The notes under the pieces: model-generated | Told to the model about the DNA's origin: nothing | The model's database searches: none | Seen by the model: the letters and a program-made list of their open reading frames with translations, nothing else | Assembly (NCBI GenBank): GCA_025964615.1 | Contig: JAOPYM010000501.1 | Span: 1-37,423, forward strand | Direction: 5' to 3' | Length of the DNA stretch: 37,423 nucleotides | DNA from: Actinomycetes bacterium | Lineage (GTDB): Bacteria; Actinomycetota; Actinomycetes; Streptosporangiales; Streptosporangiaceae | Position numbers and translations under genes: made by a program | Shown: positions 1 to 37,423 of the stretch, piece after piece | How the letters are laid out: every line of letters starts with the position of its first letter | How positions within the stretch are numbered: the stretch's first letter is position 1

Positions 1-872
1 ACGGAGATCAACGGCACGGCCGGAGGCGGCTCGGTGAGCGCTGGGGCCGGCGGTACCGCCGCGAGGTCGGCGGTGAGCGCGGTCAGCAGGTGCGCCACCC
101 GGGCGGCGGGCGCGGGCCGCGCCGCCGGGTTCTTGACCAGCAGCGCGGCGATGAGCTCCCACAGCGGGTCGGGGATCCCGGCGGGCCGTCCCGGAGCGCA
201 CTCGACGTGCCGCCGCAGGACCGACAGCGTGGACCCGCCGGTGAACGGCGTCGTCCCGCAGCACATCTCGTACAGCACGATGCCCAGGGCGTAGAGGTCG
301 GCGGACGGCGTGGGGATCTGGCCGTCGAACACCTCGGGCGCCACGTACTGCGGAGTGCCGACCAGCATGGTCGACCGGCCGCTGCCGGTCTGCTCGGCGA
401 TCCGCGCGATGCCGAAGTCGGTCAGCCTCGGCCTGGGCGGCGAGATCCGCCCGTCGAGCAGCAGGTTCTCCGGCTTGAGATCACGGTGCACGACCCCCGC
501 CGCGTGCACCGCCGAGAGCCCGGCGGCCATCTCGGCACCGATCCGGCAGACCTCGGCGGGCGGCAGGACACGGTACTGGCCGAGCAGGTCCCGCAGGTCC
601 CCTCCGGTGACCAGATCCATGACGATCGCCAGCGTCTCGCCCTCGACCACCAGATCGTGCACCTGGACCAGATTGGGATGGTTCACCCCGACCAGCAGCG
701 AGGCCTCCTGGATGAACCGGCGGACCGTCTCGTGGTCGCGGGCCAGCCCGTCGTGCAGGACCTTGAAGGCGAGCTCCTGGCCGTCGGCTGTGCGGCCCCG
801 CCAGACCTCGCCCGTCGCACCATGGCCCAGGGCCGACTCCAGGATGTACTTGCTTCCCAACGGGCGTTCCAC
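1..872 (-). CDS. Serine/threonine protein kinase (C-terminus off window)
   Basis: A Hanks-type (PknB-like) kinase read on the minus strand; its end lies beyond base 1. The visible 290 residues hold the glycine-rich loop GHGATGEVW (16-24), the ATP-binding lysine in AFKVL (K37), the catalytic loop HRDLKPEN (129-136), DFG (152-154) and a VAPE motif, so the catalytic domain looks complete and active. After the kinase lobe the chain becomes proline/alanine-rich, as in the linker before a membrane helix in this family, but the helix itself is not visible. The start is GTG at 872, preceded by AGAGGAG with 6 bases spacing. An FHA protein is encoded just upstream on the same strand, 124 bp away. FHA domains bind phosphothreonine, so a kinase-reader pairing is a reasonable inference. 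Confidence 0.93.
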   Translation of the reverse strand, partial: MERPLGSKYILESALGHGATGEVWRGRTADGQELAFKVLHDGLARDHETVRRFIQEASLLVGVNHPNLVQVHDLVVEGETLAIVMDLVTGGDLRDLLGQYRVLPPAEVCRIGAEMAAGLSAVHAAGVVHRDLKPENLLLDGRISPPRPRLTDFGIARIAEQTGSGRSTMLVGTPQYVAPEVFDGQIPTPSADLYALGIVLYEMCCGTTPFTGGSTLSVLRRHVECAPGRPAGIPDPLWELIAALLVKNPAARPAPAARVAHLLTALTADLAAVPPAPALTEPPPAVPLIS

Positions 873-996
873 CGCGTGCTCCTCTGGTCAGATGTCCAGG
901 CGGTCTGGCGGAGTCCGGCGGCCGACCGGCCCCGGTGCGATCGGCCGCCGGACATCCATCCTCGGAGACCTCCCGAGCCCTCGGCTATCCCCGAAG

Positions 997-1815
997 TCAG
1001 GGGTGGCGGCCCCACCACTTGTTCTCCTGGGCGGAAAGCCAGGCGTGATCGAGGGGGAGAGCGAGGTGACCCACGGTGATGATGTCGTAGTGCAGGAGCA
1101 CCGAGGCGACCGCCGTATTGGTCAGGTCGTGATCTGCGGAGACGAGTGCACGCTTACGGATCTTCGCGCGCAGTCCCTTGAGGTGCTCGTGGACCTGTGC
1201 GGACAGCCGCTGGCGCTCCTCGGGATCGGACGAGAAGAGCCGCAGCGCGTGGTGTGATCCGGTGACCCGCAGTGCCTCTTCGGCGATCTGCGGGGCGGAC
1301 GGCAGCGGCGCCATCCTGCTGGCGTCCAGGAGCCACGGGCGGCAGAGCAGGAGGGCGACCATGAACTCCTTGGTCAGGGTGTCGAGGGTCATCGGCAGCA
1401 CGGTGGTCGGCGCCCTGACCGACGGGGCCGAGGACTCGACCGGGTCGAGCGGCCACGAGGCGGGGAGCACGATGCGGACGGACTGGTCGGTGCCGGGGAC
1501 CGCGGTGGTCCCGACGGTCGCGGCGCCGGCGACCAGGAAACAGCCGATGTTGCCCGTCCCGGGGGAGAGCGTCGGCAGCCGTATCGTGTCGCCGTTCACC
1601 TGCACATACAGCGAGTGCTTCGCACTGAGATTGGTGACCCGGACGCCGTCGTCGAACGCGCAGATCTCCCCGGCCCGCCTCGACAACCAGGGGTCGGGCC
1701 CGAGCACCAGATCGACCTGCGGTCCCCGCCCGAAGGTCATGCGCTCCCCGGCGCGCAGCAGCCGTGGCTCCGCGCCAGGCCCCGTCACCTCGATGACTCC
1801 CAGCTCTGTGAGCAT
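997..1815 (-). CDS. FHA domain-containing protein
   Basis: The N-terminal part is a forkhead-associated (phosphothreonine-binding) domain, with FGRG at the start of the recognition loop, then LSRRAGEI and VTNLSAKHSLYV, matching the spaced Gly-Arg / Ser-Arg / Asn pattern of the fold. The remaining ~170 residues are not recognised; they lack membrane segments and include a basic stretch (HLKGLRAKIRKR). I chose ATG at 1815 because GGGGTGG precedes it; an in-frame ATG 11 codons upstream (1848) lacks a better site. The gene lies upstream of, and in the same orientation as, the Ser/Thr kinase, so it may be a substrate or adaptor of that kinase. That link is inference from context. The FHA assignment is firm; the C-terminal function is unknown. 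Confidence 0.85.
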   Translation of the reverse strand: MLTELGVIEVTGPGAEPRLLRAGERMTFGRGPQVDLVLGPDPWLSRRAGEICAFDDGVRVTNLSAKHSLYVQVNGDTIRLPTLSPGTGNIGCFLVAGAATVGTTAVPGTDQSVRIVLPASWPLDPVESSAPSVRAPTTVLPMTLDTLTKEFMVALLLCRPWLLDASRMAPLPSAPQIAEEALRVTGSHHALRLFSSDPEERQRLSAQVHEHLKGLRAKIRKRALVSADHDLTNTAVASVLLHYDIITVGHLALPLDHAWLSAQENKWWGRHP

Positions 1816-1915
1816 GTCCACCCCTGATGAGGAGCATGGCGTGCGCACGGGAGACGGCGACAGTTCGGGGTGTCCCGATTACCGGTCCATTTGTGGCGCA
1901 ACCGTCACAGGACGG

Positions 1916-2182
1916 TCACGACTTGTAGATGCCGTCGATCGTCGCGCTTGAGGGGTGGGAGAAGCAGTACGCGTCGACCGACAACTCGACCCCGTACACG
2001 CTGAGCATCCCGTTGGGCTGACTGCGGTCCTTGAGCATCTGGCTGACCGCGACGAGCCGGTCGTGGGTGTTCTTCGATCGGTAGTCGCCGCAGCTCAGAG
2101 CGCCCCCCGAGGAGCAGCCGGCGAGAGCGGCCAGCAGAGCGCCGGCCGTGGTGAACGCTGCGATGCGGGAACGGAATGTCAT
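1916..2182 (-). CDS. Small secreted lipoprotein, function unknown
   Basis: This 88-residue protein begins with an arginine-containing n-region and a hydrophobic stretch ending in LAGC, a clear lipobox, so Cys23 should be lipidated and the mature protein of about 65 residues anchored outside the membrane. The mature part has two further cysteines, one in SCGDY and one in AYCFSHPSS, which could form a disulfide. The C-x-D-Y ... Y-C-x-x-H-P spacing loosely resembles small HdeA-like periplasmic proteins seen in actinobacteria, but this is a weak impression and not an assignment. The ATG at 2182 is preceded by GGGAGG at 6 bases; a longer in-frame start at 2221 would bury the signal peptide. It is transcribed divergently from the HTH gene at 2323. 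Confidence 0.75.
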   Translation of the reverse strand: MTFRSRIAAFTTAGALLAALAGCSSGGALSCGDYRSKNTHDRLVAVSQMLKDRSQPNGMLSVYGVELSVDAYCFSHPSSATIDGIYKS

Positions 2183-2241
2183 CGTGGGCCTCCCTGGGAT
2201 GTGGTGGAGCGAGTGGACCACGCCCGGACTTGGGCCAATAA

Positions 2242-2257
2242 CCCCTGAGCTCGGGGG
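2242..2257. promoter_or_regulatory. Palindrome in divergent intergenic region
   Basis: CCCCTGAGCTCGGGGG is a 16-base near-perfect palindrome centred on GAGCTC. It lies between the start of the lipoprotein gene (2182, minus) and the HTH gene (2323, plus). It may be an operator or only a GC-rich palindrome; no promoter hexamers could be assigned with certainty. Confidence 0.25.
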
Positions 2258-2322
2258 AGCGGAACGCCTGCGCGCGGCCGTTTCGCGGGATACCGTCTAC
2301 CCGGCTGGGGGGAGGTGACCGG

Positions 2323-3843
2323 GTGCCGGGAGCTGGGGACGGTCTTCGGGTACCGGTGGACCAGGAGCGGGTCAAGGACGTCTTCCGCCGCTGCCTGCGC
2401 GCGATGGAGGCCCGGGGCATCCCGCCGACCGCGGCGGAGATCGCCCGGCGTACGGGTCTTGACGACGGTCAGGTCCGCAAGATCCTCAAGTGCGAGCGGC
2501 CGGTACGGCCGGGGTTCCTGCGGTCGCTCGGCGAGCTCGCCGGGCTGCCGGTGTCGGAGTTGTTCGCGGAGCTTGACTGGCTGCCCGAGTCGGAGGTCCT
2601 CGCTCCGATGTCGGCGACTCTCGCCGGCGAGACGCACGCGGCGCTCGAGGCCCTGGAGCGGGCGCGCCCGCACCTGGACCGGCTGACCGGTCCGGCGCTG
2701 CCCGCGCCGCTGGCCGCCGCCGGGGCGCTGCTCGCGGTCGCGGAGGGGGCCGAGCGTTTCGAGGTACGGCTGCGCCAGGTGGTCTCCGGCGGCCGGTACC
2801 GTACCGCCACCAACGGGGTCGGGGAGTTCCTGCTCCGGCCGGGCCACGACGCCCTGCCCTATGCGGAGGCCGCCGAACTGGCGGCCGTGGCCGGTGTACG
2901 TGACCTGCCGTCGCCGGTGGAGGCCGAGGCAGACCAGGAGTACTGGTCGGTCCATCTCGAACTCGCGGCCCGCACCCACCAGGCGCTGAACACCGGGCAG
3001 GAGTACAGCTGGCAGGGCGGCCCCGGGCACCGTACCTGGCGGTCCGCCGCGCAGTCCTGGCCCGCGCACCTGCTCGTCCAGGACCTGATCGGCGGCAGCC
3101 AGCAGCCGGAGGCGGGCGACCCGTGCGACCGGCCCGGCCTCGGGCCCATCGTCGTGCTCGGCGGCAGGCACGGCACCGGCCTGGCGGCCGCGCTGCTCGC
3201 CGAGGCACTCGGCTGGCAGTTCGTGCTGGTGCGGGAGAACATGGACGTGACCCGGCACGGTCACGTGGTCGGCGTCCCCGCGGACGCGCGCCGCGACCGT
3301 ACCCGCGCCTGGGTGTCGGTCGCCGGGCACATCGAGCGGACGGTGAGCCTGGGGCGTCCGTGGAAGGCGGTCGTGATGGTCCGCGCGGCGGCCTTCGCGG
3401 ACACCGGTGGGCCCTATGCCATGCGGCTGCTCCGTGACACGCCCGCCCAGGTGGTGTACGCCCGGGTACCGTCGGCCTACCTGGCCTGGTGGGCGGAACG
3501 GGAGGCGGGGAACTTCCCGCCGGGCGAGCGCGACGGTGCCGCCTGGGCGGACCGCACCGGCTCGCTCTACGCGCGGCTTGAGACCGTGCTGCGGGATCGG
3601 AACTCACCCCGGGACCTGCTGCTGCGGGTCCCGGAACCCCGCGCTGACCTGACTCCCTGCGTGCCCGAGATCCCCGGCGAGGTGATGGACTGGACGGCCC
3701 GCGTCGCGTGGACCGCGATCCGCCGCTTCGGCGAGCCGCCCGGGACGCGGCTGGGTCCGGTCCCGCTGCGTCCCGGGCGCCTGTCGGGCTGGCGGGAACT
3801 GCTGGCCGCCGACCCCCTGGCGATCGTGCCGACCCTCACGTGA
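2323..3843 (+). CDS. HTH-headed large protein, unknown function
   Basis: A 506-residue protein with an N-terminal XRE-like helix-turn-helix (about residues 10-60: TAAEIARRTGLDDGQVRKILKC, then FLRSLGELAGLPVSELF). A long C-terminal region follows with no membrane segment. Around residue 281 the sequence IVVLGGRHGTGLAAALLAEAL resembles a nucleotide-binding loop but lacks the GK[ST] of a Walker A motif, so NTP binding cannot be claimed. The start is GTG at 2323 after GGGGGGAGG. It is followed 219 bp later by a second HTH-headed protein. Possible roles are transcription regulation or a sensor in an HTH-plus-effector architecture. The HTH is supported; the rest is unrecognised. Confidence 0.8.
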   Translation: MPGAGDGLRVPVDQERVKDVFRRCLRAMEARGIPPTAAEIARRTGLDDGQVRKILKCERPVRPGFLRSLGELAGLPVSELFAELDWLPESEVLAPMSATLAGETHAALEALERARPHLDRLTGPALPAPLAAAGALLAVAEGAERFEVRLRQVVSGGRYRTATNGVGEFLLRPGHDALPYAEAAELAAVAGVRDLPSPVEAEADQEYWSVHLELAARTHQALNTGQEYSWQGGPGHRTWRSAAQSWPAHLLVQDLIGGSQQPEAGDPCDRPGLGPIVVLGGRHGTGLAAALLAEALGWQFVLVRENMDVTRHGHVVGVPADARRDRTRAWVSVAGHIERTVSLGRPWKAVVMVRAAAFADTGGPYAMRLLRDTPAQVVYARVPSAYLAWWAEREAGNFPPGERDGAAWADRTGSLYARLETVLRDRNSPRDLLLRVPEPRADLTPCVPEIPGEVMDWTARVAWTAIRRFGEPPGTRLGPVPLRPGRLSGWRELLAADPLAIVPTLT

Positions 3844-4062
3844 GCGTCAGTCGCCGTCCTCCTCGGTCCCTCGGGCCTTCGAACCAGATGAACGCATGCG
3901 GTTACTCATCGTGACCATCTTTCTGTACGGAGGTACGTCCTTCGCCGTGGTGATAGGGCATCTGCCACAGCCAGGCCGTCCAGACCAGGACAGCGCGTGG
4001 CCCCGCCGGCCGGGAAGAGCCCGTGAAATACTCGGACAAAGCCGTACAGAGGAAAACTCTTC

Positions 4063-7000
4063 ATGAGCGACCAGCCGTCCGACCTGAGTCACCTCCGTAC
4101 CCGCCGGGACTTCGCAGCCGAACTCACGCTGACCCGGGAACGCGCCGGGCTCACGGTCCGTGACGTCGCAAGCGCCCTCGACGTACCCGACAGCACCATC
4201 GGCGGCTACTTCAGCGGACGCCATCTGCCCACCGCGAAGCAGACCGAACTGATGCGCGGCATCCTGCGGCTCTGCGGAGTCTCGGGCGAGGCCGAGGTCC
4301 AGGAGTGGCTCCAGGCACTCGGCCGGGTACGGCGGGCCCCGGGGCGCCGGGCCGCGGCGGCGCCCAGCCCCTACCGAGGCCTGTCGAGTTTCCAGCCGGA
4401 GGATGCCGAGTGGTTCTACGGCAGGGAGCGGCTGACCCGGCTGCTCGTGGAGCGGCTGACCGAACGGCGCCTGCTCGCGGTGGTCGGGCCGTCCGGATCG
4501 GGCAAGTCGTCGCTGCTGCGCGCCGGTCTGATACCCGCGCTCGCGGCCGGGCACTGGCCGGTGCTGCTGATGACGCCGGGCGACCGGCCCGAGCCGCCCG
4601 AGCTGACCGAACGCCGGGTCGTCGTCGTGGACCAGTTCGAGGAGCTCTTCACCGCGAACTGCGATGAGGCGCAGCGGCAGGCGTTCATCGAGGCGCTGTG
4701 CACCGCGCCCCAGTCCCTGGTCGTGATCGGGCTGCGCGCCGACTTCTACCCGCAGGCGCTGCGCTACCCGAGGCTGGTCCCGGTCCTGCAGAACGACCAG
4801 GTCATCGTCGGCCCGATGACCGAACCGGAGCTTCGCAGCGCGATCGTCGAACCGGCCGCCCGGGCGCGGCTCGACCTTGAGGAGGGCCTGGTTGAGCTGC
4901 TGCTGCACGACCTGACACCGTCGGCGGCCGGGGAACAGGCCCATGACGCGGGCGCGCTGCCGCTGCTGTCCCACGCCCTGTTCACCACCTGGGAAAGAGG
5001 CCACCGCCGCAGGCTCACCGCGGCGGACTACCGCGACAGCGGCGGCATCAGCGGCGCCGTCGGGGCCACCGCCGAGGAGGCCTACGAGGGGCTCACCTCG
5101 GGGCAGCGCAGGCTGGCACGGCAGATCTTCGTACGCCTCGTGCACGTCGCGGACGACACCGGTGACACCCGGCGCCGCGTACCCCACGACGAACTGCTCC
5201 TGACCGGTGAGGACGCGGACGCCGTACTCGGCCGGTTCATCGAGCGGCGGCTGATCACCGCGGACGCCGGCCATGTGGAACTCACCCATGAGACGCTGCT
5301 GACGGCCTGGCCCCGGTTGCGCGGGTGGATCGACACCGACCGCGCGGGCCTGCGCACCCACCGGCAACTGACGGACGCCGCCGAGACCTGGCGTGAGTCC
5401 GGCCACGATCCGAACACGCTCTACAGGGGCGTACGGCTGGCGGGCGCCAGGGACCGGGCCGCCGATCCGCTGCATTCCGGTGACTTCAACGTGCTGGAGC
5501 GGCGGTTCCTCGACGCCAGCATCGAGCACGTGGCGGCCGAGACCCGTGCCGCGCGGCGGCGGACCCGGCGGCTGCAGCAGCTCCTGGCCGCACTGACGGT
5601 CCTCGTCGTGATCGCCGGTCTGCTCGCCGGCTACGCGTTCCGGCAGCGCGCGTCCGCCGACCAGCAGCGCGACCTGGCCATCTCCCGGCAGGTGGCCACC
5701 GAGGCCGGCAAGCTGCGGAGCACCGACCTCGCCCTGGCCGCGCAGCTCTCACTGGCCGCCTACCGCATCTCGCCGACCCCCGAGGCCAGGGCTGCCCTCC
5801 TGGAGTCCTACCCGGCCCCCGCGGTGACCCGGGTCCTGGGTCCGCCCGGGGTGATGCAGGCCGTGGCGGTCAGCCATGACCGGCACACCATGGCCGCCGC
5901 TGGCGCCGACATGACGGTACGGCTCTGGAACCTCGCACGACCCGGGCACCCCGCCGTGCTGGGCCGGCCGCTGACCGGGCACACCGACACGGTCTTCTCG
6001 GTCGCCTTCAGCCCGGACGGGCGGATCCTGGCGAGCGGCAGCGGCGACCGGACCGTGCGCCTGTGGGACGCGACCCGCGCGACGGCTCTCGGCGCACCCC
6101 TCACCGGGGCCACCAGCACGGTGTACTCGGTGACCTTCAGCCCGGACGGGCGGACCCTGGCCACCGCGAACGGCGATGGCACGGTACGGCTCTGGGACGT
6201 CACCGACCCACGGCACCCCGTGGTGCTCGGCGCGCCGCTGACCGGGCCCGCCGGAGCCGTCCAGGGGGTCGCTTTCAGCCCGGACGGCCGGGCACTCGCA
6301 GCCGGTGGTCTGGATCGCAAGGTGTGGACGTGGAACACCACGGACCTGCGGCACCCGGTGCCGCTCGGCCCGCCGCTGACCGGACCGGCGAAGGCGGTGT
6401 ACGGGGTGGCGTTCGGCCCGGACGGCCGCAGGCTCGCCGCGGCCGGCGCGGACGACTCCGTCTGGCTGTGGACCCTGGGCGGTTCGTCTGCGCCCGTCCG
6501 GCTGACCGGGCCGGCCAGCTTCGTCAACTCGGTGACGTTCAGCCCGGACGGGCTCAGTGTGGCCGCCGGGAGTTCCGACGGCAAAGCGTGGATCTGGGAT
6601 ACGGCGACCGGCAAGGTCACTGAGTCCCTGCCGCACCCCGGGCCGGTGACGGCCGTCGTGTTCCTCGGCGACGGTCACGCCGTGGCGACCAGCGCGGCCG
6701 ACGGGGTGGCCAGGCTCTGGGACCTGCCGGGCCCGCTGATCACCGGACCGGCCGACAACATCTTCACCGTGGCGTTCGGGACAGGGAACCACGTCCTGCT
6801 GGTGACCGGCGCGGACAACACCGCCCGGCTGTGGAACGTCGCCGATCCCCGCCACCCGATACCCCTCGGGCCCACCCTGACGAACACCACGAGAGCCGCC
6901 CGGGCCACCGGCGCCGCCGCGCTCAGCCCCGACGCGCACACCCTGGCCGTGGGCGACATCGAGGGCGGCGTGCAACTCTGGGACGTCTCCGACCCTCAGC

Positions 7001-7791
7001 ACCCGGTGCCCGTTCCGACCCGGCTGACCGGCCCTCCGAAGAACGTGGAGTCGATCACGTTCAGCCCGGACGGGCACGTCCTGGCGATCTCCGCCGACGA
7101 TGCGACGGTCCGGCTGTGGGATGTGACCGATCCGCTCCGCCCGGTGCGCAGGGGACCCCCGCTGACCGGCCCTTCGAGCTATGCCTATTCCCCGGTGTTC
7201 AGCCCGGATGGCCGTACCCTCGCCGAAGGCAGTGCCGACAAGACCGTCCGCCTCTGGGACCTCAGTGACCCCTCGCGGGCCGTCTCGCTCGGGCCCCCGC
7301 TGCGCCTGCACACGAGTTACGTCTTCGCCGTCGCGTTCAGCCCCGACGGCCGTACCCTCGTCACGGCCGGAGCCGACGACAAGGTGCAGCTCTGGGACGT
7401 CACCGACCGGCGCAGGCCGGCCCCGCTGGGGCCTGCGCTGACCGGACCGAGCAACTACGTGTTCTCGGTGGCCCTCAGCGCCGACGGCCGTCAGCTGGCG
7501 GCGGCCGCCGGAGACGGGACCACCTGGCTGTGGGACATCACCCGCCCGCGCAGCCCGCGGACCCTCGGCACGCTCACCGGGCCCACCGGTGCGGTGTTCG
7601 CCGACGCCTTCGACACCGGCCGCCCCCTGCTGGCCACCGCGGGACAGGACCGGACCGTCCGGCTCTGGAACACCGACCCCGTGCAGTCCGCGGCCTTCGT
7701 CTGCGCGGTCACCGGCGCCCCCATCACCAGGGCGGAATGGCAGGCCTACGTCCCGGGCCGCCCGTACGACCCGCCCTGTTTCACCAGGTGA
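4063..7791 (+). CDS. HTH-STAND NTPase-TM-WD40 repeat protein
   Basis: A 1242-residue multidomain protein. An XRE-like HTH occupies about residues 14-75 (ASALDVPDSTIGGYFSGRHLP). An nSTAND1-type NTPase module follows, starting at YRGLSSFQPEDAEWFYGRE, with Walker A GPSGSGKS (142-149) and Walker B VVVDQFEEL (187 on). A single hydrophobic helix lies at about 507-526. From about residue 600 there are 14 WD40 repeats, each ending in variants of VRLWD, enough for two seven-bladed propellers. The tail contains two cysteines (AFVCAVTG ... PPCFTR), a pattern often seen at the end of this actinobacterial family. The Walker A to Walker B distance is only about 45 residues, shorter than I expect for the family, so a segment may have been lost. 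The ATG at 4063 has AGAGGA upstream. STAND proteins are signalling switches, some acting in defence; the ligand here is unknown. Confidence 0.93.
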   Translation: MSDQPSDLSHLRTRRDFAAELTLTRERAGLTVRDVASALDVPDSTIGGYFSGRHLPTAKQTELMRGILRLCGVSGEAEVQEWLQALGRVRRAPGRRAAAAPSPYRGLSSFQPEDAEWFYGRERLTRLLVERLTERRLLAVVGPSGSGKSSLLRAGLIPALAAGHWPVLLMTPGDRPEPPELTERRVVVVDQFEELFTANCDEAQRQAFIEALCTAPQSLVVIGLRADFYPQALRYPRLVPVLQNDQVIVGPMTEPELRSAIVEPAARARLDLEEGLVELLLHDLTPSAAGEQAHDAGALPLLSHALFTTWERGHRRRLTAADYRDSGGISGAVGATAEEAYEGLTSGQRRLARQIFVRLVHVADDTGDTRRRVPHDELLLTGEDADAVLGRFIERRLITADAGHVELTHETLLTAWPRLRGWIDTDRAGLRTHRQLTDAAETWRESGHDPNTLYRGVRLAGARDRAADPLHSGDFNVLERRFLDASIEHVAAETRAARRRTRRLQQLLAALTVLVVIAGLLAGYAFRQRASADQQRDLAISRQVATEAGKLRSTDLALAAQLSLAAYRISPTPEARAALLESYPAPAVTRVLGPPGVMQAVAVSHDRHTMAAAGADMTVRLWNLARPGHPAVLGRPLTGHTDTVFSVAFSPDGRILASGSGDRTVRLWDATRATALGAPLTGATSTVYSVTFSPDGRTLATANGDGTVRLWDVTDPRHPVVLGAPLTGPAGAVQGVAFSPDGRALAAGGLDRKVWTWNTTDLRHPVPLGPPLTGPAKAVYGVAFGPDGRRLAAAGADDSVWLWTLGGSSAPVRLTGPASFVNSVTFSPDGLSVAAGSSDGKAWIWDTATGKVTESLPHPGPVTAVVFLGDGHAVATSAADGVARLWDLPGPLITGPADNIFTVAFGTGNHVLLVTGADNTARLWNVADPRHPIPLGPTLTNTTRAARATGAAALSPDAHTLAVGDIEGGVQLWDVSDPQHPVPVPTRLTGPPKNVESITFSPDGHVLAISADDATVRLWDVTDPLRPVRRGPPLTGPSSYAYSPVFSPDGRTLAEGSADKTVRLWDLSDPSRAVSLGPPLRLHTSYVFAVAFSPDGRTLVTAGADDKVQLWDVTDRRRPAPLGPALTGPSNYVFSVALSADGRQLAAAAGDGTTWLWDITRPRSPRTLGTLTGPTGAVFADAFDTGRPLLATAGQDRTVRLWNTDPVQSAAFVCAVTGAPITRAEWQAYVPGRPYDPPCFTR

Positions 7792-7809
7792 CCGGAAGCG
7801 ACTTCAGCT

Positions 7810-7844
7810 ATGTGTACCCACCTCGCGTTGAGGTGGGTACACAT
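7810..7844. terminator. Strong hairpin after the WD40 gene
   Basis: Perfect 15-base inverted repeat (ATGTGTACCCACCTC and its complement) around a GCGTT loop, starting 18 bases after the WD40 stop codon. There is no T-run, as is common in high-GC actinomycete terminators. It also lies where the opposing lactate permease remnant ends, so it may serve both strands. Confidence 0.75.
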
Positions 7845-7877
7845 CGATACCGGCTGGCAGGCGCACGATGTCTGTGG

Positions 7878-8952
7878 TCAGGGAACCATCCAGGAGAGGA
7901 CGCCGGTCGCTTTCCCGTGGCGGTGACCAGGTGCAGTCCTGGCCAGGCGATCATGTGGGTGGCCTTGTTGAGCTGCGTCTTGATCGCGTTGATCTGGCCG
8001 AGCACGAAGACCAGGATGATGATGGCGTACGGCGCGTACGCCCGGATGACGTCGGCCCGCGAGTCGCTCTGGGCGACCCGGGCGGCGAACTCCGGGGTCG
8101 GCTCGTCCACGCTGCCGCCGGCCACGACCACGGGCCGTACCGCCGCAGGCTGGAACCGGACGTACAGGACCACGACCGCGGCCGACACCAGCGAGGCGAC
8201 CACGTCGGCCAGCGGCACCGAGATGAAGTTCGACGTGACGTACTGCGCGACCGCGAAGGCGACCCCGCACACCACCGCGACCGGCCAGGTCTCCCGCAGG
8301 CCCCGGCGGCCGTCGACGATGAACACCAGCGCGAGCGGTACGAACAGAGCGAGGATCGGGGTCTGGCGTCCCACCATCGAGCCGAGCGTGTCCGACGACA
8401 GCGACGTGACCTTGCCCAGCGTGATGATCGGAGTGGCCATCCCCCCGAACGCCACCGGCACGGTGTTGGCCGTGAGCGCGAGCACCGCCGCCTTGAGCGG
8501 CTGGAAGCCCAGCGCGATCAGCATCACCGAGGTCACCGCGACCGGTGTCCCGAACCCGGCGAGCGCCTCGATCAGTGCCCGAACGAGAACGCGATGATGA
8601 TGGCCTGGATCCGCTGGTCGTCGCTGACCCGTCCGAACGAGCGGCGCAGCACATCGAAGTGACCGGTCTGGACCGTCATCGTGTAGACCCAGATCGCGTT
8701 GATCCCGATCCACAGGATCGGGAAGAACCCGAACGCCGCGCCCTCCGACCCGGCCAGCAGGGACTGCTCGACCGGCATGCCGTACACGGCGATCGCCATG
8801 ACGAGCGCCACGGCCAGCGCCACCAGCGACGCCGTCCAGGCCCGCATCCGGACCACTCCGAGCGGCACGAAGAGCACCACGAGGGGGAGCGCCGCGACCA
8901 GCGAACTCCAGGCGAGTGAGTGACCGACAGGTTCGAGAACCTGCTTGTACAT
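7878..8952 (-). pseudogene. L-lactate permease (LctP family), frameshifted and truncated
   Basis: The N-terminal part reads from ATG 8952 (MYKQVLEPVGHSLAWSSLVA) through several membrane helices to RIQAIIIAFSFG, then hits a stop. Family-like sequence resumes at once in another frame as ALIEALAGFGTPVAV and runs through NTVPVAFGGMATPI and VGRQTPILALFVPLALVF to about 7915 (WPGLHLVTATGK). Inserting one base into the CCC run at 8578-8580 restores a continuous reading, so a one-base deletion explains the break. After WPGLHLVTATGK the family similarity stops; about a third of the usual ~550-residue permease is missing. The intact gene would be a 12-14 helix proton-lactate/glycolate symporter. Both defects together favour a true pseudogene over a sequencing error, though the frameshift alone could be one. 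Confidence 0.85.
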
Positions 8953-9150
8953 GGCGTTCTGCGGATGGCCGGCACTGTGGTCCACGCCATAGTGATCCCC
9001 CGCCGCCGAGCCGTCCAGACCCAAGGCGACGCCGGGATCGTGAGGTCCGATCGCCACCGGAGCCGGGCGGCGCACGGCCTGAAATCCAGAGGCGCGCAGC
9101 AGGCCGAACCTGCATGATTGGGGCGATCAACCCCGACCGCAGGAGTGGTA

Positions 9151-11328
9151 GTGAGCCCGCACATCAGCGACCTGTTCGATCTGGCCGACCTGGCACAGGC
9201 AATCGGTGACGGTCATGTCCGTGTGCAGGTGCACCCCTCGCTGCCGCTCAAGATCATTAACTATACGGAGCGGGCGCAGTACGAGCGGGTCTGGACCGAC
9301 GTGACCCGCCAGTGCCGGGGTCTGATCGTCGACGAGCACGGTCGGGTCCTCGCCCGTCCGTACGCCAAGTTCTTCAACTACGGGGAGCACCCCGAAGGGT
9401 CCCTCGACCTGGCGGCCCGTGCCGTCGTCAGCGACAAGCTCGACGGCTGCTTCCCTCGCGGCACAGCCCTCAACCTTTGGGGCGGCGGCACTGTCACGAT
9501 CGATGAGGTAGTCGGCGGCAGGCTCCCCGTCACGCTCGTCGGCATGGACGAGCACGGTGAACTCGTTCCCGCAACAGTCACGGACTGGCACAGGAACGGC
9601 CGGAAGGATCACTGGCTCGACATCGAGGTTGGCGCCCGCGTATCCCGCATGTCGGGGTCCGCGGGCCATCCAAATCGCCTACGAGTCACGGTCAACCACC
9701 ACATCTGGGTGAACGGCGACTACCGCCCAGCCTGTGAGACCAAGCCCGGCGACAGGGTGACCACCCAGACGTGGCGCCCAAGTGACGAGGTCATCCGCCT
9801 TGTTCGCGCATCGTTGCTCGGCGATGGGTGCATCCTCTCGTCGGCGACGAAGCCGGGGCAGGCGAAGTACCAGGAGTCGCACAGCGCGAAACAGGCTGAC
9901 TACGCCGAAGCGCTTCGGAAGGTGCTCGGCGATTGCGCCGCGAACCGCAGTGACACCCGATCCGGCTGCGGAAGTCACATGGTGTGGGCAGGTTCCCGAG
10001 AGTACGAAGCCCTTGGGGACCTGCGTCGCGAGTGGTACCCGGACGGTGTCAAGCGCGTCCCTGCTGATCTGTCGTGGATGGACGACTACGCCGTGGCCAC
10101 ATGGCTTATGGATGACGGCTGCCGACAGCGCTTCAAACTCCAGGCCGATCGGATCTGTTTCTCGACTCACTCCTTCACGAAGGAGGAAATCGAACGTCTC
10201 GGCCACCGCCTGACAGAGATGTACGGCGTCAGCTATCACCTGTGCGACGATTCCGGCCGCGGCTGGACCCTGGTCGTCAACTCAGGCAGGAAGCAACAGA
10301 TCCAGCGGATGTGGGCGGCCATCACTCCACACGTGCATCCGTCGATGCGGTACAAGGTCCCTGAGCGGTATCGGGATGCCCTCTACGTTGAGCCTCAGCC
10401 CGGCAGGGAGGTGGCCGTTCCGCGCGAAGCCGAGGTCGTATCCGTCTCTTCAGTCGAGCCGAACAAACGCAACTTTCCGAGCGGACGCACAGGGTTCGAC
10501 GTCACCACGACCACGCACAACTACATGGCCCGAGGCGTCTTGGTCCACAACAGCCTCGGCATCCTCTACCCGGTGAACGGCGGCCACGCGATCGCCACCC
10601 GGGGCTCCTTCAGCTCCGACCAGGCGCTGCACGCGACCGGGCTCTGGCAGGAGCGGTACGCCGGGGTCACCACGGTCGAGCCGGGCATCACCTACCTGTT
10701 CGAGATCATCTACCCCGGCAACCGGATCGTCTGCGACTACGGGGACCTGGACGATCTCGTCCTGCTCGGCGGGGTCGAGATCGCCACCGGGATGCCGGTC
10801 CAGGTCTCCTGGCCCGGCCCGGCTGCCACGGTCTTCGAGTACGCCTCGCTCGGCGAGGCTCTCAAGGCCCCGCCGCGTCCCGGCGCGGAGGGTCTGGTGG
10901 TCCGGTTTCCCGATCACGGGCAGCTGATGACGAAAATTAAGCAGTCGGATTATGTGGCCCTGCACCGCATCGTGACCGGACTGAATGCCCGCGTGGTCTG
11001 GGAGCGGCTCGGTGACGGCGCCACGCCCGCAGAGGTCTGCGAGGGCCTGCCCGACGAGTTCCACAGCTGGGTGCGGAATGTCGCCGCAGAGCTGACCGGC
11101 CGGCGTGACCAGATCGTCGCCCTGGCATGGGCGGAGCATCAGGGCATCGTCGCCGCCCTGCCGGACGGCTGGACCCGCAAGGATTACGCCAAGGCCGCGG
11201 GCAGGTCCCGCAACCGGGCCTGGCTGTTCCTGCTGCTTGACGAGAAGGACCCCTCGGACAAGATCTGGCGTACCCTCCGCCCGTCCAGTGACGACCGGCC
11301 CGCCAACTACTCGGAGGACACTGCCTGA
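9151..11328 (+). CDS. T4 Rnl1-like RNA ligase precursor with intein
   Basis: The 725-residue precursor is an ATP-dependent RNA ligase split by an in-frame intein (9448-10551). Removing the intein leaves 357 residues, close to T4 RNA ligase 1 (374). Ligase hallmarks are RGLIVDEHGRVLARPYAKFF before the active site, nucleotidyl-accepting Lys96 in KLDG joined across the intein to SLGILY, YLFEIIYPGNRIV (motif III region), EGLVVRF (motif IV, precursor 580-586) and KIKQSDYV (motif V). This enzyme class seals 3'-OH/5'-phosphate RNA ends such as cleaved tRNA anticodon loops. The start is GTG 9151 with AGGAG at 9141-9145; a TTG at 9118 is less likely. Its stop overlaps the next gene's ATG by one base (TGATG), and that gene is a T4-type Pnkp, so the two form an end-healing and sealing cassette. 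Confidence 0.93.
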   Translation: MSPHISDLFDLADLAQAIGDGHVRVQVHPSLPLKIINYTERAQYERVWTDVTRQCRGLIVDEHGRVLARPYAKFFNYGEHPEGSLDLAARAVVSDKLDGCFPRGTALNLWGGGTVTIDEVVGGRLPVTLVGMDEHGELVPATVTDWHRNGRKDHWLDIEVGARVSRMSGSAGHPNRLRVTVNHHIWVNGDYRPACETKPGDRVTTQTWRPSDEVIRLVRASLLGDGCILSSATKPGQAKYQESHSAKQADYAEALRKVLGDCAANRSDTRSGCGSHMVWAGSREYEALGDLRREWYPDGVKRVPADLSWMDDYAVATWLMDDGCRQRFKLQADRICFSTHSFTKEEIERLGHRLTEMYGVSYHLCDDSGRGWTLVVNSGRKQQIQRMWAAITPHVHPSMRYKVPERYRDALYVEPQPGREVAVPREAEVVSVSSVEPNKRNFPSGRTGFDVTTTTHNYMARGVLVHNSLGILYPVNGGHAIATRGSFSSDQALHATGLWQERYAGVTTVEPGITYLFEIIYPGNRIVCDYGDLDDLVLLGGVEIATGMPVQVSWPGPAATVFEYASLGEALKAPPRPGAEGLVVRFPDHGQLMTKIKQSDYVALHRIVTGLNARVVWERLGDGATPAEVCEGLPDEFHSWVRNVAAELTGRRDQIVALAWAEHQGIVAALPDGWTRKDYAKAAGRSRNRAWLFLLLDEKDPSDKIWRTLRPSSDDRPANYSEDTA
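9448..10551 (+). other. Intein with LAGLIDADG homing endonuclease domain
   Basis: A 368-residue in-frame insertion in the RNA ligase, bounded by KLDG|C and HN|S. Block A is CFPRGTALNLW (Cys1). Block B is RVTVNHHIWV with the T-x-x-H pair, followed by YRPACETKPGDRV. Block F is FDVTTTTHNYMARG, and block G is VLVHN followed by Ser+1. All residues needed for class 1 splicing (Cys1, block B Thr/His, penultimate His, terminal Asn, Ser+1) are present. Two dodecapeptide motifs, SLLGDG (precursor 221-226) and WLMDDG (318-323), mark a LAGLIDADG endonuclease with both acidic residues kept. Codon third positions look richer in A/T than in the flanking ligase, consistent with transfer. Splicing should rebuild the ligase motif KLDGS. 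Confidence 0.93.
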
Positions 11329-12236
11329 TGGTCACCCTGCATCTGACCCGTGGCCTGCCGGCCAGCGGAAAGACGACCTGGGCGATGTCGTGGGTCGCGG
11401 AGGACCGCGCCGGCCGGGCCCGGGTCAACCGTGACGACCTGCGGAAGATGCTCGACGACGGTGTGCATGTGAAGGGCGTGACCGAGCAGCGGGTGATGGC
11501 CGTACGGGACGCCGCGATCGTCCGCATGCTCCGTAACGGCATCGACGTGGTCTGCGACGACACCAACCTGCCGCAGCGGATCGCCCGCGACCTGGCCCGC
11601 CTCGCGAAGCGGGCAGGCGCGAACCTGAAGGTCCATGACTTCACCCACGTTCCGCTGGAGGTCTGCATCGAGCGGGACGCCGCCCGGGACCGTACGGTCG
11701 GGGAGGAGCACATCCGCAACCTGCACGTACGGTTCCTCAACGGCCGTGCGCTGCCGCTCCCGTACCCGGAGGCGCTGCCGGAGACGGAAGCGCCGGCGCG
11801 GCTGTACAAGGCCCTGCCCGGCACGCCCAAGGCAGTTCTCGTCGACATCGACGGCACCGTCGCCCTGATGTCGGGCCGCAGTCCGTTCGACGAGACCCGG
11901 GTTCACCAGGACCGGCCCAACCGGCCGGTGATCGCGGTCGTCCGTGCCCTGCACGCCGCGGGGAACCGGATCGTGTTCCTGTCGGGCCGTACCGAAGGAT
12001 GCCGGACCGACACCGAGAGGTGGCTCACCGAGCATGTCGGGGTGCCGTTCGAAGGCCCGCACATGCGGCCGGTCGGCGACTCCCGCAAGGACTCGATCGT
12101 CAAGTCCGAACTGTTCGACGCCCAGATCCGGGAGGCGTACGACGTGGTGTGCGTCCTCGACGACCGCAACCAGGTCGTCGAGGCGTGGCGGGCCATGGGC
12201 CTCACCGTCCTCCAGGTGGCCGAGGGGAACTTCTGA
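11328..12236 (+). CDS. T4 Pnkp-like polynucleotide 5'-kinase/3'-phosphatase
   Basis: A 302-residue two-domain end-healing enzyme in T4 Pnkp order. The N-terminal kinase has the P-loop GLPASGKTT (9-17) and VNRDDLR (33-39), matching the T4 catalytic Asp/Arg motif. A linker leads into a HAD-type phosphatase with DIDGT (173-177; nucleophile D173), then FLSGRTEG, GDSRKDSIVK and CVLDDRNQVVEAWR, ending QVAEGNF much like the T4 enzyme. It should add 5'-phosphate and remove 3'-phosphate or 2',3'-cyclic phosphate from broken RNA so that the ligase can seal it. The start ATG overlaps the ligase stop by one base, indicating translational coupling. There is no methyltransferase or fused ligase domain, which separates it from bacterial Pnkp/Hen1 systems. 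Confidence 0.95.
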   Translation: MVTLHLTRGLPASGKTTWAMSWVAEDRAGRARVNRDDLRKMLDDGVHVKGVTEQRVMAVRDAAIVRMLRNGIDVVCDDTNLPQRIARDLARLAKRAGANLKVHDFTHVPLEVCIERDAARDRTVGEEHIRNLHVRFLNGRALPLPYPEALPETEAPARLYKALPGTPKAVLVDIDGTVALMSGRSPFDETRVHQDRPNRPVIAVVRALHAAGNRIVFLSGRTEGCRTDTERWLTEHVGVPFEGPHMRPVGDSRKDSIVKSELFDAQIREAYDVVCVLDDRNQVVEAWRAMGLTVLQVAEGNF

Positions 12237-12471
12237 TCCGGGCTGCTTGGCGGTGTGCCGGGCTGTGACCGTCCGAGGCGACACTGCTCAGGCTCCGATC
12301 AGCAGGTCGCGGTGGTGCTCCATCAGGTCGGGTGGGTTCGGTTACGCGTCGGCAGGGTAGTCCGCGGATCTGCTGACCTAGGCCCATTTCTCGGCTTCAC
12401 GAGGTGGTGGTGATCTGCCGGAACTGTTGGTGGCCGGGGTTGCTGCATCCGTGCTCGTCTGAACGGCCGCC

Positions 12472-13902
12472 TCAGAGCAGGTCGCGTTTCAGCGCGAGGC
12501 GGGCGGCCTGCCTGCCGCCCATGCCGTGTACGGCCGCGCCGGGCGGGGTGCTCGCCGAACACAGGTAGAGCCCCGGTACCGGTGTCGCCCACGGGTGCCG
12601 GGCGTACACCGGGCGGCCGGCGAACTGGCTCAGCCGGGCCGAGCCGCCGCCGATGTCACCGCCGACCAGGTTGGGGTTGTACGACTCCAGGGCGGCCGGG
12701 TTCATCACGTGACGGGCCAGCACGAGGTCGCGGAAGCCGGGCGCGAACCGTTCGATCTGATCCTCGATGGCCTTGGTCATGTCGGTGCCCGAGCCGTTCG
12801 GGACATGACAATAGGCCCACAGGACGTGGGAGCCGGCGGGCGCGCGGCCGGGATCGGCCACGGACGGCTGGACCAATAGCACGTACGGCCGGTCGGGATG
12901 CCGTCCCCTGGCCACCTCCGCCTCGCTGTGCGCGATCTCCTCCAAGGTGCCGCCGAGGTGCACGGTCGCCGCGTCGGACACCCTCGGGTCGCGCCAGGGG
13001 AGGGGCCCGGACAGTGCCCAGTCGATCTTGTAGACGCCGGGGCCGTACCGGAACCGGCCCAGCGCGCGCCGGTAGCCGGCCGGCAGCCGGTCGCCGGCGA
13101 CGGCGAGGACCTGGCGCGGGGTGAGATCGAGCAGGATCGAGCGGGCGTCGGGCAGCTCGCCCAGGTCGCGGACCAGGTGACCGGCGACGGTCTCGCCGCC
13201 GAGCCGCACCAGCCGGGCGACCAGGGCGTCGGCCAGCGTCTGGGAGCCGCCGCGAGCGACGGGCCAGCCCACCTGGTGGGCCAGCGCGGCCAGCAGCATG
13301 CCGTACCCGGCGGTGATGGGGGCACCCAGGTCGAGCATGGAGTGGGCGGCCATGCCCGCGAGCACGGCCCGCCCCTGCGGGGTGCGGAACACCGTCCGGG
13401 CCAGCCAGGTGGCGGGCAGCGCGCCGAACGCCCCGAACCGGGCGGCCCGCAGCGGGGCCCGAGGCGGGCTGAGCGGGGCGAGCAGCGTGTCGACCAGCGG
13501 CGCGCCCGCCCGGGCGGTCGCGCCCACGGTTGCCCGCCAGGCGGCGGCGTCCCGGCCGAGTTCCACCGCGGTGCGTTCGGCGTCACGATGGACGAGTACG
13601 GCGGGCCGTCCGTCCAGGGGATGCGCGGCCGGTACGGGGGGATGCGCCCACTCGACGCCGTCCTTCTCCAGATCCAGTTCCCGGAACGCAGGCGAGGCCA
13701 GCGCCATCGGCAGCACGGTCGCGCAGACGTCGTGGCGGAAGCCGGGCAGGGTGAGCTCCTCGGTGCGCAGCCCGCCGCCGAACCGGCCGGCGGCCTCCAC
13801 GAGCAGCACCCGCTGCCCGGCCTCGGCGAGGGTGACCGCGGCGACCAGGCCGTTGGGCCCCGAGCCCACCACCACGGCGTCGAAGCCGTCCGCGCGGGTC
13901 AT
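12472..13902 (-). CDS. FAD-dependent oxidoreductase, phytoene desaturase-like
   Basis: This 476-residue protein starts with a Rossmann ADP-binding motif, AVVVGSGPNGLVAAVTLAEAG followed by an acidic strand end (LLVEAAGRFGG), typical of the CrtI/PYROXD2-like NAD(P)/FAD oxidoreductases. The C-terminal flavin-contacting region GLYLCSASTPPGAAVHGMGGRQAA is also characteristic. There are no adjacent carotenoid genes, so the substrate is unknown and a carotenoid role is not implied. The ATG at 13902 overlaps the stop of the preceding histidine-kinase remnant by four bases (ATGA), which shows an ancestral operon. Because that upstream gene has lost its 5' end and presumably its promoter, expression of this gene may have changed. 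Confidence 0.88.
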   Translation of the reverse strand: MTRADGFDAVVVGSGPNGLVAAVTLAEAGQRVLLVEAAGRFGGGLRTEELTLPGFRHDVCATVLPMALASPAFRELDLEKDGVEWAHPPVPAAHPLDGRPAVLVHRDAERTAVELGRDAAAWRATVGATARAGAPLVDTLLAPLSPPRAPLRAARFGAFGALPATWLARTVFRTPQGRAVLAGMAAHSMLDLGAPITAGYGMLLAALAHQVGWPVARGGSQTLADALVARLVRLGGETVAGHLVRDLGELPDARSILLDLTPRQVLAVAGDRLPAGYRRALGRFRYGPGVYKIDWALSGPLPWRDPRVSDAATVHLGGTLEEIAHSEAEVARGRHPDRPYVLLVQPSVADPGRAPAGSHVLWAYCHVPNGSGTDMTKAIEDQIERFAPGFRDLVLARHVMNPAALESYNPNLVGGDIGGGSARLSQFAGRPVYARHPWATPVPGLYLCSASTPPGAAVHGMGGRQAARLALKRDLL

Positions 13903-14432
13903 GAAAGGGCCCCCAGCGGGATCTCGCCGCGGATCGTGGCGCCTGCCCCCGGCGCGGACTCGATGAGCAGGCGGCCGCCCACGGCGCCCAGCCGGTCGGC
14001 CATGTTGACGAACCCATGCCCGGTGGCCCCGCCGTTCGGGCCGGTGGCGAAGCCCGGACCGTCGTCGGTGATGGCGAACCGCAGCATGTCCGCCTCGGTG
14101 TGGATCGTCACCAGGATGGACGCGTCCGGCCCGGCGTGTTTGCCCGCGTTCTGGATCGCCTCCAGGTAGCAGAAGTACACGGCCGCCTCGACCTCCTCGG
14201 GGTAGTGGCAGGGCAGATCAACGTGGACCTGGTAGGGCAGGGCGACACGGCGGGTGACGGAGCGCAGGGCCTCGCCGAGGCCGTGGTTGCGCAGCAGCGG
14301 CGGGTAGATGCCGTGCGCGAGCTCCCGGAAGGCGGCGTTGGTCTGCTGCACGTCGGTGTGGAGTTCCTCGAGGAGGTCGGCGACCATGGCTGGATCATCC
14401 TTGATGACCGCGCTGGCCAGGCCGAGTTTCAC
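13899..14432 (-). pseudogene. Sensor histidine kinase remnant (5' end missing)
   Basis: This reads as the C-terminal 177 residues of a NarL-type sensor kinase. It begins in the middle of the dimerisation helix (VKLGLASAVIKDD ... FRELAHGIYPPLL) and continues into an ATPase domain with the N box EAIQNAGKHA, the G box DDGPGF and GHGFVNMADRLGAVGG. The segment that normally carries the phosphoacceptor histidine and all input domains is absent. Upstream the frame stays open, but that sequence is antisense to another gene remnant and does not resemble the family. A GTG at 14432 could start an ATPase-only protein, but no ribosome site is evident. Most likely a deletion remnant. Confidence 0.8.
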
Positions 14433-14459
14433 TGAGAATCCATGAGATACCAGTGAAGG

Positions 14460-14708
14460 GTGGACGTGCTGCTCCACGACGGCCAGTTCCTCACCGGCGA
14501 ACAGGCCAGGGCCGACACGTACGGACATGCGACGGTGGCCGACGCGGTCGCGTTCGCCGACCGATGCGGAGCAGGTCGCCTGGTGCTCACCCACCACGCG
14601 CCCGGTCGCACCGACACGGAGCTCGATGCCCTCGCCAAGGAGGTCGCCGCGTACGATCGCCCGGTGGAGCTCGCCCGCCAGGGCGACATTCTCCAGGTGG
14701 GTCCCTGA
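14460..14708 (+). pseudogene. MBL-fold metallo-hydrolase C-terminal remnant
   Basis: The 82 codons read DVLLHDGQF ... YGHATVADAVAFADRCGAGRLVLTHHAPGRTDTELDAL, the usual C-terminal part of a beta-lactamase-fold hydrolase, including the HDGQ aspartate and the final HH metal-site region. The first ~170 residues of the domain, with the HxHxDH motif, are missing. An in-frame TGA at 14454 closes the frame just upstream. The remnant starts within about 30 bp of where the opposing histidine kinase remnant begins, so both lost their 5' ends in what looks like one deletion. It could be translated from GTG 14460 but cannot be an active hydrolase. Confidence 0.75.
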
Positions 14709-14785
14709 CGGAACGCAAGACCCGGATTCTCATTCGGGTGCGAGGACTCGTTACGGGAGCGCACGGCTGGCCGAAACATGTGCGA

Positions 14786-14818
14786 CCTAGCGTCACGGTC
14801 CATGGACCCTAGCGTGAC
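14786..14818. promoter_or_regulatory. Symmetric element over the ZIP gene start
   Basis: The 12-base palindrome GGTCCATGGACC (14797-14808) contains the presumed ATG. Two near-identical 11-mers, CCTAGCGTCAC (14786) and CCTAGCGTGAC (14808), flank it exactly 22 bp apart, about two helical turns. GTCAC/GTGAC also form an inverted pair around the palindrome. This suggests an operator at a leaderless or short-leader start. The regulator is unknown. Confidence 0.35.
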
Positions 14819-15443
14819 ACTGATCACCGTGGCCCTCGCTGCCGGGGGGCTACTCGCCGGCGGTGGCGCCGCGCTCGCCGGTTCGGTGCGGATACGCCTC
14901 GGTCAGGTCGTCGTTCAGGCGCTGGCCGGGGGCGCGCTGGTGGCGCTCGTGGCCACCGACCTGTTGCCGGACGCGATCAGCGCCGGACCGCCCGTCGTGG
15001 TGCCGGTGGTCATCGCCGTCCTCGGGTTCGCCTCCTCGATCGTGCCGGGCGACAGTGGCTGCTGCTCTCCCCGGGTGGGGGCCTTCGCGGTCGCCGGGCT
15101 CGCGCTGCACGGCGTTGTGGAGGGGGCCGTACTGGGGCTCGGGCTCGGCCTTGCCCCGGCGGCCGGGCTGATGCTGCTCGCCGCCTTCTGCCTGCACAAG
15201 TTCGCTGAAGGCTTCGCGATCGTCGCGGCGCTGCGCTCAGGCGGTGCGTCCCTCCGCCGAACCTGGGGGTGGATGGGCATCGCCGCGGTGGCCCCCATGG
15301 CCGGGGCGCTGGCCGGAAGGGTCGTCGCTGTTCCCGAGCGGATCAGTCCGCTGGTCGCCGCGCTGCTTACGGGCGTGCTCCTGGCGATCGCCGGTTCGCT
15401 GATCCGCCCGGTGCTTCGCCGTGCGCCGGAGCCGGTCGGATGA
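14802..15443 (+). CDS. ZIP-family metal transporter
   Basis: A 213-residue, strongly hydrophobic protein with about 7-8 membrane segments. It has two ZIP signature metal-site motifs: HGVVEGAVLG and, further on, LHKFAEGFAIV (H-x-x-x-E). The family moves divalent metals (zinc, sometimes iron, manganese or copper) into the cytoplasm. No strong ribosome site precedes ATG 14802; an in-frame ATG at 14778 and a GTG at 14814 are alternatives. It is the first gene of a chain in which each stop overlaps the next ATG by four bases, leading to permease, regulator, copper amine oxidase and permease. Supplying metal to the oxidase is an appealing inference, but ZIP proteins are not usually copper-specific. 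Confidence 0.85.
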   Translation: MDPSVTLITVALAAGGLLAGGGAALAGSVRIRLGQVVVQALAGGALVALVATDLLPDAISAGPPVVVPVVIAVLGFASSIVPGDSGCCSPRVGAFAVAGLALHGVVEGAVLGLGLGLAPAAGLMLLAAFCLHKFAEGFAIVAALRSGGASLRRTWGWMGIAAVAPMAGALAGRVVAVPERISPLVAALLTGVLLAIAGSLIRPVLRRAPEPVG

Positions 15444-16912
15444 TCACCGACCTGCCCAGGCCCGCTCACGTGCGGGACATCTCGCCGCTCGCCGGTCTGC
15501 GCCGCCGCAGCCTCGGCGGCGTCGAGGTGACCGCACAGTCCGTGGCGGTCACCGCACCGTCGGCCGCGATGGCCTCGGCGCCAGTGCTCGTCGCCGCCAC
15601 CGCCGGCAACGGAACCATGTACTCGTACCTGATCGGCACCTTCGTGGTACTGCTCGTCGGCTACTGCATCTCGCAGTTCGCCCGGCGGATGGCGGCCGCG
15701 GGCTCGCTGTACAGCTTCACGGCCAAGGGCCTCGGACCGACCGGGGCGATCGCGTCCGGTGTCGGGCTCGCACTCGGCTATGCGCTGCTGTCGATGTCGA
15801 CTCTGCTGCTGTCGGCCTTCTACCTGCTGCAGTTCGCGCATCGGGTGGGGGTGCCGGCTCCGGACCCGGCCGTGATCGTGATCGCGTTGGGCGGTGCCGC
15901 CGCCTTCTGCATGGTGCGCGGCATCGCGCTGTCGTCGCGGGTCGCGCTGGCCGTCGAGGGCACATCGATCGCGGGCATCCTCGTCGTGCTGGGGGTGCTC
16001 CTGGTCCGGCACGGGGTGCATCTCGACACACGCCTGCTGCGGGCGTCGGGGTCGAGCGCGCACGGCATCGGACTCGGCGTCACGCTGGCGATCACCTCGT
16101 TCGTGGGTTTCGAGAGCGCCGCCACACTCGGCGCCGAGGCGCGACGTCCGTATTTGTCGGTGCCGCGAGCCATCAGGTTCACCGCGATCGGGACGGCTGT
16201 CCTCTACTTCGTCGCCGCCTATACCCAGCTGGACGGTTTCAGCGGGGTCGCCGGTGGGCTGGCGGCGCGCACGACGCCGCTGACGGACCTGGCGGACCGG
16301 TCGGGTGCCTCGTGGCTCTCGCTCGTACTCGACCTGGGGGTCGCGGCGTCGGGGTTCGCGTGCGCGACCGGCTCGGCGACCGCCCTCGCCCGGCTGCTGT
16401 TCTCGATGGCCCGCGAAGGTGTCACCGCACGGTTCCTGGGCCGCACGCATGCCCGCTTCGGCACGCCGCACGGCGCCATCCGCGTGTCGATGGCGGTCAT
16501 CGTCGTGGTGCCGGTGATCCTGCTGCTCGCCGGCACGAGCGCGTGGGACGGCTTCCTCTACCTGGTCACCATGTCGACGTTCGGGTACATGGTGGCCTAC
16601 ATCCTGGTCTGCCTCGCGCTGCCGCGTTTCCTGCGCCGCATCGGGGAGCTGACCGTCGGCCCGATGCTCGCCGGCCCGTTCGCCGGTGCGGCCCTGTGCT
16701 GTGTGTTCGCGGCGTACGTCTACCCGCTGCCCGCAGCCCCCTACTACCTGCTGTTCTGGATCTTCCTTGCCATCGTCGCGACCGCCGTGATCTGGCATCT
16801 CCGGGTGGCCCGCCGGGCCCCGGAGCGGGCGCGGCGAATCGGTGTCTACGACGAGACGACCGTTGCCGACGTGTTCGACCCGGCCCACGCGAACCGGCAG
16901 CGGGCGTCATGA
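15440..16912 (+). CDS. APC-superfamily permease (first)
   Basis: 490 residues with about 12 hydrophobic segments. The start region SLGGVEVTAQSVAVTAPSAAMA is the usual helix 1 of amino acid/polyamine/organocation (APC) transporters, and GFESAATLGAEA in the middle is a well-known APC signature. The ATG at 15440 overlaps the ZIP stop (ATGA); longer upstream readings would lie inside the ZIP gene. Position next to a copper amine oxidase suggests import of an amine or amino acid that the oxidase degrades. It is clearly related to the second permease at 19217 (shared SVA-APSA start, FxSAA-GxEA motif and FGYMxAYIL near the end). The two could be paralogues with different substrates. Confidence 0.92.
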   Translation: MITDLPRPAHVRDISPLAGLRRRSLGGVEVTAQSVAVTAPSAAMASAPVLVAATAGNGTMYSYLIGTFVVLLVGYCISQFARRMAAAGSLYSFTAKGLGPTGAIASGVGLALGYALLSMSTLLLSAFYLLQFAHRVGVPAPDPAVIVIALGGAAAFCMVRGIALSSRVALAVEGTSIAGILVVLGVLLVRHGVHLDTRLLRASGSSAHGIGLGVTLAITSFVGFESAATLGAEARRPYLSVPRAIRFTAIGTAVLYFVAAYTQLDGFSGVAGGLAARTTPLTDLADRSGASWLSLVLDLGVAASGFACATGSATALARLLFSMAREGVTARFLGRTHARFGTPHGAIRVSMAVIVVVPVILLLAGTSAWDGFLYLVTMSTFGYMVAYILVCLALPRFLRRIGELTVGPMLAGPFAGAALCCVFAAYVYPLPAAPYYLLFWIFLAIVATAVIWHLRVARRAPERARRIGVYDETTVADVFDPAHANRQRAS

Positions 16913-17220
16913 GCCCGGCGGGCGCTGGTCTCGGCGGCAGGCAGCCGCAGGCTGTGCGCTCGGCCCTGGACGTCCTGCGCACCGTGGCCCAGTCCGGGCC
17001 CGGCATCACCGCCAAGGAGATCTCGGCCCGGTTGCGGCTGCCACCGGCCACCGCCTACCGGCTGCTCAACCTGCTCGTCGGCGAGGAGTACCTCGTCCGG
17101 CTCCCCGATCTCACCGGCTTCGCCCTCGGCGCACGGTTCGGCGAACTCGTCGACCTCGCCGCTGCCTCACATCAGCCGCCCGCAGCAGAAACCCGCGTCC
17201 AGCGCAAGGAGATCGCATGA
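16909..17220 (+). CDS. IclR-type winged-helix protein lacking effector domain
   Basis: A 103-residue protein made almost only of an IclR-family N-terminal winged helix: AVRSALDVLRTVAQSGPGITAKEISARLRLPPATAYRLLN, then a wing (LVRLPDLTGFALGARFGELVDLA). The C-terminal ligand-binding domain of ordinary IclR regulators (total about 250 residues) is missing. Both ends overlap neighbours by four bases (ATGA at 16909 and 17217), so this size is built into the operon and is not a recent accident. It may bind DNA as a dimer without its own ligand, or partner another protein. The likely target is this operon. Confidence 0.82.
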   Translation: MSPAGAGLGGRQPQAVRSALDVLRTVAQSGPGITAKEISARLRLPPATAYRLLNLLVGEEYLVRLPDLTGFALGARFGELVDLAAASHQPPAAETRVQRKEIA

Positions 17221-19220
17221 CCCTGGCCGAAGAACGCACCTCCACCATCTCGGGCGGCCCGTCCCCGCTCCCCGCACATCCGCTCGAACCGCTGAGCCCG
17301 GAGGAGATCGCCGCCGCGAGCGGTCTCCTGATCGCCGGACGCGGCCTGGAGCCCAGCACCAGGTTCGTCTTCGTCGAGCTGGCCGAGCCGCCGAAGGAAC
17401 TCGTCACGTCCTGGATGCCCGGCGACCGCTGGGACCGCCAGGCCGCCGCACTGCTGCGCGACCACGCGGCCAAGGCCACCTACGAGGCCATCGTGTCCCT
17501 CAGCCGCGCCGAGATCGTCTCGTGGCGGCTCGTCGAGGGCGTGCAGCCGCCGACCATGTTCGAGGAGTTCATGGCCTGCGAGGAGCTGGTACGCGCCGAC
17601 AAGCGGTGGCGGCAGGCGATGCGCCTGCGCGGTGTCGAGGACTTCTCGCTCGCGATGATCGACCCGTGGGCCGCCGGTTACACCGGTCCGCAGGACTCCC
17701 CGGCGGGGCGACGCATCGTCCGGCCGCTCACGTTCGTCCGGTCCGGGCCCGACGACAACGGGTACGCCCGTCCGGTCGAAGGGCTGATCGTCACCGTCGA
17801 CCTGGACGAGCTGATCGTCGTCGACGTCACCGACCACGGTGTCGTACCGCTGCCGCCGCAACCCGGCAACTACTACCCGGAGCTGCTGACCGCGCCCGGC
17901 AACGTGCCCGCCTTCGACCGGCCGAGGGCGCCGCTGCGGCCGATCGCGATCACCCAGCCCGAAGGCCCGTCGTTCGAGGTGGACGGGCATGCCGTCTCCT
18001 GGGCGAACTGGCGGCTGCGGATCGGCTTCACCCCCCGCGAGGGCCTGGTCCTGCACGAGGTCGGTTACCTCGACAAGGGCGCGCTGCGGCCGGTGCTGTA
18101 CCGGGCGTCGCTGTCGGAGATGTACGTCCCGTACGGCGATCCCGGCGAGACCCACTGGAACAAGAACGTCTTCGACGAGGGCGAGTACGGGCTCGGCTGG
18201 CTCGCCAACTCCCTCGAGCTCGGCTGCGACTGCCTGGGTGAGATCCACTACTTCGACGCCCACGTCAACGACCAGGACGGGCAGCCGGCCCGGATCGGCA
18301 ACGCCATCTGCATGCATGAGGAGGACGCCTCGATCGGCTGGAAGCACACCGACTTCCGGACCGAGCGCGGTGAGGTGCGGCGCAACCGGCGGCTGGTCAT
18401 CTCGTCCATCTCGACCGTCGGCAACTACGAGTACGGCTTCTACTGGAACCTGTACCTGGACGGGTCGATCGAGTTCGAGATCAAGCTGACCGGCATCCTG
18501 TCCACCGGCGCCCTGCCGGTGGGTGAGACCCCGGAGTTCGGCACGCTGATCGCGCCGGGCCTGTACGCGCCCAACCATGAGCACTACTTCAGTGTCCGGA
18601 TGGACATGCGGGTCGACTCCGACCGCAACAACCTCTTCGAGGTCGACTCGGTCGCCGAGCCGATGGGACCGGGCAACCCGTACGGCAACGCGTGGCGCAG
18701 CCGCAAGCGCCAGCTCACCTGTGAGGCCGACGCCCAGCGGCTGCCCGATTCGCTCAACGGGCGGGCCTGGCTGGTGGCGAGTGCGGACACCACCACCGCG
18801 CTCGGCACCCGGCCGGCGTACAAGATCGAGCCGGGTGCGTACACCACGCCGCTCTGGCAGGACGGCTCGGAACAGGCGGCCCGCGGCGGGTTCGCCACCA
18901 AGCAGTTGTGGGCCACGCCGTACGACCCGGCCGAGCGTTACGCGGCCGGCGAGTACGTGGCGCAGAACCCGGGCGGGGACGGCCTGCCCCGCTATACCGC
19001 GGGCAACCGGTCGATCGAGGACGCCGACCTCGTCGTGTGGTACACCCTCGGCGCCCACCACGTCGTACGACCTGAGGACTGGCCGGTCATGCCGGTCACC
19101 AGGATCGGTTTCCACCTCAAGCCGTTCGGGTTCTTCGACGGCAACCCGATGCTCGACCTGCCCGCTGAGACGCCCGCCTGCCACGGCACTGCGCACTGTG
19201 AGGACAAGGAGTCCCGATGA
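17217..19220 (+). CDS. Copper amine oxidase (primary-amine oxidase)
   Basis: A 667-residue TPQ-dependent amine oxidase that converts primary amines to aldehyde, ammonia and hydrogen peroxide. The cofactor precursor is Tyr404 in STVGNYEYGFYW, in the T-x-x-N-Y-[DE] context. FDEGEYGLG carries the likely catalytic-base aspartate. Copper ligands are the HxH in NHEHYFSVRMDMRVD and a late histidine in RIGFHLKPFGFFDGNPMLD. No signal peptide is seen, so it should be cytoplasmic. AAGGAG lies before ATG 17217, which overlaps the regulator stop. Both neighbouring permeases fit amine import. Typical substrates of this family are tyramine, phenylethylamine or histamine; the actual one cannot be read from sequence. 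Confidence 0.95.
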   Translation: MTLAEERTSTISGGPSPLPAHPLEPLSPEEIAAASGLLIAGRGLEPSTRFVFVELAEPPKELVTSWMPGDRWDRQAAALLRDHAAKATYEAIVSLSRAEIVSWRLVEGVQPPTMFEEFMACEELVRADKRWRQAMRLRGVEDFSLAMIDPWAAGYTGPQDSPAGRRIVRPLTFVRSGPDDNGYARPVEGLIVTVDLDELIVVDVTDHGVVPLPPQPGNYYPELLTAPGNVPAFDRPRAPLRPIAITQPEGPSFEVDGHAVSWANWRLRIGFTPREGLVLHEVGYLDKGALRPVLYRASLSEMYVPYGDPGETHWNKNVFDEGEYGLGWLANSLELGCDCLGEIHYFDAHVNDQDGQPARIGNAICMHEEDASIGWKHTDFRTERGEVRRNRRLVISSISTVGNYEYGFYWNLYLDGSIEFEIKLTGILSTGALPVGETPEFGTLIAPGLYAPNHEHYFSVRMDMRVDSDRNNLFEVDSVAEPMGPGNPYGNAWRSRKRQLTCEADAQRLPDSLNGRAWLVASADTTTALGTRPAYKIEPGAYTTPLWQDGSEQAARGGFATKQLWATPYDPAERYAAGEYVAQNPGGDGLPRYTAGNRSIEDADLVVWYTLGAHHVVRPEDWPVMPVTRIGFHLKPFGFFDGNPMLDLPAETPACHGTAHCEDKESR

Positions 19221-20581
19221 GCACCACGACCCTTCCCGAGAGCCCGGCCACACCAGGCCTGGCCGCATCGTCCATGGGCGGCTTCGAGGTGCTGGCCCAG
19301 TCGGTGGCCGGCATCGCGCCGAGCGCCGTCATGGCCACCGGACCGGCGCTGGTCGCCATCGGCGCCGGCGGCGCCATCATGTACTCCTACGCCGCCTCGA
19401 CGGTCATCCTGATCATGGTCGGCTGGTGCATCACTCAGTTCGCGCGGCGGGAGGGCGAGGGCGGCACCCTGCTGTCCTACATCGCCAAGGCATTCGGGCC
19501 GGGCGCCGGGTTCGTCGGGGCCGTCGGCCTGGCCTTCGGCTACGCGCTCATCGCGGTCGCCTCCCTGGCCGGGGTCGCCCTGTACGTCGAGCCGCTGATC
19601 GGGTTGTCCGGCACCGCCACCACCCTGGTGATCGAGGTGATCGTCGCCGCGCTGGCCGCGCTCGCGATGGTACGCGGCGTGCAACTGTCGACGCGGGTCG
19701 GAGTCGTCCTGGAGGCGGTGTCGATCTGCGCCATCCTGGTGGTGATCGCCACAGTGCTCGCCACGAAGGGGCTCAGCACCGCTCCGCTGCATCCAAAGGG
19801 GCTCAGCACGACCGGTGTGACCGGCGGCATGGTGCTGGCCATCCTGGGCTACGTCGGGTTCGAGTCGGCAGCGTGCATGGGCACCGAGGCGAAGTCGCCG
19901 ACCCGGACGATCCCGCGTGCGGTACTCGGCAGCGTGGCCATCGTCACGGTGCTGTATCTCCTGTCGTCCTATGCGCAGCTCATCGGCTTCACCGACCCCG
20001 CCAAGATCACCGCAAGCGCGGCTCCGCTGAACCAGCTTGCCGACGCGGCGGGTGTGCACCTGTTCGGCTATCTGATCGACATAGGCGCGACCGCGTCGTT
20101 CTTCGCCTGCGTCACCGGCTCGCTCAACGCGGCCGGGCGGCTGGCCTTCTCGATGGGGCAGGACGGGCTGCTGCACCGCGCGGTCGGGATCGCGCACCCG
20201 ACCCGCCGGACCCCGCACCTGGCGCTCATCGGCCTGAGCGCGGCCTGCGCGCTCATCGCGGTGGTGATGACCGCGGCCGGCGTCAGTACGCTCAACGTGT
20301 TCGCCTACACGGGCACCATCGGCACCTTCGGCTACATGATCGCCTACATCCTGATCGCGGTCGGCGCCCCGGTATACCTCCGCAAGATCGGGGCCCGGAT
20401 CGCGTCGACGGCGGTCGTCGGCGGGCTGGCCGCCGCGGGCATGTGCTACGTGCTGTACAAGAACGTGTGGCCGGTGCCCGCCTCGCCCTACAACCTGCTG
20501 CCCTGGATCTTCCTCGGCGTGCTGCTGCTGGCCGGCGGCTGGTACGCGATCGTCAAGGTACGGCCCGTACCGGCGACCTGA
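19217..20581 (+). CDS. APC-superfamily permease (second)
   Basis: 454 residues and about 12 membrane segments, starting GGFEVLAQSVAGIAPSAVMATGPALV, with the APC signature GFESAACMGTEAKSP after the central helices. It is similar in layout to the permease at 15440 but without that protein's longer ends. AAGGAG precedes ATG 19217, which overlaps the amine oxidase stop by four bases (ATGA). It is the last gene of the amine operon, and the acyl-CoA dehydrogenase gene converges on it 27 bp away. Probable uptake of a primary amine or amino acid substrate for the oxidase. Confidence 0.92.
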   Translation: MSTTTLPESPATPGLAASSMGGFEVLAQSVAGIAPSAVMATGPALVAIGAGGAIMYSYAASTVILIMVGWCITQFARREGEGGTLLSYIAKAFGPGAGFVGAVGLAFGYALIAVASLAGVALYVEPLIGLSGTATTLVIEVIVAALAALAMVRGVQLSTRVGVVLEAVSICAILVVIATVLATKGLSTAPLHPKGLSTTGVTGGMVLAILGYVGFESAACMGTEAKSPTRTIPRAVLGSVAIVTVLYLLSSYAQLIGFTDPAKITASAAPLNQLADAAGVHLFGYLIDIGATASFFACVTGSLNAAGRLAFSMGQDGLLHRAVGIAHPTRRTPHLALIGLSAACALIAVVMTAAGVSTLNVFAYTGTIGTFGYMIAYILIAVGAPVYLRKIGARIASTAVVGGLAAAGMCYVLYKNVWPVPASPYNLLPWIFLGVLLLAGGWYAIVKVRPVPAT

Positions 20582-20608
20582 TCAACGCGCCACGGCCGGG
20601 GGCGTGTT

Positions 20609-21760
20609 TCACTTCGCGGCGTCCCTGGCCAGGTGGCGGGCGATGACCATCCGCTGGATCTGGTTCGTGCCCTCGAAGATCTGCATGACCTTGGCCTCGC
20701 GCATGTAGCGCTCGACCGGGTAGTCGCGGGTGTAGCCGTTGCCGCCGAGCACCTGGACGGCGTCCGTCGTCACCTTCATGGCCGCGTCGGTGGCGACCAG
20801 CTTGGCGATGGAGGCCTGCCGGGCGAACGGCAGCCCCCTGTCCTTGCGCCGGGCGGCGTCCAGGTACGTACAGCGTGCCGACTCGACGGCGGCGGCCATG
20901 TCGGCCAGCAGGAACGCAAGACCCTGGAATTCGATCAGCGGCGAGCCGAACTGCTCGCGCTGGAGGGCGTACGCGACCGCCTCGTCCAGCGCGGCCTGGG
21001 CGAGGCCGACCGCGCACGCGGCGATGCCGAGCCGGCCGGAGTCCAGCGCGGACAGCGCGATCGGGAAGCCCTGGCCCTCGGCACCGAGCAGCCACTCGTC
21101 GGGGACCCGGGCGCCGTCGAAATGCAGGGAAGCGGTGGTCGAACCGGTCAGGCCCATCTTCCGCTCGGGAGTCCCGGCGGTCAGGCCCGCAAGACGGCCG
21201 TCGGTCAGCAGGCAGCTGATCCCCGAGGTACCGGTGTCGGCCGTACGGGCGAACAGCACGTAGAAGTCGGCCTCGCCGCCATGGGTGATCCACGCCTTGC
21301 TTCCGGTGATCACATACCCGTCCCCGTCCCGTACCGCCCGGGTCTTCAATGCCCCCGCGTCCGAGCCTGCGTCCGTCTCCGACAGGGCGTACCCGCCGAG
21401 CAGTTCGCCGCCGAGCATCTCCGGGAGTCGCTGCTTCTGCTTGTCGGTGCCGAACGCGTGGAGCGGATAGCAGGCCAGGGTGTGCACGCTCATCCCGACC
21501 GCCACGGAGGCCCACGCCGAGGCGACCTCCTCGAGGACCTGGAGATAGACCTCATACGGCTGGCCGCCCCCGCCACAGGACTCCGGGTAGGGCAGGCCGA
21601 GCAGACCCGACCGGCCCAGCAGCCGGAAGACATCCCGCGGGAAGGCGCTGTTCTCCTCGGCCTCGGCGGCCCGGGGAGCCAGCTCTGCGGCGACGATCTC
21701 GCGGGTGAGCGCGAGGAGCTCGGCGGCCTCCTCGGACGGCGGGACGCGATCGGCGGGCAT
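20609..21760 (-). CDS. Acyl-CoA dehydrogenase
   Basis: 383 residues, normal for the family. Signatures are [13 protein letters not shown] (FAD-binding region), [17 protein letters not shown], and the C-terminal block [37 protein letters not shown], in which Glu363 of FEGTNQ is the catalytic base that takes the alpha proton. It catalyses FAD-dependent alpha,beta-desaturation of acyl-CoA, passing electrons to ETF. The specific chain (short, branched or aromatic) cannot be decided. GGAGG precedes ATG 21760. A 5-base inverted repeat lies just upstream (21777-21792), possibly an operator. Confidence 0.95.
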
Positions 21761-21776
21761 GACTCCTCCATAAGGT

Positions 21777-21792
21777 GTTAATGAACGTTAAC
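21777..21792. promoter_or_regulatory. Candidate operator upstream of the acyl-CoA dehydrogenase
   Basis: GTTAATGAACGTTAAC: 5-base arms GTTAA/TTAAC with a 6-base spacer, an AT-rich island in very GC-rich DNA, 17-32 bases before the start codon at 21760. This is the kind of site bound by TetR-type fatty-acid regulators. No regulator gene is adjacent. Confidence 0.35.
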
Positions 21793-21795
21793 CGC

Positions 21796-22965
21796 TCAGG
21801 CGGCGAGCTCCCGCTCCAGGGGGGTGCGGAACCGGGGCGTGACCCGGACGTCGCCCAGCCACCCGGTCAGCCGGGAGGCCTCGGCGTCGATCGCGGCCGA
21901 AGCCTCGCAGCCGGCGTCCTCGAGCAGCCGCACGGCGACCTCGCCATCGGGACGCTGCGCCCAGCCGCCCACGATCCGGCCGTTCCACCAGATGCTCGGG
22001 CCGATGTTGCCGGTCCGGTCGAACAGCGCGGGGCCGTGCTCACCGAGGTACCAGCCGCGTTGCTGCCAGCCCATCGCGCTCGGGTCCAGGGCGGGCAGCA
22101 GTGCCGCCCATGGTGGCGGCGCCTCGACGGGTTCCAGATCGGAGGGGAGTACGAACCCCGCGACACCGTCCATGTCGACCTCCGCGGGCCCGATCGAGGC
22201 GAGGGCCTTCTTGACGTCACCCGCCGTCCAGCCCGTCCACCACTTCAGATCGGCGACCGTACCCGGGCCGAAGGCGGCCAGCCACCGCCGTACCAGCTCC
22301 ACCCGCGCCTCGGCCGCAGGTACCGCAGGCATCCCGCCGGGCAGCCACGCCTCGACCGGGGACCAGCGGTACTGACTGCTGATCCACGAGCCCAGCGGCC
22401 GTCCCCGCACGATCCGCCCCTCGGCGGCGAGCAGGCCGAGCACCCGGTTCGTGATGTTCCCCGGCTTCGCGTAGGACTTGTCCGGAAACGGATCGATCTG
22501 CGTCCGCAGCAGGGGTTCGTCCTTGCCGAGCTGCGCCCCGGTCGCCTCCCCGCGCGCCAGCAGCGCCCGGTGCGCGGCCTCCTCGGTCCTGCGCAGCCAG
22601 CCGTCCAGGTCCCCGTTCAGCGCGGCGGACTCCAGGTGCTGGACGAGCAGCTTGCGCTGCTTGGCGGCGATCGCGTCCGTGCACGAGGTCTGCACGACGG
22701 GCGCCAGATCCAGCGGCACGACGAACATCGTCCGCCGCATCCCCAGCATCCGCACCAGCGACCGCTCCTCGTAGAGTGCCGTCTCCACGGCGGCGTGCGA
22801 GGGCTCGGCAAGCCGTGCCCAGGCCGCCAGGAACACTGACGCCGGATCGGTGGCGTGCAACGCCACAACGCTCCGCACGACCTCCTCCACCGCGCCCCCC
22901 CGCAGCGCGAGCCGGTGCCGCACCCCCACCCGCGCCCTTCGCTCCGCCACCCCGATCCCCCGCAT
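21796..22965 (-). CDS. Winged-helix DNA-binding protein, HTH_42/AlkZ-like
   Basis: 389 residues resembling the YcaQ/AlkZ-like family (Pfam HTH_42): an N-terminal segment VVALHATDPASVFLAAWARL, then MLGMRRTMFVVPLDLAP, and wing-like modules toward the end (ALLPALDPSAMGWQQRGWYLG; TGNIGPSIWWNGRIVGGW). In active AlkZ-type glycosylases a QxQ or QxD motif sits where this protein has HATD, so glycosylase activity is doubtful; many actinobacterial members share this. I prefer ATG 22965 over GTG 22974 because a TAGCGT promoter element ends exactly 7 bases before the ATG, suggesting leaderless translation. A long palindrome (22980-23045) covers the upstream side of this promoter. Confidence 0.82.
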   Translation of the reverse strand: MRGIGVAERRARVGVRHRLALRGGAVEEVVRSVVALHATDPASVFLAAWARLAEPSHAAVETALYEERSLVRMLGMRRTMFVVPLDLAPVVQTSCTDAIAAKQRKLLVQHLESAALNGDLDGWLRRTEEAAHRALLARGEATGAQLGKDEPLLRTQIDPFPDKSYAKPGNITNRVLGLLAAEGRIVRGRPLGSWISSQYRWSPVEAWLPGGMPAVPAAEARVELVRRWLAAFGPGTVADLKWWTGWTAGDVKKALASIGPAEVDMDGVAGFVLPSDLEPVEAPPPWAALLPALDPSAMGWQQRGWYLGEHGPALFDRTGNIGPSIWWNGRIVGGWAQRPDGEVAVRLLEDAGCEASAAIDAEASRLTGWLGDVRVTPRFRTPLERELAA

Positions 22966-22972
22966 ACCGGTC

Positions 22973-23001
22973 ACGCTATCCGTTGACTCGTGGCGTTTCC
23001 C
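22973..23001 (-). promoter_or_regulatory. Promoter-like element overlapping palindrome copy A
   Basis: Read on the minus strand: GGGAAA, 17 bases, TAGCGT, then 7 bases to ATG 22965. The -35-like part lies inside the palindrome arm and the -10-like part directly outside it. The same layout and spacing occur at palindrome copy C before the DUF2752 gene (33102-33130). The -35 is weak against consensus. Confidence 0.45.
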
Positions 23002-23045
23002 GCACCGATCCGCGAATCAGTGCGGGAAACGCCACGAGTCAACGG
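22980..23045. repeat. Long palindromic element, copy A
   Basis: Perfect 26-base arms (22980-23005 and 23020-23045) containing GTTGACTCGTGGCG and TTTCCCGCAC, around a 14-base spacer that is itself nearly palindromic. Copies B (28749-28812) and C (33058-33123) share the arms almost base for base but have different spacers. It lies between the divergent AlkZ-like and amidotransferase genes. Confidence 0.95.
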
Positions 23046-23125
23046 GAGGTGCTCTTGACGGTGTCGCGGCGCTTTGTGAAGGTACGGGTCGGGAGTAACC
23101 GGGGTTGTTGAGAAATGGGGCGGGG

Positions 23126-23833
23126 TTGACACGCGTACTGGTCATCCAGCACGAGGACGGCACAGGTCCTGGCCTGGTCGGCGAGCGGCTTGAGGCCGCG
23201 GGGGCCGAGGTGGACCTGCGGCATCCCTGGCAGGGGGACGCGCTGCCCGACGACCTGTCCGGGCATGCCGCGCTGCTCGTCCTGGGCGGTACCCCGGCGG
23301 CCTTCGACGACGTCGCGTGGTGGCCCGCGGTCCTGAAGCTGCTGCGCGGCGCGGTCGCCGACGAGGTGCCCGTGCTCGGTATCTGCCTGGGGGCGCAACT
23401 CCTCGCGGTGGCCTGCGGGGGCACGGTCGCGCGTGCCGGGCATCCTCAGATCGGGTTGTACGAGCTGAGCGCCCATCCGGCGGCAGTGGCCGACGAGCTG
23501 TTCGGTGATCTTCCCCCGGGGCCGGTGGCCGTCCAGTGGCACTGGGACGAGATCACCGCGCTGCCGCCCGGGGCCGTGCCCCTGCTGTACTGCCCGGACT
23601 TCCCGAACCAGGCATACCGCCTGGGGCCGCGGGCCTGGGGGGTCCAGTTCCATCCGGAGGTCGGCGCGGCGGAGGCGTCGCAGTGGGCGGCCTCCGACAC
23701 CGCGTCCCTGGAGGGCCTGGGGCTCGACGTACAGGCGATGCTGGGCGTGGTCGAAGAGGCCGAACCGGAACTGCTCGCCATCTGGGCGGCGTGGGCGGAC
23801 CGGTGGATCGCCGTGGCCGGATCCGGCCCATGA
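23126..23833 (+). CDS. Type 1 glutamine amidotransferase-like protein
   Basis: About 235 residues forming a class I GATase domain: TRVLVIQHEDGTGPGLV at the start, a nucleophile-elbow cysteine in VLGICLGAQLLAVACGG, and the catalytic histidine/glutamate in WGVQFHPEVG. Stand-alone members resemble GMP synthase amidotransferase domains and act on poorly defined substrates. The family normally begins at the TRVLVIQ strand, so I favour TTG 23126; an alternative TTG at 23105 has GGGAG 9 bases upstream. Palindrome copy A lies about 80 bp upstream. The glucose dehydrogenase-like gene follows 80 bp downstream in the same direction. Confidence 0.85.
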   Translation: MTRVLVIQHEDGTGPGLVGERLEAAGAEVDLRHPWQGDALPDDLSGHAALLVLGGTPAAFDDVAWWPAVLKLLRGAVADEVPVLGICLGAQLLAVACGGTVARAGHPQIGLYELSAHPAAVADELFGDLPPGPVAVQWHWDEITALPPGAVPLLYCPDFPNQAYRLGPRAWGVQFHPEVGAAEASQWAASDTASLEGLGLDVQAMLGVVEEAEPELLAIWAAWADRWIAVAGSGP

Positions 23834-23913
23834 CCTGATCCTGAGGTACCGCACCCGCCCAGGGCGTTACGGTGGCAGTGGCCGGGGGAACGAGCTGCGT
23901 GGGGGTAATGATC

Positions 23914-24963
23914 ATGCGTGCGCTGTCCGTCGTACCGATGCAGGCCGGCTCGCTGGCCGTGACCGACTTCCCCGACCCGGTGCCGGGTCCGGGGGAACTG
24001 CTCGTCGAGGGCGTCGCCCTCGGCGTCTGCGGCACCGACCGGGAGATCGCCACGGGCCAGTACGGCTGGGCGCCGCCGGGCGCCGACCGGCTGATCCTGG
24101 GCCACGAGTCACTGGGCAGGGTACGGGAGGCACCGCCGGGCAGCGGGTTCGCGCCCGGCGACCTGATCGTGGGGATCGTCCGGCGCCCCGACCCCGTGCC
24201 CTGCCCGGCATGCGCCCGCGGCGAGTTCGACATGTGCCGTAACGGGCAGTACGTCGAGCGCGGCATCAAGGAGATCCACGGGTACGGCTCGCAGCTGTGG
24301 ACCGTGGAGGCCGACTACGCGGTACGGCTCGACCCCGGCCTGGAGAGCGTCGGGATGCTTCTCGAACCCACCACTGTCGTCTCGAAGGCCTGGGACCACA
24401 TCGAGCGGATCGGCAACCGGGCCTGGTACGGCCCGGAGCGGGTACTGGTCACCGGGTCGGGCCCGATCGGGCTGCTCGCCGCGCTGCTCGGGGTGCAGCG
24501 CGGCCTGGACGTCCACGTCCTGGACCGGGTGGAGAAGGGTCTCAAGCCATGGCTGGTGGCCGACCTGGGCGCGACCTACCACACCGGCACGATCGCGGAC
24601 GTGGCCCGGCACGCGATGCCGGACATCATCATCGAGTGCACCGGGGCGCCGGAGCTCGTCCTCGACGCCATGGAGAACAACGCCGCCGCGGGCATCGTCT
24701 GCCTGACCGGTGTGTCGTCGGCGGGCCGCATCCTCCCCTTCGACGCGGGCGCGGTCAACCGGGCCATCGTGCTGGAGAACGACGTGGTCTTCGGCTCCGT
24801 CAACGCCAACCGGCACCACTACGAGCTGGGCGCGGACGCGCTCGCCAAGGCCGACCGGTCCTGGCTGGAGCGCCTGGTCACGCGGCGGATCCCGCTGGAG
24901 CGGGCAGCCGAGGCCTTCGAGCCCGGCGACGACGACGTCAAGGTCATCCTCGACCTGACATGA
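23914..24963 (+). CDS. Zinc-dependent glucose dehydrogenase-like MDR enzyme
   Basis: 349 residues of the medium-chain dehydrogenase/reductase superfamily, closest in look to glucose dehydrogenases of the archaeal/Haloferax type. It has GVCGTDREI (catalytic zinc cysteine), LILGHESLG (zinc-site histidine region), a structural-zinc lobe with cysteines in PCPACARGEFDMC, and a Rossmann motif VTGSGPIGLLAALLG. HVLDRVEKG follows, ending the second strand in aspartate. It would oxidise a sugar or polyol with NAD(P). ATG 23914 has GGGGG at a good distance; an ATG at 23908 is too close to it. Confidence 0.88.
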   Translation: MRALSVVPMQAGSLAVTDFPDPVPGPGELLVEGVALGVCGTDREIATGQYGWAPPGADRLILGHESLGRVREAPPGSGFAPGDLIVGIVRRPDPVPCPACARGEFDMCRNGQYVERGIKEIHGYGSQLWTVEADYAVRLDPGLESVGMLLEPTTVVSKAWDHIERIGNRAWYGPERVLVTGSGPIGLLAALLGVQRGLDVHVLDRVEKGLKPWLVADLGATYHTGTIADVARHAMPDIIIECTGAPELVLDAMENNAAAGIVCLTGVSSAGRILPFDAGAVNRAIVLENDVVFGSVNANRHHYELGADALAKADRSWLERLVTRRIPLERAAEAFEPGDDDVKVILDLT

Positions 24964-24990
24964 CCTCCTGAGGGGCCGCGCAGGGGCCCT

Positions 24991-26280
24991 TCAGCCGGCC
25001 AGCCGGTTGCCCGCGGCGGTCAGTACGGTGGGTTCCTCGGCGGTGTCGGCGCGCAGCCGTTGCAGGCGGAGCCGGGTGTCCTCGGTGAGCGGGCTGCTCT
25101 GCGCCGCCAGCTGCCGTACGTCGTCCTCGCAGTCCCATAGGCCCTCGACGGCGTAGGCCTCCGCGGTGTGCGGCGCGGACCTGAGCAGCGCGGTGAGCAG
25201 CCGCGGCCGCAGATACGCGTAGGTGGACCGGGTCCACAGGGACTTCAGCAGCGGTACGGCCTCGCCCGAGCGCAGCCGTCCCAGGCCCTCGATCGGGCCG
25301 GCGGTGGAGCCCCAGTTCTCGGTGCCCACCGACCGCCGCAGATCCGCCAGGAGCACCGGGATGTCCTGCTGGGTCCCGAATCTGGCCAGGATGCCGATCC
25401 CCAGATCCTCGCACCCCGATCCGGCCGCCGCCCACGATCGGGCCCGGGGCACCGCGAGGGCGCCCAGGTCCCGTACCGCATGACAGACCGCACCGCCGTG
25501 CCGCCCCGGCAGGAGCTCCTCGGCCAGGTCGAGCAGCCCGGGATGACGCCGGCGGCCGAGCTCCAGGATGGCGGCCACCGCGTCGTCGTCGGGCTGCCTG
25601 GCCTGCGCCAGGAGCTCCTCGTCGGTCTGGCCGGACTGGTCGGGGTCACGATGCCGGGGGCGCCCGCCGGCCCGCCGCCGCAGCGCCTCGGCGATCCTCG
25701 GATGGTGCCGGGCCCACTCGCGGATGACCGGATTGCCCGGGTCGGCGACGAGCCAGTGCAGGTCGTCGTCGTCGCAGCGCCCCACTGCGACCTCGTCGAG
25801 CCCCGCGGTCAGCGACACGTCGCCGATGGCGGTCAGGGCGTCGAGAGCCTCGCACCAGTTCTCGCCGTCCATCGCATACCGGCGCAGCGGTTCGGCTGCC
25901 TCCCGGCGGCTGAGCCGTACCAGATCGGCGAGCACGTCGATGGTCAGCGACGTCCGCCACTCGTCGGAGTCGATCAGGTCGTCGGGGTCGAACAGGTGTT
26001 CGGCGAGCGGCCCGCACGACAACTCCAGATCCACGATCAGGCGCGCGTAGTAGAGGCCCCGGGACTCGACCTGGCGGTCCCATCGTGGGTCCTGGCGCAC
26101 GCAGTCGTAGACGAGCTCACCCGAGCCCCGTACCTGCGCCGCACGCCGGGCGCCCCGGCCAAGTCCTCGCTGCAACTGTCCGTGCAGCGTGTTCGCCTGC
26201 TGAATCATGACCTCGTCCACTCCAGCAGCATGCGCACTCGACCTCAAATCGGGCAAGTCCTTTGTCGTCAGACTCCCCAT
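24991..26280 (-). CDS. HEAT-like repeat protein, function unknown
   Basis: A soluble, mostly helical protein of up to 429 residues. Repeating helical-pair patterns with hydrophobic periodicity (GLYYARLIVDLELSCG; LAEHLFDPDDLI; DIPVLLADLRRSVG; GEAVPLLKSLW; YLRPRLLTALLRSAP; DDVRQLAAQSSPL) suggest HEAT or armadillo-like packing, usually a protein-binding scaffold. No catalytic motif is evident. ATG 26280 overlaps the upstream gene's end by 13 bases; an internal ATG at 26208 (MIQQANTLHGQLQRG) may be the true start. It lies downstream of the TIGR03085 gene on the minus strand and may share its transcript. Confidence 0.7.
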   Translation of the reverse strand: MGSLTTKDLPDLRSSAHAAGVDEVMIQQANTLHGQLQRGLGRGARRAAQVRGSGELVYDCVRQDPRWDRQVESRGLYYARLIVDLELSCGPLAEHLFDPDDLIDSDEWRTSLTIDVLADLVRLSRREAAEPLRRYAMDGENWCEALDALTAIGDVSLTAGLDEVAVGRCDDDDLHWLVADPGNPVIREWARHHPRIAEALRRRAGGRPRHRDPDQSGQTDEELLAQARQPDDDAVAAILELGRRRHPGLLDLAEELLPGRHGGAVCHAVRDLGALAVPRARSWAAAGSGCEDLGIGILARFGTQQDIPVLLADLRRSVGTENWGSTAGPIEGLGRLRSGEAVPLLKSLWTRSTYAYLRPRLLTALLRSAPHTAEAYAVEGLWDCEDDVRQLAAQSSPLTEDTRLRLQRLRADTAEEPTVLTAAGNRLAG

Positions 26281-26912
26281 TTCGCATGAGACAGGGCTGT
26301 CACCGCGTTGGCGTCACCCGTGAACCGTACCTGGGCGACGCCGGTCCGCCCGTACACCCACAGCACCAGTTCGCCCACCGGCCCGTGCACGCGCACCTGC
26401 TTGCCCTTCTTGCTCACCCGCCTGGTCTGCCCGTCGGGCCGTACCAGCGTCACCTCGGCGGGGGCCTTCCGCATGATGAACCCGGCTGACGACAACCGCC
26501 GCCACAGCAGGTTCTCGACGCGTTCCGGCAGGTCACGGGGGGTCCAGTCCGGCTGGGCCCGCCGCACGTCCTCGTGGTGCACGAAGTACTCGACCGTGTT
26601 GACCAGGCCGTCCAGACCGGCGTACACCTGCCATCTGGGCGGGCCCGACCGAATCCGCTCCACCAGCTGCGGATAGGGTGTCGCGGCCCGTACCGACCGC
26701 TGGATCCGGTCCGTCAATCCCGACAGCGCCCCGATCAGGATGCCCGGAGCGGCGTCCGGGCGGCGTTCACGGATCACCAGGTGGGCGGCCAGGTCCCCGG
26801 TCGTCCAGCCGTGGCATCCGCTCGGCGCATCGGGGCCGAGCCGGTCCAGCAGATCGCACAGGGCCACCCGTTCGACCTGGGCGGGCGGTGCCGGGCTCTG
26901 GGGTTCGGTCAC
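26268..26912 (-). CDS. TIGR03085 family (DinB-like) metal-binding protein
   Basis: About 214 residues matching the actinobacterial TIGR03085 family: LCDLLDRLGPDAPSGCHGWTTGDLAAHLVIRERRPDAAPG, then VNTVEYFVHHEDVRRAQPDW, and a C-terminal domain with RPDGQTRRVSKKGK and GPVGELVLWVYGR. The histidines in AAHL and FVHHED are the expected metal ligands of the DinB/mycothiol-dependent isomerase fold. The reaction is unknown. I take GTG 26912 (TEPQSPAPPAQVERVAL) as start because the 31 residues before it are not family-like; the ribosome site there is weak. Divergent from the ABC exporter genes. Confidence 0.85.
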   Translation of the reverse strand: MTEPQSPAPPAQVERVALCDLLDRLGPDAPSGCHGWTTGDLAAHLVIRERRPDAAPGILIGALSGLTDRIQRSVRAATPYPQLVERIRSGPPRWQVYAGLDGLVNTVEYFVHHEDVRRAQPDWTPRDLPERVENLLWRRLSSAGFIMRKAPAEVTLVRPDGQTRRVSKKGKQVRVHGPVGELVLWVYGRTGVAQVRFTGDANAVTALSHAKWGV

Positions 26913-26998
26913 CTCGTGATCGTAACCCGCCGGAATATCTGGGGCACGACGGTGGTAAGCAAGGGACGTTACTCGCACATGACCAAACGGAGGGATAC

Positions 26999-28831
26999 GT
27001 GCCACAACGGGTGGAACCCCGCATCCTCCGCGCCGGACTCGGAGTCCTCTGGGTCGCGGTCAAGGCCGAGCCAAGGATATTCGGCCTTTCGGTGGCCGCG
27101 AGCGGCCTGTACGCGGTGACGACCGTGGGCAGCGCCTGGGTGCTGGGCGACGTCACCCAGCAGGTGGTGCTCCCGGCGTTCCGCACCGGGCACGCCACCG
27201 CGGGCGCACTGACCGCAGGTGCCCTGGCCATCATCGCCGTGGCCTTCTTCAAGGCACTCGGCGTCGCCGGGCGCCGGTTCTACGCCGGCCTGATGCAGTA
27301 CCGCCTGCAGGCCACCTACCGCAGGGCGGTCACCCGGCAGTACCTCCGGCTGCCGCTGGCCTGGCACCACCAGCACCCCACCGGGCAGCTGCTGTCCAAC
27401 GCCAACGCCGACGTGGAGGCCGTCTGGGCGCCCATCGCGCCGCTCCCGATGGCCGTCGGAGTGGTCTTCATGCTGGTCATCGCGGCGGTATCGATGCTCG
27501 CCACCGATGTGTGGATCGCCGCGGTCGGCTTCCTGATCTTCCCGGCGGTCGCGCTGCTCAACGTCGTCTACCAGCGCAGGCTCTCGCCGCTCGCGGCCCG
27601 TGCCCAGCAGCTGCGGGCCGAGGTCAGCGAGGTGGCGCACGAGAGCTTCGAGGGCGGCCTGGTGGTCAAGACGCTCGGCCGCGAGGACCTGGAGACCGCC
27701 CGTTTCGCGGAGCGCGCGAACGAGCTGCGGGACGCCAACGTGGCGGTCGGCCGGGTACGCGGCCTGTTCGACCCGATGCTCGAGGCGCTGCCCAACCTCG
27801 GGGTGCTGGCCGTCCTGCTGATCGGGTCGATCCGGCTCGAGCACGGGGCCATCACCTCCGGGGACCTGGTGCACGTGGCCTACCTGTTCACCCTGCTGGC
27901 CTGGCCGATCCGGGCGCTCGGCTGGGTGCTGGCCGAGGTGCCGCGCAGCGTGGTCGGCTGGGAGCGGGTCCGGGGCGTCCTGGACGCGACCGGCTCGCTG
28001 CCCTTCGGGCAGGCGTCCCTGGAGGGTCCCGCGGCGGCCGCCCTGGAGGTGCGTGACGTCCGGTTCGGGTACGGCGAGGGGGACGTGCTGCACGACGTGA
28101 GCTTCACCGTCCAGCCCGGCCGTACGACCGCGGTGGTCGGGCCCACCGGTTCCGGCAAGTCCACACTCACCGCCCTGCTGGTACGGCTCGTCGATCCCGC
28201 CGCGGGACTCGTGCTCCTGGACGGCGTGGACGCCAGGGACGTGCGCCGCGGAGGTCTCGCGGAGACCGCCGCGCTGGTCCCGCAGGAGACCTACCTGTTC
28301 GACGACACGGTGCGCGGCAACGTCACCCTCGGTGCCGAGCTGACCGACGAGGAGGTGTGGGAGGCACTCCGCGCCGCGCAGGCCGACGGCTTCGTCGCGG
28401 CCCTGCCCAGCGGCCTGGACACCGAACTCGGGGAGCGCGGAACCACCCTGTCCGGCGGTCAGCGCCAGCGGCTCGCGCTGGCCCGCGCCCTGGTCAGGCA
28501 GCCCCGGCTGCTCGTCCTGGACGACGCCACCTCCAGCGTCGACCCGCAGGTGGAGGCACGCATCCTGAAGGGCCTGAGGGAGTCCACGGCGTCCGTCGTC
28601 GTGGTCGCCTATCGCAGGGCGACGATCACCCTGGCCGATGAGGTGGTCTACGTCCAGCACGGCCGGGTCCTGGACCGCGGCACCCACGAGGAGCTCCTGG
28701 ACCGCTCCGGCGGCTACCGGGACCTCGTCACCGCCTACGAAGTGGACTCGTTGACTCGTGGCGTGTCCCGCACCGTTTCGCTGAACGGTGCGGGAAACGC
28801 CACGAGTCAACGTAAGGAAGGGGCGCGATGA
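26999..28831 (+). CDS. ABC exporter half-transporter 1 (degenerate catalytic site)
   Basis: 610 residues: an N-terminal six-helix membrane domain (about 30-310) and a nucleotide-binding domain with Walker A GPTGSGKST (~381), signature LSGGQRQR (~484) and Walker B LLVLDDATSSVD. The usual catalytic Glu after Walker B is Asp, and the switch histidine is replaced in VVVAYRRATITLAD. So this subunit has a good signature but a degenerate ATPase site, as in heterodimeric exporters. GTG 26999 follows GGAGGG. The last ~27 residues (from SLTRGVSRT) are encoded by palindrome copy B, an acquired tail. The stop overlaps the next ATG by four bases. The substrate is unknown (drug or lipid are typical). Confidence 0.92.
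   Translation: MPQRVEPRILRAGLGVLWVAVKAEPRIFGLSVAASGLYAVTTVGSAWVLGDVTQQVVLPAFRTGHATAGALTAGALAIIAVAFFKALGVAGRRFYAGLMQYRLQATYRRAVTRQYLRLPLAWHHQHPTGQLLSNANADVEAVWAPIAPLPMAVGVVFMLVIAAVSMLATDVWIAAVGFLIFPAVALLNVVYQRRLSPLAARAQQLRAEVSEVAHESFEGGLVVKTLGREDLETARFAERANELRDANVAVGRVRGLFDPMLEALPNLGVLAVLLIGSIRLEHGAITSGDLVHVAYLFTLLAWPIRALGWVLAEVPRSVVGWERVRGVLDATGSLPFGQASLEGPAAAALEVRDVRFGYGEGDVLHDVSFTVQPGRTTAVVGPTGSGKSTLTALLVRLVDPAAGLVLLDGVDARDVRRGGLAETAALVPQETYLFDDTVRGNVTLGAELTDEEVWEALRAAQADGFVAALPSGLDTELGERGTTLSGGQRQRLALARALVRQPRLLVLDDATSSVDPQVEARILKGLRESTASVVVVAYRRATITLADEVVYVQHGRVLDRGTHEELLDRSGGYRDLVTAYEVDSLTRGVSRTVSLNGAGNATSQRKEGAR
28749..28812. repeat. Long palindromic element, copy B (inside coding sequence)
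   Basis: 29-base arms (28749-28777 and 28784-28812) with one mismatch (G at 28765) and a 6-base loop TCGCTG. It lies within the 3' end of the first ABC gene, whose reading frame runs through it without a stop, and ends 15 bases before the second ABC gene. The right flank carries AAGGAAGG, the ribosome site of that gene. Confidence 0.93.
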
Positions 28832-30609
28832 GCACGCTGAGTGAGACTTCGCGTACGGAGTCGGCGCTGAGTACGTTGCGGCGGGGGGTGCGGCTGAGCC
28901 CGGAGTTCCGGGTGGGGCTGGCGGGGACGCTGGGGCTGGCGCTGGCCGCCACCGTGGGACGGGTCGTGGTGCCGGTCGCGGTGCAGCAGACCATCGACCA
29001 CGGGCTGCACGCCCACGCCGGGCCCGACGTGGCGTTCATTCGCACCGCGGTGCTGATCTGCGCGGTCGTCGTGGCGTTCACCGCGCTGTGCGCGTACACG
29101 ATGAACGTACGGCTCTACCGGACCAGCGAGTCCGGGCTTGCCGCCCTGCGCGTCAAGGCCTTCCGGCACGTGCACGACCTGTCGATGCTCACCCAGAGCG
29201 GGGAGCGGCGCGGCGCCCTGGTGTCCCGGGTCACCGGTGACGTGGACCAGATCAGCCAGTTCATGCAGTGGGGCGGGCTGATGTTCCTGATCTCCGCCGG
29301 GCAGCTGGTGGTGGCGAGCGTGCTGATGCTGATCTACTCGTGGCCGCTCGCGCTGCTCGTCTGGGTGTCGTTCCTGCCACTGGCGTTCGCGCTGCGGCGC
29401 TTCCAGCGGCTGGTCTCCGCCGCGTACATCACCGTGCGCGAGCGGGTCGGCCAGCTGCTGTCGGCGGTGAGCGAGTCGGTCGTGGGGGCCTCGGTGATCC
29501 GGGCGTACGCGGCCGAGGACCGTACCGCCCGCCGGGTCGACGAGTCCGTCGAGCACTTCCGGGCGGCCCAGACCAGGGCCCAGGCGCTGGTCGCGCTGAC
29601 GTTCCCCTCCAGCGAGCTGGTCGCGGCCCTGGCCACGGGCGGTGTGGTGGTGGCCGGCACTCTCCTCGGCATCGGCGGGCACCTGACGGCCGGCGAGCTG
29701 GTCGCCTTCCTGTTCCTGGTCACCCTGTTCGTGGGGCCGATGCAGGTCGCCACCGAGGTGCTCAACGACGCGCAGAACGCCATCGCGGGCTGGCGCCGGG
29801 TCCTCGGCGTGCTCGACACCGAGCCCGATGTGGCCGACCCCGGCCCCGGCGGCGTCGAGTTGCCGCGCGGGCCGATCGAGGTCCGCTTCGAGGACGTCGG
29901 CTTCGCCTATCCGGGCGGTCCCCAGGTGCTGAAGGACGTCACCGTGGACATCGCGCCGCAGACCCGGGTGGCCGTGGTGGGCGAGACCGGGTCCGGCAAG
30001 ACGACCTTCGCCAAACTGCTGACCCGGCTCATGGACCCCTCATCCGGGCGGGTACTGGTCGACGGGGTCCCGCTGGACGCGGTCCGGTTCTCCTCGCTGC
30101 GGGAACGGATCGTGATGGTGCCGCAGGACGGGTACCTGTTCGACGCCACGCTCGCCGACAACGTCCGGTACGGCCGGCCGGCAGCCACCGACGAGGAGCT
30201 GCTGCTGGCCCTCACCGAACTGGGCCTGGGGGAATGGCTGGACGGCCTGCCGCGTGGTCTGGCCACTCCGGTCGGCCAGCGTGGAGAATCCCTCTCGGCG
30301 GGGGAGCGGCAGCTGGTCGCCCTGGCCAGGGCCTACCTGGCCGATCCCGACCTGCTGGTCCTTGACGAGGCGACCTCCGCCGTGGACCCGGCCACCGAGG
30401 TACGGATCCAGCGGGCCCTCGACGGGGTCACCCGCGGTCGTACGGCGATAGCCATCGCGCATCGCCTTTCCACCGCCGAAGCGGCCGATGAGGTCATCGT
30501 GTTCGACGGCGGCCGGGTGGTGCAGCGAGGGCCACATTCCACACTTGTTGCGGAACCGGGCGTTTATGCTGATCTGTACGCATCCTGGGCCGCGCAAAGG
30601 GAAGCCTGA
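28828..30609 (+). CDS. ABC exporter half-transporter 2 (catalytic partner)
   Basis: 593 residues with a membrane domain followed by a nucleotide-binding domain: Walker A GETGSGKTT, Walker B LLVLDEATSAVD with the catalytic Glu, and switch His in IAIAHRLST. Its signature motif is altered to LSAGE. The features complement subunit 1: this protein's intact ATPase residues pair with the LSGGQ of subunit 1, giving one active and one degenerate site. The start ATG overlaps the upstream stop (ATGA). The pair should form one heterodimeric exporter in the cytoplasmic membrane. A possible terminator hairpin follows at 30637. Confidence 0.94.
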   Translation: MSTLSETSRTESALSTLRRGVRLSPEFRVGLAGTLGLALAATVGRVVVPVAVQQTIDHGLHAHAGPDVAFIRTAVLICAVVVAFTALCAYTMNVRLYRTSESGLAALRVKAFRHVHDLSMLTQSGERRGALVSRVTGDVDQISQFMQWGGLMFLISAGQLVVASVLMLIYSWPLALLVWVSFLPLAFALRRFQRLVSAAYITVRERVGQLLSAVSESVVGASVIRAYAAEDRTARRVDESVEHFRAAQTRAQALVALTFPSSELVAALATGGVVVAGTLLGIGGHLTAGELVAFLFLVTLFVGPMQVATEVLNDAQNAIAGWRRVLGVLDTEPDVADPGPGGVELPRGPIEVRFEDVGFAYPGGPQVLKDVTVDIAPQTRVAVVGETGSGKTTFAKLLTRLMDPSSGRVLVDGVPLDAVRFSSLRERIVMVPQDGYLFDATLADNVRYGRPAATDEELLLALTELGLGEWLDGLPRGLATPVGQRGESLSAGERQLVALARAYLADPDLLVLDEATSAVDPATEVRIQRALDGVTRGRTAIAIAHRLSTAEAADEVIVFDGGRVVQRGPHSTLVAEPGVYADLYASWAAQREA

Positions 30610-30636
30610 TCTTTATCACTCGTGGACGAATAGGGG

Positions 30637-30655
30637 GCCCGGGCAGCGCCTGGGC
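30637..30655 (+). terminator. Possible terminator after the ABC exporter operon
   Basis: GCCCGGG / CCTGGGC stem (7 pairs, one G-T) with loop CAGCG, 28 bases after the ABC stop, without a T-run. The whole 330-base stretch 30610-30939 has no credible gene; it holds this hairpin and the cold-shock leader. Confidence 0.4.
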
Positions 30656-30759
30656 GAGGATCCGGCCGTATGGTCGCATGGGGTGCCCGGAACCACGGTG
30701 AATCGTCGAGAGCCCTTTATTTCCGGGGGCAACTGGCACTACACCGGCTGTGCTACCGG

Positions 30760-30811
30760 TGATACGGTGGAGTCATCGGTTGCAGTCGTGGTTCTCGATC
30801 GTTTGTCTCAG
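30760..30811 (+). promoter_or_regulatory. Putative cold-shock gene promoter and leader
   Basis: TGATACGGT at 30760-30768 looks like an extended -10 (TG-n-TACGGT); no good -35 is visible. Transcription from here would give a leader of roughly 165 bases before ATG 30940, with the terminator-like hairpin at 30812-30842 lying within it. That is the layout of a transcription attenuator. Confidence 0.4.
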
Positions 30812-30842
30812 ACGCCCGCGGACTTAAGGCAGCGGGCGTTTT
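30812..30842 (+). terminator. Intrinsic terminator in the cold-shock leader
   Basis: ACGCCCGC / GCGGGCGT, an 8-base perfect stem with a 12-base loop followed by TTTT (30839-30842), a classic terminator shape unusual in this GC-rich window. It ends about 100 bases before the cold-shock start codon, so read-through or antitermination would be needed if the promoter lies upstream. Confidence 0.65.
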
Positions 30843-30939
30843 GGCTGTACGGGACGGTACCGGAACGGCGAGGGCGTTCCGCGGTGACCGAGCCGGGCCC
30901 ACGAGGTGTGAGCCCGAGTTTTGCCGCAAGGAGAAAGAC

Positions 30940-31146
30940 ATGCCCCAGCAGGGCACCGTGAAGTGGTTCAACGCCGAAAAGGGCTTCGGCTTCATCGCCG
31001 TTGACGGTGGTGGACCGGACGTGTTCGTGCACTACTCGGCGATTCAGTCCTCCGGGTACCGCAGCCTCGACGAGAACCAGCGCGTCGAGTTCGAGGTGAC
31101 GCAAGGTAACCGGGGTCCGCAGGCCGACCAGGTCCGCCCCCTGTAG
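30940..31146 (+). CDS. Cold-shock domain protein (CspA family)
   Basis: 68 residues, the full length of a single cold-shock domain. It has [21 protein letters not shown] (RNP1 KGFGFI), then [10 protein letters not shown] (RNP2), ending QADQVRPL. The protein binds single-stranded RNA and DNA and melts RNA secondary structure. AAGGAG lies 6 bases before ATG 30940. A leader with an intrinsic terminator precedes it and a 13-base stem terminator follows, so it is probably transcribed alone. Confidence 0.97.
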
Positions 31147-31162
31147 TTCCTCAGTCGTCTGT

Positions 31163-31199
31163 GAAGGCCCCGCACTGCTCCTGGTGGTGCGGGGCCTTC
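31163..31199 (+). terminator. Terminator after the cold-shock gene
   Basis: Perfect 13-base stem (GAAGGCCCCGCAC and its complement) with an 11-base loop, 17 bases after the stop codon at 31146. No long T-run, but the stem is very stable. Confidence 0.8.
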
Positions 31200-31248
31200 G
31201 TGGTGTCCCGGTGTCGCAGCACCCCGCGGACCCGGCAGAATGGACCCC

Positions 31249-31623
31249 ATGTCCGTACGCCCGTCCGACTTGGACCCCAAGATCGCAGCGCGCCTGAAGC
31301 GCACCTCCGACGGCCTCGTTCCCGCCATCGCCCAGCAGTACGACACAGGCGAAGTGCTCATGATGGGCTGGATGGACGATGAGGCCCTGCACCGCACCCT
31401 GACCACCGGGCGGTGCACCTACTGGTCGCGCAGCCGCCAGGAGTACTGGGTGAAGGGGGACACCTCCGGCCACCAGCAGTGGATCAAGTCCGTCGCGCTC
31501 GACTGCGACGGCGACGCCCTGCTGATCAAGGTCGACCAGGTGGGTGCGGCCTGCCACACCGGCGACCGCACCTGCTGGGACGCCGACGTACTGGACGCTG
31601 TGATCGGTGAACGACCCGAATAG
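31249..31623 (+). CDS. hisI: Phosphoribosyl-AMP cyclohydrolase
   Basis: 124 residues of HisI, which opens the adenine ring of phosphoribosyl-AMP in the third step of histidine synthesis. It has the family run [43 protein letters not shown], the metal-binding DCDGDALL, and the two zinc cysteines in [10 protein letters not shown]. No clear ribosome site precedes ATG 31249 or the in-frame ATG at 31240, so the start could be leaderless. Its end overlaps the next gene by 17 bases. In many actinobacteria trpE lies just after hisI; it is absent here. Confidence 0.96.
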
Positions 31624-32209
31624 GCGCCGGCGCCGGGAACTCCTCACCGCTGCGGCACTGTGCGTGGCAGGGTCGGCGCTGGTCATCTTCGCGGCGGGCC
31701 GGCAGTGGGCCACCGTGCACGCGACGAACTCGATCGTGCCGCTCACCCGGTCGCTGACCGGGCACGAACTCGGCGGTGCGGCCATCGCGCTCGGCTGGGC
31801 CGGGCTCGCGGGCCTCGCGGTCCTGTTCGCCACCCGTGGCCGTACCCGGGCCGCGATCGGCGCGCTCCTGGCCCTGTTCGGCGCGGGGATCACCTCCGCG
31901 TCCTGGTCGGCGGTTCGGTATGCCCGCGTCCTTCAGACCGCGGCCGACACGACCCAGTTGCTGCGGCTCGACGCCCATGTGACCGTGACCACCAACGCCT
32001 GGTGGCTGGTGTCGGTGGCCGGTGGGCTGCTGCTCATCGCGGCGGGTGCACTCACCACAGTGCGCGGCGCCCGGTGGCCGGGCATGTCCTCCCGGTACGA
32101 TCCAGCGGGTCCGCCCGCGGCCCCCGCCCCGGTGGCCGGTTCCGACCCCGCCGGGATGTGGAAGTCGCTGGACCGCGGCGAGGACCCCACCGACCAGAAG
32201 GAGTCCTGA
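31607..32209 (+). CDS. Trp biosynthesis-associated membrane protein (TIGR02234)
   Basis: 200 residues with about four membrane helices: one at residues 13-30, a central pair ([33 protein letters not shown]), and one near 135-150. The loop GRQWATVHA after helix 1 and the layout fit the actinobacterial Trp-operon-associated family (TIGR02234/Pfam Trp_oprn_chp). A soluble proline/alanine-rich tail follows. The molecular role is unknown; the family is found next to trp genes, as here. GTG 31607 lies inside hisI (17-base overlap). The stop overlaps the following ATG by one base (TGATG). Confidence 0.9.
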
Positions 32210-32415
32210 TGTCCGACACGCACCGTCACGGCAACACCCCCGCGGCCTGGACGGCCGTGACCGTCGTCTTCCTCGGCTTCCTCGTCGCCGGCATCGGGGT
32301 CGTCGCGGCCTCGCCCGTGCTCGGCGTCGCCGGGGCCGTCGTCGTGGTCGCGGGCGGCGTCGTCGGCAAGATGATGCAGCTGATGGGTTACGGGCAGAAG
32401 AGCTACTCCAGCTGA
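32209..32415 (+). CDS. HGxxPAAW family small membrane protein
   Basis: 68 residues. HRHGNTPAAW near the start is the HGxxPAAW motif that names this actinobacterial family. Two hydrophobic helices follow (WTAVTVVFLGFLVAGIGVVA and VLGVAGAVVVVAGGVVG), and the protein ends KMMQLMGYGQKSYSS. AAGGAG lies 4 bases before ATG 32209, which overlaps the upstream stop by one base. It is conserved beside the TIGR02234 gene in trp regions; its function is not known. Confidence 0.93.
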   Translation: MSDTHRHGNTPAAWTAVTVVFLGFLVAGIGVVAASPVLGVAGAVVVVAGGVVGKMMQLMGYGQKSYSS

Positions 32416-33053
32416 ACACCGACGGCGCGCGCATCCTGGTGATCGAGCACGACCCCGGTGTCGCCGAGCTCGAGCGGCTCTACCTGACCCGTGAGGGGTT
32501 CGATGTCCGGGTGGAGACCGACCCCGCCCGCGTGCCGATGGCGGTCGCGGCGTTCCAGCCCGACGTCGTCGTCCTCGACCTGTCCGCGCCCGGGGCCTCT
32601 GACCTGCACCGGAGGGTGGCCGACCTGGCCCGCCCCGCGCCGGTCGTCTGCGTCGTCGCCGCCGGTACCGGGCCGCACCCGGCCGGATCGCTGACCCGGC
32701 CGTTCGGCCCCCGGCTCCTGGTGGCCGCGGTGGGCGAGGCCCTGCGCGCCAGGAACGCCGACGGCGGAAGTGCCCTGCGGGTCGGGCTCGTCGTACTCGA
32801 ACCATCGACCCGCTCGGTCACGGTGGCGGGGCGGCCGGTGGCGCTCACCGCCACCGAGTTCGACCTGCTCGCGTTCCTGATGGCGGGTTCCGGCCGGGTG
32901 TTCACCCGTGAGCAGTTGCTCGACGCGGCCTGGGGCGCGGTCACCGGTGTCGGCGCCCGCACCATCGACGTGCACATCGCCCAGCTCCGCTCGAAACTCG
33001 GCGAGGGCAGCCCCATCCGCACCGTCCGAGGCGTCGGCTACGCCGCAGGCTGA
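32412..33053 (+). CDS. Atypical OmpR-type response regulator, apparent CTG start
   Basis: About 213 residues: a receiver-like domain (ARILVIEHDPGVAELERLYLTREGF; putative phosphoacceptor D56 in VVVLDLSAPG) and a winged-helix domain (LTATEFDLLAFLMAGSGRVFTREQLLDAAWG, TIDVHIAQLRSKLGEGSPIRTVRGVGYAAG). The receiver is degenerate: the near-universal KPF lysine is Arg96 in LTRPFG, and the segment between is short. No sensor kinase is adjacent. The only codon that keeps the first beta strand is CTG 32412, overlapping the previous stop as CTGA; GTG 32439 would cut it. It sits within the trp cluster, and its targets are unknown. Confidence 0.82.
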   Translation: MNTDGARILVIEHDPGVAELERLYLTREGFDVRVETDPARVPMAVAAFQPDVVVLDLSAPGASDLHRRVADLARPAPVVCVVAAGTGPHPAGSLTRPFGPRLLVAAVGEALRARNADGGSALRVGLVVLEPSTRSVTVAGRPVALTATEFDLLAFLMAGSGRVFTREQLLDAAWGAVTGVGARTIDVHIAQLRSKLGEGSPIRTVRGVGYAAG

Positions 33054-33057
33054 CGTC

Positions 33058-33123
33058 CCGTTGACTCGTGGCGTTTCCCGCACCGTCCGGGGAAACGGTG
33101 CGGGAAACGCCACGACTCAACGG
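33058..33123. repeat. Long palindromic element, copy C
   Basis: 29-base arms (33058-33086 and 33095-33123) with one mismatch (C at 33065) and an 8-base loop. It starts 5 bases after the response regulator stop and ends just before the TAGCGT element of the DUF2752 gene. Its right outer flank matches the left outer flank of copy A (CGCTATCCG in reverse complement), extending homology beyond the arms. Confidence 0.95.
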
Positions 33124-33130
33124 ATAGCGT
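33102..33130 (+). promoter_or_regulatory. Promoter-like element overlapping palindrome copy C
   Basis: GGGAAA, 17 bases, TAGCGT (33125-33130), then 7 bases to ATG 33138, identical in spacing to the element at copy A. This points to a leaderless or near-leaderless transcript, although GGGGGG between the two could also act as a ribosome site. Confidence 0.45.
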
Positions 33131-33137
33131 GGGGGGC

Positions 33138-33542
33138 ATGGGCGGTGTGGGGGTGCGGGTTGGGTGGCCCTTGGGGGTGCTCGCGGGGGCGGCGGCGGCG
33201 GTGGCGTATGTGGGGGTCGTCGATCCGAATCGGGCGGGGCACTATCCGACGTGTCCGTTCCTCGCGCTGACCGGGTACTACTGCCCGGGGTGCGGGTCGT
33301 TGCGGATGATCCACGCGCTGGTCCACGGGCACGTCGCCGAGGGGTTCGGCAAGAATCCGCTGGCCTTCCTGATGATCCCGGTCGTCGGCTACCTCTGGGT
33401 GAGGTGGGCGGTGTGCACGGCCCGCGGCCGTCCGGTCACCTCCCCGCTCTTCAGGATGTGGGTCATCTGGGTGTTCATCGCCGTCATGATCGTCTATTGG
33501 GTCGTCCGGAACCTGCCCTTCGGGTCCGCGCTGGCCCCTTGA
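33138..33542 (+). CDS. DUF2752 domain membrane protein
   Basis: 134 residues with about three membrane helices (residues ~8-25, 70-90, 105-125). The motif [27 protein letters not shown] is the DUF2752 signature, with a C-P-G-C pair that may bind metal or form a disulfide near the membrane face. It commonly occurs next to trp genes in this group of actinomycetes; its function is unknown. ATG 33138 is preferred over GTG 33129. Confidence 0.92.
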
Positions 33543-33676
33543 CCTCCGGGCTTTCCCGGCACGATCCGGACAGGCGGGCCCATAGCGGCCTTCCTGTGCG
33601 GGGCCGGGTTCGAAGGTGGGGCTGGCGTCGGGCTACGATCGAAGCTCACAGACCGCTGACGAGGGGACTCATTCGC

Positions 33677-34483
33677 GTGAGCGTGCTCGACGAGATCTTG
33701 GACGGTGTCCGGGCCGATCTCGCCGAACGACAGCAAGAAGTGTCGCTCGAGGCCCTCAAGGACATGGCCGCCGCCGCACCACCCCCGCGTGACGCCCTCG
33801 GCGCCCTGCGGAGCGACGGCGTATCGGTGATCGCCGAAGTCAAGCGCAGCAGCCCCTCCAAGGGCGCGCTCGCGGCCATCGCCGACCCGGCCGCCCTGGC
33901 CAGGGACTACGAGGCGGGCGGCGCGAAGGTCATCAGCGTTCTCACCGAGCGGCGCCGGTTCGGCGGCAGTCTCGCCGACCTCGCCGAGGTACGGGCCAAC
34001 GTCGACATCTCGGTGCTGCGCAAGGACTTCATCGTCACCTCCTACCAGCTGTGGGAGGCCCGCGCGCATGGCGCTGACCTCGCCCTGCTGATCGTTGCGG
34101 CCCTCGAGCAGGACGCCCTGGTGTCCCTGGTGGAACGCGCCGAGTCCATCGGGCTGACCCCGCTGGTCGAGGTGCACACCGAGGAGGAGGCGGCCCGCGC
34201 CATCGATGCCGGAGCGAAGATCATCGGAGTCAACGCCCGGGACCTGCGGACCCTCAAGGTGGACCGCGGCGTATTCGCCCGGGTGGCCCCGCTGATCCCG
34301 AAGGAGATCGTCAAGGTCGCCGAGTCGGGGGTGCGGGGCCCGCACGACCTGCTCGCCTATGCCTCCTCCGGAGCGGACGCGGTGCTCGTCGGCGAGAGCC
34401 TGGTCACCGGCAGGGACCCGCGCGCCGCCGTGGCCGATCTGGTCGCCGCAGGAGCGCACCCGGCGCTCCGCCAGGGCAAGTAG
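33677..34483 (+). CDS. trpC: Indole-3-glycerol phosphate synthase
   Basis: 268 residues of a TIM-barrel enzyme that closes the ring of CdRP to indole-3-glycerol phosphate. Family blocks are [13 protein letters not shown] (catalytic lysine), [72 protein letters not shown] and [14 protein letters not shown] 33677 is preceded by GAGGGG at 10 bases. It is the first enzyme gene of a trpC-trpB-trpA set. The 133 bases upstream (33543-33676) contain no other gene and may hold the promoter. Confidence 0.97.
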
Positions 34484-34499
34484 GGTTAAGGGCATGCCG

Positions 34500-34547
34500 A
34501 TGGAACCCCTGCGCGAACGATGGCGCGCTTATCCCGCATTCAGATAA
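34500..34547 (+). CDS. Tiny ORF between trpC and trpB (possible leader peptide)
   Basis: 15 codons (MEPLRERWRAYPAFR), with AAGGG 7 bases before ATG 34500 and a single Trp codon at 34521. Another in-frame ATG lies two codons upstream (34494). Two hairpins overlap its coding region. Some streptomycetes carry a small trpM/trpX gene at this place, but the sequence does not resemble TrpM as I know it. Translation is unproven. Confidence 0.35.
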   Translation: MEPLRERWRAYPAFR

Positions 34548-34549
34548 GC
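34511..34549 (+). promoter_or_regulatory. Overlapping hairpins before trpB
   Basis: Stem 1: GCGCG (34511-34515) with CGCGC (34524-34528). Stem 2: GCTTATC (34527-34533) with GATAAGC (34543-34549). The stems share two bases and so compete. The Trp codon of the tiny ORF lies against stem 1. No T-run follows, so an effect on translation of trpB is more likely than termination, if there is any effect. Confidence 0.3.
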
Positions 34550-34583
34550 CCTCGCTCCTCTTCGTACGACAGGACTCTTCACG

Positions 34584-35810
34584 ATGACCATCGACGCCGT
34601 GCGCAGCGCGTCCGCAGTACCCGATGAGAGCGGCCATTTCGGGCTGTTCGGCGGGCGGTTCGCCCCCGAGGCCCTGATGGCGGCCCTCGACCATCTCGCC
34701 AAGGAGTTCGCCGCCGCCCAGCAGGCCCCGGAGTTCCTGGCGGAACTGGACGACCTGTTCACCAACTACGCCGGGCGGCCCAGCCTGCTCACCGAGGCCA
34801 AGCGGTTCTCCGCGCACGCGGGCGGGGCGCGCGTCCTGCTCAAGCGCGAGGACCTCAACCACACCGGCTCGCACAAGGTCAACAACGTGCTCGGCCAGGC
34901 GCTGCTGACCAAGCGGATGGGCAAGACCCGCATCATCGCCGAGACCGGCGCCGGTCAGCACGGCGTGGCCACCGCGACCGCCGCGGCCCTGCTCGACCTG
35001 GAATGCACCGTCTACATGGGCGAGGTCGACATCGAGCGGCAGGCCCTGAACGTCGCCCGAATGCGGATGCTCGGCGCCGAGGTGATCCCGGTCAGGACCG
35101 GCAGCCGTACCCTCAAGGACGCCTGCAATGAGGCGTTCCGCGACTGGGTCGCGTCGGTCGACCACACCCACTACTGCATCGGCACCGTGATGGGCCCGGA
35201 TCCCTTCCCGATGATGGTCCGCCAGTTCCAGCGGGTCATCGGCGTTGAGGCCCGCGAGCAGGTCCTGGCGCTCACCGGGAAGCTGCCCGACGCGGTCGTC
35301 GCCTGCGTGGGAGGCGGGTCCAACGCGATCGGCATCTTCCACGCCTTCATCCCCGACGAGGGCGTACGGCTGTACGGGTTCGAAGCGGCCGGCGACGGCG
35401 TCGAAACGGGCCGGCATGCGGCCACGATCACCGCCGGTTCGGTGGGTGTCATCCACGGGATGCGCACCTACCTGCTACAGGACGACGAGGGCCAGACCAT
35501 CGAATCGCACTCGATCTCCGCGGGCCTGGACTACCCGGGCGTGGGGCCCGAGCACTCCTGGCTGCACGACACCGGCCGCGCCGACTACCGGCCGATCACC
35601 GATGCCGAGGCGATGGACGCGTTCGCGCTGCTCTGCCGTACCGAGGGCATCATCCCGGCCATCGAGTCGGCGCACGCACTCGCGGGCGCGCTCAAGGTCG
35701 GCAGGGAACTCGGACCGGAGGCCACCCTCGTGGTGTGCCTGTCCGGGCGCGGTGACAAGGACATGCACACGGCCGCCGAGTACTTCGGTTTCATGGAGGC
35801 GGGGCAGTGA
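34584..35810 (+). CDS. trpB: Tryptophan synthase beta chain
   Basis: 408 residues. Lys98 in [13 protein letters not shown] is the pyridoxal phosphate lysine; [14 protein letters not shown] carries the catalytic Glu; [10 protein letters not shown] binds the cofactor phosphate; and LSGRGDKD ends the fold. It makes tryptophan from indole and serine, with indole channelled from the alpha subunit. Its stop overlaps the trpA GTG start by four bases (GTGA), giving coupled synthesis of the complex. ATG 34584 has AGGA about 11 bases upstream. Confidence 0.98.
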
Positions 35811-36598
35811 GCGTTCAGCGCGCGTACGACAGGGCGAAGGCCGAGAACCGGGCAGCGCTGGTCGGCTACCTGCCCGCCGGATTCCCCTCCTACGAGGGTG
35901 CGGTCAAGGCCGCGAAGGCCATGGTCGAGGGTGGCTGCGACGTCATCGAGATCGGGCTGCCCTACACCGACCCGCTGATGGACGGCCCGACCATCCAGGA
36001 CGCCGTGCACCAGGCGCTGACCGGCGGGATCCGGCTCGCGGACGTGTTCCGTACCGTCGAGGCGGTCGCCGCCACCGGCGTGCCGACCCTGGTGATGACG
36101 TACTACAACCCGGTCGACAGGTACGGGGTGGACCGCTTCGCCCGGGACCTGCTGTCCGCGGGCGGCGCGGGGCTGATCACCCCGGACCTCACGCCGGAGG
36201 AGGGCGGGGAGTGGCTTGCCGCCGCTGACGCCTATGACCTGGACAAGGTGTTCCTGGTCGCGCTGAGCTCCACCGACGAGCGGATCGAGAAGATCACAAA
36301 CGTCTGCCGGGGGTTCGTCTACGCCGCGTCGCTGATGGGCGTCACCGGTGCCCGCACCGTGGTCGACACCGGAGCCGCCCACCTGGTCGAACGGACCAGG
36401 AAGTTCACCTCCCTGCCCGTGGGGCTGGGTCTGGGGGTCGGCAACGGCGCCCAGGCCGCCGAGGTGGCGCAGTTCGCGGACGGTGTGATCGTCGGCTCGG
36501 CCTTCATCCGCCGCCTCCTCGACGCACCGTCGGAGGCCGAGGGCCTCACCGCCGTACGGGAACTGGCCGCCGAGCTCGCCGAGGGTGTCCGGCGCTGA
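35807..36598 (+). CDS. trpA: Tryptophan synthase alpha chain
   Basis: 263 residues, TIM barrel. Catalytic Glu48 lies in [12 protein letters not shown] and Asp59 in LMDGPTIQ. Later blocks are [37 protein letters not shown] and [12 protein letters not shown]. It cleaves indole-3-glycerol phosphate to indole and glyceraldehyde 3-phosphate. GTG 35807 overlaps the trpB stop. A weak inverted repeat (GGCAC...GTGCC, 36622-36640) about 24 bases after the stop might be a terminator. Confidence 0.98.
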
Positions 36599-36688
36599 CC
36601 GGCTTTTGGCGATGTTCTGACGGCACGCTTATCGTGTGCCGCGTAACGTACCTGGCGCTGGCAGCCCGATGACCCGGAAGGACCGACG

Positions 36689-37186
36689 ATGGTGACCGAG
36701 ACCGCCGCGCTGCGAATCACGTGGCCGGTGATCCAGCCGTGGATCACCACCGCCGCCCGGCTGGGTCTGGCCGCGGTGCTGTTCCTGGCCGGCTGGGCGA
36801 AGTTCAGGGAAGCCTCGGCCCTGCAGAAGCTGGCAGTCTCGGACTACCAGATCCTGCCGCAGAGCATGGTCGGCGCCGTCGGGATCGGGTTGCCGATCCT
36901 GGAGATGGCGCTGGCCGTCATGCTCGTGGCCGGCTTCGCCACCCGCTTCGTGGCGGTCGCTGGCGGCCTGCTGATGATCATCTTCATCGCCGGGATCATC
37001 TCCGCCTGGTCGCGTGGACTGAAGATCAACTGTGGTTGCTTCGGTGGTGCGGGGACGGTCGTCGATCCGCACTACCTGCGGGAGATCTTCCGGGATCTCG
37101 GCTTCCTCGCGATGGCCGCCTGGATTGTGGTGTGGCCCAAGAGCAGGCTCGCAGTGGACCGGTTGCTCGGCTTGTACGGCGAATGA
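36689..37186 (+). CDS. MauE/DoxX-like redox membrane protein
   Basis: 165 residues with four membrane helices (about 20-40, 62-82, 88-108, 135-150). The motif LKINCGCFGGAG after helix 3 is characteristic of MauE/DoxX-type proteins linked to thiol redox chemistry. ATG 36689 follows GGAAGGA. The next gene, 44 bp on, begins a membrane-anchored DsbA-like oxidoreductase, so this protein probably recycles electrons for that partner in periplasmic disulfide formation. Membership in the MauE-like group is well supported; the redox pairing is inference. Confidence 0.88.
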   Translation: MVTETAALRITWPVIQPWITTAARLGLAAVLFLAGWAKFREASALQKLAVSDYQILPQSMVGAVGIGLPILEMALAVMLVAGFATRFVAVAGGLLMIIFIAGIISAWSRGLKINCGCFGGAGTVVDPHYLREIFRDLGFLAMAAWIVVWPKSRLAVDRLLGLYGE

Positions 37187-37230
37187 CATGCCATGCCCCC
37201 CCGGCATGGACCCCCGTTGAAGGAGAACCG

Positions 37231-37423
37231 ATGAGCAAGGCTGCTCGGCAGCGCACGGCCCGCGATCGACTCGCCGAGGAGCGCAAGAAGCAGGCTCAGC
37301 GGGACAAGCAGAGGCGCGCGACGCTGATCAGCGTGATCGCGGTCGCCGTCCTCGCACTGGTGGTCGGCGGCGGCGTCTACTACGCCAACCAGAAGGACAA
37401 GCGCGCGCAGGTCGCCTCGTCCT
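37231..37423 (+). CDS. DsbA-like thiol oxidoreductase, N-terminus only
   Basis: The first 64 residues before the window ends: a basic, charged cytoplasmic start (KAARQRTARDRLAEERKKQAQRD), then one membrane helix (TLISVIAVAVLALVVGGGVYYA), then the beginning of an exported part. This N-terminus is typical of actinobacterial membrane-anchored thioredoxin-fold (DsbA/DSBA) proteins, and the preceding MauE-like gene supports that. The active-site CxxC is outside the window. AAGGAG lies 6 bases before ATG 37231. Confidence 0.7.
   Translation, partial: MSKAARQRTARDRLAEERKKQAQRDKQRRATLISVIAVAVLALVVGGGVYYANQKDKRAQVASS

Follow-up and report, generated by a model that had tools for sequence, protein, structure and literature searches.

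Intein in the RNA ligase gene

The RNA ligase encoded on the plus strand of the 37,423-nt actinomycete contig analyzed here (the window, meaning this whole stretch of DNA) very probably carries a class 1 LAGLIDADG intein, inserted in frame between the Gly and Ser residues of motif I of a T4-Rnl1-type enzyme. This reading, which includes the predicted splicing and homing of the element, is given a probability of roughly 0.93. The initial annotation had proposed a 368-residue intein starting three residues past the catalytic lysine of an Rnl1-type ligase, and the active-site residues, profile matches, predicted fold, and empty sites in related genes all agree with that proposal.

The previously described open reading frame (9118/9151-11328) was confirmed. 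Its GTG start codon at position 9151 has an AGGAG sequence upstream, and an in-frame TTG at 9118 is a possible alternative start; counted from the GTG, the precursor consists of 725 residues. Motif I (KLDG|S) is interrupted by the insert after Gly99 and before Ser100, three residues past Lys96. Both exteins are intact, and the frame contains no frameshift or stop. The coordinates of the individual parts, together with the adjacent kinase-phosphatase gene, are listed in Table 1.

Table 1. Features of the intein-bearing ligase gene and the gene that follows it (positions in the window)
Feature	Positions	Strand	Remarks
N-extein	9151..9447	+	First 99 ligase residues, the last four being K-L-D-G of motif I
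Codon for K96, the putative catalytic (adenylated) lysine of motif I	9436..9438	+	Aligned with the KEDGS motif of T4 Rnl1
Intein	9448..10551	+	368 aa, from Cys1 to His367-Asn368
N-terminal splicing (Hint) part	9448..9771	+	Cys1; block B T81-V-N-H84
LAGLIDADG homing endonuclease domain	9790..10377	+	Motifs LLGDG (D126) and LMDDG (D222, D223); PF03161 and I-SceI match
C-terminal splicing part	10378..10551	+	D351, N358-Y359, V-L-V-H-N; TIGR01443
C-extein	10552..11325	+	Ser+1 and the remaining ligase residues; motif III near FEIIYPGNRIV, motif IV AEG, motif V K227/K229
Ligase stop codon TGA	11326-11328	+	
Pnkp-like protein, P-loop kinase and HAD phosphatase	11328..12236	+	PF25109 (6e-55), PF13671; resembles Pnkp1 (4xrp) and T4 Pnk (1ltq)

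The ligase and its partner kinase-phosphatase

Removal of the insert in silico leaves a protein of 357 residues (counted from GTG 9151), the length given in the initial annotation, and raises the scores against both relevant profiles. The score against PF09511 (RNA_lig_T4_1) increases from 33.9 bits in the interrupted form to 42.8 bits in the joined form, with the gathering score of 28.3 passed both ways, and that against TIGR02308 increases from 38.6 to 59.8 bits. The TIGR02308 equivalog cutoff of 242.25 is reached neither by the joined ligase nor by an uninterrupted homologue (54.5 bits); judged from these profiles, the joined ligase is Rnl1-like and not an equivalog of T4 RnlA. Alignment of the spliced extein to T4 Rnl1, suggested at the outset, gave a phmmer match to 2c5u over residues 47-260 (E = 9.5e-11), in which the nucleotidyltransferase motifs I, III, IV, and V line up. 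Residues K96, D98, G99, E150, E212, K227, and K229 are invariant in an alignment with five uninterrupted relatives. By sequence, the protein is a T4-Rnl1-type RNA ligase, and its ligase activity is predicted from that assignment; adenylation of the motif I lysine has been described for T4 Rnl2 (PMC3149579).

The ATG of the Pnkp-like gene overlaps the stop codon of the ligase gene (TGATG), and the ligase-Pnkp pair is found in most actinobacterial loci, including that of Dactylosporangium fulvum. In the T4 system, Pnk and Rnl1 heal and then seal tRNA that has been cut by a bacterial anticodon nuclease (PMC2610378). By analogy, the actinobacterial pair can reasonably be predicted to act in RNA repair.

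Sequence and predicted structure of the intein

The insert and its junction contain Cys1, the block B residues Thr81 and His84 (TxxH), Asp351, the penultimate His367, the terminal Asn368, and Ser+1. In an alignment of 25 inteins, Cys1, Thr81, His84, Asp351, His367, and Asn368 are invariant. Both LAGLIDADG motifs are intact, and the match to PF03161 (LAGLIDADG_2) is above the cutoff, with E values of 2e-20 and 7e-20. The general intein profiles respond less clearly: TIGR01443 (intein_Cterm) scores 16.1 in the precursor and 14.8 in the intein alone against a cutoff of 15.6, PF14890 (Intein_splicing) scores 19.6, below its gathering score of 35.8, and the profile search of the precursor protein reported no match to TIGR01445 (intein_Nterm). 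The latter two results indicate that the N-terminal motif is divergent by sequence.

The AlphaFold2 model of the intein, for which one intein row from a plasmid record was left out of the underlying alignment, has a pLDDT of 92.9. Its splicing part resembles the Mtu RecA intein 2imz (Z = 22.1, root mean square deviation of 1.6 Å over 141 residues) and its endonuclease part resembles I-SceI 1r7m (Z = 21.6, 2.4 Å over 190 residues). The model of the complete precursor matches T4 Rnl1 2c5u and homing endonucleases; since its junction loops (residues 99-108 and 459-467) have pLDDT values below 50, and its pTM is 0.48, it does not establish the geometry of the precursor.

In comparison with the D. 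fulvum intein, codon positions 1 and 2 are conserved while position 3 has diverged. The dN/dS ratio of the intein is 0.15 and that of its endonuclease part 0.13, both being rough figures because dS is high. By this codon comparison, the intein and its endonuclease are under purifying selection.

Empty sites in related ligases

At this site, 97 ligases in the tree are uninterrupted, and homologues that share 65-69% identity with the studied ligase have no insert. Five uninterrupted relatives, when aligned, show a continuous DK-x-DGSLG sequence with invariant K, D, G, and S.

The clearest comparison comes from D. fulvum (L092, NZ_CP073720.1), which has a 369-residue intein at the identical codon. 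The inteins of the two loci are 72% identical and the ligases 55% identical; the D. fulvum copy comes from a complete chromosome and the studied locus from a 614-contig assembly. In the sister species D. roseum the site is empty. The flanking DNA of the two Dactylosporangium species is 93% (left) and 96% (right) identical, and their DNA alignment breaks exactly at the insert junctions. The in-frame insert is absent from otherwise near-identical alleles, and the empty alleles of the sister species suggest that the intein is dispensable.

The D. fulvum copy surfaced only in a scan of named genomes. Neither the 199 related genomes nor the 395 genomes from the class yielded another intein-bearing Rnl1 gene, and the family- and phylum-wide intein searches returned only RecA inteins among the matches listed. 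Locus L125, a partial match without motif I, turned out to be a frame-broken stretch that holds no intein.

Viral carriers and lateral movement

Five viral Rnl1-type ligases (L165, L186, L192, L197, and L204) bear related inteins at the same site. The one in the phage ligase L192 (positions 2204-2704), whose sequence recurs on another contig as L191, is a 167-aa mini-intein that has lost the endonuclease and kept the splicing blocks. Both L191 and L192 had at one point been taken for uninterrupted genes, as the aligner had bridged the mini-intein. Two other candidates, L202 and L203, came from a phage DNA-pattern scan with an AGY serine and proved to be chance matches; L204 is real.

In the ligase tree, the seven intein carriers occupy seven separate places, with the studied ligase grouping with those of Streptomyces and Actinocorallia (99) and the D. 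fulvum ligase with those of its own genus (99). In the intein tree, all seven ligase inteins form a single clade (99/93), apart from the RecA inteins; the inteins of a phage structural protein (L188) and a DRB0094-type viral ligase (L189) fall within or beside it. One intein clade on such scattered ligase hosts indicates that the element moves laterally, and the discordance of the two trees is what repeated homing would give. A more sweeping scheme, in which a single intein lineage is specialized on the KxDG|S active-site codons of nucleotidyl-transfer RNA ligases, crosses between phages and actinomycetes and between the Rnl1 and DRB0094/Rnl5 families, and through its splicing makes RNA repair conditional on cell state in some hosts, is unlikely when taken as a whole.

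Positions 976-12822 of the viral contig L188 encode a phage structural-type protein of 3948 aa in which several inteins seem to be present. The one that belongs to the ligase-intein family interrupts the sequence GKIDG|SMVG, whose resemblance to ligase motif I suggests off-target homing. Motif I of the viral ligases L160, L162, and L164 has the form KxNGC, the Ser of the other ligases being a native Cys here.

Relation to known inteins

RtcB proteins are not related to these ligases and work by a different mechanism. They are a class of RNA ligases already known to carry inteins (NCBIfam NF038162 and NF052663). Among the RecA inteins, those at the RecA-b site of actinobacteria (MFG|C...HN|SPETTTGG) are similar to the ligase intein in size (∼364 aa), in the combination of Hint and LAGLIDADG_2 domains, and in the G|C...HN|S junctions, with ∼30% identity over the full length, but differ from it in having RecA as the host and in forming a separate clade (100/99). 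The Mtu RecA intein (PI-MtuI; 2imz and related entries) shares the fold of the splicing domain (Z = 22) but is found in a different host protein at a different site and is only ∼26% identical over the aligned splicing residues.

Closer parallels by position come from other RNA ligases. Cluster J mycobacteriophages (Phoebus, KashFlow, and others) have a LAGLIDADG intein of ∼28% identity at the same motif I position (KLHG|S), but their ligase is of the PF09414 type with a weak PHA02142 OB-fold match, and the only names given to these proteins are “RNA ligase” and “HNH endonuclease.” The latter name is used for the intein-bearing RNA ligase of Mycobacterium phage Hannaconda (MN586029.1) and looks wrong, because the related Phoebus intein matches LAGLIDADG_2. 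The RNA ligase from a Miltoncostaea oceani plasmid likewise has an intein at this position (KSHG|S); that ligase is of the DRB0094/Rnl5 type (PF09414), and its intein is 27% identical to the studied one. In Pseudaeromonas phage KLEP7 (UNY40322.1; L041, positions 2501-3589), the protein is annotated in GenBank as “intein-containing RNA ligase”; its intein is related to the studied one but is inserted at GEWAG|S, probably motif III, and branches with the RecA inteins. The KLEP7 insertion marks a second position at which RNA ligases are interrupted.

The open-access literature yielded no description of inteins in Rnl1-type ligases, an outcome that is weak evidence of absence; the word “ligase” is absent from the survey of mycobacteriophage inteins (PMC5050341). 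The initial annotation was not aware of any described intein of this kind. This stands for the motif I site of Rnl1 but not for RNA ligases in general, as the KLEP7 and Cluster J proteins were already in GenBank. The element itself is of a known kind; what is new is the family of its host and the place of insertion, and its lateral movement is recorded with unusual clarity. T4-Rnl1-type RNA ligases are added to the list of intein hosts, at an insertion site common to actinomycete chromosomes and phages, and with D. fulvum and D. roseum nature supplies a pair of alleles on which homing between cellular genes could be tested.

Proposed mechanism and alternative explanations

The intein would be expected to excise itself by the standard class 1 route, i.e., an N-S shift at Cys1, transesterification to Ser+1, and cyclization of the terminal Asn. 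Splicing would join KLDG to SLGILY and release the 357-residue ligase, an enzyme that presumably joins RNA ends once the Pnkp-like product of the next gene has healed them; that the unspliced precursor is inactive is a sound inference. Ligase alleles that lack the intein would be cleaved by its endonuclease at the conserved codons of motif I, whereupon repair would copy the intein in; the same element has entered actinomycete and phage ligases many times. The scattered distribution, the empty sister alleles, and the retained endonuclease fit a selfish homing element.

The initial annotation went further and held that splicing gates RNA repair. If splicing were slow or responsive to redox state, zinc, or RNA damage, it could time the RNA ligase activity, as proposed for mycobacterial DnaB inteins. 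The insert does split the nucleotidyl motif, so that an unspliced pool should be inactive, and there is a precedent in the conditional splicing reported for mycobacterial DnaB inteins (PMC6195587, PMC7360933). Yet the sister species and the nearest relatives have the ligase-Pnkp pair without any intein, the intein is sporadic, its endonuclease is kept under purifying selection, and no extra regulatory domain was seen in it. The phage mini-intein with its splicing blocks is explained by selection for a functional ligase alone. Nothing points to conditional splicing beyond the trivial need to splice, and regulation of this kind is quite improbable. Were it to occur, protein splicing would be linked with the repair of RNA, which has a known place in the struggle of phages with bacterial defenses that cut tRNA (PMC2610378).

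Less probable still is an intein in decay that has lost splicing and left the ligase gene dead. The weak scores against the general intein profiles could be read in this way, but no catalytic residue is missing and none varies among relatives, the exteins and the reading frame are undamaged, the model fits the Mtu RecA intein with a deviation of 1.6 Å, and the divergence from D. fulvum is concentrated at codon position 3. The notion that this ligase subfamily normally possesses the segment as an additional domain, for which no supporting point was found, can be dismissed given its Hint and LAGLIDADG fold and the uninterrupted relatives in every neighboring clade, and it is refuted by the near-identical empty site of D. 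roseum.

Other features of the genome and the window

The RecA protein of the same genome (L002, positions 757-3186; G000:C426) contains a different intein at the RecA-a site (KVVKNK|C...HN|CSPPFK). Together with the motif I intein of the ligase, this makes at least two distinct intein insertions in the genome. Upstream of the ligase gene, the minus strand at positions 7808-9130 encodes an L-lactate permease (PF02652) spread over two frames, with the 8572-9075 frame corresponding to profile positions 2-111 and the 7808-9130 frame to positions 112-311; either a frameshift in the gene or an error in sequencing could account for this. Farther upstream, the plus strand at 4063-7791 encodes a 1242-aa protein that combines an nSTAND1 NTPase domain with many WD40 repeats.
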